From an uncultured Pelagibacteraceae bacterium (GTDB lineage: Bacteria; Pseudomonadota; Alphaproteobacteria; Pelagibacterales; Pelagibacteraceae): a DNA stretch of 64,000 nt. The stretch spans positions 72,001 through 136,000 of the forward strand of contig CACMJB010000002.1 in NCBI GenBank assembly GCA_902613915.1, given 5' to 3'. This document shows, one piece after another, positions 1 to 64,000 of this stretch. The notes below the pieces were generated by a model. It searched no databases, was not told the origin of the DNA, and saw only the letters and a list, made by a program, of their open reading frames with translations. Positions within the stretch are counted from its first letter, which is position 1; every line of letters begins with the position of its first letter. Position numbers and translations under genes: made by a program.

Positions 1-1329
1 GACTGCTCTTTTTCCAGAATAACTTAAATTTCTTTGAATACCTCTTTTGTCCTGACAAATTTTTATAATAGATCCTAAATACTCGTCTGGCGTTATTATT
101 GTTGATTTGATCCAAGGTTCCTCTATTTTTTCTATCTGAGAAGGATCTGGCATATTAGATGGATTTTGTAAATCCATAGCTTCTCCTTTTGTTGTGTGAA
201 CTTTATAAATTACGCCAGGTGTGGTTGTTATAAGATTTACATCAAACTCTCTTTCTAATCTTTCAGTTATAATTTCAAGATGAAGTAGTCCTAAAAAACC
301 GCATCTAAATCCTAAGCCTAATGCGCTAGACGATTCTGGTTCATAAGAAAAACTTGCATCATTTAATTTTAATTTTGCTAATCCATCTTTTAATTTTTGG
401 TACTCAGAACTATCGACTGGGAAAAGTCCACAAAAAACTACAGGTTTACTTGGTTTAAATCCTGGTAAAGGAGTTTTAATTGGGTTTGTTACATCGCATA
501 TTGTATCTCCGACTTTTGTTTCAGAGAGAGATTTTATGCCTGTAATTATAAAACCAATTTCTCCAGAATTTAACTCGGGAATATCATTAGGTTTAGGAGT
601 AAAAACGCCAACTTTCTCGATTAAGTATTCTTTGTCGTTGGACATTAATTTTATTTTCATATTTTTTTTTAATTTGCCATTAATCACTCTAACTAATATG
701 ACAACACCTAAGTAGCTGTCATACCAGCTATCAACTAGCAAACATTTTAGTTTTTCCTCAGGGCTTCCCATTGGTGAAGGTAATTTATTTATTATTGCTT
801 CTAAAATATCATCAATTCCTTCGCCTGTTTTACCAGAACAAGAAATTGCATTAGTCGTTTCTATCCCAACTACATCTTCAATCTCAGTTTTAGTCTTTTC
901 GATATCTGAAGCTGGCAAGTCAATTTTGTTTAAAATTGGTATTACTTCATGATTAATTTCTAAAGCCTGATATACATTAGCTAATGTCTGTGCTTCTACT
1001 CCTTGGGTGCTATCAACAATTAGCAATGAACCTTCACATGCTGATAAGGACCTACTTACTTCATAACCAAAATCTACATGGCCTGGTGTATCAATAATAT
1101 TTAAAATATAATCTTTTCCGTCTTTGGCTTTATAATTTAGTTTAACTGTTTGTGCTTTTATTGTTATTCCTCTTTCTCTCTCGATATCCATTGAATCTAA
1201 GACTTGTTGTTTCATTTCTCTGTCAGTCAAACCACCACACTTATGAATAATTCGATCAGCAATAGTTGATTTACCGTGATCTATATGCGCAATAATAGAG
1301 AAATTACGTATTCTTTTTATATCTGACAT
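1..1329 (-). CDS. lepA: Translation elongation factor 4 (LepA), C-terminus cut by window edge
   Basis: This is a ribosome-associated GTPase of the EF-G-like family, thought to act on stalled or back-translocating ribosomes at the inner membrane or in the cytosol. The first 443 codons are present; the family is about 600 residues, so the C-terminal third lies beyond base 1. I read the reverse complement directly. The P-loop AHIDHGKST is at residues 14-22, the G2 segment ERERGIT at 50-56, the G3 segment DTPGHVDF at 80-87, and NKID follows at about residue 130. The ATG at 1327-1329 overlaps the pheT stop codon (TAATG), so it is probably translationally coupled as the last gene of the thrS-to-lepA block. 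Linkage of lepA to pheT is not universal. Confidence 0.95.
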
Positions 1330-3731
1330 TAGGATCTAATTGTAGCGCCTGTCTTTTGGCTTACGGTATCAATAATTTTTTTACTGATTTCATCTAAATC
1401 ATTTTCTGAAAGGGTTTTATCGATAGCTTGTAAAGTCACATTAATTGCAACTGATTTTTTTCCTTTTGGAATATTTTCTCCCTCAAACACATCAAAAGTA
1501 GATACATTTTGAACTAAATTTTCATCAACTTCTCTAATAATTTTCTCTAGGGCTCCAATTTTAAAAATTTTATCTATCACGAAAGCAAAATCTCTTTCTG
1601 ATTTCTGATAATCTGAAGCTTGAAAGCTTTTTTTGCTTTGTCTCATTTTTTTGTTTGGTTCAGGTATATTCTTTAAAAATATTTCAAATCCAAAAATATT
1701 TTTGTCTTTACAATCTAGGTTCTTAATAATTGCAGGATGTATTTCTCCAAAATAAGCTAGATGAGGTCCTTTTTCTGATTTTAATGTTATCGATCCCGAT
1801 CTACCTGGATGATAACTGTGCTTTGTATTATCGCTTACAAAAAGATTTTTTTCTTCTATTCCAAGTTCTACCAAAGTTTTAATAGCATCACTTTTAATAT
1901 CGAAAACATCTACATTTCTTTCTTTTTCTAGCCAACTCTTTCTATTTATTTTACCAGATTTTAAACCACCAACTACTATCTGTTGTTCACCTGGATTTTT
2001 TCCAAAAAATGTCGGACCAATTTCAAATAAAGATAAGTCTTCATAGCCTCTATCTTGATTTTTTTTCAAATATATCACCAAATTAGAGAAAACTGATCGT
2101 CTTAAAACATCTAGATCAGAAGATATAGGATTGTATATTTGAATTTCTTTTTCACCTTTAGCAAACTGTTTATCAATCTTTGAGTCAGTAAAAGACCAAG
2201 TAACTATTTCCATATAGCCTTTTGATGCTAAAGATCTCTGCGATAAATGGAATAGTTTTTGCTTAAAGTTTAAAGTATCTTTGTTTCTGTTTTTGTTTGG
2301 CTCAATTAATTTTATATTATTGTATCCCTTTATCCGAATTAGCTCCTCAATCAAATCCTCGTCCAAACTCACATCTGGCCTCCAGCTTGGCACTTCCACT
2401 TTAATAGCTTTTTGACTTTTTTTACATTTAAAACCTAGAGAGGATAAAATTTTATCAACTTCTTTAGCAGTAATTGGAATACCAATTAGTTTTTCGAATT
2501 TTTCTACTTGAAAGTTAATTATTTTATTTTTTTGGTTCGTCTTTCCAACAATTTGAAACTTGCTTGCTTCACCTCCACAAATTTTTAAAATTAGTTCAGT
2601 TGCAAGCTCTAACCCTTCTTTTATCGAGTTAGGATCAATTCCTCTTTCAAATCTGAACTTAGCGTCTGTATTTATATTAAGAGCCCTAGCTGTTTTTCTA
2701 ATTGAAGATGGGCTAAAATAAGCAGCTTCTAAAAGTATATTTTTCGTATCTAATTCGGTAGAGGTAGATGTTCCTCCAATAATTCCACCTAGCCCAAGAA
2801 CGCCAGATTTATCAGAGATGACACACATGTCTTTTTTTAATTTATATTTTTTATTATCTAATGCCTCGAACATCTCACCTTCTTTAGCGTTTCTAACTAT
2901 AATTTCTTTATTAATTTTATCTGCATCATAGGCATGTAATGGTCTATTAAGATCAAACATCACATAGTTTGTTATATCAACTACAGCGGAGATAGGTTTT
3001 AGACCTAATGCGATTAATTTATTTTTAAGCCATTCTGGACTTTCTTTATTAGTAATATTTCTAATGTAACAGCTTCCAAAGATATCACATCCTTGGTTTT
3101 TTTCTTTTGTAATGGATGTTTTAATTTGGTGTTTTGTATTTTGTTTAATTTTCTTTCTATTTATTTGTATTAATTTTCCAACTCCTGCAGATGAAAGATC
3201 TCTTGCAATCCCTCTAACGCCTAAACAATCAGAACGATTAGGGGTTATAGAAATATCGATGGCTTTTTGTGAGCTACTTTTAAAATAGCTTTTTCCTATC
3301 TCTTTCTCTTTATTATTAATTTCGATAATTCCCTCACTTTCCTCAGATAAATTAAGTTCACTTTCGGAGCAAAGCATCCCTTTCGACTCAACGCCTCTTA
3401 TTTTAGCTACCTTTAATTCAAAATTAGTTTTAGGAATTATAGCTCCAGGCGGTGCATAGATTGTGATAAGACCCTCTCTAGCATTTGGAGCTCCACATAC
3501 AACTTTTAAAATCTCTTTCCCGCCGATAGTAACGTCACAAACTTTTAACTTATCAGCATTAGGATGTTTTTCTGCTTTTAATACTTTAGCAATTTTAAAC
3601 TTACCCATCTCTCCGGAGTTTTCTTTTACACCTTCGACTTCAAGTCCGATATTTGTAAGATGATCAATAATCTCATTTTCTTTAGCAGATGTTTTAAGAT
3701 GTTCTTTAAGCCAAGGAATTGTAATTATCAT
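1329..3731 (-). CDS. pheT: Phenylalanine-tRNA ligase beta subunit
   Basis: The product is the beta subunit of the alpha2-beta2 enzyme that charges tRNA-Phe in the cytoplasm. At 800 residues it has the normal family length. An N-terminal tRNA-binding OB fold contains [16 protein letters not shown] near residues 53-68. The B3/B4 editing region and B5 domain lie in the middle. The C-terminal anticodon-binding (FDX-ACB) domain starts near [15 protein letters not shown] at about residue 705. The start ATG overlaps the pheS stop by four bases (3728-3731), giving coupled 1:1 synthesis, which the heterotetramer needs. Its stop codon overlaps the lepA start. Confidence 0.97.
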
Positions 3732-4795
3732 TTACTCAATCCTCTATAATTAGTTGGAACATCTAATGGATCAAATCCAAAATGACTTAACCATCTATAA
3801 TCTGCTTCAAAGAAAGCTCTTAAATCATTAATTCCATATTTTAACATTGCCAAACGATCGATACCTATTCCGAATGCAAATCCTTGATATTTTTTTGTAT
3901 CTATTTTAACATTTTTTAAAACATTAGGATGAACCATTCCACATCCTAAAACTTCTAACCATTTATCCCCTTCGCCAATAACAATTTTTCCTTTTTCAAT
4001 TTTGTATCCAATATCAACTTCCGCTGATGGCTCAGTAAAAGGAAAATGACTAGGTCTAAATCTCATTTTTACATTTTTAACTTCAAAAAACTCTTTTATA
4101 AAATAATCTAGACACCCTTTAAGGTGTCCCATTGTAATGCCTTTATCTATGTGTAAACCTTCAAGCTGATGAAACATTGGAGCATGAGTTTGATCACTAT
4201 CACATCTATAAGTTCTTCCCGGTACTATTATTTTAAATGGTGGTTTGCTTGATAACATTGTTCTAATTTGAACTGGTGAAGTATGTGTTCTTAACAACAA
4301 TTTTTTGTTTTCCTCTAAATAAAAAGTGTCATGCATATCTCTAGCAGGATGTTCTTCAGGCGTATTTAATGCTGTAAAATTATTATATTCTGTCTCAACG
4401 TCAGGTCCTTCAGCAACTGAAAAACCTATTTCTGAAAAGATAGATGATATTTCATCTATAACTTGTGAAACTGGATGAATTTTTCCTTGACGTTCAGGTC
4501 TAATTGGCAAAGTAACATCAACTTTTTCATTTTTAAGTTTTTCATTTATTTCATTTGTTTCCATCTCTATATTTTTTTGCTCCAATTGATGAGTTAGATC
4601 GTCTTTAATCTTATTTAAATTAGAAGCAAATTCTTTTCTTTTTTCTGGATCTAAAGATCCTAGAGATTTGAACTGAAGAGTAATTTGACCATTTTTTCCA
4701 AAAAATTCAGTTTTAATATTTTGAAGATCTTCTTTTGTTTTAACGGTATCTATCTTTGCATTAAATACAGAACTTATTTTATCTAAATCACTCAT
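3728..4795 (-). CDS. pheS: Phenylalanine-tRNA ligase alpha subunit
   Basis: This is the catalytic subunit of phenylalanyl-tRNA synthetase. The 355 residues match the short bacterial form. An N-terminal coiled-coil arm (about residues 1-90), which contacts tRNA, is followed by the class II catalytic core. The core has [14 protein letters not shown] near 165-180, motif 2-like [21 protein letters not shown], and motif 3 [18 protein letters not shown] near the end. It lies 48 bases downstream of rplT on the same strand. No terminator is visible between them, so read-through from rpmI-rplT is likely. Confidence 0.97.
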
Positions 4796-4843
4796 TAGGT
4801 TATTGATTTTTTATATTAAGTTGAGATTAAATCAAAGACTCTT

Positions 4844-5200
4844 TTAAGCTAGGGACGATTGAACCTTTTTTACCACTGATTTAAAGACTTCAGGATTATT
4901 GTAAGCAAGCTCTGCTAGAACTTTTCTATCTAGTTTAATTTTTGATTTCGCCAAACCATTAATAAATTTTGCGTAAGTTAAACCTTCGGCTCGTACACCA
5001 GCGTTAATCCTTTGGATCCATAAAGATCTAAATTCTCTTTTCTTGGCTTTTCTATCTCTATAAGCGTATTGCAAAGCTTTTTCCATTGCTTGGCGAGCTA
5101 TACGGATGGTATTTTTTCTTCTACCTCTTTGACCTTTAACTGATTTAAGAACTTTATTATGTTTTGCTCTACTAACTACACCTCGTTTTGTTCTAGCCAT
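4844..5200 (-). CDS. rplT: 50S ribosomal protein L20
   Basis: L20 (bL20) binds 23S rRNA early in 50S assembly. The 118 residues match the family. The N-terminus begins [16 protein letters not shown] and is strongly basic. It is followed by [16 protein letters not shown] and the C-terminal globular part with [18 protein letters not shown]. The gene begins one base after the rpmI stop. In E. coli L20 represses the infC-rpmI-rplT messenger by binding a leader pseudoknot. I see no obvious copy of that structure here, and the short leader of rpmI leaves little room for one. Confidence 0.98.
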
Positions 5201-5201
5201 A

Positions 5202-5408
5202 TTATCCTCTTAAATTATATGGCATATACGATTTGACTATTTTTGAGTCTTGCTTTGTCATAATAGTAGTGCCTCTTTGTTTTCTAATTTGTGAATTTGT
5301 TCGTTTAATCATACCATGTCTCTTACCAGCTTGAGGCATTTTTATTTTTCCAGAAGCAGTAAATCTAAATCTTTTTTTTGCTGAGCTTTTCGTCTTAAGT
5401 TTTGGCAT
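5202..5408 (-). CDS. rpmI: 50S ribosomal protein L35
   Basis: L35 (bL35) is a small 50S subunit protein. I chose the ATG at 5406-5408, giving 68 residues that begin [16 protein letters not shown], the canonical L35 start. A longer reading frame adds 16 residues of non-family sequence and would run through the promoter-like element at 5421-5449. Conserved features include [18 protein letters not shown] near the middle. It sits between infC and rplT in the usual bacterial order. No good Shine-Dalgarno sequence precedes the start. Confidence 0.96.
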
Positions 5409-5420
5409 AAATATTTCGGA

Positions 5421-5449
5421 CTTATATATGCTTAAATAAATCTTTACAA
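5421..5449 (-). promoter_or_regulatory. Putative internal promoter of rpmI-rplT
   Basis: On the minus strand a -35-like TTGTAA (5444-5449) and a -10-like TATAAG (5421-5426) are separated by exactly 17 bases. The expected start point is only about six bases before the rpmI ATG. If used, it would let the L35-L20 genes be transcribed separately from thrS-infC with a near-leaderless messenger. This is sequence-only evidence. Confidence 0.45.
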
Positions 5450-5467
5450 GACGCAATAATTGTTGAT

Positions 5468-6013
5468 TTACAGAGGTTGAATAATCATCACCATTTGACG
5501 ACCTTCAAATTTTGGCTTGCTTTCAACCTTAGCTACATCTTTCGTTTCCTCTATTATCTTTTCCATCAATTCTTTGCCAAGATTAGTGTGCTGCATCTCT
5601 CTACCTTTAAATTTAACTGTAAATTTAACTTTATTTCCTTTTGTAATAAATTTCTTAGCATTTTTTATTTTGAAATTATAATCATGGGTTTCTGTACCAG
5701 GTCTTAGTTTTATTTCTTTTAAAGAAACTGTTTTTTGTTTTTTCTTTGCTTGATTAGCTTTCTTTTGTTGATCATACTTATATTTACCCATATCCATAAT
5801 CTTGCACACAGGTGGGTTTGCATTTGGAGAAATCTCGATTAAATCTAAACTTTCTTGTTTTGCTAGTTCAATTGCTTGTTTCAGAGGCATTGCACCTAAG
5901 TTTCCTCCGTCACTTCCAATAACCTGTACATCTAACGCTCTTATTCTTTCATTGGCTCTAGGGCCTTGAGGTTTGCTTCTTCTTTGGAAGTAGTTTGGTT
6001 TAAAGTTTGACAC
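5468..6013 (-). CDS. infC: Translation initiation factor IF-3
   Basis: IF-3 keeps the 30S subunit free and proofreads start-codon pairing. The 181-residue product has the N-domain ([20 protein letters not shown], about residues 23-42), the linker rich in lysine ([16 protein letters not shown]) and the C-domain with [17 protein letters not shown] and [13 protein letters not shown]. The start is GTG at 6011-6013, directly after the thrS stop (TAAGTG). No in-frame ATG exists before about residue 42, so an unusual start is required. E. coli infC uses AUU for autoregulation; a GTG start is only mildly non-standard. The lack of a spacer suggests coupling to thrS translation. Confidence 0.96.
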
Positions 6014-7933
6014 TTAGTTTAATGGTAACTTATTTGAGGTAAGCATATCTTTAATTAAATCATCTCTCTTCATAACTTCTTGTTTATCTGAACCTAATTT
6101 TCTGACTGTAACTGTATTTTCTGCAACTTCTTTTTTTCCGCATACTAATATAAATGGAACTTTTGCAAGAGAATGTTCTCTTACTTTATAATTTATTTTT
6201 TCGTTTCTTAAATCCATTTCACATTTTATACCCTCTTTAAATAAATCTTCAAACAACTTTTTTACATATACATTATTCTCTTCAGCTATAGAGCATACAA
6301 CTGCTTGTGATGGAGAAAGCCAGAAAGGTAATTTCCCTGCATAGTTTTCAATTAGAATACCGATGAATCTTTCTAGGGATCCAAACAATGCCCTATGTAA
6401 CATTACTGGAACTTTTTTATTACCGTCCTTAGCAACATAAGATGCGCCTAATCTATTCGGTAAATTTAAATCTACTTGTAAAGTTCCGCATTGCCAATCT
6501 CTTCCGATAGCATCTCTTAAAACAAATTCTATTTTAGGTCCGTAAAATGCTCCTTCACCTTTATTAATTGTGTACTCAAGTTTTGATTGTTTGATAGCTG
6601 AAAGAAGTGCTGCTTCAGATTTATCCCAAACACTATCATCACCCACACGTTTTTCCGGCCTATCAGAATATTTTAATATTACGTTTTCAAAACCTAAATC
6701 TTTATAAATTTCAAGAATTAAATTTGTGACTGATAATGACTCTTGAGTTATTTGATCTTCAGTACAAAATATGTGTGCATCATCTTGAGTAAAAGCCCGA
6801 ACTCTTAATAGTCCGTGTAATGCTCCGGATGGTTCATATCTATGGACTTTTCCAAACTCAGATAATTTTAATGGTAAATCTCTATAACTTTTTAAACCTT
6901 GATTAAAAACTTGAACGCAACCCGGACAGTTCATCGGTTTTACGGCAAATGTTTTTTCATCTGGAGTTTCAGATGTAAACATATGTTCTCCAAATTTATC
7001 CCAGTGACCAGACTTTTCCCATAGTGTTTTATCAAGCAATTCGGGCGTATTAATTTCTTTGTATCCAGCAAGTCTTTGTTTGGCCCTCATGTACTCAACC
7101 AATCTTTGAAATAACAACCAGCCTTTTTCATGCCAAAAAACTGAACCAGGACTTTCTTCTCTGAAATGAAAAAGATCCATCTCTTTTCCTAGTTTTCTAT
7201 GATCCCTTTTTTCAGCTTCTTCTAATCTATGCAAATAATCATCAAGTTCTTTTTTAGAAGCCCAACAAGTTCCATAAATTCTTTGAAGCATTTCATTATT
7301 TGAGTCACCTCTCCAATAGGCTCCTGATACTTTTGTTAATTTAAATGCTTTTCCTATTTTTCCAGATGAAGCTAAATGAGGCCCTCTGCACAAATCGTGC
7401 CAAGTGTCTCCGTGATGATATATGGATAATTCCTCATTTTCAGGTATGCTTTCTATTATTTTAGCTTTGTACTTTTCTCCAATTTTTTTAAAATGATTTA
7501 TAGCATCATTCCTTTTCCAAACCTCTCTTTTAGTTTTTACATCCCTATCAATAATTTCTGACATTTTTTTTTCAATTTTCTTTAAATCATCGCTAGTGAA
7601 AGGTTCTTTTCTTGCGAAGTCATAATAAAAACCATTTTCGATAACTGGGCCTATTGTTACCTGCGTGCCTGGAAATAATTCTTGAACAGCCATTGCCATT
7701 ATATGCGCAGCATCATGCCTTATTACCTCTAAACCTTCTTTATCTTTTGAAGTAATAATTCTAACCTTTGCATCTTTAGTTATATTATGACTTAAATCTT
7801 TTAAGCTACCATCAACTTCCATTATTAAAGCAACTTTTTCTAAGGACTTGCTAATTTTCTTTGATAAATCAAAACCTGTAATAGAATTTTTAAATTCTAT
7901 TTTTTTTCCATCTAGTAGTTGAATTTGGGGCAT
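6014..7933 (-). CDS. thrS: Threonine-tRNA ligase
   Basis: This is the class II synthetase that charges tRNA-Thr. The 639 residues are full length. Domains in order are a TGS domain (about 1-60), the editing domain with [17 protein letters not shown] (about 73-89, its HxxxH zinc/editing motif), the catalytic core with [12 protein letters not shown] (zinc cysteine) and [21 protein letters not shown], and the C-terminal anticodon-binding domain from about residue 540. The ATG at 7931-7933 overlaps the stop of the upstream glycosyltransferase gene (TAATG). It is transcribed with infC, which follows without spacer. Confidence 0.97.
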
Positions 7934-9090
7934 TAATTTTTAATTAATCTTTTATATTCTTTTAAATTAGATTGGCACATTGTTTCAACATCAAATTTTT
8001 TTGTAACATTTTTTCTGCCTTCAATACCCATAAATTTTAAATCATCCACTGATAATTGAATAACAGTATTTAAAATTTTAGCAAGTTCTCTTGGGTCATC
8101 ATGTTTATACAAAAAACCAGTTTTTTTATTAACTATTGTTTCTTTTGATCCTCCTATGTTACTTGCAACAATCGGTTTGCCCATTGCTTGGGCCTCTACT
8201 GAAACTCTACCAAAAGCTTCTGGCTCAATTGAAGCTGATACCACGACATCTGCTAGTGAGTAAGCTAATGGCATCTCCTTACAGTGTTGAATAAACTTTA
8301 TTTTCTTGTTCAGTCGGTACCTTTGAACAAGATTAATTAATTTTTTCGAATAAACTTTCCTTCCTTGATCTGATCCAAGGATTACTGCTTGAAAATTGGT
8401 TATATTATAATCCTCAATTAAAATATTTAATGACTCGATAAACTGTTCTTGTCCTTTCCAATATGTCAGTCTTCCTGGTAAAAGAATTGTAAATTTATTA
8501 GAAGATAAATCCCACTCTTGCTTTAGTTTTTCTTGTTTAAGAACTGATATATTTTTTGGATTAAAATAATCTACGTTAATGCCTCTAAAAATTACTCTAA
8601 GTTTTTTCTCTTTACTTAAATACTCCCCATAATTTTCATTAATGTGACTAAATATAAAATTGGATCCTGCAATAGTTAATTTTGCTCTAAGCATTATGCT
8701 GTTATAAAATTTTTTTATGTTACTTTTAAAATTATAAGTTCCATGAAATGTTGTAACAAATGATCTTCTTGTTATGAGCGAAGCAAAGTAGCACGACCAA
8801 GCTGGTGCGCGACTTCTCGCATGAATGATATTAATTTTAAATAAAAAAATATAAATAATTAAAATTAAAGTGTTAAATAAAATTAAAATAGGATTTTTTG
8901 AATGAACAGGTAGTCTAATTAATCTTACTTTATCCTTTTTGATAAATTTGATTAGTTCTCCACCAGAAGTAGCTAAAAATGATCCGCAATCATTTTCTGA
9001 TAAAAAATGAGCAATGTCATAGCAACCTGTTTCGGCCCCACCATAACCAAGCTTTGGTATAACTTGAAGAACATTTAATTTAGTAGTCAT
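7933..9090 (-). CDS. GT4-family glycosyltransferase
   Basis: This is a predicted cytoplasmic or membrane-associated sugar transferase for lipopolysaccharide or other glycans. The 385 residues show the GT-B fold pattern. The N-terminal [18 protein letters not shown] is the acceptor-side Gly-rich loop. The C-terminal half has [17 protein letters not shown] and the nucleotide-sugar E-x7-E type motif [18 protein letters not shown] near residue 280. The sugar and acceptor cannot be told from sequence. It is the first gene of the minus-strand block and overlaps thrS by one base, an unusual partner for a translation operon. A divergent hydrolase gene starts 36 bases away. Confidence 0.88.
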
Positions 9091-9126
9091 GCTAATTGTT
9101 ATATAATAGCACTTAGATATTTTAAT

Positions 9127-9882
9127 ATGAAAAAATTCAAAAATTTAAAATTATCAAAGTCAAAAAAACTAAGATTTATTGATAATTACTTTAAAAAAAA
9201 ACTTTATATTGTTTTTTTACATGGATTCATGTCTGATATTGAGGGAAAAAAACCTCAAACGCTTCTTCGCTTTGCAAAAAAAAATAAGTTAGGTTTTTTA
9301 GCGCTAGAATATTCGGGTCATGGAAAATCATCTGGTAATTTTACTGATGGCAATATCAGTAAATGGACGAATGACGCAAAAAATGGAATAAAAAAAATAG
9401 TTAAAAAAAATAATTTTATTTTGGTTGGTTCAAGTATGGGATCATGGATCAGCCTTAATCTTTTTAGATACTTCAAAAAGCAAATTCTAGGATTTATTGG
9501 AATAGGTTCTGCGCCTGAATTCTTAACAAGATTAATGTGGAGTAAGTTTAATAATAAAATCAAATCTGAGTTAACTACTAAAGGCAAAACGTTTATTAAA
9601 AGTGGAAAATATGAATATCCAATTACTTATCAATTAATAAAAGATGGAAGAAAAAATAAAATTTTAAATAAAAAAATTAATTCTAAAATTCACGTTACAA
9701 TGATACATGGAAAAAAAGATGAAGTCGTCCCAGTAAAATTCTCTAGATATGTTTTGTCAATTTTTAGCAAAGCTAAAAAAAAATTAATAGTAGTTAAAAA
9801 TGGAGATCATAGCTTATCTAAAACAAAACAATTAAGAATAATTACAAAGTCATTAGATAAAATCGTTAACAATATTATCTAA
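9127..9882 (+). CDS. Alpha/beta hydrolase (ABHD10-like)
   Basis: A 251-residue serine hydrolase without signal peptide. The oxyanion region is FLHGFMSDIEGKKP (about residues 30-43), the nucleophile elbow is VGSSMGSW (Ser near 102), a candidate acid is Asp in HGKKDEVVP, and the catalytic His is in NGDHSLS near the C-terminus. The arrangement, including EYSGHGKSSGN, resembles mitochondrial ABHD10 acyl-thioesterases and their alphaproteobacterial relatives, so depalmitoylase or esterase activity is a reasonable guess, not proven. Its last 30 bases overlap the convergent SDR gene. Confidence 0.8.
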   Translation: MKKFKNLKLSKSKKLRFIDNYFKKKLYIVFLHGFMSDIEGKKPQTLLRFAKKNKLGFLALEYSGHGKSSGNFTDGNISKWTNDAKNGIKKIVKKNNFILVGSSMGSWISLNLFRYFKKQILGFIGIGSAPEFLTRLMWSKFNNKIKSELTTKGKTFIKSGKYEYPITYQLIKDGRKNKILNKKINSKIHVTMIHGKKDEVVPVKFSRYVLSIFSKAKKKLIVVKNGDHSLSKTKQLRIITKSLDKIVNNII

Positions 9883-10728
9883 ACCCTCTTTGTAGCTAGG
9901 ATAAATAAATTGATAATTAAAAAAATTTTTTATTTTTTTGTTATCAACTTTTTTTGACTCCTTATAAAAATCTTTTAACATTCCTTCCTCTAAATCCTCT
10001 ATTTTAAAAGAATTTGGTTTTTTCATTTTTAGTAATAATGCTCCATATACGGCTACTTCTTCTTGGGATGCTGGCTGATTATCAGAAATATTAAAAATCT
10101 CATTTGTTTTAAATTTTTTCAAAGAAATAAATAAAATATTAGCGATATCTTCAACGTGAATTCTTGAAAAAAAATGTTTTTCTTTTTTTATAATTTTTGC
10201 TTGACCAGTTTTAAGTCTTTTAAGAATATTATTTTGCTTAGAATAAATTCCAGATAGTCTAAAAATTTGTAAAGGTAAATTATTCTCTTTTGAAAATACT
10301 CGCCAATCATTTTCTGCTTTTAGTCTATTTTTGCCATTCAAAGTCGAAGGTTTTGTTTCGCTTTTTTCATTAACCCATTCACCGTTGTGATCTCCATACA
10401 CACTTGTAGCAGACAAATAAGTTATCCATTTCGCTTTTGTATTTTTTAGTGGTATCTTGAAATTCTTAATTACAATATCTTCACCAGAAATTGGAGGAAC
10501 AGAAACCAAAATATAATCTGCTTCTTTTATTTTTAAATTAATATTTTCATCAAACTTTTCGTTTTCAAACTCATAAGAGGTAAAATTTATTCCTTCAAAA
10601 ACTTCTTGGTGAGTATCTTGTCTTGAAGTTACACTCAATTCTAAAGTCAGGTTTTGACTGATTATTTTTTTTACAAAATGTTTTGCAACTTGGCCAAATC
10701 CAAAGCAAAAAACTTTTATAGTGTTCAT
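9853..10728 (-). CDS. SDR-family NAD(P)-binding protein (YeeZ-like)
   Basis: A 291-residue Rossmann-fold protein of the extended SDR/epimerase class. The dinucleotide loop is FCFGFGQVAKHF at residues 7-18, and an active-site-like segment is YLSATSVYGDHNGEWVNE. The Tyr of TSVYG would fill the SDR Tyr position, but the YxxxK spacing is not the classical one. It resembles E. coli YeeZ, whose substrate is not known to me. The start codon follows the gltB stop without spacing (TAA-ATG), so it is probably the third gene of gltD-gltB-this. The 3' end overlaps the hydrolase gene by 30 bases. Confidence 0.78.
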   Translation of the reverse strand: MNTIKVFCFGFGQVAKHFVKKIISQNLTLELSVTSRQDTHQEVFEGINFTSYEFENEKFDENINLKIKEADYILVSVPPISGEDIVIKNFKIPLKNTKAKWITYLSATSVYGDHNGEWVNEKSETKPSTLNGKNRLKAENDWRVFSKENNLPLQIFRLSGIYSKQNNILKRLKTGQAKIIKKEKHFFSRIHVEDIANILFISLKKFKTNEIFNISDNQPASQEEVAVYGALLLKMKKPNSFKIEDLEEGMLKDFYKESKKVDNKKIKNFFNYQFIYPSYKEGLDNIVNDFI

Positions 10729-13700
10729 TTAACTTGCTTTCTTAACGCTATTTTTTAAGCTTATAGGATTTTTTAATTTATCTAACATCTCAATAGGGCA
10801 AATTTGTTTAAAATTATTAAGTTCATCTTTGAAATTATCCAATATGCTTTTTCCTATTTTCGAGTTTGTTTCTTTGACAAATGTATTCAAGCTATCTTTT
10901 AAAAAAGACTTCCAGTAATCTGTTTCAATTTCTTGCCAAATTATTGAAGTTGGATTAACAAAATTTTCAAAGGTATTTTTTTTATCATAAACAAAGGCCA
11001 TTCCCCCTGTCATACCTGCTCCAAAATTATCACCTACTTCTCCTAATATTATGGCTGTTCCTCCTGTCATGTATTCACACCCATGAGCTCCACATCCTTC
11101 TACTACTGAAAAGCTTCCAGAGTTTCTAACTGCAAATCTCTCTCCAGCTTGTCCTGATGCAAATAACTTTCCTGACGTTGCTCCATAAAGAACTGTATTT
11201 CCAATAATTGTATTTTCATAAGAAACTAAAGAACTCTTAGAAGAAGGATATACAACGATAGTCCCTCCAGACAATCCTTTCCCGACGTAATCATTGCAAT
11301 CACCTTCGACTGTAAGTTTAATCCCTTTAGTTAAAAAAGCGCCAAGAGACTGTCCTGCGGATCCCTCTAATTTTATATGAACTGTATTTTCTTCTAATTT
11401 GTTGTTGCCAAATTTTTCATATATATGATGAGATAACCTTGTTCCAACAGATCTTGATGTATTTTCAATTTCGTAATTGAATTCGTTATCTGACTCAGGC
11501 TTAATTTTATCTTTTATATCAGACCAAATCTTTTCATCTAAAGTGTCTGGAACTTTATTAATATTTTTATCTTTACAGTATCGTAGATTTTCACCTGGGT
11601 CTGCTTGAACTAATAAAGGATTTAAATCTAAATCATCTAAATTTGATGCGCCCTTGTTTACTTGATTTAATAAATCTGTTCTTCCGATAATTTCATTAAT
11701 TGACTTAAAACCTAGAGAAGCAAGAATTTCTCTAACTTCAGTTGCAGCAAATTTAAATAGATTTACAACTTTCTCCGGTGTACCTGTAAATTTTTCACGT
11801 AAAGCTTCGTCCTGGCTACAAACTCCAACTGGACATGTATTTGAATGACATTGCCTTACCATGATACATCCCATCGCAACTAAGGAGGATGTTCCCATAC
11901 CATATTCTTCAGCTCCCATCATTGCGGCCATCACAATATCTCGACCAGTTTTAAGTCCGCCATCGGTTCTTAAAGTAACGTTATGTCTTAAATTATTTAA
12001 GGTAAGAATTTGATTTGCTTCTGTTAAACCCATCTCCCAAGGTATGCCTGCATATTTAATACTAGTTTGAGGACTAGCCCCAGTTCCGCCTGAATGACCC
12101 GAAATTAAAATGATATCAGCTTTTGCCTTAGCAACTCCTGCTGCTATTGTTCCTATTCCAGTTGATGCAACTAATTTAACTCCTACTCTTGCGCCAGGAT
12201 TAATTTGTTTTAAATCATAAATTAATTGGGCCAAATCTTCTATCGAGTAAATATCATGGTGTGGTGGTGGAGATATTAAAGTAACTCCTGGCGTCGAATG
12301 TCTTAGTCTTGCTATTTCTTCTGTAACTTTAAAACCTGGAAGCTGCCCTCCTTCACCTGGCTTTGCGCCTTGAGCAATTTTAATTTCTATTTCATTTGCA
12401 TTATTTAAATAATCAACTGTTACCCCAAACCTAGCGGATGCAATTTGTTTTACTCTTGAATTTGCACTATCTCCGTTGGATAAAGTTTTGAATCTTTTGG
12501 CATCTTCTCCGCCCTCTCCACTGCAGGATGCTCCTTTAATTCTGTTCATTCCTACTGCTAAAGTTTCATGAGCCTCTGCTGATAATGCTCCATGAGACAT
12601 GCTTCCACTGCCAAATCTTTTTAAAATCTCTTCGACTGGCTCCACTTGGTCAATGCTTATAGGTTTTCTCTTTTTTTTAAATTCTAGAAGATCTCTTAAG
12701 TTAATAGGGGGCAAGTTGTGAATTCCAGCTGAATACTTTTTATATAATTCATAAGAACCGCTGCCAACAGCGCTTTGCAACAAATGGATCAATTTACCTT
12801 GATACTGGTGATCTTCGCCGCTTTTTCTATATCTGTATAAGCCGCCGATAGGTAGGGTAAATACATTTTTAGCATTAAATTTTTTATGAAGTTCTTTAAT
12901 CTTTTTCTCAATCCCAATTATCCCTATTCCTGAAATTCTTGAGGACATACCCGGAAAATAATCTGAGACGATTGCTCTACTTAAACCCACTGCTTCAAAA
13001 TTACATCCACCTCTATAAGAGCTAATTACTGAAATTCCCATCTTTGACATAATCTTTAAAAGACCAGCATCAATTGATTTCTTAAATTTATTTACACATG
13101 TTTCAAAGTCTGATTTTCCAAATAATTTTTTTTCAAACCTTTGATAAATACTATCTATTGCCAAATAGGAATTCACAGTTGTGGCTCCAACTCCTATTAA
13201 AATTGCAAATGAATGCGTGTCCATTGCATCAGAGCACTCAACATTTAATGAACAGTAACCTCGTAAACCATGTTTTACTAAGTGAGAATGTACTGCACCT
13301 ACAATTAATATGCTTGGTATACTTGCTTTTTTGTTTGATATGTTTTTATCAGATAAAACCAAACAAGTACTTCCTTCTCTAACAGCTGTTTCTGCTTCCT
13401 CCCTGATTAGCTCAATTCTTTCTTTAAGAGATTTTTCAATATCAAAAGTACAGTCTATAATTTTTACTTTTTTTGCAAAAAATTTTTTAAATTTTTTAAA
13501 CTGTGAGTTAGTGAGTACTGGACTATCTAGAACATAAATATTTTCTTCTGTAAGATTATCAAAATCTAAAATATTACCCAGGTTTCCAAATCTTGTTTTC
13601 AAACTCATTACTTTATTTTCTCTCAATGAATCTATTGGAGGATTGGTTACCTGGCTAAAGTTTTGCCTAAAATAGTGTGACACAGGTCTAAAATGACTGG

Positions 13701-15225
13701 ATAAAACTGCAACAGGTGTATCATCACCCATTGAACCTGATGCTTCTTTTCCCTCTTCTGCCATTGGATGAAGAATCAACTCTAAGTCCTCTATACTTAT
13801 TCCTGATAAAAATTGTCTTTTCCTTAAATCCTCACCTAAGAAATTTGGCTTTTCTCCACCAAATGAAATCTTTTTTTCTAAATCAATAATTTGTTTATTG
13901 TATTTTTTATAATCTTTTGCCAAAAGGTCTTTAATTTCTTTATCTTTGAATAGTTTTCCTTTTTTTAAATCGATTGCAATGATTTGGCCTGGACCAAGTT
14001 TTCCTTTTTCAATAATCTTATCTTCTGGAATTTTAATCATACCAGTTTCTGAACCTGCAAAAAATAAATCATCAGAGGTAATTGAATACCTAAGTGGCCT
14101 TAACCCATTTCTATCTGAAGAGGCCAAAACCCACTTGGCGTCAGTCGCACAAATAGCAGCCGGACCATCCCAGGGTTCTATCGTGCTGTTAAGGAAATTA
14201 AATAAGTCTTGGTGATTTTTTGGAACTGTTTTACTTCTCTTTGACCATGAGTCAGGTATCATCATCAATTTAATTAATGGCGCTAGTTTTCCAGAGTGAG
14301 TCAAAAGTTCAAATACATTATCAAGTGCGCCTGAGTCAGAAGAACTTCGAATAACTGGCTTTAAATTTTTAACATCTTTAAAAAGTGGGCTAGACATGTC
14401 TTGCTCATGAATTTTCATCCAGTTTATATTTCCTTTAACTGTATTTATTTCACCATTGTGCGCTAAAGTTCTAAAAGGTTGAGCTAAATCCCAGCTAGGA
14501 AAAGTATTGGTAGAGTATCTTTGGTGAAAAATTGCAAATCTTGAAGTTAGTTTTTCATCATTAAGGTCTGGATAAAACTCAGATAACATTTCAGCTAAAA
14601 ACATACCTTTATAAACAATAGACCTTGAGCTGAATGAACAGATGTAGAAGTCTTTTATTTGTTTATCCCTAGCAACTTTTTCAATTTTTTTTCTTGTCTC
14701 AAACAAATCTCTCTCAAGATCATTGGTTTGTAGTGTTTCATTTTTTTTAAACATCACTTGGGCAATTTCTGGACGATTTTGATCAGCTGTTTTACCTAAT
14801 ACACTTGGGTTTATTGGCACCTGTCTCCACCCATAAATATAATAATTTTCATCTAAGAGAGCTGACTCGATAATCTCTCTACATTTTTCTTGTTCAGAAT
14901 AATCTGTTCTTGGAAGAAAAACCATTCCTACGCAAATTCTTTTACTTTCATCAAGAGTGTGTCCAGTTGCTGATATTTTTTCTTTAAAAAAATCAGGCGC
15001 TATTTCTATTTGAATTCCTGCTCCATCGCCAGATTTTCCATCTGCGTCTACAGCACCTCTATGCCAAATAGCTTTTAATGCCTCGATCCCATAATCAACA
15101 ATTTTTCTAGATTTTTTCCCATTCGTAGATGCAATCAATCCAACACCGCATGCATCATGTTCCATATCAGGAGAATAATTAAAACTTTTTTCTAAAATTT
15201 TTTTATTTTTTTGGTAATTCTTCAT
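10729..15225 (-). CDS. gltB: Glutamate synthase (NADPH) large subunit
   Basis: The GOGAT alpha subunit transfers the glutamine amide to 2-oxoglutarate, giving two glutamates. It has 1498 residues, normal length. A 25-residue propeptide precedes the nucleophile Cys26 in EHDACGVGLIA, which becomes the N-terminus after cleavage. The glutaminase domain spans about 26-430, the central domain follows, then the FMN-binding synthase domain (HSGGTGASPQTSIKYAGIP). The 3Fe-4S cysteines are in CIMVRQCHSNTCPVGVC, and the GXGXG beta-helix domain is near 1260-1450. It starts five bases after the gltD stop. Together they form the ammonium-assimilation enzyme. Confidence 0.97.
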   Translation of the reverse strand: MKNYQKNKKILEKSFNYSPDMEHDACGVGLIASTNGKKSRKIVDYGIEALKAIWHRGAVDADGKSGDGAGIQIEIAPDFFKEKISATGHTLDESKRICVGMVFLPRTDYSEQEKCREIIESALLDENYYIYGWRQVPINPSVLGKTADQNRPEIAQVMFKKNETLQTNDLERDLFETRKKIEKVARDKQIKDFYICSFSSRSIVYKGMFLAEMLSEFYPDLNDEKLTSRFAIFHQRYSTNTFPSWDLAQPFRTLAHNGEINTVKGNINWMKIHEQDMSSPLFKDVKNLKPVIRSSSDSGALDNVFELLTHSGKLAPLIKLMMIPDSWSKRSKTVPKNHQDLFNFLNSTIEPWDGPAAICATDAKWVLASSDRNGLRPLRYSITSDDLFFAGSETGMIKIPEDKIIEKGKLGPGQIIAIDLKKGKLFKDKEIKDLLAKDYKKYNKQIIDLEKKISFGGEKPNFLGEDLRKRQFLSGISIEDLELILHPMAEEGKEASGSMGDDTPVAVLSSHFRPVSHYFRQNFSQVTNPPIDSLRENKVMSLKTRFGNLGNILDFDNLTEENIYVLDSPVLTNSQFKKFKKFFAKKVKIIDCTFDIEKSLKERIELIREEAETAVREGSTCLVLSDKNISNKKASIPSILIVGAVHSHLVKHGLRGYCSLNVECSDAMDTHSFAILIGVGATTVNSYLAIDSIYQRFEKKLFGKSDFETCVNKFKKSIDAGLLKIMSKMGISVISSYRGGCNFEAVGLSRAIVSDYFPGMSSRISGIGIIGIEKKIKELHKKFNAKNVFTLPIGGLYRYRKSGEDHQYQGKLIHLLQSAVGSGSYELYKKYSAGIHNLPPINLRDLLEFKKKRKPISIDQVEPVEEILKRFGSGSMSHGALSAEAHETLAVGMNRIKGASCSGEGGEDAKRFKTLSNGDSANSRVKQIASARFGVTVDYLNNANEIEIKIAQGAKPGEGGQLPGFKVTEEIARLRHSTPGVTLISPPPHHDIYSIEDLAQLIYDLKQINPGARVGVKLVASTGIGTIAAGVAKAKADIILISGHSGGTGASPQTSIKYAGIPWEMGLTEANQILTLNNLRHNVTLRTDGGLKTGRDIVMAAMMGAEEYGMGTSSLVAMGCIMVRQCHSNTCPVGVCSQDEALREKFTGTPEKVVNLFKFAATEVREILASLGFKSINEIIGRTDLLNQVNKGASNLDDLDLNPLLVQADPGENLRYCKDKNINKVPDTLDEKIWSDIKDKIKPESDNEFNYEIENTSRSVGTRLSHHIYEKFGNNKLEENTVHIKLEGSAGQSLGAFLTKGIKLTVEGDCNDYVGKGLSGGTIVVYPSSKSSLVSYENTIIGNTVLYGATSGKLFASGQAGERFAVRNSGSFSVVEGCGAHGCEYMTGGTAIILGEVGDNFGAGMTGGMAFVYDKKNTFENFVNPTSIIWQEIETDYWKSFLKDSLNTFVKETNSKIGKSILDNFKDELNNFKQICPIEMLDKLKNPISLKNSVKKAS

Positions 15226-15230
15226 AACAA

Positions 15231-16676
15231 TTATGCTGCCACTTCTGACGTATTTTTATTTGCTTTTAATTTTAAATATTTTTCAATTTGTGTAGCAGCG
15301 TCACGGCCATCTCTGATCGCCCAAACTACAAGTGAAGCTCCTCTTACAATATCACCTGCAGCAAATACTCCATCCAAATTTGTTTGCATAGATTTCAAAT
15401 CGATCTTTAAAGTACCCCATTGCGATACAACTAATTCTTTAGCGTTAAAAAGTTGAGGTAGATTTTCTGGGTCAAATCCTAAAGATTTGATTACAAGATC
15501 TGCAGGGATCTTATATTCTGATCCTTTGTCAACTTCAGGTCTTCTCCTGCCTGATGAGTCTGGTTCGCCTAATTTCATTTTATTTACTTCAACTGCCTCA
15601 ACTTTATTTGTTCCAATAAAACTTTTAGGACTTGTTAACCAAACAAATTCTACTCCTTCTTCTATCGCATTTCCTACTTCTCTTGCTGATCCTGGCATAT
15701 TTTCCCGATCACGTCTGTATATACATTTTACTGATTTAGCTTTTTGTCTTATCGATGTTCTCACACAGTCCATAGCAGTATCTCCACCACCAATTACAAC
15801 AACATTTTTTCCTTCTGCGTTCAAAGTGCCATCATCAAATAATTTAACTTTGTCGCCCAAACCTTTTCTGTTAGAAGCAGTCAAAAAATCCATTGCTGGA
15901 AAAATATTTTGAAGATTATGACCGGGTATACTAATTTCTCTTGCTTTATAAACTCCAGTTGAAATTAGTATTGCATCATGTTTTTCTCTGAGTTCGTATA
16001 ATGTTTTATCTTTTCCGACCTCAAAATTTTGAACAAACTTTATGCCAGTTTCTTTAAGTAACTTTGTTCTTCTCTCAACAACAAATTTTTCTAATTTAAA
16101 ATTTGGAATTCCATAAATTAAAAGACCACCTGGCCTATCATATCTATCGTAAATTGTTACTTGATAACCTGATTTTCTTAATTCTTCTGCACAAGCCATC
16201 CCAGCAGGACCTGCTCCAATAATTCCTATTGATTGTTTAAGCTCTTTTTTAACTTTAAAAGGTTTGACCCAGCCTTTATCCCAAGCTGTGTCGGTTATAT
16301 ATTTTTCTATAGAACCTATTGTTACAGTTCCATGTCCTGATTGTTCAATTACACAATTCCCTTCACAAAGTCTGTCTTGAGGACAAATTCTTCCACATAC
16401 CTCTGGCATATTATTAGTGCTTTGTGATAATTCGTAAGCTTCTTTAAGTCTGCCCTCAGCTGTAAGTTTGAGCCAGTCAGGTATATTATTTCCAAGAGGG
16501 CAATGTATCTGACAAAACGGGACACCACATTGTGAGCATCTGCTAGATTGTTCAGTTGCTTTGTTTTTTATGTAATCTTTGTAGATCTCGTTAAAGTCAT
16601 CTTTTCTTTTACCTGTCTCTCTTTTTTCAGGTGTCTCTTGTTTAAGATCTACAAACTGTAGCATTTTTTTTGTCAT
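15231..16676 (-). CDS. gltD: Glutamate synthase (NADPH) small subunit
   Basis: This beta subunit feeds electrons from NADPH through FAD and 4Fe-4S clusters to GltB. I prefer the ATG at 16674-16676 (481 residues, MTKKMLQFVDLKQ), the usual family start. An upstream in-frame ATG at 16704-16706 would add ten residues, MINLYYFRQT. The cluster cysteines are in CSQCGVPFCQIHCPLGN and CGRICPQDRLCEGNC. The FAD loop is GIIGAGPAGMACAEEL, the NADPH loop is VVIGGGDTAMDC, and the C-terminal FAD motif is GVFAAGDIVRGASLVV. It is the first gene of the gltDB operon. Confidence 0.96.
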   Translation of the reverse strand: MTKKMLQFVDLKQETPEKRETGKRKDDFNEIYKDYIKNKATEQSSRCSQCGVPFCQIHCPLGNNIPDWLKLTAEGRLKEAYELSQSTNNMPEVCGRICPQDRLCEGNCVIEQSGHGTVTIGSIEKYITDTAWDKGWVKPFKVKKELKQSIGIIGAGPAGMACAEELRKSGYQVTIYDRYDRPGGLLIYGIPNFKLEKFVVERRTKLLKETGIKFVQNFEVGKDKTLYELREKHDAILISTGVYKAREISIPGHNLQNIFPAMDFLTASNRKGLGDKVKLFDDGTLNAEGKNVVVIGGGDTAMDCVRTSIRQKAKSVKCIYRRDRENMPGSAREVGNAIEEGVEFVWLTSPKSFIGTNKVEAVEVNKMKLGEPDSSGRRRPEVDKGSEYKIPADLVIKSLGFDPENLPQLFNAKELVVSQWGTLKIDLKSMQTNLDGVFAAGDIVRGASLVVWAIRDGRDAATQIEKYLKLKANKNTSEVAA

Positions 16677-16776
16677 AGTTTGCCTAAAATAGTAAAGATT
16701 TATCATAATGATAGCTTTTTAAGGTCAATAGTAGTTACCTATATTCTAAATGTCTCAAAAAATTAATGTCATTCTT

Positions 16777-16793
16777 TGCATACCTGATATGCA
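16777..16793. promoter_or_regulatory. 17-bp palindrome between gltD and uppP
   Basis: TGCATA and TATGCA flank a 5-base centre in the 134-base divergent gap between gltD (minus) and uppP (plus). The shape fits an operator for a dimeric regulator, but no regulator is known to me for this site, and AT-rich DNA makes 6-base arms possible by chance. Confidence 0.25.
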
Positions 16794-16840
16794 TTTAAAA
16801 TTGCCAATAAAAAAACAACCTTTAATTTTATTTTTTATAA

Positions 16841-17599
16841 ATGATTGAAATAATTATTCTATCTTTTGTCCAGGGAGTCGCAGAGTTTATACCTGTAAGC
16901 TCATCATCTCACTTAATCTTAATGTCAAATCTTCTTAATTTCGAAAATCAAAGTCTTTCGATTGATGTAAGTTTACATATAGGTTCATTGCTTGCTGTAC
17001 TTGTATATTTTTATAAAGACATAATAAGTTTTGTTGAAAATAAAATTTTATTTTTTAAAATTTTTATTTCCTCACTACCAGTAGTGATCGTCGGTATTCT
17101 TTTTGTTGAAACAGGGATTATTGACCAAATTAGAAATATCAAAATAATAGCATGGACAACTTTAATATTTGGTTTTTTACTTTATTTTAGTGATAAATTT
17201 AAATTAGAAAAAAATTTGGAAAAAAACTTTTCCTACAAATCGGCAATTTTTATTGGATTGTTTCAAATTTTATCTTTAGTACCAGGCGTTAGCAGATCAG
17301 GTATCGCCATAACGGCAGCCAGACTTCTTAACTTTAAAAGAGTAGATGCAGCGAAGATTTCTTTTTTTCTTTCAATTCCTATTTTAAGTGCCGTATCTTT
17401 TTTTGGTTTAAAAAATTTGATTTTATCAGAAAATATTAACTTTGCTAAAATAAACCTTATTTCAATATTTCTTTCATTTATATTTTCTCTTATAACAATT
17501 AAATATTTTTTAAGTTATATCGTGAAATTTAATTTAAATGTTTTTGTGTATTATAGAATTTTTTTAGCTTTAATTTTGTTTATAATTGCTTATCTATAA
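16841..17599 (+). CDS. uppP: Undecaprenyl-diphosphatase (UppP/BacA)
   Basis: This integral inner-membrane enzyme dephosphorylates undecaprenyl pyrophosphate, recycling the lipid carrier for peptidoglycan and glycan export. The 252 residues contain the two signature motifs: the E-rich/Ser motif VQGVAEFIPVSSSSHL (residues 9-24) and LSLVPGVSRSGIAITAARLL (about 146-165). Several hydrophobic helices cover the rest. The start ATG has no spacer-type Shine-Dalgarno sequence. It stands near the O-antigen ligase-like gene, consistent with envelope glycan assembly, but a minus-strand tRNA lies between them. Confidence 0.95.
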   Translation: MIEIIILSFVQGVAEFIPVSSSSHLILMSNLLNFENQSLSIDVSLHIGSLLAVLVYFYKDIISFVENKILFFKIFISSLPVVIVGILFVETGIIDQIRNIKIIAWTTLIFGFLLYFSDKFKLEKNLEKNFSYKSAIFIGLFQILSLVPGVSRSGIAITAARLLNFKRVDAAKISFFLSIPILSAVSFFGLKNLILSENINFAKINLISIFLSFIFSLITIKYFLSYIVKFNLNVFVYYRIFLALILFIIAYL

Positions 17600-17689
17600 T
17601 ATAAAAGTAAGCGCTAATAAAATTAGTATTATAATAAGAAAAAAATATATTACAGATTTTTGTAAGGATAAATTTAATAAAAATTTCAT
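17594..17689 (-). CDS. Possible 31-residue single-span membrane peptide
   Basis: Reading the minus strand gives MKFLLNLSLQ KSVIYFFLII followed by ILILLALTFIL and TAG. It would be a very short hydrophobic peptide with one transmembrane segment after a Lys residue. It lies just downstream of tRNA-Arg on the same strand, and its stop overlaps the uppP stop region by six bases. There is no clear Shine-Dalgarno sequence. T-rich DNA read on one strand easily gives hydrophobic codons, so it may be chance. I cannot recognise a family. Confidence 0.25.
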   Translation of the reverse strand: MKFLLNLSLQKSVIYFFLIIILILLALTFIL

Positions 17690-17732
17690 AAAGGTATATT
17701 TAATAATATTGCAAAAAAAATCAAACTATAAT

Positions 17733-17809
17733 TGGTGCGCCTGCTAGGATTTGAACCCAGAACCTCCTGGTCCGTAGCCAAGCGCTCTATCCAGTTGAGC
17801 TACAGGCGC
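17733..17809 (-). tRNA. tRNA-Arg (anticodon ACG)
   Basis: The minus strand folds as a 77-base cloverleaf: acceptor GCGCCTG/CAGGCGC, D arm with GCTC/GAGC, an anticodon stem CTTGG/CCAGG with loop CTACGGA (anticodon ACG), T arm with loop TTCAAAT, discriminator A, and a genome-encoded CCA at 17733-17735. The ACG anticodon implies wobble A34-to-I editing by TadA to read CGU/CGC/CGA. Confidence 0.97.
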
Positions 17810-17870
17810 AATAAATCAAAATTTATATAAATAAATTTGAATTATAGTAATTTATAATTAATAATAAACC

Positions 17871-19208
17871 ATGCAAATAAATTTTAAAAAATATTACCAA
17901 AATTTAAATTTTGTAAGTTTTTTATTTATGATTTTGCCAATAAGTTTTATAATTGGAAATTTAGCAATAAATATCAATATTATATTATTAATTCTATACA
18001 TCTTTTTATATTATAAAACACAAACCTTTAAAATTGATCTAAGTTTTTTAGACAAACTGATAATTCTATATTTTTCTTACTGTTTGTTTGTGGGTGTTTT
18101 TAATTTTTTTGGTGATTATATTTCTTACGGTACTTATCATCACTCTTATATTGCCAAAACCTTTTTATATTTACGATTTCTTTTATTGTATTTTGCTATC
18201 AAATTTATAATGTATAAAAATCTTTTAAATATAAAATATTTTATCATTGTAGCTTCCTTATGCTCAATTTTTGTATGCCTCGACTTAACTATTCAATTTA
18301 TTTATGGAAAAGATATATTTGGATATACATCAATTGATCCTAGAAGACATGGTGGTCCATTTGGTGATGAATTAATTGCTGGTTCTTATATTCAAAGATT
18401 TTCAATTTTTGTTTTTTTTCTTTTTATCATTTATCCAAAAAACAAAATTTCCTCTAAAAGTTTAAAAATTTCTCTGAGTCTTTTCTTGTTTTTTTTAATA
18501 TTTCTTGGATTAATTATTTCTGGAAATAGAGTTCCAATGTTTTTATTTTTTCTTTTGTTTTTTATCTCTTTTGCAATAATAAAAGAAACAAGAAAATATT
18601 TAATTCCAAGCTTTTTTATATTAATCACTTCACTTTATACATTTATTAATATTAACCAAAATATAAAGCATCATTTAGGTCATTTTAATAATCAATTAGT
18701 CCAATTTAAAGAATTTTTTTTAACAATAGTAATCAAAGAAAAAGAAAGTATTATCATAGCTGAAGATTATGTTGCAGAAATAAATAATAAAAAAATTCAA
18801 ATACCTAATATTTACATTAAAGAGTTTTATTCTGGATACAATTCATGGAAAAGGAATATTTTTTTTGGTGGTGGCATCAAATCATTTAAAATTAATTGTC
18901 CAAGATCTGGTAACATAAATTGTCCATCCCACCCGCATAATTATTATTTAGAAATTTTGTCTGAATTAGGTTTAATTGGTGCAATTTTAATTATAACAAT
19001 TTTTTTTACTATTTTTAAAAAAATTTTAACAAAAAATCTGATTAATAAACAAAAAATAATTATTCCATTCTTTTGTCTCATATTAATTGAACTTTTTCCT
19101 TTAAGAACTACTGGAAGTTTTTTTACAACTGGTAATGCAACATATTTTTTTTTGATTTTAAGTATAACAATTAGTCTAGTTTATTTTAGAAAAGATAAAT
19201 TAAATTGA
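17871..19208 (+). CDS. O-antigen ligase/polymerase-like membrane protein
   Basis: A 445-residue polytopic membrane protein of the Wzy/WaaL class, which polymerises glycans or joins them to lipid A-core in the periplasm. About ten or more hydrophobic segments are visible. The Wzy_C-type signatures are LIISGNRVPMFLFF (about residues 214-227) and a large periplasmic loop ending in CPSHPHNYYLEILSELGLIG, where the conserved His of this family lies. The protein cannot be sorted into ligase or polymerase by sequence alone. It starts 61 bases after tRNA-Arg on the opposite strand. Confidence 0.85.
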   Translation: MQINFKKYYQNLNFVSFLFMILPISFIIGNLAININIILLILYIFLYYKTQTFKIDLSFLDKLIILYFSYCLFVGVFNFFGDYISYGTYHHSYIAKTFLYLRFLLLYFAIKFIMYKNLLNIKYFIIVASLCSIFVCLDLTIQFIYGKDIFGYTSIDPRRHGGPFGDELIAGSYIQRFSIFVFFLFIIYPKNKISSKSLKISLSLFLFFLIFLGLIISGNRVPMFLFFLLFFISFAIIKETRKYLIPSFFILITSLYTFININQNIKHHLGHFNNQLVQFKEFFLTIVIKEKESIIIAEDYVAEINNKKIQIPNIYIKEFYSGYNSWKRNIFFGGGIKSFKINCPRSGNINCPSHPHNYYLEILSELGLIGAILIITIFFTIFKKILTKNLINKQKIIIPFFCLILIELFPLRTTGSFFTTGNATYFFLILSITISLVYFRKDKLN

Positions 19209-19238
19209 TATTATATTATATGGGTGTAGTTTAATGAT

Positions 19239-20417
19239 ATGAGTGAAATAAATGTTGTAATAACTGCTGCAAAAAGAACAGCTGTGGGATCCTTAAATAA
19301 GTCATTAAAAAACGTAAAGGCTGAAGATTTAGGTTCATCAGTTATTACAAGTGTCATCAATGACTCAAAATTAAAAAGCAACGACCCTGATGAAATTATT
19401 ATGGGACAAGTTTTAACTGGTGGTAGTGGTCAAAATCCTGCTAGGCAAGCAGCGATGAGATCAGGAATACCAAAAGAAAAACCTGCGTTTGTTGTTAATC
19501 AAGTTTGTGGTTCTGGTATTAGATCAATTGCATCTGGTTTTCAAAGTATTAGATCAGGTGACTCGAAAATCTTAATTGCTGGTGGTCAAGAAAATATGTC
19601 CTTAGCACCACACGCAATTCACCTAAGGGATGGAAAAAAATTAGGTGACATTGAATTGGTTGATACAATGATTAAAGACGGATTGTGGGATGCTTTTCAT
19701 GGCTATCATATGGGTATAACAGCTGAAAATGTTGCAGAAAAATTTCAAATTACTAGAGAAGCGCAAGATAAATTTTCACTTAAGTCACAAGAAAAAGCAT
19801 TACAGGCACAAAAAGAAGATAAGTTTAAAAATGAAATTATTAATTTAAAAATCAAATCTAATAATAGTGAAATTAATTTCAACAAAGATGAGCATCCAAG
19901 GGAAGGAATAAACTTGGATAAATTATCAAGATTGAAACCAGCGTTTAAAAAAGATGGTACAGTTACTGCAGGAAATGCCTCTGGTATAAATGATGGGGCT
20001 GCAGCTGTAGCTTTAATGGTGGCAGATGAAGCAGAAAAAAGAAACTTAAAGAAACTTGTATCTATAAAGTCTTGGGCTAGTTGTGGTGTCGAGCCAGCTT
20101 TAATGGGAACTGGTCCTATACCTTCAACAAAAAAAGCCTTAGACCTCGCTGGCTGGAGCGTAAAGGATGTTGATCTTTTTGAAATTAATGAAGCTTTTGC
20201 GGCTCAAAGTATAGCTGTGATAAAAACACTCTCTATTCCTGAGGAAAAAGTAAATGTAAACGGAGGAGCAATAGCTTTAGGGCATCCCATTGGTGCTTCA
20301 GGAACTAGAATAATTGTTACACTTATTCATGAAATGATTAAGCGTGATGTAAAAAAAGGTTTAGCAACACTTTGTATTGGTGGGGGTATGGGTATTGCAA
20401 TGTGTGTTGAGAGATAA
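19239..20417 (+). CDS. Acetyl-CoA C-acetyltransferase (thiolase)
   Basis: A 392-residue biosynthetic/degradative thiolase (AtoB/PhaA type) that interconverts two acetyl-CoA and acetoacetyl-CoA. The acyl-enzyme Cys is in [11 protein letters not shown] near residue 89. The catalytic His is in [15 protein letters not shown], and the second Cys is in [13 protein letters not shown] near the C-terminus. It lies next to the minus-strand acetoacetyl-CoA synthetase gene with the deacetylase gene between, suggesting that acetoacetate is converted to two acetyl-CoA. The next gene follows after 11 bases, so the two plus-strand genes are likely co-transcribed. Confidence 0.95.
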
Positions 20418-20428
20418 ACAATTTTTCA

Positions 20429-21322
20429 ATGGAACTGCCTGTTGTAAATCATCCTGATTATGTAGCTAAAATTAACGATGACAATAAATTCCCCATTCAA
20501 AAGTTTGCTGCTCTAGCTGAACATTTAATCAAAGAAGGTGTAGTAAAAAAATTTCATATTCCTAAAGAATGCTCAATTTCAACAATGAAATCATCTCATT
20601 CTCTGGAATACATTAATAATATTAAAAATAAGACTTTAGATATAAAACTTCAGAAAAAAATTGGCTTTCCTATTAACGATAGTGTTGCTCGAAGATCGTT
20701 TATTGCGACAGGTGGAACAGTTTTAGCTAGTAAACTTGCATTGGACTCAAAATTAGCGTGCAATACAGCAGGTGGTAGTCATCATGCTACATTTGATTGT
20801 GGTGCTGGTTATTGTGTTTTTAATGATGTTGCTGTTGCAGCCAATTATTTAAAAAATAAAGGATACGCAAAAAGAGTACTTATTATCGATCTAGATGTTC
20901 ATCAAGGTAATGGTAATTCGGAAATATTTAAAAATGATAAGGAAGTTTTTACATTTAGCATGCACTGTGCTTCTAATTACCCTGCTAAGAAATCAAAGAG
21001 TGATATAGATATTGAACTTAAAGATCACATGGAAGATGAGGAGTACTTAAATATTCTTCATAAAAATTTAAAACTCCTTAACAAAAATAAGTATGATTTT
21101 GTATTTTACGTAGCAGGAGTTGATATTCACTTTGAGGATCGTTTAGGCAAACTTAAAATTTCTGATGAAGGAATTAATAAAAGAGATCAAATAGTAATTG
21201 AAAATTTTTATTCAAAAAATACTCCTTTGTGTGGAGTTTTAGGCGGCGGTTATAATAAAAGTTTTGAAAAACTAATTGAACTTCATTCAATGCTACACAA
21301 AAATTGTGCCAAAAATATTTAA
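20429..21322 (+). CDS. Histone deacetylase-superfamily amidohydrolase
   Basis: A 297-residue zinc deacetylase of the arginase/HDAC fold (acetoin-utilisation AcuC/HDAC family). The active-site elements are GGSHHATFDCGAGYCVFND (tandem His), LIIDLDVHQGNGN (Zn-binding Asp-x-His), and AGVDIHFEDRLGKL with the second Zn Asp, ending in GVLGGGY. Substrates could be acetyl-lysine in proteins, acetylpolyamines or other acetylated amines; sequence does not decide. It is co-oriented 11 bases after a thiolase and convergent with acetoacetyl-CoA synthetase, so a role in tuning acetyl-CoA enzymes by deacetylation is an inference. Confidence 0.85.
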   Translation: MELPVVNHPDYVAKINDDNKFPIQKFAALAEHLIKEGVVKKFHIPKECSISTMKSSHSLEYINNIKNKTLDIKLQKKIGFPINDSVARRSFIATGGTVLASKLALDSKLACNTAGGSHHATFDCGAGYCVFNDVAVAANYLKNKGYAKRVLIIDLDVHQGNGNSEIFKNDKEVFTFSMHCASNYPAKKSKSDIDIELKDHMEDEEYLNILHKNLKLLNKNKYDFVFYVAGVDIHFEDRLGKLKISDEGINKRDQIVIENFYSKNTPLCGVLGGGYNKSFEKLIELHSMLHKNCAKNI

Positions 21323-21330
21323 ACTCAGCC

Positions 21331-21378
21331 CCAATTACCTTTATAGGAGTTCCAGGGTTTGGGACCGAGCTCAATTGG
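21331..21378. other. Nested inverted repeat in convergent gap
   Basis: In the 103-base gap between the HDAC-family gene (plus) and acetoacetyl-CoA synthetase (minus), CCAATT (21331-21336) pairs with AATTGG (21373-21378). Inside, GTTCC (21349-21353) pairs with GGGAC (21361-21365) using one G-U pair on the plus-strand RNA. The segment is much richer in G and C than nearby spacers. It could be a structured 3' end, a two-way terminator without a good T-run, or a small RNA. The gap is otherwise AT-only. Confidence 0.35.
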
Positions 21379-21425
21379 AATTTTAATTAAAATTAAAATT
21401 TAAATTAAGATCGAGAAATGACGCG

Positions 21426-23357
21426 CTACAATTTTAACTGTGACAAATTTTCAAAAAACTTCAAACTCTCAGGATTAGCTATTGCCTCTTTATTATTGAT
21501 TTTTTCTCCATGAATTACTTTTCTAACTGCTAACTCAACTATTTTACCGCTTTTTGTCCTAGGAATTTCTGGCACCTTTATTATAATTGCAGGAACATGT
21601 TTTGGAGAGCAGTTTTTTCGAATTTTTGATTTGATTGATTTTATCTTTTCATCATTTAACTCTTCATCGTTTTTTGTAGTAATAAATAAGACAATCCTTA
21701 CATCATCATTATAATCCTGCCCAACAACTAGCCCTTCGGTAATGAAATCAATGTCTTCAACTTGTTGATAAATTTCTGATGTGCCTATTCTCACGCCTCC
21801 GGGATTAAGCGTGGCATCTGATCTTCCTCTCATAATGAAACCATTGTTTATAGTTCGCTCAATGAAATCACCATGATACCAAATATTTTCAAATCTATTG
21901 AAATAAGCTTTATGATATTTTTTCTCTTCATCATCTCCCCAAAATTTTATTGGCATGGATGGAAAAGGTTTTTTAACAACTAGTTCCCCCTTCTCTCCAT
22001 CTTTTACACTTTTTCCCTGATCTGTAAAAACATCCACATCAATACCTAAGCTCTGACCTTGAATTTCTCCCATGTATACATTTGAATAAAGATTCCCTAA
22101 AACTAAACAACCGACTAAATCTGTTCCTCCTGCAATAGATGCAAGATGAACGTCTTTCTTTAAATTATCGTAAACATACTTAAAGCTTTCCTCAGCTAAA
22201 GGAGAGCCTGTTGAGGTTATTATTTTTATTGAACTTAAATCTAAATTTTTACTGTTATATTTTTCATTCTTTAAATGATCTATATATTTGGCACTTACAC
22301 CAAAAAGATTAATTTTCTTGTTTTGACAATACTCTAAGAGAACATCTATCTTTGGATAAACAGGAGCCCCATCAAATAAAAATATGGAAGAACCTGTTGC
22401 TAGTCCTCCAACCAACCAATTCCACATCATCCAGCCCGTAGTAGTATAGTAAAATAATTTTTCATTATCTCTGATATCACAATGAAGCATAAATTCTTTA
22501 TTATGCTCAATTAAAACATTCCCGGCTCCATGTGTTATACATTTAGGTTTTCCAGTTGTGCCACTTGAATAAAGAATGTAGATAGGATGATTAAATTCAA
22601 ATCGTTCAAAAGTTTCATCCATTTTTGCTTTTTCTAAAACTTGATTAAAGTTTATATAATTTTGAAGATTCATCTCTTCTGTTTTATTGTATGCAAATAC
22701 TAAAATTTTTTTTATTGAGGGAATTTGTTTTAAAATATCTTCAATCTTTTCAAGAATATTTATTTTCTTACCATTGTAAAAATAGTGATCGCTAGTAATT
22801 AAAATACTAGGTTCAATTTGTTTAAATCTATCTACAACTCCTTGAGTTCCAAAATCTGGAGAGCATGACGACCAGATAATTCCATTTTTTGCACAAGCTA
22901 AAAAACTTATGATAGACTCAATTTTATTTGGAACATAAGCCGCAACACGATCTCCTTTTTTTAGGCCTATAGATTTTAAGTAATTAGAAAACTTACAAAC
23001 CTTAACGTAAAGTTGATCCCAAGAAATCTCCTCCTCAAATCCTTTCTCAGATAAAAAACTTATTGCAATCTTTGAAGATTTTTTCTTAAGAATATTTTCA
23101 GCGTAATTTAATTTGGAATCTTGAAAAAATTTTGTTTTATAAAATGTTTTATCATATTTAATTATTTCTTTTCCTTTATCTCCAATAATCTTTGAATAAT
23201 CCCAAAACTTTGACCAAAATTCTTCGGGATGATCTACTGACCATTTCCACAAATTTTTAAAATTGAAGTTTGATTTTAGATTTATAAATTTTGAGAAATC
23301 CTCAAGAAGAGACTCTTCTTTTCTTGTACAAGAAGGTTCCCACAAAAATTTTTTCAT
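21426..23357 (-). CDS. Acetoacetate-CoA ligase
   Basis: This cytoplasmic ANL-superfamily enzyme activates acetoacetate with ATP to acetoacetyl-CoA. The 643 residues and the N-terminus WEPSCTRKEESLLEDF are typical of acetoacetyl-CoA synthetases rather than acetyl-CoA synthetases. The AMP-binding P-loop is YSSGTTGKPKCITHG, the middle motif is YTTTGWMMWNWLVGGL, and the C-terminal catalytic Lys is in PRTKSGKIVELAVRK. It faces the thiolase gene, so acetoacetate could be assimilated to two acetyl-CoA. An 8-bp hairpin sits directly before its ATG. Confidence 0.92.
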   Translation of the reverse strand: MKKFLWEPSCTRKEESLLEDFSKFINLKSNFNFKNLWKWSVDHPEEFWSKFWDYSKIIGDKGKEIIKYDKTFYKTKFFQDSKLNYAENILKKKSSKIAISFLSEKGFEEEISWDQLYVKVCKFSNYLKSIGLKKGDRVAAYVPNKIESIISFLACAKNGIIWSSCSPDFGTQGVVDRFKQIEPSILITSDHYFYNGKKINILEKIEDILKQIPSIKKILVFAYNKTEEMNLQNYINFNQVLEKAKMDETFERFEFNHPIYILYSSGTTGKPKCITHGAGNVLIEHNKEFMLHCDIRDNEKLFYYTTTGWMMWNWLVGGLATGSSIFLFDGAPVYPKIDVLLEYCQNKKINLFGVSAKYIDHLKNEKYNSKNLDLSSIKIITSTGSPLAEESFKYVYDNLKKDVHLASIAGGTDLVGCLVLGNLYSNVYMGEIQGQSLGIDVDVFTDQGKSVKDGEKGELVVKKPFPSMPIKFWGDDEEKKYHKAYFNRFENIWYHGDFIERTINNGFIMRGRSDATLNPGGVRIGTSEIYQQVEDIDFITEGLVVGQDYNDDVRIVLFITTKNDEELNDEKIKSIKSKIRKNCSPKHVPAIIIKVPEIPRTKSGKIVELAVRKVIHGEKINNKEAIANPESLKFFENLSQLKL

Positions 23358-23376
23358 AAAAGCTAGCTTAGCTTTT
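23358..23376 (-). promoter_or_regulatory. Hairpin directly before acetoacetate-CoA ligase start
   Basis: AAAAGCTA (23358-23365) and TAGCTTTT (23369-23376) form a perfect 8-bp inverted repeat with a 3-base loop, ending at the base next to the ATG. In RNA it would cover the whole ribosome-binding region; in DNA it could be an operator. The remaining 250 bases of the gap to aceE are AT-rich with divergent promoters and no recognised gene. Confidence 0.4.
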
Positions 23377-23537
23377 ATTTTTTTATCTTAATAGATATTT
23401 TTTGAGAATAATTTTCTGAACTAAAACTGCTCTATTAGTTTTAATGTCTTTTTTCTTGAATAAAAAATTTATTAACCAACGCATGTCTCATATGAATAAA
23501 ATTAATTGACAAAAAAAAGCAGAAAATGTGACAAAAA

Positions 23538-23567
23538 TTGATCTTATCCGACTATTTGCCCTATTCT
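23538..23567 (+). promoter_or_regulatory. Putative aceE promoter
   Basis: A -35-like TTGATC (23538-23543) and -10-like TATTCT (23562-23567) are spaced by 18 bases, about 60 bases before the aceE ATG. A perfect TTGACA at 23506-23511 has no convincing -10 at 17 bases. Low-confidence assignment from motif shape only. Confidence 0.3.
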
Positions 23568-23626
23568 TTAATGTTTATTAATTATTTAATTTTTAATATG
23601 TTTCACCCAGTTTATAATAGCTAATT

Positions 23627-26600
23627 ATGGCTCAGAATATTTCAGTTCCAGATATAGGTGATTTTAAAGACGTTGAAGTCATTGAAGTTTTAGTCAAACC
23701 TGGTGATCAAATAAATAAGAATGATCCTATTGTTACAATCGAGAGCGATAAGTCAAGCGTGGAAATACCTTCTCCTGCTTCTGGAGAAATTAAAGATTTA
23801 AAAGTCAAAATTGGAGATAAAGTTTCAGAGGGAAGCGTATTAGCAACAATAGAAAATGGTCAAGCTGCCTCGGCTCTAAAAGAAAAAAAAATAGTTAAAG
23901 AAGTTCAAACTCAAGAAAAACCAAAAACTAATGGCGAAGTAAATCAGGTAAGACAAGTTAAAAAAGTCTTTGCTGAACCAGCCTCAAAAGATGATATTGA
24001 TCCTATTGAAACAAATGAATGGATAGATTCTCTAAATTCAGTTATTGAAAATGATGGTTCTTCAAGAGCCAGTTATTTGTTAAACAAGGTTATTGATCAA
24101 GCTTATAAATCCGGTCTTGTTCTTCCGGATACTAGAACAACCCCTTACATAAATACTATTCCGCCAGAGGCTGAGATAAAATCACCTGGTGATCAAAATA
24201 TTGAAAAAAAAATTCGGGCATATGTGAGGTGGAATGCAGCGGCAATGGTTGTGAAGGCTAACAAAAAAAGTCCTGAGCTAGGCGGTCACATAGGTACTTT
24301 TGCATCCGCAGCTACACTTTACGATGTTGGCATGAATCATTTTTGGAGAGCAAAAAATAACAAATTTGGAGGAGATTTAATTTATTTTCAAGGGCACTCG
24401 GCGCCAGGAATGTACGCGAGAGCTTTCTTAGAAGGAAGACTTACCGCAAAACAACTAGATGGTTTTAGGCAAGAAGTTAATAAAGGAGGTTTGTCCTCAT
24501 ATCCTCACCCTTGGTTGATGCCAAAGTTCTGGCAGTTTCCAACTGTATCTATGGGTCTTGGACCTATCATGGCTATCTATCAAGCAAGATTTTTAAAATA
24601 TCTTATCAATAGAGGATTAGTTAAAGATGAGGGAAGAAAAATTTGGGTATTTCTTGGTGATGGTGAAATGGATGAACCAGAGTCACTTGGTGCAATTGGT
24701 TTAGCTGCTCGTGAAAAATTAGATAATTTAATTTTTGTTGTAAATTGTAATTTGCAAAGACTGGACGGTCCCGTTCGAGGAAATAGTAAAATTATTCAGG
24801 AACTAGAAGGTAGCTTTAGAGGTTCGGGTTGGAATGTAATAAAAGTTATTTGGGGATCATACTGGGATCAATTATTAGCTAAAGATAAAACAGGCCTTCT
24901 TATAAAGAGAATGAATGAATGCGTAGATGGAGAATACCAAGCGTTTAAAGCTAAAGGCGGTTCATATGTTAGAGAAAAATTTTTTGGAAAATATCCTGAA
25001 CTTACTGAACTTGTTTCTTCATTAACAGATAAAGATATTTGGAGATTAAATAGAGGTGGGCATGATCCTCACAAAGTTTATGCAGCTTACTCAGCTGCGA
25101 TGCAGAATACTGGATCACCTACAGTTATCCTAGCAAAAACAATCAAAGGATATGGAATGGGTAAAACAGGTGAGAGTGTAAATACAACTCACCAACAAAA
25201 AAAATTAGATGAAGAAGATCTATTGTATTACAGAGATAGATTTAAAGTTCCGCTTACTGATAAACAAGTCAAGAATATAGAATATTACAAACCAGACGAA
25301 AATTCTGAGGAGATAAAATATTTAAAAGATAAGAGAATGAAACTTGGAGGATTTATTCCTGAGAGATCTTCTTTTGCTAAACAAATTAAAGCCCCACCAA
25401 AAGATATTTTCGATGCCTTTATGAAATCGACTGGCAAAAAAGAAATGTCTACGACAATGACTTTAGTTAGAATGATGACTGCACTGCTAAGAGATAAAAA
25501 TGTTGCTCCAAGGTTAGTGCCAATCATTCCTGATGAAGCGAGAACTTTCGGAATGGAAGGTTTCTTCCAAAAAATTGGTATTTATGCTCATGAAGGGCAA
25601 AAATATGAACCGGTCGACTCTGAACAACTAAGTTCATATCGAGAAGATAAAAGTGGTCAGGTCTTAGAGGAAGGTATTAATGAGTCCGGGGCAATGTCAT
25701 CCTGGATTGCAGCAGGAACCGCTTACACTAATCACGATATAGAGATGATACCTGTTTATATCTTTTATTCTATGTTTGGATTCCAGAGAGTTGGAGATCT
25801 GGCATGGGCAGCTGGTGACTCCCAAGCTAGAGGGTTTTTAATTGGGGCAACAGCTGGAAGAACCACTTTAGCTGGAGAAGGATTACAACACCAGGACGGG
25901 CACAGCCAATTATTGGCATCAAATATTCCAAACTGTATTAGTTATGACCCAACATTTGCTTATGAGATGGCAACAATATTTAGAGAAGGCTTAAGAAGAA
26001 TGCATGAAAAGAAAGAGAATGTCTTCTACTACATCACTGCAATGAATGAAAACTACTCTCATCCAGAAAAACCTAAAGGTTGTGATGATGGAATTTTAAA
26101 AGGCATGTACTTATTCAAAGAAGGAAAAAATAAAGGAAAAACTAAAGTTCAATTATTAGGTTCTGGGACTATCTTAAGAGAAATTATATCTGCTTCTGAA
26201 ATCTTGTCAAAAGAATATAATATAGATGCAGACATTTGGAGTGTGACAAGTTTTAATGAATTAAGAAGAGATGGAATGGAGACTGAAAGATTAAATCTTT
26301 TGAATCCAAATAAAAAACCAAGAAAATCTTACGTTCAAGAATGTTTGTCTAAAAGAGATGGGCCAGTCATAGCGGCTTCTGATTATACAAGGGCATTCAC
26401 TGATCAAATAAGACCTTACACAGACAAAAAGTTTTATTCATTTGGAACAGATGGTTACGGAAGGAGTGACACTAGAAAAAATCTTAGAAAATTTTTTGAG
26501 GTAGATAAAGAGCATATTGTAGCCTTTACCTTAAGCGCATTAGCAAAAGAACAACTTGTTGGTTCTGAGGAAGCAGAAAAAGCAATTAAAAAATATAAGA

Positions 26601-26635
26601 TAGACAAAGAGAAAGATTTCCCAGCAAATTTATAA
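23627..26635 (+). CDS. aceE: Pyruvate dehydrogenase E1, homodimeric, with N-terminal lipoyl domain
   Basis: E1 decarboxylates pyruvate using thiamine diphosphate and reductively acetylates lipoyl groups. At 1002 residues it is about 110 longer than the usual AceE (near 890). The extra part is an N-terminal lipoyl domain (about 1-78) with the lipoylation Lys42 in ESDKSSVE, followed by a flexible linker (about 80-125). The E1 body contains FLGDGEMDEPESLGAIGLAA and NCNLQRLDGPVRGN (ThDP/Mg site). AceE normally has no lipoyl domain; this one closely matches the aceF domain next door even at DNA level. One base separates its stop from aceF. Confidence 0.95.
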   Translation: MAQNISVPDIGDFKDVEVIEVLVKPGDQINKNDPIVTIESDKSSVEIPSPASGEIKDLKVKIGDKVSEGSVLATIENGQAASALKEKKIVKEVQTQEKPKTNGEVNQVRQVKKVFAEPASKDDIDPIETNEWIDSLNSVIENDGSSRASYLLNKVIDQAYKSGLVLPDTRTTPYINTIPPEAEIKSPGDQNIEKKIRAYVRWNAAAMVVKANKKSPELGGHIGTFASAATLYDVGMNHFWRAKNNKFGGDLIYFQGHSAPGMYARAFLEGRLTAKQLDGFRQEVNKGGLSSYPHPWLMPKFWQFPTVSMGLGPIMAIYQARFLKYLINRGLVKDEGRKIWVFLGDGEMDEPESLGAIGLAAREKLDNLIFVVNCNLQRLDGPVRGNSKIIQELEGSFRGSGWNVIKVIWGSYWDQLLAKDKTGLLIKRMNECVDGEYQAFKAKGGSYVREKFFGKYPELTELVSSLTDKDIWRLNRGGHDPHKVYAAYSAAMQNTGSPTVILAKTIKGYGMGKTGESVNTTHQQKKLDEEDLLYYRDRFKVPLTDKQVKNIEYYKPDENSEEIKYLKDKRMKLGGFIPERSSFAKQIKAPPKDIFDAFMKSTGKKEMSTTMTLVRMMTALLRDKNVAPRLVPIIPDEARTFGMEGFFQKIGIYAHEGQKYEPVDSEQLSSYREDKSGQVLEEGINESGAMSSWIAAGTAYTNHDIEMIPVYIFYSMFGFQRVGDLAWAAGDSQARGFLIGATAGRTTLAGEGLQHQDGHSQLLASNIPNCISYDPTFAYEMATIFREGLRRMHEKKENVFYYITAMNENYSHPEKPKGCDDGILKGMYLFKEGKNKGKTKVQLLGSGTILREIISASEILSKEYNIDADIWSVTSFNELRRDGMETERLNLLNPNKKPRKSYVQECLSKRDGPVIAASDYTRAFTDQIRPYTDKKFYSFGTDGYGRSDTRKNLRKFFEVDKEHIVAFTLSALAKEQLVGSEEAEKAIKKYKIDKEKDFPANL

Positions 26636-26636
26636 A

Positions 26637-27899
26637 ATGACGATTCAAAAAATTTTAGTTCCAGATATGGGTGACTTTAAAGACGTAGAAGTCATCGAAG
26701 TTCTTGTTAAAAAAGGTCAAGCTATAAAAAAAAATGATTCTTTAATAACTTTAGAAAGTGACAAATCAAGTGTTGAGATGCCATCAACTCACGAGGGCAA
26801 GATAGAAAAAATTAATGTTTCTGTAGGTGATAAAATTAACAAAGGGGATTTAATTCTTACTTTAGAGACAAAGCAAGAAACAAATAAACCTATAAAAGAA
26901 AAATCTAAAAAAGAACCAGTAAAACAAAAAATACAAAATGAAGTAGTCCAGGTACAACAGCAACAACCTGCACCTAGTGTTCCTGCTTCAGGAAAAAGTT
27001 CAGCAAGTCCAAAAATAAGAAAATTTGCAAGAGAGCTGGGAGCGGATATTTCTAAAATTTCTGGCACACAACGAGCTGGAAGAGTTTCAGAAGAAGATGT
27101 AAAAAATTTTATAAGATCTCAAGTGACAGTTTCTCAAGGTGAGGTACAAAAAAAAGAAGTTGCAAAATATGTAGAAGAATATTCTCACGAGGAATTTGGA
27201 GAAATAGCAACACAAGATCTACCACGTGTTAAGAAACTTTCGGGACCACATTTAGTCAGATCATGGACAGAAATTCCACACGTTACCCAACATGATGAAA
27301 TAGATGTTACTGACATGGAACAGTTTAGAAATTCTTTGTACGATTATTATACTGGTGAAAAAATAAAAGTAACTCCTCTTGCTTTTATTGCAAAAGCCTT
27401 GGTGAACGCTCTAAAAGAATTTCCAAATTTTAACGCATCATTAAACCCTGAGAGTAATAAAATTATTTATAAAAAATATTTTCATATCGGTTTTGCCGTT
27501 GATACTCCTCATGGTCTTATGGTTCCTAAATTAAGAAACGTTGATCAAATGAGTATTCAAAAAATTGGGGAAGAACTTAAAAATACAAGTCAACTTTGCA
27601 GAGAACTTAAGATTGATAAAAAAGAATTTTTTGGTGGATCGATGACTATCTCAAGTTTAGGAGGAATTGGCGGAACACATTTTACCCCTATCATTAACCC
27701 ACCAGAGGTAGCAATTTTAGGAGTTGGAAAAACTTTCGATCGACTTGTTAAAGAAAAAAATCAAATAGTTTCTAGAAAAATACTTCCGATATCATTATCT
27801 TATGATCACAGATTAATAGATGGCGCGGAGGGAGCTAGGTTTTGTGTCTATCTTGGAAAATGTCTTGGAAAAGACTTTGCCTTTAAGCTTGCTGTTTAG
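26637..27899 (+). CDS. aceF: Pyruvate dehydrogenase E2, dihydrolipoamide acetyltransferase
   Basis: E2 moves the acetyl group from lipoamide to CoA. The 420 residues contain one lipoyl domain (about 1-80, Lys43 in ESDKSSVE), an Ala/Pro/Gln-rich linker, a peripheral subunit-binding domain (ASPKIRKFARELGADI to VSEEDVKNF, about 120-158), and the catalytic domain ending with LSYDHRLIDGAEGARF (HxxxDG active site). Proteobacterial AceF partnered with homodimeric E1 often has two or three lipoyl domains; here one sits on E2 and one on E1. The E3 gene does not follow; an EamA transporter does. Confidence 0.95.
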   Translation: MTIQKILVPDMGDFKDVEVIEVLVKKGQAIKKNDSLITLESDKSSVEMPSTHEGKIEKINVSVGDKINKGDLILTLETKQETNKPIKEKSKKEPVKQKIQNEVVQVQQQQPAPSVPASGKSSASPKIRKFARELGADISKISGTQRAGRVSEEDVKNFIRSQVTVSQGEVQKKEVAKYVEEYSHEEFGEIATQDLPRVKKLSGPHLVRSWTEIPHVTQHDEIDVTDMEQFRNSLYDYYTGEKIKVTPLAFIAKALVNALKEFPNFNASLNPESNKIIYKKYFHIGFAVDTPHGLMVPKLRNVDQMSIQKIGEELKNTSQLCRELKIDKKEFFGGSMTISSLGGIGGTHFTPIINPPEVAILGVGKTFDRLVKEKNQIVSRKILPISLSYDHRLIDGAEGARFCVYLGKCLGKDFAFKLAV

Positions 27900-27923
27900 A
27901 TCTTCTTAAACTATTAACCCCTG

Positions 27924-28826
27924 ATGGATAAGAAATCGTTCTCACTAATTTGTGCTATTGTTACATCTATTCTTTGGGGCTCAGCTTTTGTAGCGCAAGA
28001 CATGGGTATGGATTTTATAGGGCCACATACTTTTAATGTAGGAAGATTTTTAATTGGATTTTTAACTTTACTTCCTTTCTTTTTCATTTTTGAATTTAAA
28101 AATATAAATTTCAAACAACTTGATAAAAGAAAAATAGCTTATTTTTTGTTTTACTTGGGTTTTGTTTTAGCCATAGGCCAAGAGCTACAACAGATCTCTT
28201 TAATATATACCGATGTAGCAAACACTGGTGTTTTTACAGTCTTCTATGTTTTGGTCGTTCCTGTAATTTCTTACTTTATATTTTCTAAAAAAATGCACTG
28301 GTCTATTTGGCCGTCAGTTTTTATCTGTATTCTTGGTGGCTTACTTCTAAGCGAACTTAATAATTATTCTGTAAGATTAGGTGATACTTTAGGTATCTTA
28401 AGTGCCTTTTGTTGGGGAGTTCATATTTTGCTTATTAGAAAAACGATTGAAATGTTTAACTTTCCCATAACTATAGCAATGTCTCAATGTTTTGTTGCAT
28501 GCCTAGTTTTAATTGGCCCAATGTTTTACTTTGAAGATCCAACGTTTAATAATTTTTTAAAAGACTCATACGAAGTTTTATATGTCGGTATTTTATCAAG
28601 TGGACTCGCCTTTTTATTACAAACATATAGTTTGCAAAATATATCTCCAGCACCTGCTGCGATAGTCTTCTCGTTGGAAGGTGTTTTCGCAGCAATTTTG
28701 GCATGGCTAATATTAGACCAATTCTTAAATGAAATTAAAATTTTAGGAATATTTTTAATACTGGCTGCTGTAATTTTCTCACAACTTATGCCAATTTATG
28801 ATAAGAAAAATTATGGACGAAACTAA
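27924..28826 (+). CDS. EamA/DMT-family transporter
   Basis: A 300-residue inner-membrane protein with about ten hydrophobic helices in two EamA repeats, typical of drug/metabolite exporters such as RhaT/YdcZ relatives. The first repeat begins ICAIVTSILWGSAFVAQDMG, where the W-G-S/T-x-F signature is visible. The second begins GDTLGILSAFCWGVHILLIRK. The substrate is unknown; amino acids or nucleobases are common in this family. It starts 24 bases after aceF, and the thioesterase gene overlaps its end, so the three may share a transcript. Confidence 0.85.
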   Translation: MDKKSFSLICAIVTSILWGSAFVAQDMGMDFIGPHTFNVGRFLIGFLTLLPFFFIFEFKNINFKQLDKRKIAYFLFYLGFVLAIGQELQQISLIYTDVANTGVFTVFYVLVVPVISYFIFSKKMHWSIWPSVFICILGGLLLSELNNYSVRLGDTLGILSAFCWGVHILLIRKTIEMFNFPITIAMSQCFVACLVLIGPMFYFEDPTFNNFLKDSYEVLYVGILSSGLAFLLQTYSLQNISPAPAAIVFSLEGVFAAILAWLILDQFLNEIKILGIFLILAAVIFSQLMPIYDKKNYGRN

Positions 28827-29190
28827 TAAAGGTTTTATGAAACATTTGGGTGGTCTGGAATTAAAACAGATCAGCGATACTCAATACGAATTTATAGTTG
28901 AAGTGAAAGAAATACATTTAAACACTGGAAAAATTGCTCATGGTGGTTTTCTTGCAACCATTGCTGACACAGGAATGGGAACCGCTGCTCATAGAGTAGC
29001 GGGAGATAAAAGGTGCGTAACAATAAATTTAGATATGAAATTTATTTCTGCAGGTAAGTTAGGTGACAAGCTTAAAGGAGATGTAAAAATTTTAAAGAAA
29101 ACAAATACTCTTGTCTTTATCTCTTGTGAAATTTCAAATTCTAGCGACATAGTTACCTCTGCAAGTGGTACTTGGAAAATACTAAAATAG
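28813..29190 (+). CDS. PaaI-family hotdog thioesterase
   Basis: A hotdog-fold acyl-CoA thioesterase of about 125 residues. The motif HGGFLATIADTGMGTAA (His-Gly-Gly and the catalytic Asp on the long helix) and VTINLDMKFISAG are characteristic of the PaaI/4HBT group. I chose the ATG at 28813 (MDETNKGFMKHLGG); an in-frame ATG at 28798 would add five residues and lengthen the overlap with the transporter gene from 14 to 29 bases. The substrate is unknown; neighbours give no firm hint. Confidence 0.82.
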   Translation: MDETNKGFMKHLGGLELKQISDTQYEFIVEVKEIHLNTGKIAHGGFLATIADTGMGTAAHRVAGDKRCVTINLDMKFISAGKLGDKLKGDVKILKKTNTLVFISCEISNSSDIVTSASGTWKILK

Positions 29191-29196
29191 TAACTA

Positions 29197-30648
29197 ATGC
29201 ACACAAAAACTGTTTTAGTTTCTGCTCTACTCTCTTTTTTTATATTTAATAAAGCATCAGCAAATTTTTTTAAGAATATAACTAACTTAATTGAGGGAAA
29301 TTACGAAAGCCTTAGGTACGGAATATCAGTTGCTGATGTAGACAACAATGGAACGTATGAATTTATAGTTGCGGGTTTTGGAAGTGAGAATTTAGCCCTC
29401 TCCTATAAAAATAATAAGTTGATAAATATTATAGAGGATGAAAAATTTACTGATAAAAAAAGTTTTACTATCGGAGTTGCTGCGTGTGATATTGACTCCG
29501 ATGGATATGAAGAAATTTATTTTCTTAACACAGACACATACAGTGGTGAAAAAAAATATTCTGATAGACTAATAGATCTAAAAAATAAAAAATTTTTTGA
29601 TATTTTCGAACAGAAAAAAAATCAATTAGATTTAAACTTTACAGCCGGTCGTTCGGTAGTTTGTGTAGATAGAAAAGGAAATGGAAAATTTGGGATTTAC
29701 GTTGCTAATTATGGGGGGCCTACAAGATTCTACGAAAAATTTAAAGGTAGAATTACTGATAGAGCAACAGAGTTTGGATTGGACAAAATAACTGGAGGAC
29801 GAGCAGTTGTTGCGGGCCATATTCTATCAGAAAATATTGATATTTTTGCTGCGAATGAAAGGGGAGTTAATTTTTTGTATAAAAATGTTGATGGTACTTT
29901 CTATGATGTTGCCTCAAGCTACGAAATTTTAGACCCCTACGAAAATGGAAGAGGAACAGCCTTAAGTGATATCTTGTACAGAGGACAATTAGATATAGTA
30001 AGTGGTAATTGGGATGGAGAACATAGAATTTTTGTAAAAAAAGAAAACACTTATAAGGACATTGCTAAAGGAAATTTTAAAACACCCTCCAAAGTAAGAA
30101 CAGTAATATCTGCAGATTTTGATAATGACGGTTACGATGAAATCTTTTTAAATAACATTGGAGAACCAAATAAATTATTTAAAATTAAAGAAAACGGGGA
30201 GTTAAAAGAAATTGATTTAGCAATTAATTCTGAACCTAATGGACTTGGTACTGGCGCAGCTGTGGCAGATATCGATAAAGATGGTATTTTAGAATTATTA
30301 ATCTCACATGGAGAAACTGGGAACCAAATACTTACTCTTTATAAAGCTGATATAAAAAAAAGTAATAACTTTTTAAGAATAAAACCATTAAACAAAAATG
30401 GCGCGCCGGCAAGAGGTGCTACGGTAACGCTTACTTCTAATTTAAGAGAACACTCTAAAACAATCGATGCAGGATCAGGATATTTATGTCAAATGGAGCC
30501 TGTTGCTCATTATGGAATTCGGGAAGGTGAAAAAGATTTTAAAGTTTCAATTAAGTGGACAAACGGAAAGACTAATAATTACAATATTAAAAAAACTGGA
30601 AGAACATATATTTTTAAACAAAGTAATATGACTATCTCGCCATCTTAA
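29197..30648 (+). CDS. Exported FG-GAP/VCBS repeat protein with ASPIC/UnbV domain
   Basis: A 483-residue secreted protein. A signal peptide (about 1-22, KASANFF after the hydrophobic core) precedes several beta-propeller-type repeats with calcium-loop motifs such as VADVDNNGTYE, ACDIDSDGYEE, SADFDNDGYDE and VADIDKDGILE. The C-terminal ASPIC/UnbV domain (about 385-475) shows NFLRIKPLNKNGAPARGATV and DAGSGYLCQMEPVAHYGI. This matches CRTAC1-like extracellular proteins, whose function is mostly unknown. Surface or periplasmic calcium-stabilised binding is likely. Its end overlaps the convergent unknown gene by 17 bases. Confidence 0.85.
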   Translation: MHTKTVLVSALLSFFIFNKASANFFKNITNLIEGNYESLRYGISVADVDNNGTYEFIVAGFGSENLALSYKNNKLINIIEDEKFTDKKSFTIGVAACDIDSDGYEEIYFLNTDTYSGEKKYSDRLIDLKNKKFFDIFEQKKNQLDLNFTAGRSVVCVDRKGNGKFGIYVANYGGPTRFYEKFKGRITDRATEFGLDKITGGRAVVAGHILSENIDIFAANERGVNFLYKNVDGTFYDVASSYEILDPYENGRGTALSDILYRGQLDIVSGNWDGEHRIFVKKENTYKDIAKGNFKTPSKVRTVISADFDNDGYDEIFLNNIGEPNKLFKIKENGELKEIDLAINSEPNGLGTGAAVADIDKDGILELLISHGETGNQILTLYKADIKKSNNFLRIKPLNKNGAPARGATVTLTSNLREHSKTIDAGSGYLCQMEPVAHYGIREGEKDFKVSIKWTNGKTNNYNIKKTGRTYIFKQSNMTISPS

Positions 30649-31330
30649 TAAATATATCACCCATTCCAATATTCATTTCTTCTAAAGGAATATCATTTTT
30701 GAAAGCACAGAATTTTCCGGTGATTTCATTAGACTCTATTTTTTTAATATCCGCTTTTTGACATTTTCTTGCTTCGTATAAAATTCCTATTACTAACTTA
30801 CTATCAACCACATAAACTTCTTCTTTATTTAACTTTTGACCATTACAGAAATAATTTCTGTTTACTTCCTTTGGAAAATCTTTTTTTGTGCATGGATTAT
30901 CTATTAAGAGGACATCAATCGTTTTTGGGCCATCCTTAAATTTATGTTTGATTTTTTTAACCTTAGTGTAATTCATGAGATCACAAGAACATGGCCAACA
31001 ACATCTGTAAAGTTCACCACAAATATTTTTTTGAGTCCTTAATTCTTTGACAAAAATAAAATCTGGTTTTTCTCCCGGATTAATCAATGAACCTGATACG
31101 GGACAATATAATTTATTATACTCTATAAATTCTTCATATGTTAAATCTTGGTCAATTAAATATTTAAAAAATCTTGGTCCAGCTGCATTTCTATTACTGT
31201 CTGGAAAAATTTTGGTCCAGTTTTTAACAAGATTTTCGTAGTAAAATTTTTTTTGCTGAAAGTTAGTCTCAGAAAAACTTAATGATATTAATAAAAAATA
31301 TATTAAAGTTATTTTTAAAATGAATTTCAT
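30632..31330 (-). CDS. Exported cysteine-rich protein of unknown function
   Basis: I do not recognise this 232-residue protein. It has a clear signal peptide (MKFILKITLIYFLLISLSFS, about residues 1-20). Cysteines cluster in CPVSG, NICGELYRCCWPCSCDL, NPCTKKD and YFCNGQ, suggesting disulfides or a metal site in the periplasm; dsbB and TlpA-like genes elsewhere in the window could support folding. It lies downstream of the TRAP permease on the same strand, but a terminator stands between, and it overlaps the UnbV-domain gene tail-to-tail by 17 bases. A lipoprotein is unlikely because no lipobox Cys is present. Confidence 0.7.
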   Translation of the reverse strand: MKFILKITLIYFLLISLSFSETNFQQKKFYYENLVKNWTKIFPDSNRNAAGPRFFKYLIDQDLTYEEFIEYNKLYCPVSGSLINPGEKPDFIFVKELRTQKNICGELYRCCWPCSCDLMNYTKVKKIKHKFKDGPKTIDVLLIDNPCTKKDFPKEVNRNYFCNGQKLNKEEVYVVDSKLVIGILYEARKCQKADIKKIESNEITGKFCAFKNDIPLEEMNIGMGDIFIKMAR

Positions 31331-31352
31331 TTGGTTATTTAATTAAATTTTG

Positions 31353-31373
31353 AAAAAAAAGCACTGCGCTTTT
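31353..31373 (-). terminator. Intrinsic terminator after TRAP permease
   Basis: On the minus strand a six-pair stem AAAAGC/GCTTTT with a 5-base loop is followed by a run of eight T. It overlaps the permease stop codon by about two bases, which fits the compact genome. Confidence 0.6.
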
Positions 31374-33708
31374 ATGATGCTCTTAAGGATTTATTCTTAG
31401 AGTTTATGAAACCAAATGTAAAAAGGAAAATTAAAGCAAAGGGATAAACAATAGCTTTATTCGGTCTTTCGGGATTTTCAATTTTAAAATTACTTATGAT
31501 GTCACCCATTTGAATACCAGATTTTTTTGCCTCCCCTTTCCAATTTAATTTGTCTACAGTGAGTTGATCATTCTGATCTGCTAATGTTACTCCATATTCT
31601 TCTAAATTATAATCATTTTCAAATTTTCCTTTATCAATCACGAATAATTTATATCTTTCTCCGTATTCGGTTACTCGAGTAACCTTAATGTGAACTTCTT
31701 TTGAGGGATCGAAAGATAAATTTTGAATACTTTCTGCAGAGAGTTTTTGTTCATTAAATTTTGGGTAGAATTTACCTAATACATAGTCAGGAGCTAAAAA
31801 AGATAAAGATATGATTAAGAAAGCTATAGTTTCGTACCACCTTAATTTATTTATAAACCATTGCTGTGTAGCTGCAGTAAAAACTAAAATACCTATTAAT
31901 GAAGTGACTATTACCAATAGTGCCTGCCAGATACTGTCTACTCCAATTAATAAAAGTTCATGGTTAAATAAGAAGACGATCGGTAAAATTCCTGTTCTTA
32001 AACTATACCAAATAGCTTGAAGCCCTGTTCTTAAAGGATCTCCTCCAGAAATTGCAGCTGCTGCATAAGACGCTAAACCAACAGGAGGTGTAACATCAGC
32101 CATTAATCCAAAATAAAACACGAATAAGTGAACAGCAATTAATGGAAAAATAAAACCTGAAGCGTTTCCAACGTCAACTAAAACGGTAGCCATTAGTGAA
32201 GCCACTACCACATAGTTTGCAGTCGTAGGGAGACCCATTCCAAGTAATAAACAAAGAATAATAGTTAATAAAATTAATATGATTACATTATCTCTTGCTA
32301 TTGTCTCGATAACTATAATTAAATTAGTGCTAAGTCCTGTAGATCCAACTGCTCCCACTATTATACCTGCAGTCGCAATCGCTATTCCAACTCCCACCAT
32401 GTTAATTGCACCTTTTTGAAGACCAACAATAGTTTGGTTCCACCACTCTATAAGGGCGGTTTTATAATCTGAGTTTTTAATAATACGATTTATCAAATTC
32501 ACTATAATTAAAGAAATTGTAGCGTAAAAAATTGAAAAGCCCGCCGTGTATCTCATGTAAACAAGAAGAAAAATTAAAACAAAAATTGGTATTAGAAAAT
32601 GTAATCCAGATAAAAAGGTTTTCTTAAGATGAGGAACGTCTGCATCATCCATTCCTTTAAGTCCTAATTTAAGAGCCTCGAGATGGGATATATATAATAA
32701 AGCAATGTATGAAATGATTGCTGGTAAAAAAGCATGTTTGACAACTTCAAAATAAGTAACGCCTATGAAACTTGCCATTACAAAAGCTGCGGCTCCCATG
32801 ACTGGTGGCATAATTTGACCATTTACAGATGATGAAACTTCAATTGCTCCGGCTTTCTCTTGAGAGAAACCAGTTTTTTTCATTATAGGAATTGTAAAGG
32901 TTCCGGTAGTAACAGTATTAGCGATTGAAGAGCCTGAAATCATCCCTGTCATTCCAGATCCTAAAATAGCAGCTTTAGCTGGCCCTCCTCGCATCTTGCC
33001 CACCATTGCAAAAGCTAAATCTAAAAAATACTTTCCTCCACCTGCAGTTTCTAACAGTGCACCAAAAAGAACGAATAAAAATATAAAATCAACAGAAACA
33101 CCTATAGGAATTCCAAAAATAGCTTCTTGATCAAACCATTGGAATCCAACTAATCTTTTTACAGATAGACCTCCATGAGAAATGATATCAGGTGCATATT
33201 TTCCAAAATAAGAGAATAAAAGAAAGCAGATAGCGATAATCACTAAAGGTAAACCTATTGCTCTCCTTGTGGCCTCTAAAAGTATTAAAATACCTGTTGC
33301 TCCAATAATAAGCTCTACAGGAACTTTATATCCAAATATCTCTTTAACTAGGAGAATACCACCTCTATTAACAAGATCATCATAGAAAAAATAAATGTAA
33401 AGACAACAAAATGCAGCGACAATACTTATAAGAATATCAAAAACTGATATTTTTTTTCCTCTTACCATAGGAAAAATTAAAAATGTTAATGTTAAAGCAA
33501 AACCTAAATGTATTGCTCTAGCAGGTAAACCTTTGAACATTCCGAAGTTAAACCAAAAAGGAAAAGGAGAAGCATACCACAATTGAAATAATGTCCAAAG
33601 AATAGCTATGCCGAAAACTATTTTTAAATGTACGCCTGATAAATTACGTGTGGGAGAAATATCTTCTTGAATTTTATTTTTAATCTTACTTTGAAAAGTT
33701 TGATTCAT
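31372..33708 (-). CDS. TRAP transporter fused permease (DctQM, TAXI type) with C-terminal DUF3394
   Basis: A 778-residue inner-membrane permease combining the small four-helix and large twelve-helix TRAP subunits, as in TAXI-TRAP systems. The N-terminal part holds several helices; the large subunit motif GSGMTGMISGSSIANTVTTG (about 255-274) and GLGLPTTANY-like GMGLPTTANYVVVAS are visible. A soluble C-terminal section (about 650-750) contains DKLNWKGEAKKSGIQMGDII, a PDZ-like element of DUF3394, before a last helix. It lies 77 bases after the TAXI binding-protein gene with a terminator between. It uses an ion gradient; the substrate (organic acid or amino acid) is unknown. Confidence 0.92.
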   Translation of the reverse strand: MNQTFQSKIKNKIQEDISPTRNLSGVHLKIVFGIAILWTLFQLWYASPFPFWFNFGMFKGLPARAIHLGFALTLTFLIFPMVRGKKISVFDILISIVAAFCCLYIYFFYDDLVNRGGILLVKEIFGYKVPVELIIGATGILILLEATRRAIGLPLVIIAICFLLFSYFGKYAPDIISHGGLSVKRLVGFQWFDQEAIFGIPIGVSVDFIFLFVLFGALLETAGGGKYFLDLAFAMVGKMRGGPAKAAILGSGMTGMISGSSIANTVTTGTFTIPIMKKTGFSQEKAGAIEVSSSVNGQIMPPVMGAAAFVMASFIGVTYFEVVKHAFLPAIISYIALLYISHLEALKLGLKGMDDADVPHLKKTFLSGLHFLIPIFVLIFLLVYMRYTAGFSIFYATISLIIVNLINRIIKNSDYKTALIEWWNQTIVGLQKGAINMVGVGIAIATAGIIVGAVGSTGLSTNLIIVIETIARDNVIILILLTIILCLLLGMGLPTTANYVVVASLMATVLVDVGNASGFIFPLIAVHLFVFYFGLMADVTPPVGLASYAAAAISGGDPLRTGLQAIWYSLRTGILPIVFLFNHELLLIGVDSIWQALLVIVTSLIGILVFTAATQQWFINKLRWYETIAFLIISLSFLAPDYVLGKFYPKFNEQKLSAESIQNLSFDPSKEVHIKVTRVTEYGERYKLFVIDKGKFENDYNLEEYGVTLADQNDQLTVDKLNWKGEAKKSGIQMGDIISNFKIENPERPNKAIVYPFALIFLFTFGFINSKNKSLRAS

Positions 33709-33734
33709 TTTATTTAAAATACATTATTCTAAAA

Positions 33735-33765
33735 AAAAAGGCCCAAAAAATATTGGGCCTTTTTT
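33735..33765 (-). terminator. Terminator/attenuator between TAXI binding protein and permease
   Basis: GGCCCAA (33740-33746) pairs with TTGGGCC (33753-33759), extended by A-T pairs on both sides, and has a T-run on each strand. On the minus strand it follows the binding-protein stop by about 20 bases and precedes the permease ATG by about 25. It should reduce read-through, giving more binding protein than permease. Confidence 0.8.
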
Positions 33766-33785
33766 AATTAAACTAAAAAGTTGAA

Positions 33786-34790
33786 TTACATTAATCCAGC
33801 TTCTTTGTAGTACTTAATTGCACCTGGATGTAATGGAGCTGATAAACCATCAGCTATCATATTTTTCTTTTCCAGTGGTCCAAAAGCAGGGTGTTGAGCT
33901 CTGAAGTCATCAAAGTTTTCCATTACCGCTTTTGTTACTAAGTATACAAGTTCTTCAGAAACATCTGCGCTAGTAACAACTGTAGCTTTTACACCAAATG
34001 TTGTAGCATCTTTTTTCTGATTTGAGTAAGTTCCTGCTGGGATAACTGCTTTAGCATAATAGTCAGCTCCGTCAATTAAACCTTGCACAGGTGCTCCAGT
34101 TAAATTGATCGGGCTAGCTTTTGCTTTACAAGTAGCTGCTTGTTCCATAGCGCCATTTGGAAATCCAACTGAATACCCGAATGCATCTATTTTACCATCA
34201 CAAAGAGCTTTAACTTGTTCAGAAGAAGTAAGTTCAGTAGTAGCTTTGAACATACTCATATCTGCACCCATAGCTTTCATTAACTCTTCCATAGTTCCTC
34301 TTTGTCCAGAACCTGGGTTACCGATGTTTACTGTTTTTCCTTTTAAGCCTTTAAAATCTTTTATTTTAGATTTTTTACTTGCCCAAATTTGAAAAGGCTC
34401 ATTGTGAACAGAAAATACAGCTCTTAAATTACTAAACTGTTTTCCTTCCCATTTGCTTGAACCGTTGTAAGCATGATACTGCCAGTCTGACTGAGCAACA
34501 CCGAATTGAAACTCACCATCTTTGATTTGTCCAATATTGTAGTTAGATCCACCTGTTGAAGGTGCAGTACATCTGTAAGCTTTGGCAGTACCTTTTTTTC
34601 TACCATGATCAGCACTAATTGCTGACTTGTGTAACATTTTACAGATAGCGTTACCTGTTTGGAAATATACTCCTGTTGGTCCGCCTGTTCCTATTGTAAA
34701 GAACTCTGCTGATTTAGCAATTGAAGTGAATGGGCTTGAAAAAGCTATCATTACTAAAAAAGCTGAAATCATTGATATCATTTTTTTCAT
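33786..34790 (-). CDS. TAXI-family TRAP solute-binding protein
   Basis: A 334-residue periplasmic substrate receptor. A signal peptide (about 1-27, with a hydrophobic core and ending near IAKSAEF) precedes the family start FFTIGTGGPTGVYFQTG. Further family segments are GQRGTMEELMKAMGAD and DGKIDAFGYSVGFPNGA. It delivers an unknown solute to the fused permease encoded downstream. It has its own promoter (34817-34845) and an AAGGA ribosome-binding site seven bases before ATG, rare in this window, and is followed by a terminator: signs of high expression. Confidence 0.93.
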   Translation of the reverse strand: MKKMISMISAFLVMIAFSSPFTSIAKSAEFFTIGTGGPTGVYFQTGNAICKMLHKSAISADHGRKKGTAKAYRCTAPSTGGSNYNIGQIKDGEFQFGVAQSDWQYHAYNGSSKWEGKQFSNLRAVFSVHNEPFQIWASKKSKIKDFKGLKGKTVNIGNPGSGQRGTMEELMKAMGADMSMFKATTELTSSEQVKALCDGKIDAFGYSVGFPNGAMEQAATCKAKASPINLTGAPVQGLIDGADYYAKAVIPAGTYSNQKKDATTFGVKATVVTSADVSEELVYLVTKAVMENFDDFRAQHPAFGPLEKKNMIADGLSAPLHPGAIKYYKEAGLM

Positions 34791-34816
34791 GTGTACATCC
34801 TTTTGTTAGTTGGTTA

Positions 34817-34845
34817 ATTTAACTACGTAATTGAATTAAGGTCAA
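34817..34845 (-). promoter_or_regulatory. Putative promoter of TAXI binding-protein gene
   Basis: On the minus strand TTGACC (34840-34845) and TTAAAT (34817-34822) are 17 bases apart in the 63-base gap after the aminotransferase gene. The leader then carries AAAGGA before the ATG. This suggests the binding protein is transcribed independently of the upstream gene. Confidence 0.5.
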
Positions 34846-34853
34846 AGAGATTC

Positions 34854-36092
34854 TTATAAATTTTTAACCCAATTTGATAATTTTGAAACACCTTCAACTA
34901 CATTTGGGGCATACTTTCTTATCATTTCATCATTTATCATCTTACAGTTTGAAACGTTTCTAAAAAATTCTATTCCATCAAAATCAGTGTAACTCAATCT
35001 TGTTAACATTTTTTTGGGTTTAAAACCAAAGTCTGATCCAGGCAACATTGCTACACCTGTTTCGTTTAAAATTGCTTCGCATAATTTTGATGAAGTTTTA
35101 TATTTTTTATTTTTAAATTCTGGCATCAAATAAAAAGCACCTTGTGGAGGAGCCATTAAAACCTTATTTGACTTCAGATTATTATAAACGTAGTTTCCAA
35201 CGGCATTTAATATCGCTCTAACTTTTAGCTTATATTGATCATGTTCGTAAGCATAGGCTTCTACAGATGCATATTGTGTAGGTGTATTAACTGTAGAATA
35301 AGACTCACTCGCAAGTGACTTTAAGCTTTTTAAAAACTCAGTTAGTTTCTTTGGAACGGCTAAAAACCCTAATCTCCAACCTCCAGCACCGCACCATTTA
35401 CTTAATCCGCCAGTAATAAAAGTTAATTCGGGATAAAATTTTGAAATTGAACTATAATCGTTTGTAAAAGTTAAGTCAGTATAGATTTCATCAGACAGAA
35501 CCATAATTTTATATTTTTTTGCTACTTTGGCTAACTCTTCTAAATTTTTACAAACTGATCCTGATGGATTGTTTGGCGAATTAAGAATTAAGATTAAATT
35601 TTTATTTTTTCCAACTGACTTAATTTTTTTTTCAAGTTCTTTTCCAGTAGGAAACCAATTGTTTTCTCTTGTAGTTTCCAACCAATGAACTTTATTTGAG
35701 CCTATTTCTGCTTGTGGTTCGTAAGAAACCCAACCAGGTGCAGGAATTATAATTTCCCCATTAAAAGCAATATGTATCAATAACATTGCTTCCTTCGAAC
35801 CAGGTGTAATTAATATATTTTCTTTTGGGTAATCATTTCCTGTTCTTTTAGCTAAATATTTTGAAATATTCTCTCTTAGTTCAGGCAATCCTTGAATAGG
35901 TAAGTATTCTTTTCTATGAGCGTTTTTTTTTAAAGCCTCTACAATTTTTTCTGGAACTGGAAATGGGGATTGTCCAAAGCCAAATTGATATACTTTTTTT
36001 CCATTAGATATTAGTTCTTTGGACTTTTCATTAATTACAAGTGTAGAGGATTCTTTGAGTTTTAGAATTTTCTTTTTTACTTTAGATGACAT
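34854..36092 (-). CDS. Class I/II PLP-dependent aminotransferase
   Basis: A 412-residue fold-type I aminotransferase. The PLP-ring region is ILITPGSKEAML, the substrate loop is LNSPNNPSGSV, the Asp that pairs with the pyridine nitrogen is in VLSDEIYTDL, and the Schiff-base Lys is in TGGLSKWCGAGGWRLGF near residue 233. The C-terminal Arg that holds the alpha-carboxylate is in MLTRLSYTDFDG. It resembles aspartate/aromatic-type enzymes, but the exact substrate is not decided. Being directly upstream of a TAXI-TRAP system suggests the imported compound might be an amino acid or keto acid; that is inference. Confidence 0.85.
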   Translation of the reverse strand: MSSKVKKKILKLKESSTLVINEKSKELISNGKKVYQFGFGQSPFPVPEKIVEALKKNAHRKEYLPIQGLPELRENISKYLAKRTGNDYPKENILITPGSKEAMLLIHIAFNGEIIIPAPGWVSYEPQAEIGSNKVHWLETTRENNWFPTGKELEKKIKSVGKNKNLILILNSPNNPSGSVCKNLEELAKVAKKYKIMVLSDEIYTDLTFTNDYSSISKFYPELTFITGGLSKWCGAGGWRLGFLAVPKKLTEFLKSLKSLASESYSTVNTPTQYASVEAYAYEHDQYKLKVRAILNAVGNYVYNNLKSNKVLMAPPQGAFYLMPEFKNKKYKTSSKLCEAILNETGVAMLPGSDFGFKPKKMLTRLSYTDFDGIEFFRNVSNCKMINDEMIRKYAPNVVEGVSKLSNWVKNL

Positions 36093-36107
36093 TTTAACTT
36101 TTAATTA

Positions 36108-36137
36108 CCTATACGGGGACTGCCTATTGCAAGTCAA
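36108..36137 (-). promoter_or_regulatory. Putative aminotransferase promoter
   Basis: Minus-strand TTGACT (36132-36137) and TATAGG (36108-36113) are separated by 18 bases. The predicted start point is about nine bases before the ATG. The -35 context TTGACTTGC is shared with the rplU promoter. Confidence 0.45.
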
Positions 36138-36160
36138 ATCAAATGTGAAAATTGGAACAT

Positions 36161-36189
36161 TTGACAAATCGATTCGGTCATGTTTTAAT
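36161..36189 (+). promoter_or_regulatory. Putative promoter of helicase-TerB-fdxA-carD operon
   Basis: Perfect TTGACA (36161-36166) is followed after 17 bases by TTTAAT (36184-36189), five of six matches to the -10 consensus. The start point would be about 55 bases before the helicase ATG. It is divergent from the aminotransferase promoter. Confidence 0.55.
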
Positions 36190-36249
36190 CTTATTTTGTT
36201 CTCAACTTAGGTCTACATATAGTATAAATAAAAATCTCTAACACAAAAA

Positions 36250-38715
36250 ATGACTAATCAATCTCAAAGAATAATTGCATTGCTAGGTCCTACGAACACG
36301 GGAAAAACTCATGTTGCAATAGAAAAAATGCTTGAATTTGACTCGGGCATTTTTGGTTTACCCTTAAGATTATTGGCAAGAGAAGTTTATGATAAATGTG
36401 TAGGTAAAGTCGGTGTCGAAAAGGTAGCATTAATAACAGGCGAAGAAAAAGTTATTCCAAGTACTGCTAGCTATTTCATTTGTACTGTTGAGTCGATGCC
36501 TAAAAATAAAGAAGTCGACTTTATTGCAATTGACGAGATACAAATGTGTTCTGATAGAGAACGTGGTCATATCTTTACTGAAAGAATGCTAGAGTCTAGA
36601 GGAACAAAATTGACAATGTTCTTAGGTTCACAAGTAATGGAAAATATAATTGGTGAGCTTGTTGAAGGCGTAGAGTTTGAGAAGAAGGAAAGGTTTTCAA
36701 AATTAAGTTACTCAGGAATTAAAAAGATATCTCGTTTGGATCGTAAAGTCGCAATAATTGCTTTTTCAATTGAAGAAGTTTATGCAATTGCAGAATTAGT
36801 AAGGAGACAAAAAGGGGGAGCTGCTGTTATTATGGGTTCCTTAAGTCCGAAAACCAGAAACTCACAAGTAGGATTGTATCAATCCGGAGATGTAGATTAC
36901 TTAATTGCAACAGATGCAATTGGTATGGGATTAAATATGGACATAAATGAAATTTATTTCTCAAATTTAAAAAAATTTGATGGCAAAAAGACTAGACGGC
37001 TCAATCTAATTGAAATGTCTCAAATCGCCGGGCGAGCAGGAAGATATAGAAATGATGGTGGATTTGGAACAACAGGTGACTGCGAGACTTTGAATTCGGA
37101 TGAAATAGAAAAAATAGAAAAACACCAATTACCAGATACCAAATCAATTTATTGGAGAAATTCAAATCTTAATTTTAACAATCCAGAAAAATTAATTTCT
37201 TCACTAGAGCTTAGACCTGATAAAAAAAATTTATTAAGAACAAGTGACTCCCTTGATGAAAGTGTATTAAGATTTTTTCTAAAAAAAGGTGCTAACAATA
37301 TAATTTATCATAAAAATCTTGAATTGCTTTGGGAATGCTGCCAGATACCTGATTTTGAAAAAAAAGCTTATGGACAGCATATTAATATTGTTGATAAAGT
37401 TTTCCAATTTCTATCTACAAGAAAAAAAAGAATTCCAAGTTCTTTTATGAAAGATCAACTGAAAGGTCTTGAAAAAGATCATGGGAATGTGGATTTGTTA
37501 TCACATAGACTATCTAATGTAAGAACCTGGTCATATGTTGCTAATAAAAAAAATTGGGTAGAAAATTCAGATTATTGGGTTCAGCTTACAAAAAGTATTG
37601 AAGATAAATTGTCAGATAAATTACATGAAGAATTAACTAAAAGTTTTATTGATAAAAAAATTAGTATTCTCTCGCGTAGTCTTAAACAAGATTTAGTGCT
37701 TAACACAAAAATTAGTGATAACAATAAGATTTATATAGATGGACAGCTAATTGGTGAACTAAGAGGTTTAAAATTTTTAATAGAAGTAACATCAAAAACT
37801 TTAGATACTGATATTAAATCAATTAAAAAAGCGGCAAGAAAAGGTGTTGAAAAAGAATTAATAAAAAGAGTAGAGAATATTTTAAGTAGCACAGATTTAT
37901 CAGTTAATAACGAAAATAAGATAATATGGAAAAATAATCCTATTGCTCGATTAAAAAAAGGTAGCAACTATTTAAATCCTGAGTTTGATATAATTGCCGA
38001 CGATTCTTTAGACGAAGCATCTAAATTGAAATTAACTAATTTTTTAGCAAAATGGTTAGAAAATTATATAGACGATATTTTGGGAGATTTAATCAAGCTT
38101 ACTAAACATAAAATTAATAACCAGTATCTAAGAGGTTTAGTATTTCAACTTTATGAGAAAAATGGAGTAGTTAAACGAAATGAAGTTGATAAAATTGTAA
38201 AGTTAATTCCAGCTGAAGAAAGAAAAAAATTATGGGGAATGGGAATTAAAATAGGAAGATATCATATTTACTTACCTAAAATGTTAAAACCAAAAGCAGT
38301 AGGATTTAGAATAAGTTTATGGAATTTATTTCATAACTTATCTGGTAAAAATTCTATTCCTAAATCAGGATTAAATTTTTTGGTCGATGCAAAATTAGAA
38401 AAAAACTTTTTATTACTTTGTGGCTTTGAAAAATTTAAAGATTTTTTTATTAGAATTGATATTTTAGAGAAGTTATTTATCAAGATAATAGACAGTACAA
38501 AAGATAAGAAGTTTAAAATAGACGCAAGCATGATGAATTTATTGGGTTGTTCAAAAGAAAATTTCTTTAAATTAATGAATTATATGAATTATAAAAAGGA
38601 TAAAGAGGAAGATACATACATTTTTAAAGGTGAAAAGAGGAAAAAAAAGAAATTATTTACGTTTGACAATAAAGAGAATCCATTTAATAAACTTCGTGCT
38701 TTAAATATTAAATAA
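36250..38715 (+). CDS. Suv3-like ATP-dependent RNA helicase
   Basis: An 821-residue superfamily 2 helicase resembling mitochondrial SUV3 (SUPV3L1), which unwinds RNA for degradation. Motif I is LGPTNTGKTHVA (residues 12-23), motif II is DEIQM near 94-98, motif III area is FLGSQ, motif V is ATDAIGMGLNMD, and motif VI is SQIAGRAGRYRNDGGFG. The long C-terminal half (about 330-821) is Lys-rich and ends KKKKLFTFDNKENP. It heads a plus-strand operon: TerB-like gene three bases on, then fdxA and carD. A role in RNA turnover is known for the eukaryotic relatives; it is inferred here. Confidence 0.88.
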   Translation: MTNQSQRIIALLGPTNTGKTHVAIEKMLEFDSGIFGLPLRLLAREVYDKCVGKVGVEKVALITGEEKVIPSTASYFICTVESMPKNKEVDFIAIDEIQMCSDRERGHIFTERMLESRGTKLTMFLGSQVMENIIGELVEGVEFEKKERFSKLSYSGIKKISRLDRKVAIIAFSIEEVYAIAELVRRQKGGAAVIMGSLSPKTRNSQVGLYQSGDVDYLIATDAIGMGLNMDINEIYFSNLKKFDGKKTRRLNLIEMSQIAGRAGRYRNDGGFGTTGDCETLNSDEIEKIEKHQLPDTKSIYWRNSNLNFNNPEKLISSLELRPDKKNLLRTSDSLDESVLRFFLKKGANNIIYHKNLELLWECCQIPDFEKKAYGQHINIVDKVFQFLSTRKKRIPSSFMKDQLKGLEKDHGNVDLLSHRLSNVRTWSYVANKKNWVENSDYWVQLTKSIEDKLSDKLHEELTKSFIDKKISILSRSLKQDLVLNTKISDNNKIYIDGQLIGELRGLKFLIEVTSKTLDTDIKSIKKAARKGVEKELIKRVENILSSTDLSVNNENKIIWKNNPIARLKKGSNYLNPEFDIIADDSLDEASKLKLTNFLAKWLENYIDDILGDLIKLTKHKINNQYLRGLVFQLYEKNGVVKRNEVDKIVKLIPAEERKKLWGMGIKIGRYHIYLPKMLKPKAVGFRISLWNLFHNLSGKNSIPKSGLNFLVDAKLEKNFLLLCGFEKFKDFFIRIDILEKLFIKIIDSTKDKKFKIDASMMNLLGCSKENFFKLMNYMNYKKDKEEDTYIFKGEKRKKKKLFTFDNKENPFNKLRALNIK

Positions 38716-38718
38716 ATC

Positions 38719-39105
38719 ATGAGTAAGCTTGATAAGGAAAGTGTAATTGGTATATCAGCATTATTAGTGCATGCTGCTAATATTGATGAGAATTATTCAG
38801 ACCACGAAAAGGAGCTTGTTAAAGAATTTATAAAATCTTATCTTAAAGATGAGAATTCAGATGAAATTTTAAAAAAAGCTGAAGAAATTGAAAAAAACTC
38901 AAATCAATTACTTAATTACACAAATATTATAAAACAAAATTCATTAGAGATAAAAAAAGATATTATTGAACATCTTTGGAAAGTATTAATATCTGATAAT
39001 ACTGTAGATCAATATGAGTCTAATTTAATGAGACGTATTTGTGGACTCATATATTTTTCAGATAAAGAATGTGCTGAAATTAAACTAAAGTTACAAAATT
39101 CATAA
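38719..39105 (+). CDS. TerB-like (tellurite-resistance-domain) protein
   Basis: A 128-residue, mostly helical, soluble protein. The pattern [28 protein letters not shown] and the second half [23 protein letters not shown] look like the TerB domain, with acidic residues (Asp/Glu) after the first helix and DNTVDQYE as in metal-binding TerB helices. Despite the name, alphaproteobacterial single-domain TerB proteins are not shown to act on tellurite. It lies three bases after the helicase and its stop overlaps the fdxA start (ATAATG). In many related genomes an S4 RNA-binding gene is in this slot, as I recall. Confidence 0.75.
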
Positions 39106-39446
39106 TGACATATATAGTAAAAGATGAATGTATAAAATGTAAGCTGACTGACTGCGTGGAGGTTTGTCCGGTAGACTGTTTTTATGAAGGGGAAAACATG
39201 CTGGTGATCAATCCAGATGAATGTATTGACTGTGGAGTTTGCGAACCAGAATGTCCAATAGATGCTATAAAGGCTGATACTGATGAAAGCGTCAAAGGAA
39301 TGGAAAAATGGTTATTGCTTAATAAAAAGTTTTCTGCAATATGGCCTAATATTTCGAAAAAAAAAGAACCGATGGCCGAACATGAAAAATTTAGAGAAAT
39401 TAAAAATAAGTACGATAAGCATTTCTCTGAAAAACCTGGAAAATAA
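39105..39446 (+). CDS. fdxA: 7Fe ferredoxin FdxA
   Basis: A 113-residue soluble electron carrier with one 3Fe-4S and one 4Fe-4S cluster. The cluster cysteines are in [18 protein letters not shown] (residues 9-26) and [16 protein letters not shown] (about 40-55). The C-terminal tail matches the FdxA family ([11 protein letters not shown]). The redox partners are unknown. In alphaproteobacteria it is commonly next to carD, as here (5 bases). The ATG overlaps the upstream stop by one base. Confidence 0.95.
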
Positions 39447-39451
39447 AAAAC

Positions 39452-40126
39452 ATGCCTAAAAAGAAAAAAGTAAAAAAAACAAAAAAAAGTAAAAAAGTAA
39501 AAAAGGTAAAAATTAAGAATTCTGCTAAATCTGCAGCCAAACCAATAGAGAAAAAAAACAATATTCTTGGACAAGATGAAAAACCAGAGATTAAAAAAAT
39601 TAAAAAGCAACCTACAGAAAAACGTATTTATAATTTAAAAGATTTTGTTGTGTATCCGAAGCATGGTGTGGGTAAAATCACAGCTATTGAAAAAGCTAAA
39701 ATTGGAGAAATTGATATCCAATTTTATAAAATACTAGTTGAGAAAGAAAAATTAACTCTAACTGTTCCTATAAATCAACAATCAAAATTAAGACCAATTT
39801 CCTCTATTAATCAAATTAATAAATGTATTTCTATATTAAAAACTAAGCCAAAAATAAAAAGAACAATGTGGAGTAGACGTGCTCAAGAATATGATCAAAA
39901 AATAAACTCGGGTAAAATATATGAGTTGGCCGAAGTGGTAAAAGATCTTAATAAGAACACAGATATCATAGCTGATCAGTCTTACTCTGAAAGACAATTA
40001 TTTGAAAAAGCGTACGAAAGACTCAAATCTGAATTTGAGGCAGTACTAAAAACAAGTCCTGAGGAAGTTCAAAAGAAAATGGATAAAGCTTTAGGTAGAA
40101 CAAATATTTCAGAGAATGCAGAATAA
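39452..40126 (+). CDS. carD: CarD-family RNA polymerase-binding regulator with lysine-rich N-terminal tail
   Basis: CarD binds RNA polymerase beta and stabilises open complexes, often at rRNA promoters. The 224-residue product has a CarD_CdnL-type Tudor-like domain beginning KDFVVYPKHGVGKITAIEK (about residues 64-82) and a helical C-terminal domain with TMWSRRAQEYDQKINSGK and SYSERQLFEKAYERLKSE. The first 58 or so residues are a Lys/Ala tail resembling histone H1 C-termini (MPKKKKVKKTKKSKKVKKVK). This tail is not part of the usual family. The gene ends just before a bidirectional terminator. Confidence 0.93.
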   Translation: MPKKKKVKKTKKSKKVKKVKIKNSAKSAAKPIEKKNNILGQDEKPEIKKIKKQPTEKRIYNLKDFVVYPKHGVGKITAIEKAKIGEIDIQFYKILVEKEKLTLTVPINQQSKLRPISSINQINKCISILKTKPKIKRTMWSRRAQEYDQKINSGKIYELAEVVKDLNKNTDIIADQSYSERQLFEKAYERLKSEFEAVLKTSPEEVQKKMDKALGRTNISENAE

Positions 40127-40127
40127 A

Positions 40128-40163
40128 AAAACGCCCTTTTTAAAATAGTTAAAAAGGGCGTTT
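40128..40163. terminator. Bidirectional terminator after carD and after the 22-residue peptide gene
   Basis: AAACGCCCTTTTTAA (40129-40143) pairs perfectly with TTAAAAAGGGCGTTT (40149-40163), a 15-bp stem. The T-run is best on the minus strand (seven T). It closes carD from the left and a minus-strand small gene from the right. Confidence 0.85.
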
Positions 40164-40177
40164 AGTAAAAGAGAAAA

Positions 40178-40246
40178 CTATCTTTTTCTTCTTCTCTTTT
40201 TAGCTTTTTTCTTTTTCTTTTTAGCTTTTTTTCTTCTTTTAGCCAT
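40178..40246 (-). CDS. Very small Lys/Arg/Ala peptide, 22 residues
   Basis: The minus strand encodes MAKRRKKAKK followed by KKKKAKKRRRKR and TAG: 22 residues of which 18 are Lys or Arg and three Ala. A strong Shine-Dalgarno sequence AAGGGAG (40252-40258) lies five bases before the ATG, better than nearly any other gene here. A terminator follows 15 bases after the stop and a promoter-like pair lies upstream. I know of no named family for it; composition recalls eukaryotic/archaeal eL41, bacterial Thx and histone H1 tails. Likely roles are RNA, ribosome or DNA binding. AT-rich poly-purine DNA could produce such an ORF by chance, but the framing signals argue against that. Confidence 0.65.
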   Translation of the reverse strand: MAKRRKKAKKKKKKAKKRRRKR

Positions 40247-40296
40247 CTTTTCTCCCTTGTTATTAAACAAATCTTAATGATTCGTTTGTTAATTCA

Positions 40297-40324
40297 ACAT
40301 TAATTATTAAAAGATTCATGTCAA
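40297..40324 (-). promoter_or_regulatory. Putative promoter of the 22-residue peptide gene
   Basis: Minus-strand TTGACA (40319-40324, perfect) and TAATGT (40297-40302) are 16 bases apart, giving a leader of about 44 bases. The remaining gap 40325-40455 is almost pure A+T; I see nothing else in it. Confidence 0.35.
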
Positions 40325-40455
40325 ACATAAATTATTTTACAAAATTGATTCAAAATTAATTTTTTTTAATAAATTTTTTTATTTTTTGAATATTTTAAAA
40401 AAGTTAGCAATACCAATGTTTTTTTAAGCAATTAAATTTAATTTTTTAAAGAAAT

Positions 40456-42132
40456 TTAATAAAGATTTTCTAATTGTTGTTTATATTTTTTAATTATTTC
40501 TTTTCTTTTTAACTTTAAAGTTGGTGTTAACATTCCGTTTTCAATTGTAAATTCCTCATTAATTAAAACAAATTTTTTAACTTTTTCTATTAAAGTTAAA
40601 CTTTTATTTATATTTTCAATTATAAGTTTAATTTTATTGTTATCAGTTCCTTTTTCTGTAACAACTAGAGCAACTAAATAGTTTTTTTTATCTCCATAAA
40701 CAAAAGATTGTTTAATAAATTCGTTTAAACATAAAATATTTTCAATTTTACTTGGTGAAATATTATCTCCACCTAAATTAACAATAATATCTTTTTTTCT
40801 ATCAGTTATTTTTAAATAATTATTTTGATCAAGTTCACCAATATCACCTGTATGTAACCATCCATCTTTTATTGCTCTTTCAGTCTCTTCTTTTAGATTC
40901 CAATAACCCAACATCACATTTTCACCTTTTATTAAAATTTCGCCATCATCTGCTATTCTCACTTTATTGGTTCTAAATGGAGGGCCCACGGTCTCAACTT
41001 TTACTAAATCTGGTAAATTGCAGCTTACTACAGGAGATGTCTCGGTAAGACCGTAACCTTGTAAAGTGGGCAGTCCTATAGCGTTTAAAAATTCTCCGAT
41101 ATTTTGATCTAAAGCTCCTCCACCAGAAACAAAGGCTTGAAGATTTCCGCCAAATTGATTTCTTATTTTTTTTCGAACTAATTTTTCACATAAAAAATTA
41201 ATGATTTTTTCTCCTAAAGTTAATTCCTCTTTGTTGAGAATTTTTTTTCCAAGATATAAAGTTTGATTAATTAATTTTCTTTTAATCCCATTCTGTTTTT
41301 CAAAATTCATATTTATTTTTGTAAAGAGATTTTGATAAAATCTTGGAACGGCTGTCATAATAGTTGGTTTTGCAACTCCCATATTAGAAATTAATTTTTC
41401 TAAACTTTCAGCATAAAAAACTTTAGCACCTACAATGATCTGTATGAATTGAACTGTGTGTTCGTAAGAATGTGACAAAGGCAACCAGGTTAAAAATCTA
41501 GGGTCTTTTTTTTTAGTTAAAGTTTCGAGTAATTCAACCGCTCCTTCACAATTAGATAATATACCGCCGTGACTTAAAATTACTCCTTTAGGATTACCTG
41601 AGGTGCCTGATGTATAAATAATACATGCAGGCATATTTCTTTTTAAATTATCATTAATTTCTTTTTTATAATTATCTTCATTTAGAATATTATTAATTAA
41701 TAAACTATCAGCTTCAATTTCTTCAAAAGAGATTATTTTTTGCTCATTTAAATTTACGTAATCTTTTATTTTTTTAAATTGATCATTGTTAGAGACAATA
41801 ATTAAAGATGGCTTACAGTCGTTTAAGATATATTTATAATCATTTGATGAATATGTTGTAAAAATTGGAACTGAAATTCCTCCTGCATTCATAACTGCAA
41901 GATCGGACATTAACCAATAAGGCCTATTCTCAGATAATATTAAACAACGATCACCTTCATTAATTAAAGTTTTTATTTTTGTAGAAAGCTTAAATATTCT
42001 CTCTTTAATATCACCCCAAGTATAAGTTGGTTTATTAGGTTTTAACCATTTTAAAAAAGGCTTATTAAGATCAACTTCATCACACTTTTTAAAATAAAGT
42101 TCTACTAGACTATTTAGTTTATCTATTTCCAT
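40456..42132 (-). CDS. Long-chain acyl-CoA synthetase (AMP-binding)
   Basis: A 558-residue ANL-superfamily ligase of the FadD15/FAA type that activates fatty acids to acyl-CoA. The P-loop is CIIYTSGTSGNPKGVILSHGG, here cited as IYTSGTSGNPKGV (about 171-183). The motif GYGLTETSPVVS (about 356-367) and the hinge region DGWLHTGDIGELD followed by ITDRKKDIIVNLGGDNISP are visible. It lacks membrane segments. Its ATG begins four bases after the CCA end of tRNA-Leu on the same strand, leaving no room for a separate leader. The C-terminal catalytic Lys is not obvious at the usual place, but this subfamily ends differently. Confidence 0.9.
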   Translation of the reverse strand: MEIDKLNSLVELYFKKCDEVDLNKPFLKWLKPNKPTYTWGDIKERIFKLSTKIKTLINEGDRCLILSENRPYWLMSDLAVMNAGGISVPIFTTYSSNDYKYILNDCKPSLIIVSNNDQFKKIKDYVNLNEQKIISFEEIEADSLLINNILNEDNYKKEINDNLKRNMPACIIYTSGTSGNPKGVILSHGGILSNCEGAVELLETLTKKKDPRFLTWLPLSHSYEHTVQFIQIIVGAKVFYAESLEKLISNMGVAKPTIMTAVPRFYQNLFTKINMNFEKQNGIKRKLINQTLYLGKKILNKEELTLGEKIINFLCEKLVRKKIRNQFGGNLQAFVSGGGALDQNIGEFLNAIGLPTLQGYGLTETSPVVSCNLPDLVKVETVGPPFRTNKVRIADDGEILIKGENVMLGYWNLKEETERAIKDGWLHTGDIGELDQNNYLKITDRKKDIIVNLGGDNISPSKIENILCLNEFIKQSFVYGDKKNYLVALVVTEKGTDNNKIKLIIENINKSLTLIEKVKKFVLINEEFTIENGMLTPTLKLKRKEIIKKYKQQLENLY

Positions 42133-42136
42133 AAAT

Positions 42137-42223
42137 TGGTGGGCGAAGAGAGACTCGAACTCTCAAGGTATTGCTACCACCGGATTTTGAGTCCGGCGCG
42201 TCTACCAGTTCCACCATTCGCCC
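42137..42223 (-). tRNA. tRNA-Leu (anticodon CAA)
   Basis: An 87-base class II tRNA on the minus strand. Acceptor GGGCGAA pairs with TTCGCCC, the anticodon stem CCGGA/TCCGG holds loop CTCAAAA (anticodon CAA), a long variable arm GGTGGTAGCAATACC follows, the T loop is TTCGAGT, and discriminator A plus CCA are encoded. It lies 15 bases after the BASS gene end and four before the acyl-CoA synthetase ATG, so it is embedded in a minus-strand transcript. Confidence 0.97.
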
Positions 42224-42238
42224 ATTTATTGAAATAAT

Positions 42239-43084
42239 TTAATTTATTTTTCTTACTATGAGAACAAAAATAATTGAGGTAACGAACATAATCAGTGCAT
42301 ATGCAGCGGTTGGCACCATAAATACTATATCGTCAAATAATTGTGTGGCAACGAAAACAGCTAAAGTTCCATTTTGTAAGCCGCATTCTAGCGAAATACA
42401 TTTTCTTTGCTCTAGTCCTGAAGCTAAAAATTTAGCCATGTAATAGCCTATAAGAATCATTGTAATATTTAAAATGAAAGATACTAAACCTGCTCTTGTA
42501 ATAAAGCTAACTATCCTGTCCCACTCTTCTACCCAAATAGAGATAAAGACAACTAGAAATAATATTACCGACAATCTCTGAATTAATAGCGTCTTAGATA
42601 TAATAAAATCCGTCATTAAACTTCTTACAATCATGCCAAAAATAACAGGTACTGTTACTACAAAAAACATTTTAGCTGCAATATTAATCATGGATATTTC
42701 TTTAGTTATTTCAAAACCAAGAAAACTTGCAGAATTATAGACAATTAAAGGAACTGTTATTACAGAAATTAAACTCACAACTGCTGTTAATGTTACAGAT
42801 AAAGCAACGTCACCATTAGCAAATTTAGTTAATATATTTGAAGTAACTCCACCGGGAGCTGCTGCAATTACCATTACACCAAGAGCGATTTCTGGTGGCA
42901 TTGAAATAATATGAATTAAGATAAAAGCGATAATTGGAAGTATTATTACTTGACCTAAAAATCCTATTATAAAATCTCTAGGGATTGTAATTACTCTTTT
43001 GAAATCTGTTAAAGTAAGACCAAGGCCCAAACCGAACATTATTATGGCCAGACACACCGGAGCTATTGTTTTTGCTATTTCCAT
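42239..43084 (-). CDS. Bile acid:sodium symporter (BASS) family transporter
   Basis: A 281-residue inner-membrane protein with about nine helices. The N-terminal segment APVCLAIIMFGLGLGLTLTDFKRV and AAAPGGVTSNILTKFANGDVAL, including the characteristic Gly-Gly and Asn of the Na+/substrate crossover, match the BASS/SBF family. Bacterial BASS members import keto acids, pantoate or other organic anions with sodium, fitting marine life; the substrate is unknown. It is downstream of a regulator gene by four bases and upstream of tRNA-Leu. Confidence 0.85.
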   Translation of the reverse strand: MEIAKTIAPVCLAIIMFGLGLGLTLTDFKRVITIPRDFIIGFLGQVIILPIIAFILIHIISMPPEIALGVMVIAAAPGGVTSNILTKFANGDVALSVTLTAVVSLISVITVPLIVYNSASFLGFEITKEISMINIAAKMFFVVTVPVIFGMIVRSLMTDFIISKTLLIQRLSVILFLVVFISIWVEEWDRIVSFITRAGLVSFILNITMILIGYYMAKFLASGLEQRKCISLECGLQNGTLAVFVATQLFDDIVFMVPTAAYALIMFVTSIIFVLIVRKIN

Positions 43085-43088
43085 AATT

Positions 43089-44114
43089 TTAATTAACTTT
43101 TAGTTTTGAGTGTTTCATCAAATTATACATGGTTGCTGTAAAATTTGACCAAAGTTTTTGATGTATAAGATAATTTTCTTCTAGACCCTTAAGGTGTACT
43201 GGTTGACTGCCAATCGAATATTCTAGGTTTTTATTTCTATTAATTAATTTTTTCTTTTCCATTACTTTAAGTTTTCTAATTACTGTAGCTCTAGGAATCG
43301 CTGAAATATCAGATATCGACGATGCATTAATACCTCTTTTCGCTTTATGTTTTAACAAATGTAGATAAAAATCCTTAAAATTACTTGGAGGATCAATAAT
43401 CTGTTTTTCGGTTTTTTCTATTAATTCTCTCATTTGAACTAAAGCGATTGAGCCCCATACATTCCACGACTCTAAGTCACCAAAAAAGGTTCTATGACGG
43501 ACTAAATAGGATATTTGAAATCTAAAGAAATATTCCCAGCTTACAGTAAAATGGTCTTGTATGAATTTTACTATTGTTTCTTGACTAATTTTATCTCCAA
43601 ACCATTTTTGTGAAGATAATATATTTGAAAATTTTGCCAAACATGTAGCTATTAAACCTATCGATGTTACTGGTTTTTGTATTCCAATTTTTGATACATT
43701 TAAAAATATAGATTTACCGTCTCTATAAATTATGCCTTGATCTTGTAAAAAGTTTACTTTTCTTCTTATTGTTTCCTTTGGAATGTTCAAGTCTTTAGAT
43801 ATTTCAATTAAATTTATTTTATCTATTGATAGCTTCTCTTGATTATAAAAACTCTCAAAAGACATATAGTGAAATCGATCAGACAAATTAAGAAAAACTT
43901 TATTAATTAAATATAGTAACACAAGGTATGTATCGAAATCTTTAAATACAGTGTAAGCCTGATTGACCCAAGTTTGTTGAAATTTTATGAAGTGTTTTAA
44001 AACTTCATTATTGTTTTTTTGAAAGATTTCAAAAACTGAAGAACTATCTATAGATTGTTCTAGATTTTCAGGCTTTGTAAATTGAGCAATTTTTATATCT
44101 ACAGGTTTGCTCAT
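43089..44114 (-). CDS. Tandem winged-helix DNA-binding protein, unknown regulator
   Basis: I do not recognise a named family for this 341-residue protein. Two winged-helix-like segments are visible: ISKDLNIPKETIRRKVNFLQ then GIIYRDGKSIFL (about residues 103-135), and ISDISAIPRATVIRKLKVME then LINRNKNLEYSIG (about 273-305). Both show the helix-turn-helix pattern with Pro-x-x-T and a basic recognition helix. The region between is helical with aromatic residues and could bind an effector or dimerise. It sits between a small membrane protein gene (six bases upstream) and a BASS symporter (four bases downstream), so control of that transporter is a reasonable hypothesis. Confidence 0.7.
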   Translation of the reverse strand: MSKPVDIKIAQFTKPENLEQSIDSSSVFEIFQKNNNEVLKHFIKFQQTWVNQAYTVFKDFDTYLVLLYLINKVFLNLSDRFHYMSFESFYNQEKLSIDKINLIEISKDLNIPKETIRRKVNFLQDQGIIYRDGKSIFLNVSKIGIQKPVTSIGLIATCLAKFSNILSSQKWFGDKISQETIVKFIQDHFTVSWEYFFRFQISYLVRHRTFFGDLESWNVWGSIALVQMRELIEKTEKQIIDPPSNFKDFYLHLLKHKAKRGINASSISDISAIPRATVIRKLKVMEKKKLINRNKNLEYSIGSQPVHLKGLEENYLIHQKLWSNFTATMYNLMKHSKLKVN

Positions 44115-44120
44115 TAAAAA

Positions 44121-44306
44121 TTATTTTTTCCAAGTAACGCTTTGATTAATAAGAATAGCCATTAAAATCCAAATGATAAAGGTATCACCTGGAGAGAACC
44201 CATAGTCTGCACCAAACATTCCCGCAACTATTACGATAGCGTAGATCACAACTGTCGATAAAATTAAACTTGCGAGGTATCTAAGAATTGTGCATTTTAA
44301 ATTCAT
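44121..44306 (-). CDS. Small two-span membrane protein, unknown
   Basis: A 61-residue peptide with two hydrophobic segments: about residues 9-30 (YLASLILSTVVIYAIVIVAG) and 42-55 (TFIIWILMAILI), joined by a short loop FGADYGFSPGD and ending VTWKK. No family is recognised. Six bases separate it from the regulator gene, so it is likely co-expressed with it and the BASS symporter. Its ATG (44304-44306) shares the tetranucleotide CATG with the start of the divergent yqaA gene, so its promoter must lie inside yqaA. A later alternative start cannot be excluded. Confidence 0.6.
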   Translation of the reverse strand: MNLKCTILRYLASLILSTVVIYAIVIVAGMFGADYGFSPGDTFIIWILMAILINQSVTWKK

Positions 44307-44904
44307 GTTAAAAAAATTATACGACAGATGTGTAGAACTTGCTAGGCATAAATTTTCTAAGCCTTTACTTGGCTTTGTAGCCTTTATCGAAAGTTTCTTT
44401 TTTCCTGTTCCGCCAGATTTAATGATAGTGCCTATGGTTGTCGCTAAAAGAGAAGACTACTTAAAGATCTTTTTAATCGCTACAACTGGCTCAGTTCTTG
44501 GAGGATTGTTCGGATATATGCTTGGAGTTTTTTTCTTAGATGCTTCAATGGTAATTATTGAATTTTATGGCTATGAAGAAAAAGTTTTTGAGATGCAGGA
44601 TAAGATGTCAACAAAAGGTGGTTTCTTAGCTTGGCTTGGCATTATGTTTTTAGCTGGGTTTACCCCTCTTCCATTTAAAGTCTTTACAATAACAAGTGGA
44701 GTGATTGCTTATAATCTTCCTGTATTCTTTTTTATCTGTTTATTTACTAGAGGGCTAAGATTTTTCCTTGTTTCTTACTTTACATATTTATTTGGGAAAA
44801 AGTTTGGTGATTTCATAGAAAAAAGAGGTGCGCTTTGGTTCACTTTAACTGGTATTTTTATTGTAGCTTTAGCGATCGCCCTGTATATGATTTTCGTCAA
44901 ATAA
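44305..44904 (+). CDS. yqaA: YqaA/DedA-family membrane protein
   Basis: A 199-residue inner-membrane protein of the DedA/SNARE-associated group (YqaA subfamily). I prefer the ATG at 44305 (MLKKLYDRCVELAR), the usual subfamily start; a GTG at 44290 would add five residues. The motif FIESFFFPVPPDLMIVPMV (about residues 28-46) carries the conserved Glu, and FLAGFTPLPFKVFTITSGV is the second signature with basic residue. DedA proteins are linked to lipid-carrier flipping and membrane proton balance; the role of YqaA is less clear. The dsbB start overlaps its stop (TAATG). Confidence 0.88.
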   Translation: MLKKLYDRCVELARHKFSKPLLGFVAFIESFFFPVPPDLMIVPMVVAKREDYLKIFLIATTGSVLGGLFGYMLGVFFLDASMVIIEFYGYEEKVFEMQDKMSTKGGFLAWLGIMFLAGFTPLPFKVFTITSGVIAYNLPVFFFICLFTRGLRFFLVSYFTYLFGKKFGDFIEKRGALWFTLTGIFIVALAIALYMIFVK

Positions 44905-45383
44905 TGAATAATAATAAATTTATCTTAAATAGTATTTTAGCTTTTAGTTTTTTATCTTTAGCTATCGCTTACTTTATTCAATATAAATTAGGACACAAAC
45001 CTTGTAATTTGTGCTTAATAGAGAGAATTCCATATATTTCAGCATTAATTCTAATTTCATTAATATTTATATTAAATAAATTTCAAAAAGTTATTGCCGG
45101 CATATTATTGTTATTTTTTATTTTTGGTGCGGTAGTTTCTTTTTATCATGTTGGGATTGAACAAGGTTTTTTTAGCGAGTCGTTGGTGTGTGATTTGGGA
45201 ACGTCTTCTGAAAATTTATCTTCTGCGGAATTATTAAAACAACTTGAAAGCAAAACAGCAGTAAGCTGTAAAGATGTAACTTTTAGGTTTTTTGGGCTTT
45301 CTCTTGCTACAATTAATACGGTTATCTCAATTCTATTAAGTGGTATTATGATCAATGTTATAAAAAATTATGGAAAAAACTAA
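44904..45383 (+). CDS. dsbB: Disulfide bond formation protein DsbB
   Basis: DsbB passes electrons from periplasmic DsbA to ubiquinone. I chose ATG at 44904 (MNNNKFILN, 159 residues); a longer frame begins inside yqaA. The first redox pair is CNLC in GHKPCNLCLIERIPY (about residues 33-36), and the second pair lies in the next periplasmic loop: SLVCDLGTSS and KTAVSCKDV. Four membrane helices are visible. It overlaps coq7 by 14 bases; both concern the quinone pool. Confidence 0.9.
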   Translation: MNNNKFILNSILAFSFLSLAIAYFIQYKLGHKPCNLCLIERIPYISALILISLIFILNKFQKVIAGILLLFFIFGAVVSFYHVGIEQGFFSESLVCDLGTSSENLSSAELLKQLESKTAVSCKDVTFRFFGLSLATINTVISILLSGIMINVIKNYGKN

Positions 45384-45903
45384 TAAGAAATATTTAGAAG
45401 AAATTATCCGAGTGGATCACGCTGGTGAGCGTGGAGCTATAAAAATATACGAAGGCCAACTTTTAGCTCTTAAAACTTTTAAGCAAGATGAATATTTAAA
45501 GCGAAAAATTGAAGAGATGAAAGAACATGAAAAAGAACATTATGAATATTTCGATGGAGAAATTCAGAAAAGAAATATTAAACCTACAAAACTTTTACCT
45601 CTTTGGGATATCTTAGGAGTAACACTTGGTTTTGGTACTGCGATGCTTGGTGAAAAAGCAGCTATGCTGTGCACAGCTTCTGTGGAAGAAGTAATTGATG
45701 ATCACTATAAAAATCAAACTTACAAACTTGGTGATGATGAAAAAGAGTTAAAAGAAAAGATAATGAAATTTCGCCAAGATGAATTAGATCACAAAGACAT
45801 TGCTTATGAACATGGGGCAACAAAAAAAGGTTTATTTGGAGTTTTAGATAAAGTGATTAAAACTTCATCAAGAATAGCAATTACGATTTCAGAAAAAATT
45901 TAA
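45370..45903 (+). CDS. coq7: Coq7-type demethoxyubiquinone hydroxylase
   Basis: This membrane-associated di-iron monooxygenase performs the C6 hydroxylation in ubiquinone biosynthesis. The 177 residues show the ferritin-like ligand pattern: RVDHAGERGAIKIYEGQ (Glu near 20), EMKEHEKEHYEYF (ExxH), EEVIDDHY (Glu) and DELDHKDIAYEHG (ExxH). The length and motifs match the eukaryotic/alphaproteobacterial COQ7, not the flavin enzyme UbiF. It overlaps dsbB by 14 bases, so translation may be coupled. Confidence 0.93.
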   Translation: MEKTNKKYLEEIIRVDHAGERGAIKIYEGQLLALKTFKQDEYLKRKIEEMKEHEKEHYEYFDGEIQKRNIKPTKLLPLWDILGVTLGFGTAMLGEKAAMLCTASVEEVIDDHYKNQTYKLGDDEKELKEKIMKFRQDELDHKDIAYEHGATKKGLFGVLDKVIKTSSRIAITISEKI

Positions 45904-46473
45904 TTAGGGTTCTAATTCAATATCCCAATACAAGTAATCCATCCAACTTTCATGTAAAAAGTTTGGTGGAAAATTTCTACCGTTTCTATGAAGATCTTCT
46001 ACGGTAGGTGCGTAGGGTTTGTTAGCCAGCTTTAAATCACAATCTTTATAAAGCTTGCCGCCTTTCTTAACATTGCAGCTTGAACAAGCTGTTACAACAT
46101 TATTCCAATCTGTTAGTCCTCCTCTAGACTTTGGCAATAAATGATCGAAAGTTAAATCTTTTTTATCTCCGCAATATTGACAGGCAAACTTATCTCTTAA
46201 AAAAACATTGAACCTTGTAAAGTTTGGATTTTTTGAAGGTTGAATAAAATTTTTAAGAGCTATTACACTTGGTAAATTCATTTCAAAGGATGGACTTCTT
46301 ATTTTTCTTTTATAATTTGAAACTATACTTACACGGTCTAAGAAAACTGATTTAACCGCATCTTGCCAACACCAAATTGATAAAGGGTAATAACTTAAAG
46401 GTCTAAAATCAGCGTTTAAAACTAGAGCTGGACATTTTTCTAATGGAACTTTATCTACAGAAGAAATAATCAT
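45904..46473 (-). CDS. HNH endonuclease-domain protein
   Basis: A 189-residue soluble protein. The HNH/zinc core is FACQYCGDKKDLTFDHLLPK followed by TDWNNVVTACSSCNVKKGG (about residues 97-135), with the two CxxC pairs binding zinc and DH as the catalytic pair. The N-terminal portion PALVLNADFRPLSYYPLSIW is shared with a widespread alphaproteobacterial family of stand-alone HNH proteins, whose target is unknown. It is directly convergent with coq7 (no gap). Not part of a recognisable restriction or toxin module. Confidence 0.85.
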   Translation of the reverse strand: MIISSVDKVPLEKCPALVLNADFRPLSYYPLSIWCWQDAVKSVFLDRVSIVSNYKRKIRSPSFEMNLPSVIALKNFIQPSKNPNFTRFNVFLRDKFACQYCGDKKDLTFDHLLPKSRGGLTDWNNVVTACSSCNVKKGGKLYKDCDLKLANKPYAPTVEDLHRNGRNFPPNFLHESWMDYLYWDIELEP

Positions 46474-46534
46474 ATCTAAAGCTAACTGATACTAAAAAAT
46501 TTATCAAGTTATAAATATGTTACAGTTTTAAAGC

Positions 46535-47191
46535 TTATGTATTAAAATGTTTTTTTATGAATTGTAGTCCTAAACTAGATCCCTCAGTGGGTATACGATG
46601 TTCACAATTTTTAAATATTTTTGTTTCAATTTCGTAATTATTTTTTCCAAAAAATTCTTTCGCTTCTAAAAATGAGTCTATAGGTACAACTTGATCAAGA
46701 TCACCATGCATCAAAATTATATTTGGTCTAGAATTTATGTTTTTTGATAAATGTTTAGTGTCTATAATTCTACCAGAATAACCTATTACAGAATTTACTT
46801 TATCTTTTCGTTTTAATCCAGTTTGTAATGTGATCATACATCCTTGACTAAATCCTCCGATAATTATTTGATCTGCGATTAAATTATTTTTTTCTTTAAC
46901 TTCATCTATAAGTTTATTTAATTTATTCTCAGCAACCAAGGATTTAGCTAAAACTTGTTCTGGTGTTTGATCCATTAAATCAAACCATTGAAACCCGGAA
47001 GGACTTGCTGCACATTTTTCAGGAGCATCAGGACAAATAAATATTGTGTCAGGCAAATGAGCGCGCCAATAATTTGCAAGGATTGAGATATCATTCCCAT
47101 CTCCTCCATAGCCGTGGCAAAGAATTACAGCATTTTTAGGTTTATTTTTAGAAAGAGGTTCTAAAACAATTGTATTTAATGAATAGGTCAT
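46535..47191 (-). CDS. Phospholipase/carboxylesterase-type alpha/beta hydrolase
   Basis: A 218-residue serine hydrolase of the YpfH/acyl-protein thioesterase group. The N-terminal loop is LCHGYGGDGNDISILANYW, the nucleophile elbow is IIGGFSQGCMITLQ (Ser near 118), the Asp is in HGDLDQVVPIDSF, and the His is in NCEHRIPTEG. No signal peptide is present. The substrate may be short-chain esters or acyl groups. It is divergent from the HIG1 gene with 16 bases between the starts. Confidence 0.85.
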   Translation of the reverse strand: MTYSLNTIVLEPLSKNKPKNAVILCHGYGGDGNDISILANYWRAHLPDTIFICPDAPEKCAASPSGFQWFDLMDQTPEQVLAKSLVAENKLNKLIDEVKEKNNLIADQIIIGGFSQGCMITLQTGLKRKDKVNSVIGYSGRIIDTKHLSKNINSRPNIILMHGDLDQVVPIDSFLEAKEFFGKNNYEIETKIFKNCEHRIPTEGSSLGLQFIKKHFNT

Positions 47192-47207
47192 GATAGTAGA
47201 ATATTAA

Positions 47208-47408
47208 ATGTCTGAATTTTTTTTTAATTTTATTGGTTTCACTTTATTAGGTGCTGTAGCCGTTGTTTTAATAATGGGTATATATACTTTATTTAAGGGT
47301 GGAAGTACTAGTAAAAAATATTCTAATAAATTAATGCAATTACGTGTCTTACTTCAATTTATTGCAATTATAGTTTTGGTTCTTTTGGCTTATTTTTTCA
47401 AAAATTAA
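47208..47408 (+). CDS. HIG1-domain (twin transmembrane) protein
   Basis: A 66-residue inner-membrane protein with two helices (about 6-28 and 46-63) joined by a basic loop GGSTSKKYSNKLMQLRVLLQ, which is the signature of the HIG_1_N domain. Mitochondrial relatives (Rcf1/HIGD1A) help assemble cytochrome c oxidase and respiratory supercomplexes. A similar role here is inference; no oxidase gene is in the window. The 3' end overlaps the TlpA-like gene by four bases. Confidence 0.85.
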   Translation: MSEFFFNFIGFTLLGAVAVVLIMGIYTLFKGGSTSKKYSNKLMQLRVLLQFIAIIVLVLLAYFFKN

Positions 47409-47932
47409 ATATATTTTTTAATTAAGTTAATAAATTCATCGCTGACAAAATCTACTTCACCGATGACCCTACCAAATTCATCACCATTTTTATCGATCAA
47501 AATACTTGTTGGTAGTCCTCGCATTTTAAATTGTTTTACCAAATTCAATTCTGGATCATAGTAGGTATCTAAACTAGCTACACCAATACTTCTAAAAAAG
47601 TCTCTGACTTTAAGTTTATTAGGTTGTTCCATATTAATGGCATAAACTTTAACTTGTGGGAATTGATTAGTTAATTTTTCAAGCGATGGCATTTCTCTTT
47701 TACAAGGAGCACACCAAGTTGCCCAGAAATTCAAGATCATGATGTTGCCTTTTTTATTAGTTAAATCGACATCATTAAGATCTGAATCTTTAAATTTTAA
47801 TTCTTTAATTTGAGTCGGTTTTTCGTGAATTACTATATTTTTTGAAAAATCTTCTGCCCCATAAAGATTATGGCTAAGCAAATATAGAAGGATTATGTGA
47901 ATATAGATTTTAAAAGATTTACTAATTTTCAT
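47405..47932 (-). CDS. TlpA-like thiol:disulfide oxidoreductase
   Basis: A 175-residue periplasmic thioredoxin-fold protein, probably held by its N-terminal hydrophobic segment (about 8-25, IHIILLYLLSHNLYGAED). The redox motif WATWCAPCKREMPSLEKL is near residue 70 and the cis-Pro loop is MRGLPTSILIDKNG. This family reduces cytochrome c or CuA centres, or acts in general thiol exchange. Adjacent HIG1 makes a cytochrome oxidase link attractive. It is divergent from argH (30 bases). Confidence 0.87.
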   Translation of the reverse strand: MKISKSFKIYIHIILLYLLSHNLYGAEDFSKNIVIHEKPTQIKELKFKDSDLNDVDLTNKKGNIMILNFWATWCAPCKREMPSLEKLTNQFPQVKVYAINMEQPNKLKVRDFFRSIGVASLDTYYDPELNLVKQFKMRGLPTSILIDKNGDEFGRVIGEVDFVSDEFINLIKKYI

Positions 47933-47962
47933 ATTAATTTAAATTAGAAATAACACAGTAAA

Positions 47963-49348
47963 ATGAAAAATAAAAACAAAACTGTTTGGTCAAATAGATT
48001 TAAGAGTAAAACGTCCCAATCTTTTCAAAAGATAGGGTCTTCAATTCATATTGATAAAAGACTTTATGAACAAGATATAGCTGCGTCTATTGTGCATACT
48101 CAAATGTTATCAAAACAAAAGATCATTAAAAGTGAGGATGCCAACAAAATTATCAATGGTCTTAAAAAAATTAAAGCACAAATAGATAAAGGTAATTTTG
48201 AATTTAAAGAAAAATTTGAGGATATTCATTTAAACATTGAAAAAGCACTATTTGATATTATAGGTCCTTCAGCTGGATATATGCACACTGCTAGATCAAG
48301 AAATGATCAAGTGGTTACTGATTTTAAATTATGGATCAAAGATGCGTCTAAAGAAATTTTAAAAGATATTTCTTTATTAATGAAAAATTTGCTTAAAAAA
48401 GCAGAAAAAAATACAGACACAGTGATGCCTGGATTAACTCATTTAAAAAACGCACAGCCAATTTCATTTGCACATTATCTTTTATCTTATTTTGAAATGT
48501 TAAAGAGAGATAAAAAAAGATTTGAAAATAACCTAAACCTTTTGGATGAATGTCCTCTTGGATCAGCTGCGTTATCTGGAACATCGTATAAGATAGATAG
48601 AACTTATACTGCAAAAAAACTCGGGTTTAAAAAACCGACTGATAATTCTATCGACTCTGTATCTGATAGAGATTTTGCAATAGATTTTTTATACGCTTCG
48701 GCTGTTTGTGCAATGCATCTTTCAAGATTAGCAGAAGATTTTATTATTTATAATTCTGATGCTTTTAAATTAATCTCTTTTAAAGATAGCATGCTGACAG
48801 GTTCTTCAATAATGCCACAAAAGAAGAATCCTGATCCTGCAGAACTTATAAGAGGGAAAGTTGGAATTAATTATGGGAAACTGAATGCAATTTTAACAAT
48901 CATGAAAGGTCTTCCTATGTCATATTTTAAAGATATGCAGGACGATAAAGAATTAGTTTTCAGTGGTTTTGATACTTTAAAAGATACTCTAAACATGAGC
49001 GCTGAATTAGTTAATTCAGTTTATGCAAATAAATCAAACATGCTTTTTATGGCTAACCAAGGTCATACGACGGCTACTGACTTTGCAGACTATCTTGTTA
49101 AGAATAAAAATTTATCTTTTAGAGAGTCTTATTCTATTTCAGCTAAACTTGTAAATTTTGCAGAAAAAAACGAAAAATTATTATCTGAATTAAGTCTGGA
49201 AGAAGTCAAAAAATTTTATAAAAATTTAGATAAAAGCGTTTTAAAAGTATTTGATGTTAAAAATTCTATGAATATGAAAAAATCTCATGGAGGAACATCT
49301 ATAATTAATGTTAAATCAATGATAAAAAAATATAAAAAGGAAATTTAA
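47963..49348 (+). CDS. argH: Argininosuccinate lyase
   Basis: The last enzyme of arginine synthesis, splitting argininosuccinate to arginine and fumarate. The 461 residues are full length. Signatures: HTARSRNDQVVTDFKLW, TVMPGLTHLKNAQP and the fumarase/aspartase loop TGSSIMPQKKNPDPAELIRG (about residues 273-292). It begins an operon argH-lptM-lysA-plsC with minimal gaps; the next small gene starts inside its stop codon (TAATG). Confidence 0.97.
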   Translation: MKNKNKTVWSNRFKSKTSQSFQKIGSSIHIDKRLYEQDIAASIVHTQMLSKQKIIKSEDANKIINGLKKIKAQIDKGNFEFKEKFEDIHLNIEKALFDIIGPSAGYMHTARSRNDQVVTDFKLWIKDASKEILKDISLLMKNLLKKAEKNTDTVMPGLTHLKNAQPISFAHYLLSYFEMLKRDKKRFENNLNLLDECPLGSAALSGTSYKIDRTYTAKKLGFKKPTDNSIDSVSDRDFAIDFLYASAVCAMHLSRLAEDFIIYNSDAFKLISFKDSMLTGSSIMPQKKNPDPAELIRGKVGINYGKLNAILTIMKGLPMSYFKDMQDDKELVFSGFDTLKDTLNMSAELVNSVYANKSNMLFMANQGHTTATDFADYLVKNKNLSFRESYSISAKLVNFAEKNEKLLSELSLEEVKKFYKNLDKSVLKVFDVKNSMNMKKSHGGTSIINVKSMIKKYKKEI

Positions 49349-49458
49349 TGAAAATTATTGCTACATTTTTCATAATAATATTTGTCCTTTCAAGTTGTGG
49401 AAAAAAATCTGAACCTAAATATCAAGGTAAAATTAATCAGATAAATATAATCTCATAA
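49348..49458 (+). CDS. lptM: Small lipoprotein, LptM-like
   Basis: A 36-residue lipoprotein. The signal peptide MKIIATFFIIIFVLSS ends at a lipobox with Cys17 (LSSCGKK). The short Lys-rich remainder matches the layout of YifL/LptM, small lipoproteins located just before lysA in alphaproteobacteria or near dapF in others. LptM promotes disulfide maturation of the LPS transporter LptD in E. coli; the same role is inferred, with support from position between argH and lysA. The ATG overlaps the argH stop and the lysA start is four bases away. Confidence 0.75.
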   Translation: MKIIATFFIIIFVLSSCGKKSEPKYQGKINQINIIS

Positions 49459-49462
49459 TCAA

Positions 49463-50692
49463 ATGCAAAACTTAAGATATGTTGGTAAAAATTTATTTAT
49501 TGAAAAGTTATCAATTAAAAATATCTTAAAAAAACAAAAAACACCTTTTTACATTTATTCAGAAAATCAAATAATTACAAATTTTCTAAAATTTAAAAAT
49601 ACATTTAAAAAAACTAATCCTTTAATTTGCTTTGCGGCAAAATCTAATAGTAATTTGAATATACTTAGAGTACTTGGAAAATTAGGTGCTGGTGCTGATG
49701 TAGTGTCAGGTGGTGAATTATTGAAAGCTCTTAAAGCAGGTATAAAAGCAAAAAAAATTGTTTTCTCAGGTGTAGGAAAAACTGAGGAAGAATTGAAAAT
49801 AGCTATTAATAAAAATATTTTATTAATTAACTGTGAGTCAGAAAGTGAGGCCAAATTAGTAAATAACTTAGCAAAAAAATTAAGAAAAAAAGTTTCAATA
49901 GGATTTAGATTAAATCCTAATGTTGACGCAAAAACACATAAAAATATATCAACTGGTAAGGCTGAAAATAAATTTGGATTGTCAATTAAGAGTTTTAAGA
50001 TTTTTCTTAAAACAATTAATTCTCTAAAAAATATTAAGCTAGATGCTCTAAGTGTTCACATTGGAAGCCAGATCCTAAATGACGCTCCATTCAGAAAAAC
50101 TCTAAGTGTGATGAGTAATCTAATTAAAGAATTAAGACTTAATTTAAATTATGTAGATTTAGGAGGTGGATTTGGAATAAATTATACAAATAAAGAAAGG
50201 CCAATTAATCTTAATAAATATTCTAAACTTGTAGAAAATTTTTCAAAAAAATTAAATTGTAAAATAATTTTTGAACCAGGTAGATCAATAATAGGAAATA
50301 CTGGTCTTTTAGTAAGCAAAGTACAATTCATAAAAAAAGGAGCTAATAAAAACTTTATTATATTAGACGCTGGTATGAATGATTTTATGCGCCCTGCTTT
50401 GTATGATGCATTTCACCAAATTATTCCTGTTTCTAAAAATTCAGCAAAGTCAAAAGGTAAAATAGAATTTGTAGGACCTATTTGTGAAAGTACTTGCAAA
50501 TTTGGAATATATAAAAATTATCAGAAAATAAATGAAAACGACTTTATAGCTATTACTAATGTAGGAGCCTACGGTTCATCATTATCCTCTAACTATAATA
50601 CTAGACCATTAATTGCTGAAATTTTAATCAATAAAAATAAATTAAGATATATTAGAAAGAAACAAAATTTACTAAAATTGATTAATTCTTAA
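49463..50692 (+). CDS. lysA: Diaminopimelate decarboxylase
   Basis: This fold-type III PLP enzyme makes lysine from meso-diaminopimelate. The 409 residues contain the PLP Lys in FAAKSNSNLNILRVLG (about residue 53), the Gly-rich VDLGGGFGINY, EPGRSI and the substrate Cys loop VGPICESTCKFG. Length and motifs are standard. It follows the lptM-like gene by four bases, and its stop overlaps plsC (TTAATG). Confidence 0.96.
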   Translation: MQNLRYVGKNLFIEKLSIKNILKKQKTPFYIYSENQIITNFLKFKNTFKKTNPLICFAAKSNSNLNILRVLGKLGAGADVVSGGELLKALKAGIKAKKIVFSGVGKTEEELKIAINKNILLINCESESEAKLVNNLAKKLRKKVSIGFRLNPNVDAKTHKNISTGKAENKFGLSIKSFKIFLKTINSLKNIKLDALSVHIGSQILNDAPFRKTLSVMSNLIKELRLNLNYVDLGGGFGINYTNKERPINLNKYSKLVENFSKKLNCKIIFEPGRSIIGNTGLLVSKVQFIKKGANKNFIILDAGMNDFMRPALYDAFHQIIPVSKNSAKSKGKIEFVGPICESTCKFGIYKNYQKINENDFIAITNVGAYGSSLSSNYNTRPLIAEILINKNKLRYIRKKQNLLKLINS

Positions 50693-51405
50693 TGCAATTT
50701 TTAAAATCTTTAATCTTTAATATTTTTTTATTTGCTGGGCTCATAACAATTTTTATCCTAGCTATACCAACATTAGTTCTGCCTAGTAAATTCACAATAT
50801 TTTTTGGTAGAGTGTCAGCTAAGTACATAGTTTTTCTAATAAAAATTATTCTTCATTCAAAAGTAATATTTCATGGCGTTGAAAATTTAAAAAAGGTAGA
50901 TAATTTTTTTGTTGCTTCAGCTCATCAATCTATGTTTGAGACTTTTGCCTTTCAAATTCCATTAGATGGTCCAGTATTTATTTTAAAAAAAGAACTATTA
51001 AATATTCCGCTATTTGGTTGGTATTTAAGAAAAATAGGATCAATCGCAATAGTTAGGCAAACAACTACAAAAGAAAATTTAAACTTTTTTGATAAAATTA
51101 AAAAAACAATAGATAAAAGTAAAAGACCTTTACTTATATTTCCTCAGGGGACTAGAGTAAAACTTGATGAACGACCGCCGTTTAAGAAGGGGGCCGGTAG
51201 AATTTATAAAGCCTTAAATTTACCCTGCATACCTGTGGCTTTAAACACTGGAAAAGTTTGGCCAAAAAATAGTTTTATGAAATATACAGGTGATATACAT
51301 ATTTCATTTTTAGAACCCATCATGCCTGGTAAAGAAAGCGATGAATTTGTCAAAGAAATAGAAGATAAAATTTATACTGAGATAAAAAAATTAGAGATTA
51401 GATAG
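50692..51405 (+). CDS. plsC: 1-acyl-sn-glycerol-3-phosphate acyltransferase family
   Basis: A 237-residue inner-membrane acyltransferase that makes phosphatidic acid from lysophosphatidate. An N-terminal membrane helix (about 1-25) is followed by the active-site motif ASAHQSMFETFAF: the His and an acidic residue four positions on, here Glu rather than the canonical Asp (HX4E). The acceptor motif is FPQGTRV in place of FPEGTR. Both variants occur in some alphaproteobacterial enzymes as I recall. It overlaps the convergent dehydrogenase gene by 15 bases. Confidence 0.85.
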   Translation: MQFLKSLIFNIFLFAGLITIFILAIPTLVLPSKFTIFFGRVSAKYIVFLIKIILHSKVIFHGVENLKKVDNFFVASAHQSMFETFAFQIPLDGPVFILKKELLNIPLFGWYLRKIGSIAIVRQTTTKENLNFFDKIKKTIDKSKRPLLIFPQGTRVKLDERPPFKKGAGRIYKALNLPCIPVALNTGKVWPKNSFMKYTGDIHISFLEPIMPGKESDEFVKEIEDKIYTEIKKLEIR

Positions 51406-52455
51406 TATAGAATTAGAACATTTAATGGTATCAGCGTTCCCGCCTAAATCTTTAGTTCTGTTATTTTTTTCACTTAAAGATTTTTCAATAGCTTGAACGA
51501 TTGAATTGGAGGCTTGTTTTTCTCCTAAATAATCTAACATCATTGCGCCGGACCAAATTTGACCTACAGGGTTTGCAATTCCTTTACCAGCAATATCGGG
51601 GGCTGAGCCATGCACTGGTTCAAATAGAGATGGAAATTTATTTTCTGGATTAATATTACCAGATGGAGCAATTCCAATAGTTCCAGTGCAAGCAGGTCCT
51701 AAATCAGAAAGGATGTCTCCAAATAAATTAGATGCGACTACTACATCAAACCATTCGGGATTAAGTACAAATCTTGCTACCAAAATATCTATATGAAACT
51801 GATCTGTTTCAATATCTGGATAATTTTTCTTCATCTGATTAAAACGCTCATCCCAAAATGGCATCGTTATTGAAATTCCATTTGATTTTGTTGCATTGGT
51901 TAATTTTTTTCTTTTTCTTTGTTTAGCTAGTTCAAAAGCAAATTTTTGAACTCTGTCTATTCCGTGTGCAGACATTATTGTTTCTTGGACGGCTATTTCT
52001 CTTTCTGTATTTTTAAACATTCTTCCACCAACTGAAGAATACTCACCCTCCGTATTTTCTCTGACAATCAACATGTCGATATCACCTGGTTTTTTGTTTG
52101 CTAATGGCGGTTTAATCCCAGGAAATAATTTTACAGGTCTAAGATTAATATATTGATCAAACTCTCTTCTAAACTGAAGTAGAGAACCCCATAAAGAAAT
52201 ATGGTCAGGAACTTGGTCTGGCATACCAACTGCTCCAAAAAATATAGCATCATGTTTTTCTAATTTTTCTTTCCAGTCATCTGGAAGCATTTTCCCGTGT
52301 TTTTCGTAATAATCACAAGAGGCAAAATCATATTCTGTAAAATTTATTTTAAATTGATGCTTTTCTGCAGCATCTTTTAAAACTTTTAAGCCTTCAGGAA
52401 CTACTTCTTTTCCTATTCCGTCGCCCGGTATTGATGCAATATTATATTCTTTCAT
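51391..52455 (-). CDS. Isocitrate/isopropylmalate-type dehydrogenase, TtuC/DmlA-like
   Basis: A 354-residue NAD-dependent decarboxylating dehydrogenase. The N-terminus ASIPGDGIGKEVVPEGL and the substrate-binding segment SLLQFRREFDQYINLRPVKL match tartrate/D-malate dehydrogenases (TtuC, DmlA) better than LeuB. The Mg/substrate motif is VVASNLFGDILSDLG, and EPVHGSAPDIAGKGIANPVG is the cofactor loop. The true substrate may be tartrate, D-malate or 3-isopropylmalate. It ends a minus-strand run hisC-tyrA-this, three bases after tyrA. Confidence 0.85.
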   Translation of the reverse strand: MKEYNIASIPGDGIGKEVVPEGLKVLKDAAEKHQFKINFTEYDFASCDYYEKHGKMLPDDWKEKLEKHDAIFFGAVGMPDQVPDHISLWGSLLQFRREFDQYINLRPVKLFPGIKPPLANKKPGDIDMLIVRENTEGEYSSVGGRMFKNTEREIAVQETIMSAHGIDRVQKFAFELAKQRKRKKLTNATKSNGISITMPFWDERFNQMKKNYPDIETDQFHIDILVARFVLNPEWFDVVVASNLFGDILSDLGPACTGTIGIAPSGNINPENKFPSLFEPVHGSAPDIAGKGIANPVGQIWSGAMMLDYLGEKQASNSIVQAIEKSLSEKNNRTKDLGGNADTIKCSNSILSNL

Positions 52456-52458
52456 AAA

Positions 52459-53355
52459 TTAATTCCTACCAAAACCAGGTTTATCTGTATCTTGCCCAGC
52501 TTCAATAATCTCTTTTCTTACTTTTTTAGTCGATGAGAATATTTCTAGAAGTTTTTTACTATCTTTATTTTTAATAGCATTTTTAATTTCTTCAAGATTT
52601 TTAGAATAATTATCTAGTACCTTTAAAATGTTATCACTGTTATCTATAAAAATATCTTTCCACATTAAAGGGTCAGATGCTGCAATTCTTGTAAAATCCC
52701 TTAATCCACCAGCGCTGTACTGAATAACATCATCTTTAAATTTATCTTCATTGTTAATTGCAGTTTTAACAATACTGTAAGCTACTGCATGTGGTAAATG
52801 ACTTGTTAGTGATAAAATATAGTCATGATCTTCAAATGACATGAGTTTTACTTTACTTCCAAGACTAGACCAAAACTTTTCTAGTTCATTAATTTTGTCT
52901 TTATTAGCTTTTTTATCAGCCGATAAGATGCACCATCTATTATTAAATAAACTTGCAAAACCAGCCTCGGGTCCACTGTACTCAGTTCCTGCTATAGGAT
53001 GTGATGCAATCCAATTAACATTTTTAAGATTTAAGTTGTTAATAATTTTATTTACTTCTTTTTTAGCAGAGCCTGTATCAGTTAAAATCACGTTTTCTTT
53101 CAAATTAGAATGAATAGAAAGAAGTATTTCCTTATAGCCACTTAATGGAGAAGCAATAATTACTAGATCAGAGTCTTTAACTACATCCGATATATTATTA
53201 CTTGTTTCAACTGAAAAGTTGTTTTTTAAATAATCAGTTACTTTTGAAGACTTATCATAAACACTAATTTTAGATGCTAATTTTTTTTCATTTACAGCTC
53301 TTAAAATTGAAGAGCCGATCAAACCACAACCAATAATACAAATCTTACTAAACAT
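52459..53355 (-). CDS. tyrA: Prephenate/arogenate dehydrogenase
   Basis: A 298-residue NAD(P)-dependent enzyme of tyrosine synthesis. The Rossmann loop is IIGCGLIGSSILRAV (residues 7-21), and the active-site region is ASHPIAGTEYSGPEAGFASL, containing the catalytic His. No chorismate-mutase or ACT domain is visible, so it is the short cyclohexadienyl-dehydrogenase type (TyrC-like). It overlaps hisC by eight bases, a pairing seen in alphaproteobacteria where the HisC-type transaminase also serves aromatic amino acids. Confidence 0.9.
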   Translation of the reverse strand: MFSKICIIGCGLIGSSILRAVNEKKLASKISVYDKSSKVTDYLKNNFSVETSNNISDVVKDSDLVIIASPLSGYKEILLSIHSNLKENVILTDTGSAKKEVNKIINNLNLKNVNWIASHPIAGTEYSGPEAGFASLFNNRWCILSADKKANKDKINELEKFWSSLGSKVKLMSFEDHDYILSLTSHLPHAVAYSIVKTAINNEDKFKDDVIQYSAGGLRDFTRIAASDPLMWKDIFIDNSDNILKVLDNYSKNLEEIKNAIKNKDSKKLLEIFSSTKKVRKEIIEAGQDTDKPGFGRN

Positions 53356-54430
53356 TTAATATCTTCTTCATTTTTGAAATTAATTTTCTATTTTCTTCAC
53401 TTTTTCCAATTGTTATTCTAAGTGAATTCTTAATACCATAAATGTCCATCTTACGAACTAAAATTCCTGCTTTAGCTAACAATTTAAAAACTTTTGATGA
53501 ATTAATTTTTACTTTATCAAAATTAACTAATAAAAAATTACTGTAACTTTTGTTAGTTTCAATTTTCATTTTTTCAAATTCATTAAACATTTTTTTATTC
53601 CAGCTATTAACGTGCTTAATTTCTTTATTTAGCCATGTGGTATCTTTAATCGCTGCAGAAGCGGCAAATAAAGCTGCGCTATTAATGTTAAAAGGTGGTT
53701 TAATTTTATTTAATATATCAATAATTTCTTTTGATGCATAACCCCAGCCTACACGTAGTCCGGCTAAACCATAAATTTTTGAAAATGTTCTCGTCATAAC
53801 TACATTCTTAAATTTTGAAAATAATTTTAATGCTGAAGAATAATCTTTTTGTTTCACATACTCGAAATAAGCATCATCAACAACTAACAAAATATCACTC
53901 CTTAATTTTTTTCTTAAAAATAATAAATCTTTTTTACTTACGTAAGTTCCAGTAGGATTATTGGGGTTAGCGATAAAAACAATTTTTGTTTTTCTGGTAA
54001 CCTTTTTTAAAATATCTCGCACTGAAACTTTAAAGTTATCTTCCTTAGAATAAATAACCTTTGCGCTATTCATGCGGCTGTAAATTCTGTAAATGATAAA
54101 GCTAAATTTTGGTACAATCACTTCATCACCCTTCTTAAGGTAAGCTTTGCAAATTAATTCAAAAATTTGGTCAGATCCTGCCCCTAGAATTATTCTATTT
54201 TTATCTAGCTTAAATTTATTTCCTAAACTCTCTCTTAAGTAGCTGCCATCTGAGTCGGGGTATCTAGCAAAACTTTTTGAAACTTTTATATACTCTTTTT
54301 TTGCTTTTGGACTTGGGCCAAGTGCGGACTCATTGGCTGATAGTTTAATCCTAGCTAGTTTCTTTTTAAAGAAGCTCATTCCAGCTACGTATTTTTGAGC
54401 ATTTATATTATTTGGTTTGGGTAACTTCAT
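53348..54430 (-). CDS. hisC: Histidinol-phosphate/aromatic aminotransferase
   Basis: A 360-residue fold-type I aminotransferase. Motifs in order: RIKLSANESALGPSPKAK, ILGAGSDQIFELICKAY, FIANPNNPTGTYVSKKD, VVDDAYFEY (Asp for the pyridine nitrogen) and TRTFSKIYGLAGLRVGWG (Schiff-base Lys near 219). Standing with tyrA, it may transaminate histidinol phosphate, prephenate or phenylpyruvate. It is divergent from metX; the gap holds the metX promoter and riboswitch. Confidence 0.92.
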   Translation of the reverse strand: MKLPKPNNINAQKYVAGMSFFKKKLARIKLSANESALGPSPKAKKEYIKVSKSFARYPDSDGSYLRESLGNKFKLDKNRIILGAGSDQIFELICKAYLKKGDEVIVPKFSFIIYRIYSRMNSAKVIYSKEDNFKVSVRDILKKVTRKTKIVFIANPNNPTGTYVSKKDLLFLRKKLRSDILLVVDDAYFEYVKQKDYSSALKLFSKFKNVVMTRTFSKIYGLAGLRVGWGYASKEIIDILNKIKPPFNINSAALFAASAAIKDTTWLNKEIKHVNSWNKKMFNEFEKMKIETNKSYSNFLLVNFDKVKINSSKVFKLLAKAGILVRKMDIYGIKNSLRITIGKSEENRKLISKMKKILNV

Positions 54431-54489
54431 TTCTTTATGTAATATCTAAATTGTAAGAGTTTTTCTATAAGTCTTTATCTTATATAAAA

Positions 54490-54518
54490 TTGACAAGTTT
54501 GTGTTGATTTAGTAAATA
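54490..54518 (+). promoter_or_regulatory. Putative metX promoter
   Basis: Perfect TTGACA (54490-54495) with TAAATA (54513-54518), spacing 17. The start point is predicted at about 54525, the first bases of the aptamer. Confidence 0.5.
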
Positions 54519-54522
54519 GATA

Positions 54523-54575
54523 TCGCGCTGATTTAACCGTATTGCAAGCGCATAATAAATTTAGCTAAAAAGGGA
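54523..54575 (+). promoter_or_regulatory. SAM-II riboswitch aptamer upstream of metX
   Basis: The segment contains TCGCGCTGATTTAACCGT, ATTGCAAGCGCATAATAAAT and TTAGCTAAAAAGGGA, nearly identical to my memory of the marine metX SAM-II aptamer used for the crystal structure. The P1 stem GCGC/GCGC-like (CGCGCT with AGCGC) and the 3' AAAAAGGG pseudoknot strand are present. Binding of S-adenosylmethionine should switch off the methionine biosynthetic genes metX-metW. Confidence 0.9.
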
Positions 54576-54578
54576 GAT

Positions 54579-54604
54579 GCCCAGTTTAGCTGGGCTTTTT
54601 TTTT
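54579..54604 (+). terminator. Intrinsic terminator of the SAM-II riboswitch
   Basis: GCCCAG (54579-54584) pairs with CTGGGC (54590-54595), loop TTTAG, followed by nine T. It ends two bases before the metX ATG. AGCTAAA of the aptamer (54563-54569) is the perfect complement of TTTAGCT (54585-54591), offering an antiterminator pairing when SAM is absent. Confidence 0.85.
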
Positions 54605-54606
54605 GG

Positions 54607-55746
54607 ATGAATATAAAAACTGAAGATATAAATAAGATTATAGTAAAAAAACCACTCAAACTTGATTGTGGTAAAACAATAAATAATTTTCCACTAGCGT
54701 ATGAGACCTACGGAAAATTAAATGCAAATAAAGATAACGCTATTCTTGTTTTTCATGCTTTAACAGGCGATCAATTTGTAACCGGTACTAACCCTATTAC
54801 TAATAAAGAGGGCTGGTGGGTCACCGCTGTCGGTCCTGGCAAAGCTATTGATACAGATAAATATTTTGTGATTTGCGCAAATGTAATTGGTGGATGTATG
54901 GGTTCTCTTGGACCAAAAAATACAAATCCTGAAAACAACCAACCCTACGGTTTAGATTTTCCAGTAATCACCATTAAGGATATGGTGAAAGCACAAGAGT
55001 CTTTACTGGAACACCTTGGTATAAAAAAACTTTTATGTGCTACTGGCGGATCTATGGGTGGAATGCAGTTATTACAATTTTGCGCAACGTTTCCTGATAA
55101 AGCTTTTTCGGCTATTCCAATAGCTTGCAGTTCGAGTCATAGTGCTCAAAATATTGCACTAAATGAACTAGCACGCCAAGCTATTATGGCTGACCCTGTG
55201 TGGGACAATGGAAAGTATGTATCAAAAAATGTGCAACCTAAAAATGGCTTAGCAGTTGCAAGAATGGTTGGGCATATAAGTTATTTGTCTGAAAAAGGTA
55301 TGCAAGAAAAATTTGGAAGAAAATTACAAGAAAAAGCTGATTATGAATTTAGTTTTAACGCAGATTTTCAGGTAGAGAGTTATTTAAGGCACCAAGGTTA
55401 TGCTTTTGTAGAAAGATTTGATGCGAATTCAATTCTTTATATAACTAGAGCAATGGATTATTTTGATCTTTCTAAGCAATACAAAGGTGGGTTAGTTGAA
55501 GCTTTTAAAAATCAAAATACAAAATTTCTAGTAATATCATTTTCTTCAGACTGGCTTTATACAACAAAAGAAAATAAGGATATAGTAATTGCTTTAAATG
55601 CATCTGGCGCTGATGTTTCCTACTCAGAAATAGTAACAGACAAGGGACACGACTCCTTCTTATTAAACGAACCAGAATTTTTAAAAACTCTTAAGGGTTT
55701 TATAGACTCAATGCATGAAAAGTTTAAAAATGAAAAAAGAATTTAA
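54607..55746 (+). CDS. metX: Homoserine O-acetyltransferase
   Basis: The first committed step to methionine: homoserine plus acetyl-CoA (or succinyl-CoA) to the O-acyl ester. I chose the ATG at 54607 (379 residues, MNIKTEDINKI); an in-frame ATG at 54577 lies inside the terminator hairpin and abuts the AGGGAG without spacing. The alpha/beta hydrolase signatures are LVFHALTGDQFVTG, the nucleophile elbow ATGGSMGGMQLLQF (Ser near 150), and the C-terminal TDKGHDSFLLNEPEF (Asp/His). No Shine-Dalgarno sequence exists beyond the T-run. The next gene metW overlaps its end. Confidence 0.93.
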   Translation: MNIKTEDINKIIVKKPLKLDCGKTINNFPLAYETYGKLNANKDNAILVFHALTGDQFVTGTNPITNKEGWWVTAVGPGKAIDTDKYFVICANVIGGCMGSLGPKNTNPENNQPYGLDFPVITIKDMVKAQESLLEHLGIKKLLCATGGSMGGMQLLQFCATFPDKAFSAIPIACSSSHSAQNIALNELARQAIMADPVWDNGKYVSKNVQPKNGLAVARMVGHISYLSEKGMQEKFGRKLQEKADYEFSFNADFQVESYLRHQGYAFVERFDANSILYITRAMDYFDLSKQYKGGLVEAFKNQNTKFLVISFSSDWLYTTKENKDIVIALNASGADVSYSEIVTDKGHDSFLLNEPEFLKTLKGFIDSMHEKFKNEKRI

Positions 55747-56323
55747 AGTAATAGCTGAATTGTTGCCAAACAACACAAGGGTATTAGATGTTGGTTGTGG
55801 TGATGGATCTCTAATGAATTTCCTTAGAGAGGAAAAAAATATAGAGGTTCGTGGATTAGAACTTAATCAAGAAAATGTGCAACTGTGCATACGCAAAGGT
55901 TTGCCGGTAATACAAGGAAACGCCGAAACTGAGCTTCATCAATTTCCCGATCAATCTTTTGACTATGTTGTACTTAGTCAAACGTTACAAGCTTTTTATA
56001 ACCCAGAGGAAGTTTTAAAAAATCTTTTGAGGATTGGTAAAGCAGTAATTGTTTCAATTCCAAATTTTGGATATTGGAAAGTAAGAATGAAGCTTTTATT
56101 TTTTGGTGAAATGCCAGTGACAAAAACATTACCAAATACTTGGTACAACACTCCTAACTTACATATGTGCACTATTAAAGATCTATTTAAGTTTTGTGAT
56201 GAAAAAAATATAAATATTAAACAAGTAGTTGGTGTAAATGAAGATAAAACTTCATTAATAAAAAAAAGTAATTTAGAAATAAAAAATCTCTTTTCAAAAT
56301 TAGGGATTTTTTTAATAGGGTAA
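55730..56323 (+). CDS. metW: MetW, methionine biosynthesis partner of MetX
   Basis: A class I SAM-dependent methyltransferase-fold protein of 197 residues from ATG 55730 (MKKEFKVIAELLP); an in-frame ATG at 55715 adds five residues. The SAM loop is VLDVGCGDGSLMNFL (about residues 18-32), followed by GLELNQENVQ and DYVVLSQTLQAFYNPEEVL. MetW associates with MetX and raises its activity in other proteobacteria. It overlaps metX by 17 bases, so translation is coupled. Under riboswitch control with metX. Confidence 0.92.
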   Translation: MKKEFKVIAELLPNNTRVLDVGCGDGSLMNFLREEKNIEVRGLELNQENVQLCIRKGLPVIQGNAETELHQFPDQSFDYVVLSQTLQAFYNPEEVLKNLLRIGKAVIVSIPNFGYWKVRMKLLFFGEMPVTKTLPNTWYNTPNLHMCTIKDLFKFCDEKNINIKQVVGVNEDKTSLIKKSNLEIKNLFSKLGIFLIG

Positions 56324-57082
56324 ATGATTGTAGAAATTATTCCATGCTTAAGTGATAATTACAGTTATTTAATTCATGAAGAAGAAACAGGCACTGTTTC
56401 AATAGTAGATCCTTCTGAATTTAACGCTTGTGATAAAATAATTAATAAATATAAAAAGTTAGATTTTATTCTAAATACTCATCATCACACAGATCATGTT
56501 GGGGCTAACCTTGAACTTAAAAAAAAATATAACTCAATAATTTTAGGGTCAAGTTTAGACAAAAATCGTATACCAGGAATAGATATATGCCTTGAAGAAA
56601 ATCAAAAGCATAAAATTGGAAATTTAGAATTTGAAGTAATTTTTATTCCAGGTCACACAAAGGGTCATATTGCTTTTTTCTTTAAAAAAGAAAAAATTGC
56701 CTTTACCGGAGATACATTATTTTCTTTAGGGTGTGGTAGAGTATTTGAAGGTACTCATGAAGAAATGTTTCATTCTTTAAATAAAATAAAAAATCTTCCT
56801 TCTGATACAAAAATCTATTGTGGACACGAGTACACAAATTCAAATTTGAATTTCTGTTTAGAGCATGATCCAAAAAACATCCATTTAAAAGATAAAATAA
56901 TTGATATCGAAAAAAAACTAAACTCAAACCAACCAACTATTCCGTCTACTATAGCTGAAGAAATTAAAACAAATATTTTCTTAAGGTGTGATGATCCTGA
57001 GATAAAGCATAGCTTAGGCTTAAAAGGTTCATCTGATATTGAAGTTTTTTCAAAATTACGAGATTTAAAGGATTCTTTTTAG
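56324..57082 (+). CDS. gloB: Hydroxyacylglutathione hydrolase (glyoxalase II)
   Basis: This metallo-beta-lactamase-fold thioesterase hydrolyses S-lactoylglutathione in methylglyoxal detoxification. The 252 residues show the binuclear metal motif THHHTDHVGAN (about 52-62), FIPGHTKGHIAFF, FTGDTLFSLGCGRVFEG, and IYCGHEYTNSN, and the C-terminal glutathione-binding helices. It begins directly after the metW stop, so it may share that transcript. A promoter for rplU follows. Confidence 0.93.
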   Translation: MIVEIIPCLSDNYSYLIHEEETGTVSIVDPSEFNACDKIINKYKKLDFILNTHHHTDHVGANLELKKKYNSIILGSSLDKNRIPGIDICLEENQKHKIGNLEFEVIFIPGHTKGHIAFFFKKEKIAFTGDTLFSLGCGRVFEGTHEEMFHSLNKIKNLPSDTKIYCGHEYTNSNLNFCLEHDPKNIHLKDKIIDIEKKLNSNQPTIPSTIAEEIKTNIFLRCDDPEIKHSLGLKGSSDIEVFSKLRDLKDSF

Positions 57083-57093
57083 CTTCAATAATC

Positions 57094-57121
57094 TTGACTT
57101 GCGAGCACTGAGGGCTATATT
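57094..57121 (+). promoter_or_regulatory. Putative rplU promoter
   Basis: TTGACT (57094-57099), a 16-base GC-richer spacer, and TATATT (57116-57121). The start point is predicted near 57128, about 20 bases before the rplU ATG. One of the clearest promoters in the window; the TTGACTTGC context recurs upstream of the aminotransferase gene. Confidence 0.6.
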
Positions 57122-57147
57122 GCGTGGAAATTAAAAAAAGAGTTTTT

Positions 57148-57555
57148 ATGTCATTTGCTATAATTGAAACCGGCGGAAAACAATACAAAGTGACCGCAAG
57201 TAAAATATTAGAAATAGAAAAACTTAACGCTAAGGTTGGTGAAACTATAAAATTTGATAACGTTTTACTTTTAAATGACGATAAAAACACTGAAGTTGGA
57301 AGCCCTAAAGTTGATGGAGCTACAGTAGAAGCTAAACTTTTAGAAAATGTTAAAGATAGAACTGTATTAATTTTTCATAAAAGAAGACGAAAACATTCAA
57401 GAAAAAAGAATGGTCATAGACAACGTCACTCTAAGATACAAATAACAAAAATTTTAGCAAAAGGTGGAAAAGTTATAGATGAAGCTAAAATTGTTGGAAA
57501 AAAGAAACCTATTAAAGAAGAGAAAAAAGTTATAAAAAAGGAAGCAAAAATATAG
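57148..57555 (+). CDS. rplU: 50S ribosomal protein L21
   Basis: bL21 of the 50S subunit. I chose ATG 57148 (MSFAIIETGGKQYKVT, 135 residues); a GTG at 57124 would add eight residues inside the promoter start region. Family signatures are ETGGKQYKV near the start and VLIFHKRRRKHSRKKNGHRQ in the core. Typical L21 has about 103 residues; here a 30-residue Lys/Glu-rich tail (KKPIKEEKKVIKKEAKI at the end) is added, as in several alphaproteobacteria. rpmA follows after eight bases with GGAAATTAA before its ATG. Confidence 0.95.
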   Translation: MSFAIIETGGKQYKVTASKILEIEKLNAKVGETIKFDNVLLLNDDKNTEVGSPKVDGATVEAKLLENVKDRTVLIFHKRRRKHSRKKNGHRQRHSKIQITKILAKGGKVIDEAKIVGKKKPIKEEKKVIKKEAKI

Positions 57556-57563
57556 GAAATTAA

Positions 57564-57818
57564 ATGGCAACTAAAAAGGCAGGTGGATCATCGAAGAACG
57601 GCCGAGATAGTAAAGGTAGACGCCTCGGAGTAAAAAAGTATGGCGATCAAGTAGTGATACCTGGAAACATCATAGTGAGACAGAGAGGTACGAAAATTCA
57701 TCCTGGTGATAATGTTGGCATGGGTAAAGATCACTCAATTTTTTCTTTAATCAAAGGAAAAGTAAAATTCAAAAAATCTAAATTAAACAGAACTTTTGTT
57801 TCTGTAATCCCCAATTAA
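57564..57818 (+). CDS. rpmA: 50S ribosomal protein L27
   Basis: bL27 lies near the peptidyl-transferase centre. The 84 residues start [20 protein letters not shown] and include [20 protein letters not shown] and [20 protein letters not shown]. There is no N-terminal prosequence of the Firmicutes type. It lies between rplU and obgE, the standard bacterial order. Confidence 0.97.
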
Positions 57819-57822
57819 ATCT

Positions 57823-57848
57823 ATATAAATAACCTAAGTTATTTATAT
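57823..57848. other. 11-bp perfect hairpin between rpmA and obgE
   Basis: ATATAAATAAC (57823-57833) pairs with GTTATTTATAT (57838-57848), loop CTAA. No T-run follows, so it is not a standard terminator. A perfect TATAAT (57849-57854) directly follows, five bases before the obgE ATG, too near for a normal leader. It may be a processing or stability element that separates ribosomal protein from GTPase expression. Confidence 0.4.
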
Positions 57849-57858
57849 TATAATAAGA

Positions 57859-58842
57859 ATGAAATTTTTAGATCAAGCAAAGATTTATATTAAAGCTGGA
57901 AATGGCGGCTCAGGTTCTGCAAGCTTTAGAAGAGAAAAGTTTGTAGAATATGGCGGACCAGATGGCGGCGATGGTGGAGACGGTGGATCTATAATTGTAC
58001 AATCAGACAGAAACCTTAATACGTTAATTGATTTCAGGTATGCTCAACATTTTAAAGCTCAACATGGGAAACCTGGAAGCAAAAGAAATAGAACTGGAGC
58101 TAATGGGGAAGATTTAATTTTAAAAGTTCCTTTAGGAACCCAAGTATTTGAAGAAGACAATAATACTTTAATTTATGACTTTACCAAGAATAAAGAAAAA
58201 TATCTTGTAGCATCGGGTGGTAAAGGTGGACTTGGTAACGTAAGATTTAAAAGTTCAACAAATAGAGCGCCAAGAAAAAAAACTAATGGAAAATTAGGTG
58301 AAGAATTTTGGATATGGCTTCAATTAAAAGTAATTGCTGACATTGGAATTATTGGTAAACCAAATGCTGGTAAATCTAGTTTGCTTGCAGCATTAACAAG
58401 AGCCAAGCCAAAAATAGCAAACTATCCATTTACAACAGTAAATCCAAATTTAGGAGTATCTTACTATGGAGGAAAAGAGATTACTTTAGCTGATATTCCT
58501 GGTTTAGTAGAGGGTGCACATAAAGGCGTTGGTCTTGGAGATAAATTCTTAAGACATATAGAAAGGTGTAAAATTTTACTTCACTTAATAGATTTATCAG
58601 AAGATGACTTATTAAATTCTTATAAGAAAATTAAATCAGAGTTATCTAATTATGATAAAGATTTAATAAAAAAGAAAGAAATAATTTTTTTTAATAAATC
58701 AGATTTATTAGATGAAGATGAGATAAATGAGAAATTAAAAGAATTTAAAAAGAAAATTAAAACTAAATATGAAGTTGTGTCTGTTAATTCTAACAAAGAT
58801 CTTCAAAAAATTAAAAAATTATTAATTAAATATGCTAATTAA
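57859..58842 (+). CDS. obgE: Obg-family GTPase
   Basis: A 327-residue GTPase in 50S assembly and stress control. The N-terminal Gly-rich OBG fold (GGNGGSGSASFRREKF and GGDGGDGGSIIV, about 1-155) precedes the G domain: GIIGKPNAGKSSLLAALT (G1), TTVNPNLGV, LADIPGLVEGAHKG (G3), and FFNKSDLL (G4). It lacks a C-terminal extension. It overlaps proB by 11 bases, so translation of proB is coupled. Confidence 0.95.
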   Translation: MKFLDQAKIYIKAGNGGSGSASFRREKFVEYGGPDGGDGGDGGSIIVQSDRNLNTLIDFRYAQHFKAQHGKPGSKRNRTGANGEDLILKVPLGTQVFEEDNNTLIYDFTKNKEKYLVASGGKGGLGNVRFKSSTNRAPRKKTNGKLGEEFWIWLQLKVIADIGIIGKPNAGKSSLLAALTRAKPKIANYPFTTVNPNLGVSYYGGKEITLADIPGLVEGAHKGVGLGDKFLRHIERCKILLHLIDLSEDDLLNSYKKIKSELSNYDKDLIKKKEIIFFNKSDLLDEDEINEKLKEFKKKIKTKYEVVSVNSNKDLQKIKKLLIKYAN

Positions 58843-59923
58843 AAACGCAAATAAAATAGTTTTAAAACTTGGATCTACAACTGTAATTGACAGTAAAGGT
58901 ATTTTCAAAAAAAAATGGGTAACTTCTCTTATTAAAGATTTAAAAAAATACGGAAAAGGAAAAAACTTTGTAATTGTCTCATCAGGTGCAATAGCTCTTG
59001 GCCAAAAATATCTAAAGATTAAAAAAGGAAAAATTAAATTAGAAATGAGCCAAGCTATTGCAGCTGTTGGCCAAATTCATCTAGCAGGAGAATTTCAAAA
59101 ACTATTTGATAAATATAAGATTAAAACTGGTCAAATTTTAATTAGCCCAGATGATACCGAGCAAAGAAGAAGGGCTATTAATGTAAGAAGGACATTTGAT
59201 AATCTGTTTAAACTTAAAGCTATCCCTGTAGTTAATGAAAATGACTCAACGGCAACTAGTGAAATAAAATATGGAGATAATGATAGACTAGCTGCAAGAG
59301 TAGCTCAAATTATTGGAGCAGATATGCTGATTTTATTTTCTGATGTTGATGGACTATACGATAAATCGAAAGGGAAAAAAATTGTAAGAGAAGTAACTTC
59401 AATTAATGAAAAAATAATGTCTTTAATAGATAACAAGAAAAACAAATTTGGTTCAGGAGGAATTGCTACAAAGTTGGATGCCGCTAAAATTTGTATGAAT
59501 TCAGGCAGTCATATGTTTATTGCTAATGGTAAAGTAAATAATCCAATTGCATATATGATTAAAAATAATAAATATACCCATTTCTTGCCAAAAATTTCTA
59601 CATTAGACGCTAGAAAAAAATGGATTATAGGTTCCCTTAACTACAATGGAACAATTTGTATTGATAATGGAGCAGCTAAGGCATTATCAAATGGTAAAAG
59701 CTTGCTCGCAGCTGGCATAACTAAGATTAAAGGAAATTTCAAAAAAGGAGAAAATGTAATAATCTTGGATCAAAATAATAATCAACTAGCTCGAGGGCTA
59801 TCATCATTTAGCTCTGTTGAAATTGATAAAATTAAAGGCAAACAAAGTAGAGAGATAGAAACAATTCTTGGATATCTTAGTAAAACTGAGGTCATTCATA
59901 AAGATGATATGGTATTATTATAA
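58832..59923 (+). CDS. proB: Glutamate 5-kinase
   Basis: The first step of proline synthesis, phosphorylating glutamate. The 363 residues consist of an amino-acid-kinase domain (IVLKLGSTTVIDSKG, FVIVSSGAIALGQKYL, VNENDSTATSEIKYGDND) and a C-terminal PUA domain (about 275-350, ending near FSSVEIDKIKGKQSREIET). Proline feedback is common for this family. It is followed by proA directly, with no gap. Confidence 0.95.
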   Translation: MLIKNANKIVLKLGSTTVIDSKGIFKKKWVTSLIKDLKKYGKGKNFVIVSSGAIALGQKYLKIKKGKIKLEMSQAIAAVGQIHLAGEFQKLFDKYKIKTGQILISPDDTEQRRRAINVRRTFDNLFKLKAIPVVNENDSTATSEIKYGDNDRLAARVAQIIGADMLILFSDVDGLYDKSKGKKIVREVTSINEKIMSLIDNKKNKFGSGGIATKLDAAKICMNSGSHMFIANGKVNNPIAYMIKNNKYTHFLPKISTLDARKKWIIGSLNYNGTICIDNGAAKALSNGKSLLAAGITKIKGNFKKGENVIILDQNNNQLARGLSSFSSVEIDKIKGKQSREIETILGYLSKTEVIHKDDMVLL

Positions 59924-61165
59924 ATGAATTATTTAGAAACAGTCGGCAAAAATGCAAAAAAAGCCTTTGAGGACTTAAAGGACGTAAAACATAAAAAAAT
60001 AAAAAAAGTTTTAGATAATTACAATCAATCTCTACTAAAAAATTCAAATAAGATAATCAGAGAAAATTTAAAAGATGTAAAAAATGTTAAAAGAAAACAT
60101 TTAGTTGACAGACTTATTTTAAATAAAAAGAGAATAGAAGGTATTAGACACTCAATAAATGAAATAGCGAAGTTTAAAGACCCGGTTGGAAGAATTCTAG
60201 AAACATGGCACAGGCCAAATAATTTGACTATTAAAAGAGTTACAACTCCAATCGGTATCATAGGTGTAATATATGAAAGCAGACCTAATGTAACTGCTGA
60301 TGTTGCAGCATTATGTTTAAAATCAGGAAACTGTTCTATATTAAGAGGTGGATCCGAAGCTTTCAATTCAAATAGATTATTAGCTAATTTGTTTAGAGAT
60401 AATTTACGAAAAAATAATATCAACCAAAACTGTGTTCAATTTATTGAAAATAAAAATAGAAAAATAGTAGATCAATTATTATCAAAAATGAGTGCATACA
60501 TTGATGTAATTGTGCCAAGAGGAGGTAAAGGACTTGTAGCAAAAGTACAAAAATTTTCTAATGTGCATGTAATTGGTCATCTTGAAGGATTATGCCACAT
60601 TTATGTTGATAGTACTGCAAATATTAAAATGGCAAGGGATTTAATTATTAATGCAAAAATGAGAAGAACAAGTATTTGCGGTGCGGTTGAAACTCTTCTA
60701 ATCGAAGAAAAAGCTTTAGGTTCACATGCTAAAGAAATAATAAACGCTCTTTTAGACTCAGGTTGCGAAGTTAGAGCTGATAAAAAGATTAACAAAATTT
60801 TTAAAGGAAAATTAAAAAAAGCTACTGAGAAAGACTGGAAGACAGAATACCTAAATGCAATTATTTCAGTAAAAACAGTCAAAAATGTAAAGAGTGCTGT
60901 CGAACATATTTTAAAATACGGCACAATGCATACCGATAGTATCATTACTAATAACAAAAAAAATGCTGAAGTTTTTTTAAATGGAGTAAACAGCTCAATA
61001 GCTATGCATAATGTTTCAACTCAATTTGCTGATGGTGGTGAATTCGGTTTTGGTGGTGAAATTGGTATCTCTACTAACAAACTTCCACCGAGAGGTCCTG
61101 TAGGGATTAATCAATTGACTTCATATAAGTATCTTGTATCTGGAAAAGGAATTATTAGACCATAA
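59924..61165 (+). CDS. proA: Glutamate-5-semialdehyde dehydrogenase
   Basis: Reduces gamma-glutamyl phosphate with NADPH, second step of proline synthesis. The 413 residues have the aldehyde-dehydrogenase fold: IGVIYESRPNVTADVAALCL, GNCSILRGGSEAFNSN, VPRGGKGLVAKVQ, and the catalytic Cys in MRRTSICGAVETLL. The end has the family motif GGEFGFGGEIGISTNKLPPR. Its start is the base after the proB stop, so ProB and ProA are made together. Confidence 0.95.
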   Translation: MNYLETVGKNAKKAFEDLKDVKHKKIKKVLDNYNQSLLKNSNKIIRENLKDVKNVKRKHLVDRLILNKKRIEGIRHSINEIAKFKDPVGRILETWHRPNNLTIKRVTTPIGIIGVIYESRPNVTADVAALCLKSGNCSILRGGSEAFNSNRLLANLFRDNLRKNNINQNCVQFIENKNRKIVDQLLSKMSAYIDVIVPRGGKGLVAKVQKFSNVHVIGHLEGLCHIYVDSTANIKMARDLIINAKMRRTSICGAVETLLIEEKALGSHAKEIINALLDSGCEVRADKKINKIFKGKLKKATEKDWKTEYLNAIISVKTVKNVKSAVEHILKYGTMHTDSIITNNKKNAEVFLNGVNSSIAMHNVSTQFADGGEFGFGGEIGISTNKLPPRGPVGINQLTSYKYLVSGKGIIRP

Positions 61166-61169
61166 ACTA

Positions 61170-61709
61170 ATGGCAAATATCCAAAAAAAACACGTCGGAA
61201 TATTGGGTGGTAGCTTTGACCCTGCACATAAAGGTCACTTGGGTATATCAAAAATTGCTATTAAAAAATTAAAATTAAAAAAAATTTATTGGGTTATAAC
61301 CAAAAAAAACCCCTTCAAGAATAAAACTTTTTATTCTTTAGATAAAAGAGTTAAGTTAGCAAAACAAATATCTAGAACACAAAGAAAAATTCAAACAATA
61401 CATCTAGAAAATATCATCAAATCCCCCAGAACTATTGATATTATTAATTACTTTATAAGAAATAAAAATATTAAAAATATATATTTTATAATTGGTTCTG
61501 ATAATTTAATCAAATTTCACAAGTGGAAAAGCTGGAAAAAGATTGTAAAATTGGTGAAATTAATAGTTTTTTCTAGAAAGGGATATGATAGAAAGGGAAT
61601 GAAATCAATTGTGGTTAAAAATTTTAAAAATAAAATCATATTCATCAAAAACAAACATATTACAATTTCATCTACACAATTAAAAAACCAAAAAATTTTA
61701 AATAATTAA
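61170..61709 (+). CDS. nadD: Nicotinate-nucleotide adenylyltransferase
   Basis: Makes nicotinate adenine dinucleotide for NAD synthesis. I chose ATG 61170 (179 residues, MANIQKKHVGILGGSFDP), which avoids overlap with proA; a frame from 61134 adds 12 residues of proA-overlapping sequence. Motifs are GGSFDPAHKGHLGISKIA (HxGH), FIIGSDNLIKFHKWKSW, and ISSTQLK in place of the usual ISSTxIR. Otherwise standard. Its stop overlaps the rsfS start (TAATG). Confidence 0.9.
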   Translation: MANIQKKHVGILGGSFDPAHKGHLGISKIAIKKLKLKKIYWVITKKNPFKNKTFYSLDKRVKLAKQISRTQRKIQTIHLENIIKSPRTIDIINYFIRNKNIKNIYFIIGSDNLIKFHKWKSWKKIVKLVKLIVFSRKGYDRKGMKSIVVKNFKNKIIFIKNKHITISSTQLKNQKILNN

Positions 61710-62056
61710 TGGAAGTTGTTGAAATTAAAAAAAATATCGAAAAAATATTAGACGATAATAAAGCTCAAAACATCACTTCAATAAATCTTAAGAATAAATC
61801 TTATATAGCTGATTACATGATAATTGCTTCAGGTACATCTTCGAGACATCTTCAATCACTTTCAGAAATTCTTGTTAATGAACTTAAAAAAAAAGGAATT
61901 CAAAATTGCAGAATAGAAGGAAAGGATAGTAATGATTGGAAATTAGTCGACGCCCATGATGTAATAGTTCATATTTTTCATCCTGAAAAAAGAGAGTTTT
62001 ACGACCTTGAAAAAATGTGGTCTGAAGAAATACCTAAAGAGAGAGCTACATTATGA
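61709..62056 (+). CDS. rsfS: Ribosomal silencing factor RsfS
   Basis: A 115-residue protein that binds L14 and prevents subunit joining in starvation. Signatures are DYMIIASGTSSRHLQSLSEI, the RIEGKDSNDWKLVDAHDVIV segment with Trp, and the YDLEKMW end. In many alphaproteobacteria rlmH follows; here ctpA follows directly with a four-base overlap. The gene starts inside the nadD stop. Confidence 0.94.
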   Translation: MEVVEIKKNIEKILDDNKAQNITSINLKNKSYIADYMIIASGTSSRHLQSLSEILVNELKKKGIQNCRIEGKDSNDWKLVDAHDVIVHIFHPEKREFYDLEKMWSEEIPKERATL

Positions 62057-63186
62057 TAAAATTTTTATTCTTTTTAATTTTTATATTAAATTTAAACACA
62101 GCTGCATTCCCCAAAAATGATCTTTATGAAAAAATTGATTTGTTTGGTGAAGTTTTAGAAAATATTAAAAAAGATTATGTAGATGAAGTAGATCAAGCTG
62201 AAATGATGGACTCAGCGATTAATGGTGTTTTGCAGTCTTTGGATCCTTATTCTGCTTATATGTCTCCTGAGCTTTTTAGAGAAATGCAAACTGATACAAA
62301 AGGTGAGTTTGGTGGTCTTGGAATAGAAATTGGAATGGAAGCTGGAGTAGTAAAAGTTATTTCACCCATTGATGATACACCGGCTGCTGAAGCAGGAATA
62401 AAAGCTGGCGATTACATTGTAAAAATTGGTAAAGATCAAGTTCAAGGCAAAACTTTAATGGAAGCTGTTAAATTAATGCGAGGACCAGTTGGAACTTCAA
62501 TTGATCTTACAGTTAGAAGAAAAAATGTAAAAAAACCTTTAGAATTTAAAATAACCAGAAAAATAATAGAAGTTAGATCTGTTAACTCTGAAATTATAAG
62601 TAAAGAAAAAAATATTGGATACATAAGATTAAAATCTTTTAATGAAAATAGTGATAAACAATTCTTAAAATCAATTAAAAATTTTGAGAAAAATAAAAAA
62701 ATTAAGGGTTATGTTCTTGATTTAAGAAATAATCCTGGAGGACTTCTAACACAAGCTATTAATATAACTGATTTTTTCTTAGACGATGGTGAAATAGTTT
62801 CAACAAAAGGTAGAAATGTTTCTGAAACAAGAAAATTTTTTGCTAGAAAAGGTGATGAAGTTAAGGGAAAACCAATTGTAGTACTAATAAATAATGGTTC
62901 AGCATCTGCAGCTGAAATATTCGCTGGAGCATTAAAAGATCACAAGAGAGCAATAATTTTAGGAGAAAACTCTTACGGTAAAGGATCTGTTCAATCTATA
63001 ATACCACTAAAAAATGGTGGTGGTATTAGATTAACAATTTCAAAATACTATCTTCCATCTGGTAAATCTATTTCTGAAGTAGGTGTCACACCTGATATCT
63101 TGGTAGAGGAAATTGGAGAGGATTTTAAAATTAAATCAGAAAAAGATAATCAATTAAATTACGCTATTAAACTGTTCAATTCTTAA
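62053..63186 (+). CDS. ctpA: Carboxy-terminal processing protease, S41 family
   Basis: A 377-residue periplasmic serine protease. The signal peptide is about residues 1-19 (FLFFLIFILNLNTAAFP). The PDZ domain (about 85-165) includes GGLGIEIGMEAG and AEAGIKAGDYIVKIG. The catalytic Ser is in NNGSASAAEIFAGALKDH (about 280) and the Lys in GENSYGKGSVQS. It may cut hydrolases or lipoproteins of the cell wall. Overlaps rsfS by four bases (ATGA) and is two bases before rppH. Confidence 0.93.
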   Translation: MIKFLFFLIFILNLNTAAFPKNDLYEKIDLFGEVLENIKKDYVDEVDQAEMMDSAINGVLQSLDPYSAYMSPELFREMQTDTKGEFGGLGIEIGMEAGVVKVISPIDDTPAAEAGIKAGDYIVKIGKDQVQGKTLMEAVKLMRGPVGTSIDLTVRRKNVKKPLEFKITRKIIEVRSVNSEIISKEKNIGYIRLKSFNENSDKQFLKSIKNFEKNKKIKGYVLDLRNNPGGLLTQAINITDFFLDDGEIVSTKGRNVSETRKFFARKGDEVKGKPIVVLINNGSASAAEIFAGALKDHKRAIILGENSYGKGSVQSIIPLKNGGGIRLTISKYYLPSGKSISEVGVTPDILVEEIGEDFKIKSEKDNQLNYAIKLFNS

Positions 63187-63187
63187 G

Positions 63188-63658
63188 ATGATAAAGCAAA
63201 AACTCCCATTAAGAACAGGAGTTGGCATAATAGTTTTAAATAAACAAAATAAAATTTTTGTAGGAAAAAGGAAAGATAATCCTGGAGACAAATGGCAAAT
63301 GCCACAAGGCGGTGTAGAAGCAGGAGAAGATTATATCACTGCAATGAGAAGAGAATTGTTGGAAGAAACTGGTATTCAAAATATTGAAATTATCAAAGAA
63401 ATTGACAAAATTTATCATTACGAATTACCCGAAAATTTAGTTGGTATAATTTGGAAAGGTAAATACAGAGGACAAAAACAAAAATGGTTTATCACAAGAT
63501 TTTTAGGTGAGGAAAAAGAGATAAATTTAAATACTAAACACGCCGAATTTAAAGATTGGAAGTGGATTGAGCCTAAATTTTTACCTGAAGTAATAGTTAG
63601 TTTTAAAAAAGATTTATATATTAATCTTCTAAAAGAAATTAATCTTGTTATTGGCTAA
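63188..63658 (+). CDS. rppH: RNA pyrophosphohydrolase
   Basis: A 156-residue Nudix enzyme that removes pyrophosphate from mRNA 5' ends and starts decay. The Nudix box is GGVEAGEDYITAMRRELLEE plus TG (about residues 38-60). The N-terminus RTGVGIIVLNKQNKIFVGKR and KQKWFITRFLGEE match RppH/NudH of alphaproteobacteria. It ends the obgE-to-rppH run and overlaps atpC tail-to-tail by 11 bases. Confidence 0.94.
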   Translation: MIKQKLPLRTGVGIIVLNKQNKIFVGKRKDNPGDKWQMPQGGVEAGEDYITAMRRELLEETGIQNIEIIKEIDKIYHYELPENLVGIIWKGKYRGQKQKWFITRFLGEEKEINLNTKHAEFKDWKWIEPKFLPEVIVSFKKDLYINLLKEINLVIG

Positions 63659-64000
63659 TTTCTTTTAAAGTTTCTAACTTGTAAGATGCTACGTATCTCT
63701 CTTTATCAGTAGATTGAGTATTTAGGTTTGCTTCTGCTTTTCGAAGAAGTTCGTTAATTTTACTTTTATCTAGATGGTCTAAATCTTTTGCGGTTGAAGT
63801 TAAAATTAATAAATTATTATTTGAAAACTCAACTGTTCCCTCTTCTAGATAATATTTTTTTTCAACTTCAGCTTTAATTGTAACGATCCCAGGTCTCAAA
63901 AATGTAATTAGGGGGATATGGTTATTTAAAATTCCCATTTGGCCTTCAAAAGAAGGAATTATTACTTCATTCGTCTCTTGTTTTAAAATTGTTTGATCTG
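63648..64000 (-). CDS. atpC: ATP synthase epsilon subunit, N-terminus beyond window
   Basis: The epsilon subunit of F1, which couples and inhibits rotation. The frame remains open to the right edge: upstream of the internal ATG at 63938 the codons read DQTILKQETNEVIIPSFEGQ, matching the epsilon N-terminal beta-sandwich, so the true start is outside, probably about ten residues away. Visible: MGILNNHIPLITFLRPGIV and a short C-terminal helix region. The other ATP synthase genes should lie right of the window. The 3' end overlaps rppH by 11 bases. Confidence 0.9.
   Translation of the reverse strand, partial: DQTILKQETNEVIIPSFEGQMGILNNHIPLITFLRPGIVTIKAEVEKKYYLEEGTVEFSNNNLLILTSTAKDLDHLDKSKINELLRKAEANLNTQSTDKERYVASYKLETLKEISQ

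Follow-up and report, generated by a model that had tools for sequence, protein, structure and literature searches.

A conserved 22-codon gene beside carD in SAR11 bacteria and its probable histone-H1-like product

Does the seemingly empty gap next to carD in an uncultured Pelagibacteraceae genome hold a gene, and what would its product be? We studied this question in a window of 64,000 nucleotides, i.e., the whole stretch of DNA analysed. The gap is bordered by carD, which runs convergently, and by an AMP-binding acyl-CoA ligase-like gene (40456-42132) on the same minus strand as the candidate ORF. The first-pass annotation had described a unit consisting of TTGACA, AAGGGAG five bases before an ATG, a 22-codon ORF with 18 Lys/Arg and a TAG stop, all of which are read directly on the minus strand. 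Concerning its terminator, the 15-bp stem (span 40163-40129, with a seven-T run at 40131-40125) is confirmed, while the distance to the stop codon is 14 rather than 15 bases. Respective coordinates are provided in Table 1. The 22-mer is composed of Lys, Arg and Ala without Pro; it has a net charge of about +18 and no hydrophobic residue besides Met and Ala, and is unlikely to fold alone.

Table 1. Features of the peptide gene and its convergent neighbour (positions within the window).
Feature	Position	Strand	Basis
-35 element TTGACA	40319..40324	-	direct reading; TTGAC(A/T) in 101/101 loci
Probable -10 element TAATGT, 16-bp spacer to -35	40297..40302	-	reading and same-genus alignment (TAATGT/TAAAGT/TAGAGT)
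Leader hairpin AAACGAATC-ATTAA-GATTTGTTT, 9 bp	40265..40287	-	fold z -5.3 at this locus; mean of -3.4 across 101 loci
Invariant CGAATC (contains GANTC)	40279..40284	-	101/101 loci, at a distance of 33-36 bp to the -35 element
Shine-Dalgarno AAGGGAG	40252..40258	-	five bases 5' of ATG
ORF of the 22-residue Lys/Arg/Ala peptide, MAKRRKKAKKKKKKAKKRRRKR	40178..40246	-	ATG 40246-40244, TAG 40180-40178; conserved in 92 distinct loci, synonymous excess
Intrinsic terminator, 15-bp stem AAACGCCCTTTTTAA/TTAAAAAGGGCGTTT and T-run	40125..40163	-	reading and same-genus alignment; abuts carD stop codon
carD, convergent neighbour marking the slot; lysine-rich N-terminal tail	39452..40126	+	Pfam CarD_C 4.8e-20, CarD_TRCF_RID 4.3e-12

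The present reading adds the -10 element and its spacer, which were absent from the first-pass annotation, and places a predicted transcription start near 40290. Directly after this predicted start follows the leader hairpin, which had been overlooked; compared to dinucleotide shuffles, its z-score is below -2 in 87% of the 101 loci. The gene has its own promoter and terminator and is predicted to be monocistronic.

Next, we investigated whether the unit is conserved. The low-complexity composition of the peptide defeats HMMER: a profile search with the 22-mer alignment recovered only 16/61 genomes, and the copy in the window itself was not among its matches. We therefore adopted slot-based and leader-based searches and used carD as landmark. 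The whole unit is retained within the window's genus, where 29/29 loci show an ORF of 20-25 codons beginning with MAKR, plus Shine-Dalgarno sequence, stop and terminator. When 297 genomes of the order were searched with the leader pattern, 79 single matches resulted, and the ORF was found in each of the 30 loci fetched. To avoid reliance on the leader pattern, we took 20 further loci (g6, g7, g8, g10) by carD position and without that pattern; all 20 carry the ORF, where the screen also required an SD-like motif. One g5 locus has a 36-residue form. The gene adjoins carD in every SAR11 locus with a readable slot; the window's family accounts for 92 distinct loci. A pattern scan of the collection gave mostly unrelated matches, and those bearing the gene were Pelagibacteraceae/SAR11 records. 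One strict pattern found no phage copies in viral contigs.

Within the window's family, the peptides have 20-37 residues (92 distinct loci), and just seven residue types make up the sequence after Met: K (54%), R (24%), A (17%), T, P, S and G. This composition is partly circular, since the filter that gathered the loci required a K/R-rich ORF after a Shine-Dalgarno sequence; the slot counts of 29/29, 20/20 and, for the sister family discussed below, 9/9 are less affected. Likewise, the start codon is preceded by a strong Shine-Dalgarno sequence in all family loci used, with an SD-like motif being part of the filter for the 30-locus, 20-locus and 92-locus sets. The first-pass annotation had named missing conservation of ATG, frame, stop and Shine-Dalgarno sequence in related genomes as grounds for dismissing the gene; all four are conserved. 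Its claim of a real unit holds far beyond chance, given 29/29 same-genus loci and the retention throughout the order. Judged from these comparisons, the small gene is real and conserved.

To see if the ORF evolves as a reading frame, we ran the comparison of synonymous and non-synonymous changes that had been suggested earlier, based on 33 disjoint nearest pairs. Here, 74 of the 176 changes are synonymous, while 49.8 +/- 4.7 are expected when the same changes are placed randomly; in 500 such trials the synonymous count never exceeded 62. None of the 176 changes leaves the residue set KRATPSG (29% expected). Some of the pairs include shifted alignments, i.e., Ala/Lys swaps caused by repeat indels, and the synonymous excess should therefore be conservative. 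Codon choice provides a further signal. The Lys codon AAG makes up 27% in the peptide genes compared to 14% in 48 ORFs of the window, the longest A-run per gene is 6-9 bases, and runs of at least 10 are not found at all (41% expected from the genome's codon use). Compared to synonymous shuffles, 84/92 genes have shorter A-runs. The pattern resembles selection acting against slippery poly-A in a message that is translated. The synonymous excess together with the interruption of poly-A runs thus supports translation of the ORF, which we consider a strong inference from these sequence patterns.

What kind of protein is encoded? The clearest hint comes from the sister family, where 9/9 loci contain an ORF of 76-91 residues in the same position and orientation (e.g., MEELKVIFAKARKKAKKKAAPKKKRKAAKRKPAKKKAAPKKKKRKAAKRKPAKKK...); this counts the loci whose contig reaches the slot, while two more are truncated at the contig edge. 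Its protein is an AAPKKKK-repeat resembling a histone H1 tail, and it is preceded by the same promoter and leader. That is, both families show TTGACA, then ACGAATCA..TGATTC or a variant at equal distance, and then a strong Shine-Dalgarno sequence. They also share a distance of 33-36 bp from the -35 element to CGAATC, a hairpin, the terminator and the convergent orientation to carD. Intermediate forms are found as well, namely 37 residues with AAPKKKK in g8 (MAKKRKKAAKKKATKKKATKKKAAPKKKKAKAKKRKK) and 31 residues with RRKPAKK in g7. By position and leader, short and long forms are orthologous; we base this link on position and regulatory anatomy because low-complexity sequence alone cannot prove homology.

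The sister family is the first to split off in the CarD tree. Within the window's family, g5/g8 (34-37 residues) and g7 (31) form deep branches and the genus of the window (20-25) occupies a nested position; the deeper supports in this family are moderate (80-94%). Forms of 31-37 residues are thus located on deep branches of the window's family, although g6 also reaches 35. The tree fits a shortening within the window's family. The protein may instead have grown in the sister family: the outgroup alphaproteobacterial carD loci that we examined carry nothing similar in the same slot, such that the direction of change is not polarised by them.

Because the slot of the sister family holds an H1-like protein with the same promoter and leader, we consider the 22-mer to be probably a minimised H1-like polycation. 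Two hallmarks of H1-like proteins are observed, i.e., low-complexity K/A/P-rich sequence (via the AAPKKKK repeats of the sister family) and length variation by repeat units, here in whole-codon steps. A match to a curated family profile is not among them. The 22-mer has no Pfam match at 0.001 and no NCBIfam match at 10, in line with the earlier statement that no named bacterial family with this sequence was known, and the long and intermediate forms give no relevant Pfam/NCBIfam match up to E = 10, including Hc1 and Hc2, where low-complexity filters limit what a profile test can tell. Based on composition and evolution, the peptide would work like a bacterial H1-like protein; since there is no profile match and DNA binding is only predicted, we do not claim membership.

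We envisage the following mechanism. Transcription from a strong sigma-70 promoter, whose timing may depend on methylation, would yield a short message with 5' hairpin and terminator, and the strong Shine-Dalgarno sequence would drive high-level translation. The peptide, presumably shortened within the window's family, would coat DNA and probably RNA too, without sequence preference, thereby neutralising phosphates. Such DNA coating could help to compact or buffer the nucleoid.

Among known proteins, AlgP shares the H1-like composition, with KPAA-type repeats that may be compared to the AAPKKKK of the sister family. It is much longer, and its reported function is the spacing of polyphosphate granules in Pseudomonas (PMC9239181). 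The closest kind are bacterial H1-like proteins such as, in particular, Chlamydia Hc2 (HctB), reported with 165-237 aa and a length that varies by lysine-rich pentamers (PMC2848022). Hc2 and the present peptides have in common the Lys/Ala-rich low complexity and the length change by whole repeat units. On the other hand, the length of Hc2 is 7-10 times that of the 22-mer, it belongs to another phylum and matches by no profile, and DNA binding is only predicted here. eL41 and bTHX are also very basic and have about 25 residues. eL41 keeps W/M/L anchors and a near-fixed length, whereas the short forms described here use only K/R/A/T/P/S/G after Met, and the overall length ranges from 20 to 91 residues. 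The first-pass annotation had named H1 tails, eL41 and Thx as analogues. Given the AAPKKKK protein in the sister-family slot, the H1 tail is favoured, while eL41 and Thx are disfavoured due to the length range, the lack of aromatic/aliphatic anchors in 92 loci and the missing family match.

A small ribosome-associated product that clamps rRNA, similar to eL41, bTHX or bS22, is nevertheless conceivable, if unlikely: size, charge and the strong Shine-Dalgarno sequence resemble those of eL41/bTHX, and the gene is present at every readable slot. A protein moulded to rRNA is however hard to reconcile with 20-37 versus 76-91 residues and frequent whole-codon indels; the 92 loci show neither aromatic nor aliphatic residues, and Pfam and NCBIfam give no match. 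We rate it as quite improbable that the polycation mainly serves polyphosphate or other polyanions instead of the nucleoid, as an AlgP-like granule organiser. While the role reported for AlgP in spacing granules (PMC9239181) provides a precedent and a K/R peptide would bind any polyanion, no link to a polyphosphate gene is seen at the locus.

The functional product might also be the RNA itself, i.e., a small regulatory transcript with 5' hairpin and terminator in which the ORF is incidental. Both structures are conserved and the transcript of about 165 nt is sRNA-sized, but its conserved middle evolves as a reading frame, with synonymous excess, codon-sized length changes and interrupted A-runs, the strong Shine-Dalgarno sequence is kept, and the ORF of the sister family is 3-4 times longer within the same transcript. 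This renders a pure RNA function very unlikely; transcript and peptide may still both be active in a dual-function RNA. Rfam yields at a relaxed threshold only sub-threshold matches over ORF and terminator, which we take as chance. Two other roles were considered and rejected. A uORF or attenuator does not fit a unit whose own terminator follows the ORF and which faces carD, with no same-strand gene downstream before carD. An antisense effect on carD as main role conflicts with the predicted transcript end at the carD stop.

We now turn to the leader, whose CGAATC was not mentioned in the first-pass annotation. It is identical in 101/101 loci and followed by A (once by G). Its distance to the ATG ranges from 36 to 63 while that to the -35 element is fixed within 33-36 bp, and we thus consider it anchored to the promoter and not to translation. 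Most loci pair CGAATC itself within the hairpin, in the window's genus with one G-U pair. In g5, g7 and g8, the pairing is rewired to a different, downstream stem (TCACTTAAAT..ATTTAAGTGA) and CGAATC is retained. The second half-site of the window's genus mostly reads GATTTG, whereby a G-U pair is kept and the second GANTC destroyed. Because CGAATC stays where the pairing is rewired and pairing is kept where the second GANTC is lost, the leader seems to be under two constraints, namely a fixed CGAATC and a hairpin. The same two observations lead us to reject a pure operator palindrome. The terminator hairpin is also kept in other genera, with different sequence.

A second helix is found in the leaders of the sister family, g5 and g8 (L030, L229-L236, L212, L213, L239), with CTCC or CCTC as potential pairing partner of the Shine-Dalgarno sequence. 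As far as pairing potential can tell, this suggests translational control in these groups that was lost in the window's genus.

What could the invariant CGAATC be good for? GcrA is reported to activate methylated promoters with YGAKTCG (PMC7987155). CGAATCR is contained in CGAMTCR, the reverse complement of this motif, and GAATC is a CcrM site (GANTC); this context is found in 101/101 loci. Both regulators are encoded in the window's genome, namely GcrA (2.4e-39) and CcrM (6pbd 6.4e-137; NCBIfam CcrM 568.8 bits, below the cut-off of 830). GcrA is also present in 12/12 representatives including the sister family, while CcrM was searched in the window's own genome. TTGACA-N28-38-CGAATC occurs a single time in that genome. 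The sequence context and gene content agree with GcrA/CcrM promoters and suggest a cell-cycle-gated promoter. In contrast, the site is predicted at about +7 to +12, i.e., downstream of the predicted start; for cell-cycle-activated promoters of Caulobacter, one main class is reported with GANTC between -35 and -10 (PMC4287350). We consider the GcrA reading less likely than not; CGAATC could also be a start-proximal RNA element or one of initial transcription. The combined picture of a cell-cycle-gated 'micro-histone', whose promoter would read the replication-dependent methylation of the invariant GANTC through GcrA, is a little less probable still.

Further observations concern GANTC and ccrM. 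The spacer between -35 and -10, i.e., the classical position for GcrA, contains a second GANTC (TGAATC, 40313, minus strand) that only part of the genus retains. Within the window, GANTC occurs 90 times compared to 178 expected from base composition, i.e., it is about twofold depleted, consistent with avoidance outside functional sites. In the window's genome, ccrM directly follows an ORF resembling rnhB (L269, 1-1701); for Pelagibacter, Meyer et al. 2009 reported an unassigned RNA motif located between rnhB and the methylase gene (PMC2704228).

Few cell lineages on Earth are as abundant as SAR11. The peptide gene is found throughout the SAR11 loci sampled and is yet without a family model, sitting in a gap that gene finders skip. 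Standard proteomics would likely miss the product, whose tryptic peptides should be too short to detect. If our reading is true, it is to our knowledge the smallest H1-like protein, and an H1-like protein cut to about 22 residues would illustrate the extent to which streamlining of a nucleoid polycation is possible. Gating by methylation, if true, would tie the polycation supply of SAR11 to replication-fork passage, a bacterial parallel to S-phase histone expression. Furthermore, if the invariant GANTC works, it would provide the GcrA/CcrM circuit with a concrete target in this lineage; for Pelagibacter, an earlier survey reported that no ctrA was found (PMC2877005). Stav et al. 2019 reported at least three SAR11-confined sORFs with undefined functions in HIMB5 intergenic regions (PMC6429828), which resemble the present gene in being short, intergenic and confined to SAR11. 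The main text of that study neither names the gene nor contains 'carD' (PMC6429828), and the gene may already be listed there as an unnamed sORF without function.

Finally, two observations relate to carD. In another alphaproteobacterium, a K/A-rich H1-like ORF is located 5' of carD (L264, 954-1331, plus strand); this ORF could represent an unrelated lysine-rich protein or be read out of frame. The N-terminal tail of CarD spans 59-123 residues with 35-44% K/R in the window (39452-39640, plus strand) and the order's carD loci, compared to 8-16 residues in many other alphaproteobacteria, a few others being also long. That is, CarD of this order may itself bear an H1-like tail.
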